A stretch of DNA of 9,172 nucleotides from Sulfuricella sp. (GTDB lineage Bacteria; Pseudomonadota; Gammaproteobacteria; Burkholderiales; Sulfuricellaceae): positions 1 through 9,172 of the forward strand of contig JAIOJM010000218.1 of NCBI GenBank assembly GCA_019911785.1, in the 5' to 3' direction. The position numbers and the translations under genes are program-made. The notes under the pieces were generated by a model. That model worked only from the letters and a program-made list of their open reading frames with translations. It did no database searches and was not told the origin of the DNA. Within the stretch, counting starts at the first letter, position 1. Each line of letters opens with the position of its first letter. This document shows positions 1 through 9,172 of this stretch, one piece after another.

Positions 1-349
1 GCTCAAACTCATCGCAGACCTGATAGACCTCGACCCCAATACCCGCATTGTCATGCTTACCGGCTATGCCAGCATCGCCACCGCCGTCGAGGCCATCAAG
101 CTGGGCGCCACCCATTACCTGGCCAAGCCGGCCAATGCGGATGACGTGATCGCCGCCCTGTTACGCACCGGTGGCGATGCCCGTACTCCGGTGGCGGAAG
201 CCCCTCTTTCCGTAAGCCGTCTGGAGTGGGAGCACATCCAGACCGTGCTGGCGCAACATAAGGGCAACATTTCCGCTACCGCCCGCGCCCTCAAGATGCA
301 CCGCCGCACCTTGCAACGGAAGCTGGACAAACGCCCGGTGCAGGGGTGA
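1..349 (+). CDS. regA: RegA/ActR/PrrA-family redox response regulator, 3' part only
   Basis: This is the C-terminal part of a two-component response regulator. The reading frame is open from base 2 and ends at TGA 347-349; the start and the phospho-acceptor aspartate lie outside the window. Visible parts are the end of the receiver domain (MLTGYASIATAVEAIKLGA, then YLAKPANADD with the conserved switch Thr and Lys), a short linker, and a Fis-type helix-turn-helix (GNISATARALKMHRRTLQRKL). The sequence SRLEWEHIQ before the HTH together with the compact two-domain layout is characteristic of RegA/ActR/PrrA/RegR global redox regulators, which pair with a RegB/ActS histidine kinase and control respiratory and anaerobic genes. 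It has no AAA+ sigma-54 domain, so it is not an NtrC-type activator. It sits upstream of the tonB operon on the same strand, 305 bp away. Family assignment is strong; control of the neighbouring operon is inference. Confidence 0.88.
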   Translation, partial: LKLIADLIDLDPNTRIVMLTGYASIATAVEAIKLGATHYLAKPANADDVIAALLRTGGDARTPVAEAPLSVSRLEWEHIQTVLAQHKGNISATARALKMHRRTLQRKLDKRPVQG

Positions 350-386
350 GGGAAGATCGTCGGCTGAAATGCGGGCATACGGGGGT

Positions 387-414
387 GCGACAAATTGCCG
401 CGCGACAATTTGCC
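387..414. promoter_or_regulatory. Candidate operator: paired 13-bp direct repeats forming a near-palindrome
   Basis: The 13-mers GCGACAAATTGCC (387-399) and GCGACAATTTGCC (402-414) differ at one base and lie 15 bp apart. The same bases make a 22-bp near-palindrome at 391-412, with outer arms CAAATTG and CAATTTG and a GC-rich centre, broken by one mismatched pair (398/405). Compared from memory with the published RegR/RegA-type box GNGRCRTTNNGNCGC, the first copy plus two bases (387-401) matches 13 of 15 positions, missing the TT. Two sites arranged like this resemble a binding site for a dimeric regulator. The repeat and palindrome are seen directly; the regulator is inference. Confidence 0.45.
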
Positions 415-469
415 CAATTCCCGCCCTTAAGGAAATTCCGTAGCATCCCGGTTGCTCTCTGGCGACCCG

Positions 470-509
470 GCAATTTCGGCTCGGCCTTATTAGCGTTTCG
501 TGAAATTGC
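470..509. repeat. 8-bp inverted repeat GCAATTTC ... GAAATTGC
   Basis: GCAATTTC at 470-477 is the exact reverse complement of GAAATTGC at 502-509, with 24 bp between them. The arms share the CAATTT core with the operator-like site at 391-412. This could be a second, more widely spaced binding site or a weak hairpin. There is no T-run after it, so it does not look like an intrinsic terminator. No function can be assigned. Confidence 0.3.
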
Positions 510-580
510 GGCACCCCGTAGGAAATTTATGGAAAGGTCGATGTCAGCGGTGTTTGGCAAACAGTCATTATCTGCAATCA

Positions 581-632
581 GCCCGCGAACCGCTACCGGT
601 TGCGGCGCTCCCCCACAAGGGGGCTGCCGGGC
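581..632 (+). promoter_or_regulatory. Possible three-stem structured leader before tonB
   Basis: GCCCG (581-585) can pair with CGGGC (628-632), enclosing two hairpins: AACCG-ctac-CGGTT (588-601) and CCCCC-acaa-GGGGG (610-623). The result is a small three-way-junction-like fold that ends 22 bases before the tonB ATG. It does not match the cobalamin, Moco or other riboswitch consensus sequences I know, so no ligand is proposed. An alternative pairing of CCGC (590-593) with GCGG (602-605) would compete with the second stem. The pairing is visible in the sequence; whether it is transcribed and functional is unknown. Confidence 0.28.
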
Positions 633-654
633 ATTCCCCCCGACTTCGGCGTAA

Positions 655-1326
655 ATGGGTATTTTCTTTCCCAACTGCGGGATTCCCTCAGGCCGGTCTG
701 GCGGTCAAGGACTGTCTTTTGCCGGGGTGGCGGCGGGGCACATCGCCATTCTCGGATTGCTGGCGGTCGCCGTGCCCTCAGAGCGACTGGCGGAACTGGC
801 TCGCCCCATAGCCGTGCGCCTGATCGAATTGGCACCTGAGGCGCCGCCTCCGCCCCGGCCAAAACCGCCGCCGCCCCAGCCGAAGTCGGTCAAGCCCGTT
901 CAGGTTCCACCTCCGATACTGGCGGTGGCCAGCCCGGTTGAGTCTCCGGTTGCCGCTTCCTTCACCGTTGCGCCGCAGCCCCCCGCTCCCGTTTCGGCGC
1001 CGGCCATCGTTGCCGCGCCCGCTCCGGCGCCGGCCCTCGTTGCCGCCCGTTTCGACGCCGATTATCTGGACAACCCCAAGCCGGCGTATCCCCATGCCTC
1101 CCGCCGTCTCGGCGAGGAAGGGAAAGTGCTGCTGCGGGTCTTCGTCAGCGCGGATGGCGAGGCGAAACGGGTGGAGGTGAAGGAGTCCAGCGGCTTCCAC
1201 CGCCTCGACCAGGTCGCCCAGGAAACCGTAGCCCGCTGGCGCTTCGTGCCGGCAAAGCGCGGCGACCAGGCCGTGACCGCCTGGGTCGTGGTGCCCATCG
1301 TATTCAGTTTGAAAAACGAAAGTTGA
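655..1326 (+). CDS. tonB: TonB energy-transducing protein
   Basis: This 223-aa TonB-family protein transmits proton-motive-force energy from the ExbB-ExbD motor in the inner membrane to outer-membrane receptors. It has a short N-terminal part, one membrane segment at about residues 19-40 with a His at 29, a Pro-rich periplasm-spanning region (about 60-130, runs of PPPPRPKPPPPQPK type, then Ala/Pro repeats), and the C-terminal TonB domain from about 137 to 220 (PAYPHASRRLGEEGKVLLRV ... TVARWRFVPA). The stop codon TAA at 652-654 directly precedes the ATG, so no upstream extension is possible and later in-frame starts would cut into the membrane segment. There is no purine-rich Shine-Dalgarno sequence before this start, which is unusual. 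exbB begins 10 bp downstream. Its place next to exbBD and a receptor suggests a dedicated rather than housekeeping TonB. Confidence 0.93.
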   Translation: MGIFFPNCGIPSGRSGGQGLSFAGVAAGHIAILGLLAVAVPSERLAELARPIAVRLIELAPEAPPPPRPKPPPPQPKSVKPVQVPPPILAVASPVESPVAASFTVAPQPPAPVSAPAIVAAPAPAPALVAARFDADYLDNPKPAYPHASRRLGEEGKVLLRVFVSADGEAKRVEVKESSGFHRLDQVAQETVARWRFVPAKRGDQAVTAWVVVPIVFSLKNES

Positions 1327-1336
1327 GGATAGAACC

Positions 1337-2068
1337 ATGCCATCCAATCTCGGATTAGCCCATTTCTGGCAACAGGGCGACATCGTCACCCACAGCGTCG
1401 CCATCCTGCTGCTGGCGCTTTCCATCGCCAGTTGGTCCTTGACCATCACCCGCTTTTTCCAGCAACTGCGCTTCAACCGCGCCATGGATGGGGTTTTCGC
1501 CTCTTTCTGGGGAGCGGAAAGCATCGAAGTCGCCCTCGATGAGATCGAGCGGAAAGACCGTACCGGCGTGTTCGCTGGCCTGGCGCAGGCGGGCGTTCAG
1601 GCGGCGCAAGCGCACCAGTGCCATGTGGACCGCGGCATCGGCGCCGGCGTCAACCTCAGCGAAACGGTCACCCGCGCCCTGCGCAGCCAGATCGTCCGCT
1701 CCCAGGTCGGCATCGAATCGGGTTTGACCTTTCTCGCCTCCGTCGGCGCCACCGCGCCCTTCATCGGGCTCTTCGGCACCGTCTGGGGGATATACCACGC
1801 CCTGGTCGCCCTATCCGGCGCCACCCAGGTGGTGCTCGACAAAGTGGCCGGGCCGGTGGGCGAGGCGCTGATCATGACCGCAGCCGGCCTGTTCGTCGCC
1901 ATTCCCGCCGTGCTGGCCTACAACGCGCTGACCCGCGCCAACCGGCTGATCTTCGCCCAGCTCGACGGCTTCGCCCACGACCTCCATGCCTACCTGACCA
2001 CCGGCGTGCACCTGCCTGCCGTCACCGGACAAGCCGCCTCGGCGCGCCTGGTTCCGGTTCCGGCCTGA
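1337..2068 (+). CDS. exbB: ExbB/TolQ-family proton-channel protein
   Basis: This 243-aa inner-membrane protein is the pentameric stator of the TonB motor. Three membrane segments fit the family: about residues 18-38, 128-152 (containing the conserved stretch ATAPFIGLFGTVWGI) and 174-197 (EALIMTAAGLFVAIPAVLAY), with the usual cytoplasmic loop of about 90 residues between the first two. The length is normal for ExbB. The purine-rich GAGGATAGA before ATG 1337 overlaps the tonB stop region and serves as ribosome binding site. The gene is flanked by tonB (10-bp gap) and exbD (9-bp gap), the standard module order. TolQ is the alternative within the superfamily, but with TonB upstream and a TonB-dependent receptor downstream ExbB is much more likely. 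Confidence 0.94.
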   Translation: MPSNLGLAHFWQQGDIVTHSVAILLLALSIASWSLTITRFFQQLRFNRAMDGVFASFWGAESIEVALDEIERKDRTGVFAGLAQAGVQAAQAHQCHVDRGIGAGVNLSETVTRALRSQIVRSQVGIESGLTFLASVGATAPFIGLFGTVWGIYHALVALSGATQVVLDKVAGPVGEALIMTAAGLFVAIPAVLAYNALTRANRLIFAQLDGFAHDLHAYLTTGVHLPAVTGQAASARLVPVPA

Positions 2069-2077
2069 GGAGCGGAC

Positions 2078-2488
2078 ATGGCCTTCGGTTCCTTTGAAAG
2101 CGGCGGCAGCACCCAGCCCATGGCCGAAATCAACACCACGCCCCTGGTGGACGTGATGCTGGTGCTGCTGGTCATTTTCATCATCACCGCGCCGCTGTTT
2201 CACCAGGCGGTGCCCATCGATCTGCCGCGCGTGGACTCGACCAAGCTCGACGACAAGCCCATTGTCGTCAGGCTGGCGCTGGATGGCCAGGGCGGCCTGT
2301 TTCTCGACGGCGTCCCGACGAGCCGTGAGGGAGTTCATGCGCGCCTCGCCGAACTGGCCCCGTCGCAGCCGGAACTTCACCTGCGCGCCGACCGGATCAC
2401 GCCCTATGAAAAAGTGGCCGACATCCTCGCCGTGGCGCAACGGGCCGGGGTGATGAAGATTGCCTTTGTTACCGAAGCCGCCCGATAG
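2078..2488 (+). CDS. exbD: ExbD/TolR-family motor protein
   Basis: This 136-aa protein has one membrane segment (about residues 22-42, TPLVDVMLVLLVIFIITAPL) preceded by the family signature AEINTTPLVD. Asp25 sits at the start of the segment and corresponds to the essential proton-carrying aspartate of ExbD. The periplasmic domain follows (about 45-136) and includes the typical LHLRAD and YEKVADILAVAQRAG motifs. GAGGAG upstream of ATG 2078 overlaps the exbB stop codon and suggests coupled translation. The length is that of a complete ExbD. The gap to the receptor gene is 55 bp and contains only a 4-bp hairpin (GCCCGAAGGGC, 2491-2501) without a T-run, so transcription probably continues. Confidence 0.95.
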   Translation: MAFGSFESGGSTQPMAEINTTPLVDVMLVLLVIFIITAPLFHQAVPIDLPRVDSTKLDDKPIVVRLALDGQGGLFLDGVPTSREGVHARLAELAPSQPELHLRADRITPYEKVADILAVAQRAGVMKIAFVTEAAR

Positions 2489-2543
2489 CCGCCCGAAGGG
2501 CATCCACGAAACCCAATTCAACCCAGAGATGGAGTCAAACACC

Positions 2544-4850
2544 ATGAGTCGCAAACCCAATGTCCTTGCCCCTGTCGGCGTCCGCCGCCCGCTGTCCGTA
2601 GCTGTCGCGGCTGCGCTCGGCATCATCTATGCCAGCGGCGTACTTGCCGAGGAAAAGGATGTCCAGCTCAAGGAGGTGGCCGTCTCGGCGGGGACCGACA
2701 AGCCGGTTCAGCAGCGTACCGAACTGGGCAAGCTGACCGAATACACACCGATCTCCGGCGCAGTGGTGGATCGGGAGGAAATCGAACACTTGCAATTGGT
2801 GAACAACCTGCTGGAACTCGGCAAGCGGGTGCCCGGCATCAGCATGGTGCGCAACATGCGCATTCCCGAGGGCGGCAAGAATTACACCGAGAACCGCGTC
2901 GATGGCATGCGCGTTTCTGCGACCTCGAACACTTCCCTGCTCGACGAAATCGATGGCTCGAATCTGGAGCGCATCGAAGTCATTACCGGTCCCGGTTCCG
3001 CGCTCTATGGCAGCGGCGCGCTGGGCGGCACCATCAGTGTCTTTACGCGCCAACCGCCGAAAGGCCTTGAGGCAAAGCTCTCTCAGGAAGCCGGCAGTTG
3101 GGGTTTTGCCCGCACCCAGGGCAACATCGGCAAATCGACGGAAGACGGCCGCTTCGGTTTTCTCTTCAACGCCAGCACCATGGATAACGACGGCTGGCGC
3201 AAGAATATGGTCACTGGCGGCCAGAATGCCGCCGAAGAACACAAGGACGGCCTTGCCTTGCGAGCATTGATCCGCCCGACGGATTCGACCAAGTTGACGC
3301 TGGGCGTGGATCGCTTGAAATATGAATACCAACTGGCCGGAGCAATTCCGCTGAACGCGACTGAAGCGGCCAAGCTGAAAAACGCGAGCATTAACGGCAC
3401 CTCGCTACGAAGCGTGTACTGGGACAAGGACTGGCAATCGACCGTGGCCGGAACCAATGGCCGGGCCATCAACGACTACGAGACCTACTCGGCGCACCTT
3501 CAGCAACTGGTCGGCTCGCGCGGCGAATTCAGCCTTGCCTTCTCACAGCGCACCGATGACGGGCGGGCTTATGGCGCTGCCGGCTCAGGAGGGAGCAGAA
3601 GCGTGATTTGCGACAATGTCACCGTAACCTGCGCCACCTACAACACCGGGTCAACGGCATCGACCAACACCCTCAAGAAGAACGATGTCGTCATGCAATC
3701 GACCCGGCCGATGTATCGACAGGAATTCGAACTAGCCAAATCTACCTTGTATCTGGGGATGGAACTGATCGATGTCACGACAGACGCAGCGACTTATAAC
3801 AACAGCTTTACGGCGGCACAAGCGCAAACCGGGATGTGGGGAGTCGGGACGATGACCTCCACCGGAAAGGGGTCGGTCGCCAACGAGAAAAATTCCACTC
3901 CCTTCGTGCATTTTGAGTTTTCCCCTCTCGACAAGCTGCGCCTACATATCGGCGAGCGCTTCGACAAGATCACCTACTCGACCGACGACCGGACGACGGC
4001 GAACAAGGATGTCGAGAAAACGTACGAAAAAAATATATTGAAAAGCGGGGTGACCTACGAGCTAACCAACGGCCACCTGGTCTGGGGCAGCCTGGCTGAA
4101 ACCTTCAATGCGCCCGCGATTTCCACCTTGCTCGATAGCGCCGCGAAGGGCACCGCCGGCAATACGATCGGCGCAGAACTGAAGCCCGAGGAATCGCTGA
4201 CCAAGGAAATCGGCCTCCGCGGCCGTTTCGATAACGTCGGCCTGCATTACGATGTCGCCCTGTATCACACTTACAACCAGGGTTTCATCGTCGGCCGCGA
4301 CTGTACTGCGGCAGAAAGGACCGCCCTGAACGCCGGCGCCGCCTGCTCTATCAACGAGAACGCTGGCGGATTGACGGCCAAGGGACTGGAGTCGATGTTT
4401 ACCTGGTCGGCGACCCGCTGGCTGGATCTCGGCGCTACCTATACCAACGCGCGGGCTTACTACAACAGCTACAAGACGAAGACGGTGGACTATAGCGGCA
4501 ACTCCTATCAGGCGATGCCCATGCAGCGGCTGAACCTGCGCGTCGCGGTGAAACCGGCCCCTGGGTGGCTGGTTGAACTTGAGGGCGACCACATTGCGAG
4601 TTATTTCGTTAATACCGAGAATTCAGGCACTTATTCCCGCCCCGACCTCTACAACTTGCGCGCCAGCTACCGCAGCAAGGACTGGTCGTTCTGGCTGCAT
4701 GCACTGAACCTCACCGACCAGAAATATGTCACCCGCGCCGGTTACTCGACGATCGCCGGGGTAAGTGTTCTGGCCGCCTCCGCCGGGCAGGGCAATAGCG
4801 GCACCTACACCCCGCTGACCCTGCGCGCCGGCGTTTCCTACAGGTTCTGA
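2544..4850 (+). CDS. TonB-dependent outer-membrane receptor, substrate unknown
   Basis: This 768-aa beta-barrel receptor imports a ligand across the outer membrane using TonB energy. The start at 2544 is preferred because GGAG (2531-2534) lies 9 bases before it and it yields a clean signal peptide (residues 1-35, cleavage after GVLA). An in-frame start at 2460 would overlap exbD and add 28 non-signal residues. A TonB-box-like stretch (KEVAVSA, about 44-49) is followed by the plug domain to about 170 (GKRVPGISM, ENRVDGMRV, LERIEVITGPGSALYGSGAL), then the barrel, ending in the terminal Phe motif GVSYRF. Four cysteines lie in two close pairs (356/363 and 587/601), probably in surface loops. No ligand-specific motif (haem FRAP/NPNL or a clear siderophore signature) was recognised. 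The next gene begins 5 bp after the stop, indicating an operon. Confidence 0.92.
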   Translation: MSRKPNVLAPVGVRRPLSVAVAAALGIIYASGVLAEEKDVQLKEVAVSAGTDKPVQQRTELGKLTEYTPISGAVVDREEIEHLQLVNNLLELGKRVPGISMVRNMRIPEGGKNYTENRVDGMRVSATSNTSLLDEIDGSNLERIEVITGPGSALYGSGALGGTISVFTRQPPKGLEAKLSQEAGSWGFARTQGNIGKSTEDGRFGFLFNASTMDNDGWRKNMVTGGQNAAEEHKDGLALRALIRPTDSTKLTLGVDRLKYEYQLAGAIPLNATEAAKLKNASINGTSLRSVYWDKDWQSTVAGTNGRAINDYETYSAHLQQLVGSRGEFSLAFSQRTDDGRAYGAAGSGGSRSVICDNVTVTCATYNTGSTASTNTLKKNDVVMQSTRPMYRQEFELAKSTLYLGMELIDVTTDAATYNNSFTAAQAQTGMWGVGTMTSTGKGSVANEKNSTPFVHFEFSPLDKLRLHIGERFDKITYSTDDRTTANKDVEKTYEKNILKSGVTYELTNGHLVWGSLAETFNAPAISTLLDSAAKGTAGNTIGAELKPEESLTKEIGLRGRFDNVGLHYDVALYHTYNQGFIVGRDCTAAERTALNAGAACSINENAGGLTAKGLESMFTWSATRWLDLGATYTNARAYYNSYKTKTVDYSGNSYQAMPMQRLNLRVAVKPAPGWLVELEGDHIASYFVNTENSGTYSRPDLYNLRASYRSKDWSFWLHALNLTDQKYVTRAGYSTIAGVSVLAASAGQGNSGTYTPLTLRAGVSYRF

Positions 4851-4855
4851 CGATC

Positions 4856-6262
4856 ATGAGCATTCTGTCGCGTTATTGTTTGGCTGGGCTCCTGGTCCTG
4901 TTGGCGGCAGGCGCCGCCTCGGCGCAGGACGCGCCGGAAGAACGGCGCACCCGGCAAGGGAGCGGCGAATATGCAGGGCCGCGCCCGCCGGAGAACGCGA
5001 CGCCGGAGGAGCGTCGCGCATTTTGGCAAAAACGGTCCGCCGAACGCGCCAAGGCAGAGGAGAGCGGCGCGTCGGCGGCCGGTCAAGTCGCCACGCCGGC
5101 GCAAGCCGGCGGCAAGCCGGAAGAGGCCAGGCCGGGCAGCGGGCGTCCCAGCGAAGCCCAGATCGCCGAGTGGCAAGCCAAGCGCGAGGCACGGGATGGC
5201 AAGCCCGCCGCTCCTGTCTCCGGGCATCGGCATGGCGGCGCGCCAGACAAAGCGGCGACCGGCAAGCCCGAGGAGAGCGCCCGGGGGGGTGGTCGGCCCG
5301 GTGGCATGGGGATGCGCGGCGGCGGAGCAGTCTGGCTTTCGGACTCGCCACCGATGCGCGGCGACGGCACGCGCCCGGCAGGCAGTCGCGGTGGGGGCAT
5401 GGGCGGCATGGCCATGGGCGGCGAGCGTAGCGGCCCGCCGGTCAAACGCCTGTGGCTGCGCAGTGGCGCCGATCCTCAGAAGTCATCGTTTTACCGCGAG
5501 GAGCCCGATGCGGCGCCGGAAATTCTCCTCGTTACGCCGCAAGGCAAGCCGGATGGCGAACCTCTGCCGCCCGCCGCCGAAGGCCAGCGTAACCTGAGCT
5601 TCGAAATGCCGGCGCAGGGCTTCTACCGGCTGTATGTCACCACCCGCAAGCTTCAGGGGGATACGCTGAGCGTCAGCGTCGCCAAGGCCGAGGTCGGTAA
5701 TTTTGGCCATGACGGCGACGAAGAGGAGCGCGACCGGGCCATGAAAGCGTCCCGCGTGCTGGAGAATGCCGCGATCGAGATCGTCCGCGAACGCCAGGAC
5801 AAGGAGGGACCTTTCGCCCAGATCAGATCGGGCACGGACCAGTCCTTCATCGTCCTGCAGAAGGGCCTGCCGGCAGCGGGCGCGCGGGTGCGCTTCGTCA
5901 GCCATCAGGGCTGGGTCAAGGAAGCGGTGAGCGACGAGCAGGGCCGCGTCAGCTTCCAGGTGATCCGGGACTACTTCCCGCCCTGGGACGAGTTCCAGAA
6001 GCGATTCAAGGCGACTTACCTGGTCATCGCCGAGGCCAATGCCGCCGAAGCCGGCAACTACAAGGACCAGCCCTATACCGGCGTGCGCTATCAGGCCACC
6101 CTGGCCGGCAGCTACTACCCCTCGCCCGACGATTACCGCTCCTACGCCTGGGGTCTCGGCGTGGGTCTGCTCGCGGTGCTGTTCAGCGGCGTCGCCGTCT
6201 ACCTCTACCGCCGCCGCCGGCTGAAGCCTTTCCAGGAGGTGCGCTTCGATGAAAAGTCTTAA
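4856..6262 (+). CDS. Secreted, C-terminally anchored DUF4198-like protein with repeated Gly/Met-rich region
   Basis: This 468-aa protein is exported and probably stays fixed in the inner membrane facing the periplasm. Residues 1-23 form a signal peptide (cleavage near ASA/QDAP). Residues 25-195 are low-complexity, rich in Ala, Gly, Pro, Arg and Glu, and contain two imperfect repeats of about 50 residues: a WQxKR-type helix (51-64 and 100-113) followed by GKPEE...GRP (86-98 and 136-148). Met/Gly clusters occur at 151-157 and 182-189, and there is a GHRHGG at 123-128. Residues about 196-425 form the folded part and end in a conserved-looking block (GARVRFVSHQGWVKEAVSD, RDYFPPWDEF) of the DUF4198 type, domains often linked to metal uptake. 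A transmembrane helix at about 431-451 and a basic tail close the protein. The only ribosome-binding candidate is a weak AGG at 4842. Function is unknown; metal or ligand handling next to the receptor is inference. Confidence 0.75.
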   Translation: MSILSRYCLAGLLVLLAAGAASAQDAPEERRTRQGSGEYAGPRPPENATPEERRAFWQKRSAERAKAEESGASAAGQVATPAQAGGKPEEARPGSGRPSEAQIAEWQAKREARDGKPAAPVSGHRHGGAPDKAATGKPEESARGGGRPGGMGMRGGGAVWLSDSPPMRGDGTRPAGSRGGGMGGMAMGGERSGPPVKRLWLRSGADPQKSSFYREEPDAAPEILLVTPQGKPDGEPLPPAAEGQRNLSFEMPAQGFYRLYVTTRKLQGDTLSVSVAKAEVGNFGHDGDEEERDRAMKASRVLENAAIEIVRERQDKEGPFAQIRSGTDQSFIVLQKGLPAAGARVRFVSHQGWVKEAVSDEQGRVSFQVIRDYFPPWDEFQKRFKATYLVIAEANAAEAGNYKDQPYTGVRYQATLAGSYYPSPDDYRSYAWGLGVGLLAVLFSGVAVYLYRRRRLKPFQEVRFDEKS

Positions 6263-7235
6263 GGATGCCGTCGATCGGGCCGATCTCAACCGCTTCCGTT
6301 TCTGGCTCCAGCTGGCGATGTTCGCGCTGTTGGTCTATGGAGGCTATCTGGCCATCGACCTGGGTTCCCGCCTGCCGATGTTCTCCTGCGGCTTCAACCA
6401 GGAGGGCAGGGCCGGCGTCTGTTACCTGCTGCCGCTCCAGCATCAGTTGGCCCGACCGTGGCCCGCGCTCTTCGGCTACGCGGGCCTGAGCGTCCTCACC
6501 GGCTTCGGCATCTTCTTTCTCTGGTTCATTGCGCTCAACAAGGGCTGGTGCGGTTATGTCTGCCCCCTGGGCACCATCCAGGACTGGATCACGGCCTTGC
6601 GTCGCCGGCTCGGCGTGCGCTACAGCCGCTACACCCAGGGCCAGTTCCGCCAGCTCAGCCGGATCAAGTACCTCCTGCTCGCCCTGATGATCCTGATCCC
6701 GCTCGGAATCGGCGGCGGCTGGTTCTCCCGCGACATGGGCACGCCCTTTTGTCTGATCTGTCCGGGACGGATGATCCTGCCCATGTTTACTGGCGATTTT
6801 TCGCACTTTACCATCGATTTCTCCAGCAAGACGGCACTGGTCATGACAGCGCTTGGAATGGGCATCACCGGCCTGTTCCTGGCCGGGGCATTCGTCAAGA
6901 AGCGCTTCTTCTGCTTCTTCTGCCCGATGAGCGCACTTCACTACCTGATCTCCAAGCCGGCGCTGCTCAAGCTCAAGAAGGATGGCGACAAATGCACCCG
7001 CTGCGGCGATTGCTACACCGTCTGCGACATGGAGATCAAGGAAATCGCCGACGACATCAAGACCAGGGACATCATGATGGACGACTGCATCCTGTGCCTG
7101 AAATGCGTTGCCGCCTGCCCCGAGCCGGGGGCATTGAAGGTCAATTTCGCCAGCGTCACCTTCTTCGAATCGACGGAGGAAGGTTTTCTCAAGCGTACCC
7201 AAAAAGGATTGAAAGCCGAGCGCCATGAGCACTAA
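6249..7235 (+). CDS. NapH/NosR-like membrane 4Fe-4S electron-transfer protein
   Basis: This 328-aa polytopic protein probably passes electrons between the membrane and a cytoplasmic iron-sulfur acceptor. Membrane segments lie at about residues 17-38, 77-96, 139-157 and 195-215. CGYVCP (101-106), CLICP (168-172) and CFFCP (222-226) are the membrane-edge cysteine motifs of the NapH/NosR/CcoG-type family. Two classical [4Fe-4S] ferredoxin motifs follow: Cys 249/252/255/259 and Cys 280/283/286/290 (the latter ending in CPEP). Two further cysteines (47 and 58) lie in the loop after the first helix. The start overlaps the upstream gene by 14 bp and has a strong AGGAGGT (6234-6240) 8 bases before it. 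The stop overlaps the next gene by 11 bp. There are no other nap or nos genes nearby, so a nitrate or N2O role is unlikely. Serving the downstream reductase and its activator as electron donor is a plausible inference. Confidence 0.85.
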   Translation: MKSLKDAVDRADLNRFRFWLQLAMFALLVYGGYLAIDLGSRLPMFSCGFNQEGRAGVCYLLPLQHQLARPWPALFGYAGLSVLTGFGIFFLWFIALNKGWCGYVCPLGTIQDWITALRRRLGVRYSRYTQGQFRQLSRIKYLLLALMILIPLGIGGGWFSRDMGTPFCLICPGRMILPMFTGDFSHFTIDFSSKTALVMTALGMGITGLFLAGAFVKKRFFCFFCPMSALHYLISKPALLKLKKDGDKCTRCGDCYTVCDMEIKEIADDIKTRDIMMDDCILCLKCVAACPEPGALKVNFASVTFFESTEEGFLKRTQKGLKAERHEH

Positions 7236-8511
7236 ACCCACCACTGCGGCAATCGCGCCCATCCCTTACAACCGCAGCCGCCAGGCGCGGGAGGCGGAGA
7301 CCGTGCTCGACCACATCACCGACGATTTCGACGATAACCCGGCGGCGATGGCCTATTTCTACGATCTATTCCGGCGCACCTATTGCCAGGGCGAATCTAT
7401 CGAACGGGAGGGCGTACGGGTGGGCACCACCTGCATCCATGCCCCGGAGGAATTGATCTACGCCATGGGGGCAACGCCGGTGCGCCTGTGCAACGGCTCC
7501 TACCACTACGACCAGGTTGGCGCCGATTTCATGCCGGCCAAGTCCTGTTCCCTGGTCAAGGCCACCCTCGGCATGTTGAGTTCCGAGAACGCGATTCCCA
7601 AAGTCGGCAAGCTGGATTTGATCGTCAACCCCACCACCTGCGACCAGAAGAAAAAAGCCAGCGCCATGATGGTGGGCATGGGGCATACCGTTTACAACCT
7701 GGAATTGCCGCCGGCCAAGGAAAGCGAGCAGGCCAGGCTTTACTGGCAGCGGTCGGTGCGCGAGTTCGTCCAGCAATTGCGCCAGCTCACCGGCAAGAAA
7801 CTCACCCGCAAGAACCTGATGGCAGCCATGGCCAGGACCAGCCGCGCCCAAGCCGCCTTCCGCACCCTGCACAACTTCCGCCGCAAGGCGCCCTCGCTGG
7901 TTCTCGGCAAGGACGTGTTCCTGATTACCAACGCTTATTTCTTCGACGACATCGAGCGCTGGACCGAGGCGGTGGAAACGCTCAACGCCGAACTGGCGCA
8001 GCGCGAGAAGGATGGTTTTTGCGCCGCACAGAAGAAGGCGCCGCGCATTCTTTTTACTGGTTCGCCGCCGATCTTCCCCAATCTCAAGTTGCCACTGCTG
8101 ATCGAGGAATCCGGCGGTGTGGTGGTGGCGGACGAGACCTGCTCCGCCAACCGCATGCTCTACGACATGACCGCCGTGGACGAGTGGCTGGTCAACGACA
8201 TGGTGGACAGCTTGGCGGACAAGTACCTCAAGCCCTGCACCTGCCCGATTTTCACCCACAACGACGACCGCCTCCGCCGCCTGGTGGAACTGGCCAAGAG
8301 CTTCGCCGTGGATGGCGTGGTGTATCAGGCTTTCTCCGGTTGCCAGGTGTACGAGATGGAGCAGAGGAGCGTGGCGGAAACCCTCAACAAAGAGGGCATC
8401 GCCATGCTCTACATCGAAACCGACTACAGCCCGGACGACATGGGGCAGCTCACAACCCGGATCGAGGCGTTCCTGGAATCCCTGAAAACCCGCAAGAAAA
8501 ACCGCGCATGA
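7225..8511 (+). CDS. Double-cubane-cluster-type reductase (2-hydroxyacyl-CoA dehydratase family)
   Basis: This 428-aa cytoplasmic protein belongs to the HgdB/BcrB/BcrC/FldC superfamily, whose members receive very low-potential electrons from an ATP-hydrolysing activator. The single chain, with cysteine motifs in both halves, fits the double-cubane-cluster protein type, where one polypeptide binds an [8Fe-9S] double cubane. Candidate ligands are C70 (TTCIHAPEELIYAMGA), C108 (PAKSCSLVK) and C139 (PTTCDQKKK) in the N-terminal half, and C306 (DETCSANR), C338/C340 (PCTCP) and C373 (FSGCQVYEMEQR) in the C-terminal half; C54, C89 and C266 are also present. No second dehydratase subunit is adjacent, which argues against a classical two-subunit 2-hydroxyacyl-CoA dehydratase or a four-subunit benzoyl-CoA reductase. 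The ATG overlaps the preceding gene by 11 bp with only a weak ribosome binding site, suggesting translational coupling. The activator gene lies downstream. Family is firm; substrate is unknown. Confidence 0.87.
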   Translation: MSTKPTTAAIAPIPYNRSRQAREAETVLDHITDDFDDNPAAMAYFYDLFRRTYCQGESIEREGVRVGTTCIHAPEELIYAMGATPVRLCNGSYHYDQVGADFMPAKSCSLVKATLGMLSSENAIPKVGKLDLIVNPTTCDQKKKASAMMVGMGHTVYNLELPPAKESEQARLYWQRSVREFVQQLRQLTGKKLTRKNLMAAMARTSRAQAAFRTLHNFRRKAPSLVLGKDVFLITNAYFFDDIERWTEAVETLNAELAQREKDGFCAAQKKAPRILFTGSPPIFPNLKLPLLIEESGGVVVADETCSANRMLYDMTAVDEWLVNDMVDSLADKYLKPCTCPIFTHNDDRLRRLVELAKSFAVDGVVYQAFSGCQVYEMEQRSVAETLNKEGIAMLYIETDYSPDDMGQLTTRIEAFLESLKTRKKNRA

Positions 8512-8513
8512 AC

Positions 8514-8677
8514 CTGAAAAACTCACTTTATCCACAGATGAACACAGATTTACACAGATTTTCAAAGACGGGCTTTCATTACCTGCATCACCCAGGAGGT
8601 GAGTCGAGGGCATTCGTCAATATGCTGATTCTGCGTGATCTTATCTGTGTTCATCTGCGCCATCTGAGGATTATTGG
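8514..8677. repeat. Inverted 'acagat' repeat insert between reductase and activase genes
   Basis: This non-coding stretch separates two genes that would otherwise be tightly coupled. The left arm carries three ACAGAT units at 8534, 8544 and 8554, an exact 10-base period. The right arm carries the complement, with ATCTG units at 8643, 8653 and 8662. The 15-mer CAGATGAACACAGAT (8535-8549) is the exact reverse complement of 8643-8657, and similarity continues imperfectly inward. Similar acagat-type intergenic repeats are, from memory, common and dispersed in proteobacterial genomes. The flanks share the 6-mer ATGAAC (8508-8513 and 8678-8683), which could be a target-site duplication or a coincidence around start codons. 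There is no transposase. GAGG at 8666-8669, just inside the right end, supplies the ribosome binding site of the activase gene. Confidence 0.6.
8535..8657. repeat. 15-bp perfect inverted repeat inside the insert
   Basis: CAGATGAACACAGAT at 8535-8549 and its exact reverse complement at 8643-8657 enclose 93 bases. In RNA this would form a long imperfect hairpin between the reductase and activase coding regions. Such a structure could stabilise the upstream message or lower downstream expression. It lacks a terminal T-run, so it is not a typical intrinsic terminator. Confidence 0.6.
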
Positions 8678-9172
8678 ATGAACTACTTTGCAGGACTGGA
8701 TATTGGCTCTACCGCCATCAAGGTAGCCCTGGTGGACGAGGAAGGAAAGATTGCCGGCGTCCACGTCTCTTCTTCCGGCAGCCTGTTCCACAAGAACGCC
8801 AAGGAGGCCCTGCAGAACCTGCTGGCCCAACTGGGCATCGCCAAAGACGATGTGCGCTACCTGATCGCCACCGGCTACGGCCGCAAGCTGTTCAAGGAGG
8901 CCGACGACTCCATCAGCGAAATCACCGCCAACGCCATCGGTGCCCATGAAGCGGGCAAGGCCTTCGGCGGCGTGCGCACCATTATCAACATCGGCGGCCA
9001 GGATTCCAAGGCAATCCAGATCGACGACACGGGCAACGTGTCCAACTTCGCCATGAACGACAAATGCGCCGCCGGCACCGGGCGCTTCCTCGACGTGGCG
9101 GCGCGTAACTTGGACATCGACCTGGAGGAACTGGGCGATTACCACTTCAACGGCAAGGGCGCCCCATTGACA
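8678..9172 (+). CDS. Acyl-CoA dehydratase activase-type ATPase (BadF/BadG/HgdC family), 5' part only
   Basis: These are the N-terminal 165 residues of an ASKHA-fold ATPase that couples ATP hydrolysis to one-electron transfer into a double-cubane or dehydratase partner. The frame stays open to the window end. Visible motifs are the phosphate-binding GLDIGSTAIKVAL near the start, the loop ATGYGRKLF, SEITANAIGA, the second nucleotide motif NIGGQDSKAIQ, and NDKCAAGTGRFLDVAA, whose Cys130 should be one of the two cysteines holding the [4Fe-4S] cluster at the dimer interface. The second ligand, expected about 39 residues later, lies beyond the window. TGAGGA at 8665-8670 gives a ribosome binding site 7 bases before the ATG. 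It follows the double-cubane-type reductase gene, its expected partner. The ATG start is inferred from this site and from family N-termini. Confidence 0.93.
   Translation, partial: MNYFAGLDIGSTAIKVALVDEEGKIAGVHVSSSGSLFHKNAKEALQNLLAQLGIAKDDVRYLIATGYGRKLFKEADDSISEITANAIGAHEAGKAFGGVRTIINIGGQDSKAIQIDDTGNVSNFAMNDKCAAGTGRFLDVAARNLDIDLEELGDYHFNGKGAPLT

What the first reader, a model, noticed from the sequence alone, without database searches (positions are those of the whole stretch)
655..9172. Dedicated TonB import module apparently co-transcribed with an ATP-driven double-cubane reductase
Eight consecutive + strand genes run tonB, exbB, exbD, receptor, anchored DUF4198-like protein, NapH-like Fe-S protein, double-cubane-type reductase and its activator, with gaps of 10, 9, 55 and 5 bp, overlaps of 14 and 11 bp, then 166 bp. 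Known activase-driven systems (2-hydroxyacyl-CoA dehydratases, benzoyl-CoA reductases) act on cytoplasmic CoA esters and are not normally tied to an outer-membrane receptor. The layout suggests uptake of a scarce ligand (metal chelate, tetrapyrrole, corrinoid or other large molecule) followed by a very low-potential reduction, either of the ligand or with the ligand supplying a metal for the enzyme. I know of no described pathway with this arrangement.
Basis: partly seen in the sequence, partly recalled or inferred. Interest (0 to 1): 0.82.

Follow-up and report, generated by a model that had tools for sequence, protein, structure and literature searches.

The report
Metal uptake operon with ATP-driven reductase
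In many sulfur- and iron-oxidising bacteria, genes for pulling a scarce compound, probably a metal complex, through the outer membrane are joined to a membrane iron-sulfur wire and to an ATP-powered reductase whose job in the cell is unknown, which gives that enzyme a concrete context.

Summary
In detail: coordinates and gaps are exact. The order DUF4198-like protein, NapH-like Fe-S membrane protein, double-cubane reductase (DCCP), activase is complete in 54 of 61 related loci; the other seven are cut by a contig end. TonB-linked DCCPs form one clade over four phyla. Fifteen canonical Campylobacterota DCCP records lack these neighbours. In 200 Campylobacterota genomes the DUF4198-like protein and this DCCP type occur in the same nine.

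Best explanation: TonB import of a metal chelate, perhaps copper, into the periplasm; ATP-driven DCCP electrons pass through the NapH-like wire to release or reduce the metal there. Electron direction, metal and substrate are inferred. No clear metal-regulator box was found. Two searches found no paper on this pairing; a 2025 paper calls DCCP's biological function unknown.

The parts
655..1326 (+). TonB (223 aa)
   Evidence: PF03544 1.2e-21
1337..2068 (+). ExbB/TolQ-type proton channel (243 aa)
   Evidence: PF01618 1.6e-30; below NCBIfam cut-offs for TolQ and ExbB
2078..2488 (+). ExbD/TolR-type (136 aa)
   Evidence: PF02472 4.1e-28
2544..4850 (+). TonB-dependent outer-membrane receptor (768 aa from ATG 2544)
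   Evidence: Plug PF07715 5.1e-14 and barrel PF00593 2.2e-28; best NCBIfam TIGR01783 siderophore subfamily, 130.7 bits, below cut-off 223.5
4856..6262 (+). Anchored periplasmic protein (468 aa): signal peptide (by eye), Gly-rich linker, DUF4198-fold domain (about residues 191-424), C-terminal TM helix, cytosolic tail RRRRLKPFQEVRFDEKS
6249..7235 (+). NapH-like membrane Fe-S protein (328 aa), 4 predicted TM helices, 16 Cys; C47, C58, C168, C171 and H65 on the predicted periplasmic side, C101, C105, C222, C225 at the cytosolic face, 8 Cys in a cytosolic 2[4Fe-4S] domain
7225..8511 (+). Double-cubane-cluster reductase (DCCP, 428 aa)
   Evidence: NF040772 366.8 bits; PF06050 3.1e-99; seven Cys invariant in 17 of 17 aligned TonB-linked and canonical DCCPs; relatives 7yyl and 6eno in the PDB
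8678..9172 (+). Activase (DCCP reductase, BcrAD/BadFG ATPase), 5' part only, runs off the window
   Evidence: TIGR00241 138 bits, cut-off 125.4; PF01869 5.7e-35
8512..8677 (.). Inserted palindromic repeat between DCCP and activase (15-bp inverted arms 8535-8549 and 8643-8657)
   Evidence: absent in L001 and L053

Best explanation
A TonB-dependent acquisition module for a metal chelate, most likely copper. The receptor, driven by TonB-ExbB-ExbD, brings the chelate into the periplasm. The DUF4198-fold domain of the anchored protein holds or hands on the metal at the outer face of the inner membrane. The 16-Cys NapH-like protein is a transmembrane Fe-S wire that ends in a four-Cys site at the periplasmic face. 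In the cytosol the activase hydrolyses ATP to push electrons at very low potential into the double-cubane cluster of DCCP, which then reduces the wire. The added driving force lets the cell pull the metal off strong or varied chelates without an enzyme specific to each chelator. A DsbD_2 (CcdA-like) protein encoded next to the core in most relatives supplies thiol reductant, and RND or MacAB-type pumps in some relatives may export the empty chelator. Shown: genes, order, conservation, families, predicted fold of the metal-binding domain, conserved Cys, predicted topology, signatures that accompany DCCP. Inferred: electron direction, the metal, reductive release, thiol supply, chelator export.
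Against: No reaction, transcript or metal was measured. Reduction of Cu(II) to Cu(I) needs no ATP-boosted electrons, so copper and DCCP fit each other poorly unless the chelate or ligand is unusually hard to reduce. No clear enrichment of Fur, Zur, NikR or CueR boxes upstream. nosZ, a main copper user, is in only 16 of 27 host genomes tested, out of 61 loci. L086 has DCCP but lacks both signatures. Four loci with long upstream flanks show no receptor. The signatures may reflect descent rather than contact, and the tail pattern was written after seeing the sequences.
Confidence: 0.4

Rival explanations
1. Electrons run the other way: the NapH-like protein delivers electrons (from quinol or low-potential carriers) to the activase, and DCCP is the terminal reductase for a cytosolic substrate, either the imported ligand (for instance a chelator with an N-N, isonitrile or similar reducible group) or a small molecule.
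For: [quoted passage not shown] the NapH-like protein carries a cytosolic ferredoxin domain and its gene adjoins the DCCP gene.
Against: The NapH-like protein with its periplasmic four-Cys site is kept in modules with no DCCP; no ABC-type importer for a ligand in the window; quinol is far too oxidising without added energy (established knowledge).
Confidence: 0.22
2. Shared need, separate jobs: the uptake block and DCCP are expressed under the same metal or redox stress but do not exchange electrons; the module supplies a metal while DCCP does another reduction.
For: Canonical DCCP genes lie without any such neighbours; DCCP distances correlate more with activase (0.97) than with NapH-like (0.79) or receptor (0.56), and NapH-like and DUF4198-like form their own tight pair (0.89).
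Against: Order and overlapping genes kept across four phyla, one-to-one genome coupling, and cytosolic signatures that accompany DCCP.
Confidence: 0.22
3. The cargo is iron: ferric chelates are imported and reduced in the periplasm, as proposed for PepSY/DUF2271/DUF4198 operons, and the very low potential of DCCP is needed for the strongest ferric siderophores.
For: Receptor closest to the siderophore-type model, below its cut-off; a DUF4198 protein sits in a Caulobacter operon proposed for periplasmic Fe(III) reduction (PMC12004947 passages); strong ferric siderophores need very low potentials (recalled).
Against: No clear Fur box enrichment upstream (no positive control); several hosts are Fe(II) oxidisers by genus name (Gallionella, Sideroxydans); NosL and copper-type neighbours.
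Confidence: 0.13

Closest known systems
Double-cubane cluster protein and its reductase (Carboxydothermus type; NF040772)
   Same: One-subunit reductase plus ATPase activator; seven conserved Cys; window protein above the NF040772 cut-off
   Different: Separate clade (100/99); near the family cut-off (321-370 bits in Campylobacterota, 351-385 in Pseudomonadota, against 454-501 for full-length canonical ones); beside DUF4198-like and NapH-like genes wherever the contig allows in the 61 loci, while 15 canonical records have none
Operons proposed for periplasmic ferric reduction (PepSY / DUF2271 / DUF4198, e.g. Caulobacter CCNA_03155-03159)
   Same: Membrane redox protein with a DUF4198 partner, linked to iron acquisition (PMC12004947 passages)
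   Different: Here the membrane redox part is a NapH-like Fe-S protein and an ATP-driven reductase is attached; no PepSY domain among the window's Pfam matches
NapH / NosH / MauN polyferredoxins
   Same: CxxxCP-type motifs after TM helices and a 2[4Fe-4S] domain
   Different: Scores 80 bits against a cut-off of 213; four extra invariant Cys and a His on the predicted periplasmic side, absent in the NosH-like protein of L058, which has 12 Cys
DUF4198 metal-binding proteins (Zcp; nickel-binding IsDUF4198)
   Different: Anchored by a C-terminal TM helix with a conserved cytosolic tail; joined to a polyferredoxin part in 32 of 72 records, 14 of these with a NosL domain between
Class I benzoyl-CoA reductase / 2-hydroxyacyl-CoA dehydratase
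   Same: HGD-D family and ATP-driven activator
   Different: Single D-component subunit in the window; far below the BzdN cut-off (92.9 against 453.8)

Membership tests
Double-cubane cluster protein (NF040772) | Score above the curated model cut-off | tested here: met
   366.8 against 350 bits; other members of the TonB-linked clade straddle the cut-off, 321-370 bits in Campylobacterota
Double-cubane cluster protein (NF040772) | Conserved cluster-ligand cysteines | tested here: met
   Seven Cys invariant in 17 of 17 aligned proteins and shared with 7yyl/6eno; that these are the ligands is recalled, not tested
Double-cubane cluster protein (NF040772) | Partner ATPase (reductase/activase) gene | tested here: met
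   TIGR00241 138 bits; only its 5' part lies in the window
Double-cubane cluster protein (NF040772) | [8Fe-9S] cluster and ATP-dependent reduction | not testable with these tools
   needs purified protein
Class I benzoyl-CoA reductase / 2-hydroxyacyl-CoA dehydratase | Second, paralogous D-component subunit | tested here: not met
   one HGD-D gene in the window; BzdN score below cut-off; the DNA beyond the window end is not held
NapH/MauN family (TIGR02163) | Score above curated cut-off | tested here: not met
   80 against 213 bits
DUF4198 (PF10670) | Pfam gathering score | tested here: not met
   14.8 against 34 bits; filed as DUF4198-like; 4 of the 120 listed relatives bear PF10670
DUF4198 (PF10670) | Fold | tested here: met
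TonB-dependent receptor | Plug and barrel domains above cut-off | tested here: met
TonB-dependent siderophore receptor (TIGR01783) | Score above curated cut-off | tested here: not met
   130.7 against 223.5 bits

The most novel reading that the evidence does not exclude
An ATP-driven electron injector for the periplasm: activase and DCCP lift electrons to nitrogenase-like potentials in the cytosol and pass them through a 16-Cys transmembrane Fe-S wire to a periplasmic site, where chelates imported by TonB are reduced whatever their chemistry. This would be a first physiological role for DCCP and a new way to spend ATP on periplasmic chemistry.
Probability: 0.3. Interest if true: 0.88.

Novelty: new variant of a known kind. 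Interest (0 to 1): 0.72.

Why it matters
A 2025 paper states that the biological function of double-cubane cluster proteins is unknown (PMC11971306, passages). A conserved partner set gives that question a concrete and testable setting: an uptake module with its own membrane Fe-S protein, found in Pseudomonadota, Campylobacterota, Thermodesulfobacteriota and, in one MAG, Bacteroidota. If DCCP does power chemistry at the periplasmic face, ATP can be used to send very low-potential electrons out of the cytoplasm, and metal acquisition in sulfur- and iron-oxidising bacteria has a component that has been overlooked.

Tried and rejected
Chance neighbours: rejected by 54 of 61 complete cores and one-to-one genome coupling.

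Fused NapH-DCCP proteins: ORFs of 564-679 aa in L011, L013 and L014 looked like fusions, but the NapH-like gene lies in another frame; read-through of GC-rich DNA.

N2O-reductase accessory system: nosZ in 16 of 27 host genomes tested, out of 61 loci.

Metal regulon: no clear enrichment of Fur, Zur, NikR or CueR boxes in 258 upstream stretches. Small excesses seen there: mean Fur score in GC-rich cousins 11.00 against 10.41 shuffled; CueR-like in 2.0% against 0.6% of GC-rich DCCP-linked stretches; FNR-like boxes 14.9% against 8.7% (GC-rich DCCP-linked) and 21.8% against 9.8% (cousins), but 38.5% against 39.8% in AT-rich ones. The scan uses recalled consensus strings and base-composition shuffles and had no positive control.

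Sequence search of the DUF4198-like protein in the PDB gave one chance match (E 0.84); the fold search gave relatives. The fold search of the NapH-like model spanned mainly residues 238-307 (ferredoxin domains), so its membrane part is barely tested. The mirror-tree has no species control and is weak evidence. Distances between Cys in the model could not be measured, as coordinates are not given.

Papers: the PNAS 2018 and 2022 DCCP papers are not held. Searches for the pairing: double-cubane with TonB, 0 papers; 2-hydroxyglutaryl-CoA dehydratase with TonB-dependent receptor, ExbB and NapH, 0 papers. Listings only, not opened: (other than the papers cited). PMC12491067 was seen in passages and not used.

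Full report

Conservation. A scan of the genome collection with words of this DCCP gave 61 loci. The order DUF4198-like, NapH-like, DCCP, activase is complete in 54 of 61; in the other seven the contig begins inside or just before the core (one search shows a cut NapH-like match in L041). Junctions are tight: DUF4198-NapH within 60 bp in 63 of 64 records, NapH-DCCP in 50 of 68 (starts uncertain), DCCP-activase in 70 of 77 including some canonical ones. Over 72 DCCP-linked records (61 loci, nine stretches from Campylobacterota genomes, L086 and the window), tblastn finds activase in 71, NapH-like in 68, DUF4198-like in 65, receptor in 55, DsbD_2 in 54, ExbB in 38, RND permease in 25; many records are short. 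Of the 17 without a receptor match, 13 have the core within 130 bp of the contig start; L003, L016, L028 and L044 have 5.9-8.0 kb before it and still show none. Receptors are diverse, so a distant one could be missed. Hosts by record title include Thiobacillus, Gallionella, Sideroxydans, Sulfurimonas, Sulfuricurvum, Sulfurovum, Desulfurivibrio and one Bacteroidetes MAG.

Controls. In 200 Campylobacterota genomes, 35 have any NF040772 match, seven of them only fragments. Strong matches to the DUF4198-like alignment (234 bits or more; next best 39) fall in nine genomes, G013, G014, G080, G084, G143, G152, G161, G166 and G172, and these nine carry the TonB-type DCCP (on regions; G014 holds locus L030). 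Fifteen canonical DCCP records from 14 genomes have no NapH-like, DUF4198-like, ExbB, ExbD, TonB or DsbD_2 match; one (L084) has two weak receptor matches of 52 and 45 bits. Four of the fifteen are only 4.1 kb long and one (L075) is cut. Five further full-length canonical-score genomes were not opened; they have no strong DUF4198 match. In 117 genomes of the family of G001 (the genome of L001, titled Thiobacillus) both occur in the same three, with the next DUF4198 match at 45 bits. In 398 Pseudomonadota both occur in the same two, G001 and G318; here the DUF4198 match of G318 (117 bits) is not far above the cousins (84 and less), and a third genome, G465, has a canonical-score DCCP that was not opened. 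TonB-linked DCCPs are one side of a branch with support 100/99 against 13 canonical ones. Genomes and records are related, so counts are not independent events.

The membrane protein. All 16 Cys of the NapH-like protein are invariant in 44 of 44 aligned proteins, 38 from DCCP-linked loci and six cousins. Hydropathy gives four TM helices; charge puts C47, C58, C168, C171 and H65 outside and the rest inside; the helices of the model (pLDDT 80) agree. A NosH-like protein in L058 has 12 Cys and lacks the outer four. The outer site could be a [4Fe-4S] cluster or a binding site for the imported metal; this is not resolved.

The module without the reductase. Fifteen stretches, from 15 Pseudomonadota genomes with no DCCP match, carry receptor, DUF4198-like and NapH-like genes, with ExbB, ExbD, TonB and DsbD_2 where the contig allows (L087-L101); L040 and L059 carry such a set beside their DCCP cluster. 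Their receptors are about 45-67% identical to those of L001, L012 and other DCCP-linked loci; the window's own receptor belongs to another group (32% to L001's). So the reductase joined an existing uptake module. Two features on the cytosolic side go with it: the residue after C259 is Asp in 69 of 70 NapH-like proteins of DCCP-linked loci and Pro in 15 of 15 cousins, and the tail of the DUF4198-like protein is present in 64 of 67 and 0 of 17. The tail pattern was written after seeing the sequences and has several alternatives; the strict form P[FY]xE gives 55 of 67 and 0 of 17. L086 has DCCP and neither feature.

Which metal. For copper: a NosL domain fused into the Campylobacterota form (2.1e-16 in L029; between polyferredoxin and DUF4198 parts in 14 of 32 records), a receptor closest to the copper model and nos accessory genes beside the cluster in L058, NosL-like genes in L032 and L061 (by similarity) and a Sco-like protein in L011 (by eye). 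For iron: siderophore-type receptor scores and the proposed role of a DUF4198-containing operon. Against iron: no clear Fur boxes. For nickel: the solved DUF4198. Copper is favoured, weakly.

Mechanism. DCCP is known to reduce acetylene, hydrazine and azide, with unclear relevance, and its biological function is called unknown (PMC11971306, passages); DCCP and DCCP reductase genes are 5.5- and 4.5-fold down under CO in Calderihabitans (PMC7306483, passages). I take the NapH-like protein to be the acceptor of DCCP electrons rather than only the donor to activase, because it is conserved without DCCP. This is an inference, and rival 1 stays open. An RND permease follows the activase in many Campylobacterota loci, and MacAB-type genes follow in L053, which fits export of the emptied chelator but is not tested.

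Verdict. A real, widely conserved gene cluster that gives an orphan enzyme a defined set of partners; mechanism plausible but unproven.

Noticed in passing
window 2-349: 3' part of a RegA/ActR/PrrA-type redox response regulator (NF033791, 132 bits, fragment) just upstream; its relevance to the operon is unknown.
   Followed up: no
window 8512-8677: Palindromic repeat with 15-bp inverted arms inserted at the junction where L001 and L053 have the DCCP stop overlapping the activase start.
   Followed up: yes
L029 6237-8993 and 31 other records: In Campylobacterota the DUF4198-like part follows a second NapH/NosR-like polyferredoxin part, read as one ORF in L021 and L029, in 14 of 32 with a NosL domain between.
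   Followed up: partly
L087-L101: Cousin uptake module without DCCP; in L087 a Cys-rich LTXXQ-family protein lies between receptor and DUF4198-like gene.
   Followed up: partly
L067 (G013:C38): Second DUF4198-NapH-DCCP set in a Sulfurimonas genome without an activase match of its own.
   Followed up: no
L010 4762-8820: CobN/Mg-chelatase family protein with a signal peptide by eye, near an alphaproteobacterial DCCP cluster; a frame clustering with it is in L016.
   Followed up: partly
L053 12847-15955: MacAB-type exporter genes directly after the DsbD_2 gene.
   Followed up: no
G142, G148, G115, G171, G167: Short DCCP matches with in-frame stops, which look like decayed DCCP genes in several Campylobacterota genomes.
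   Followed up: no
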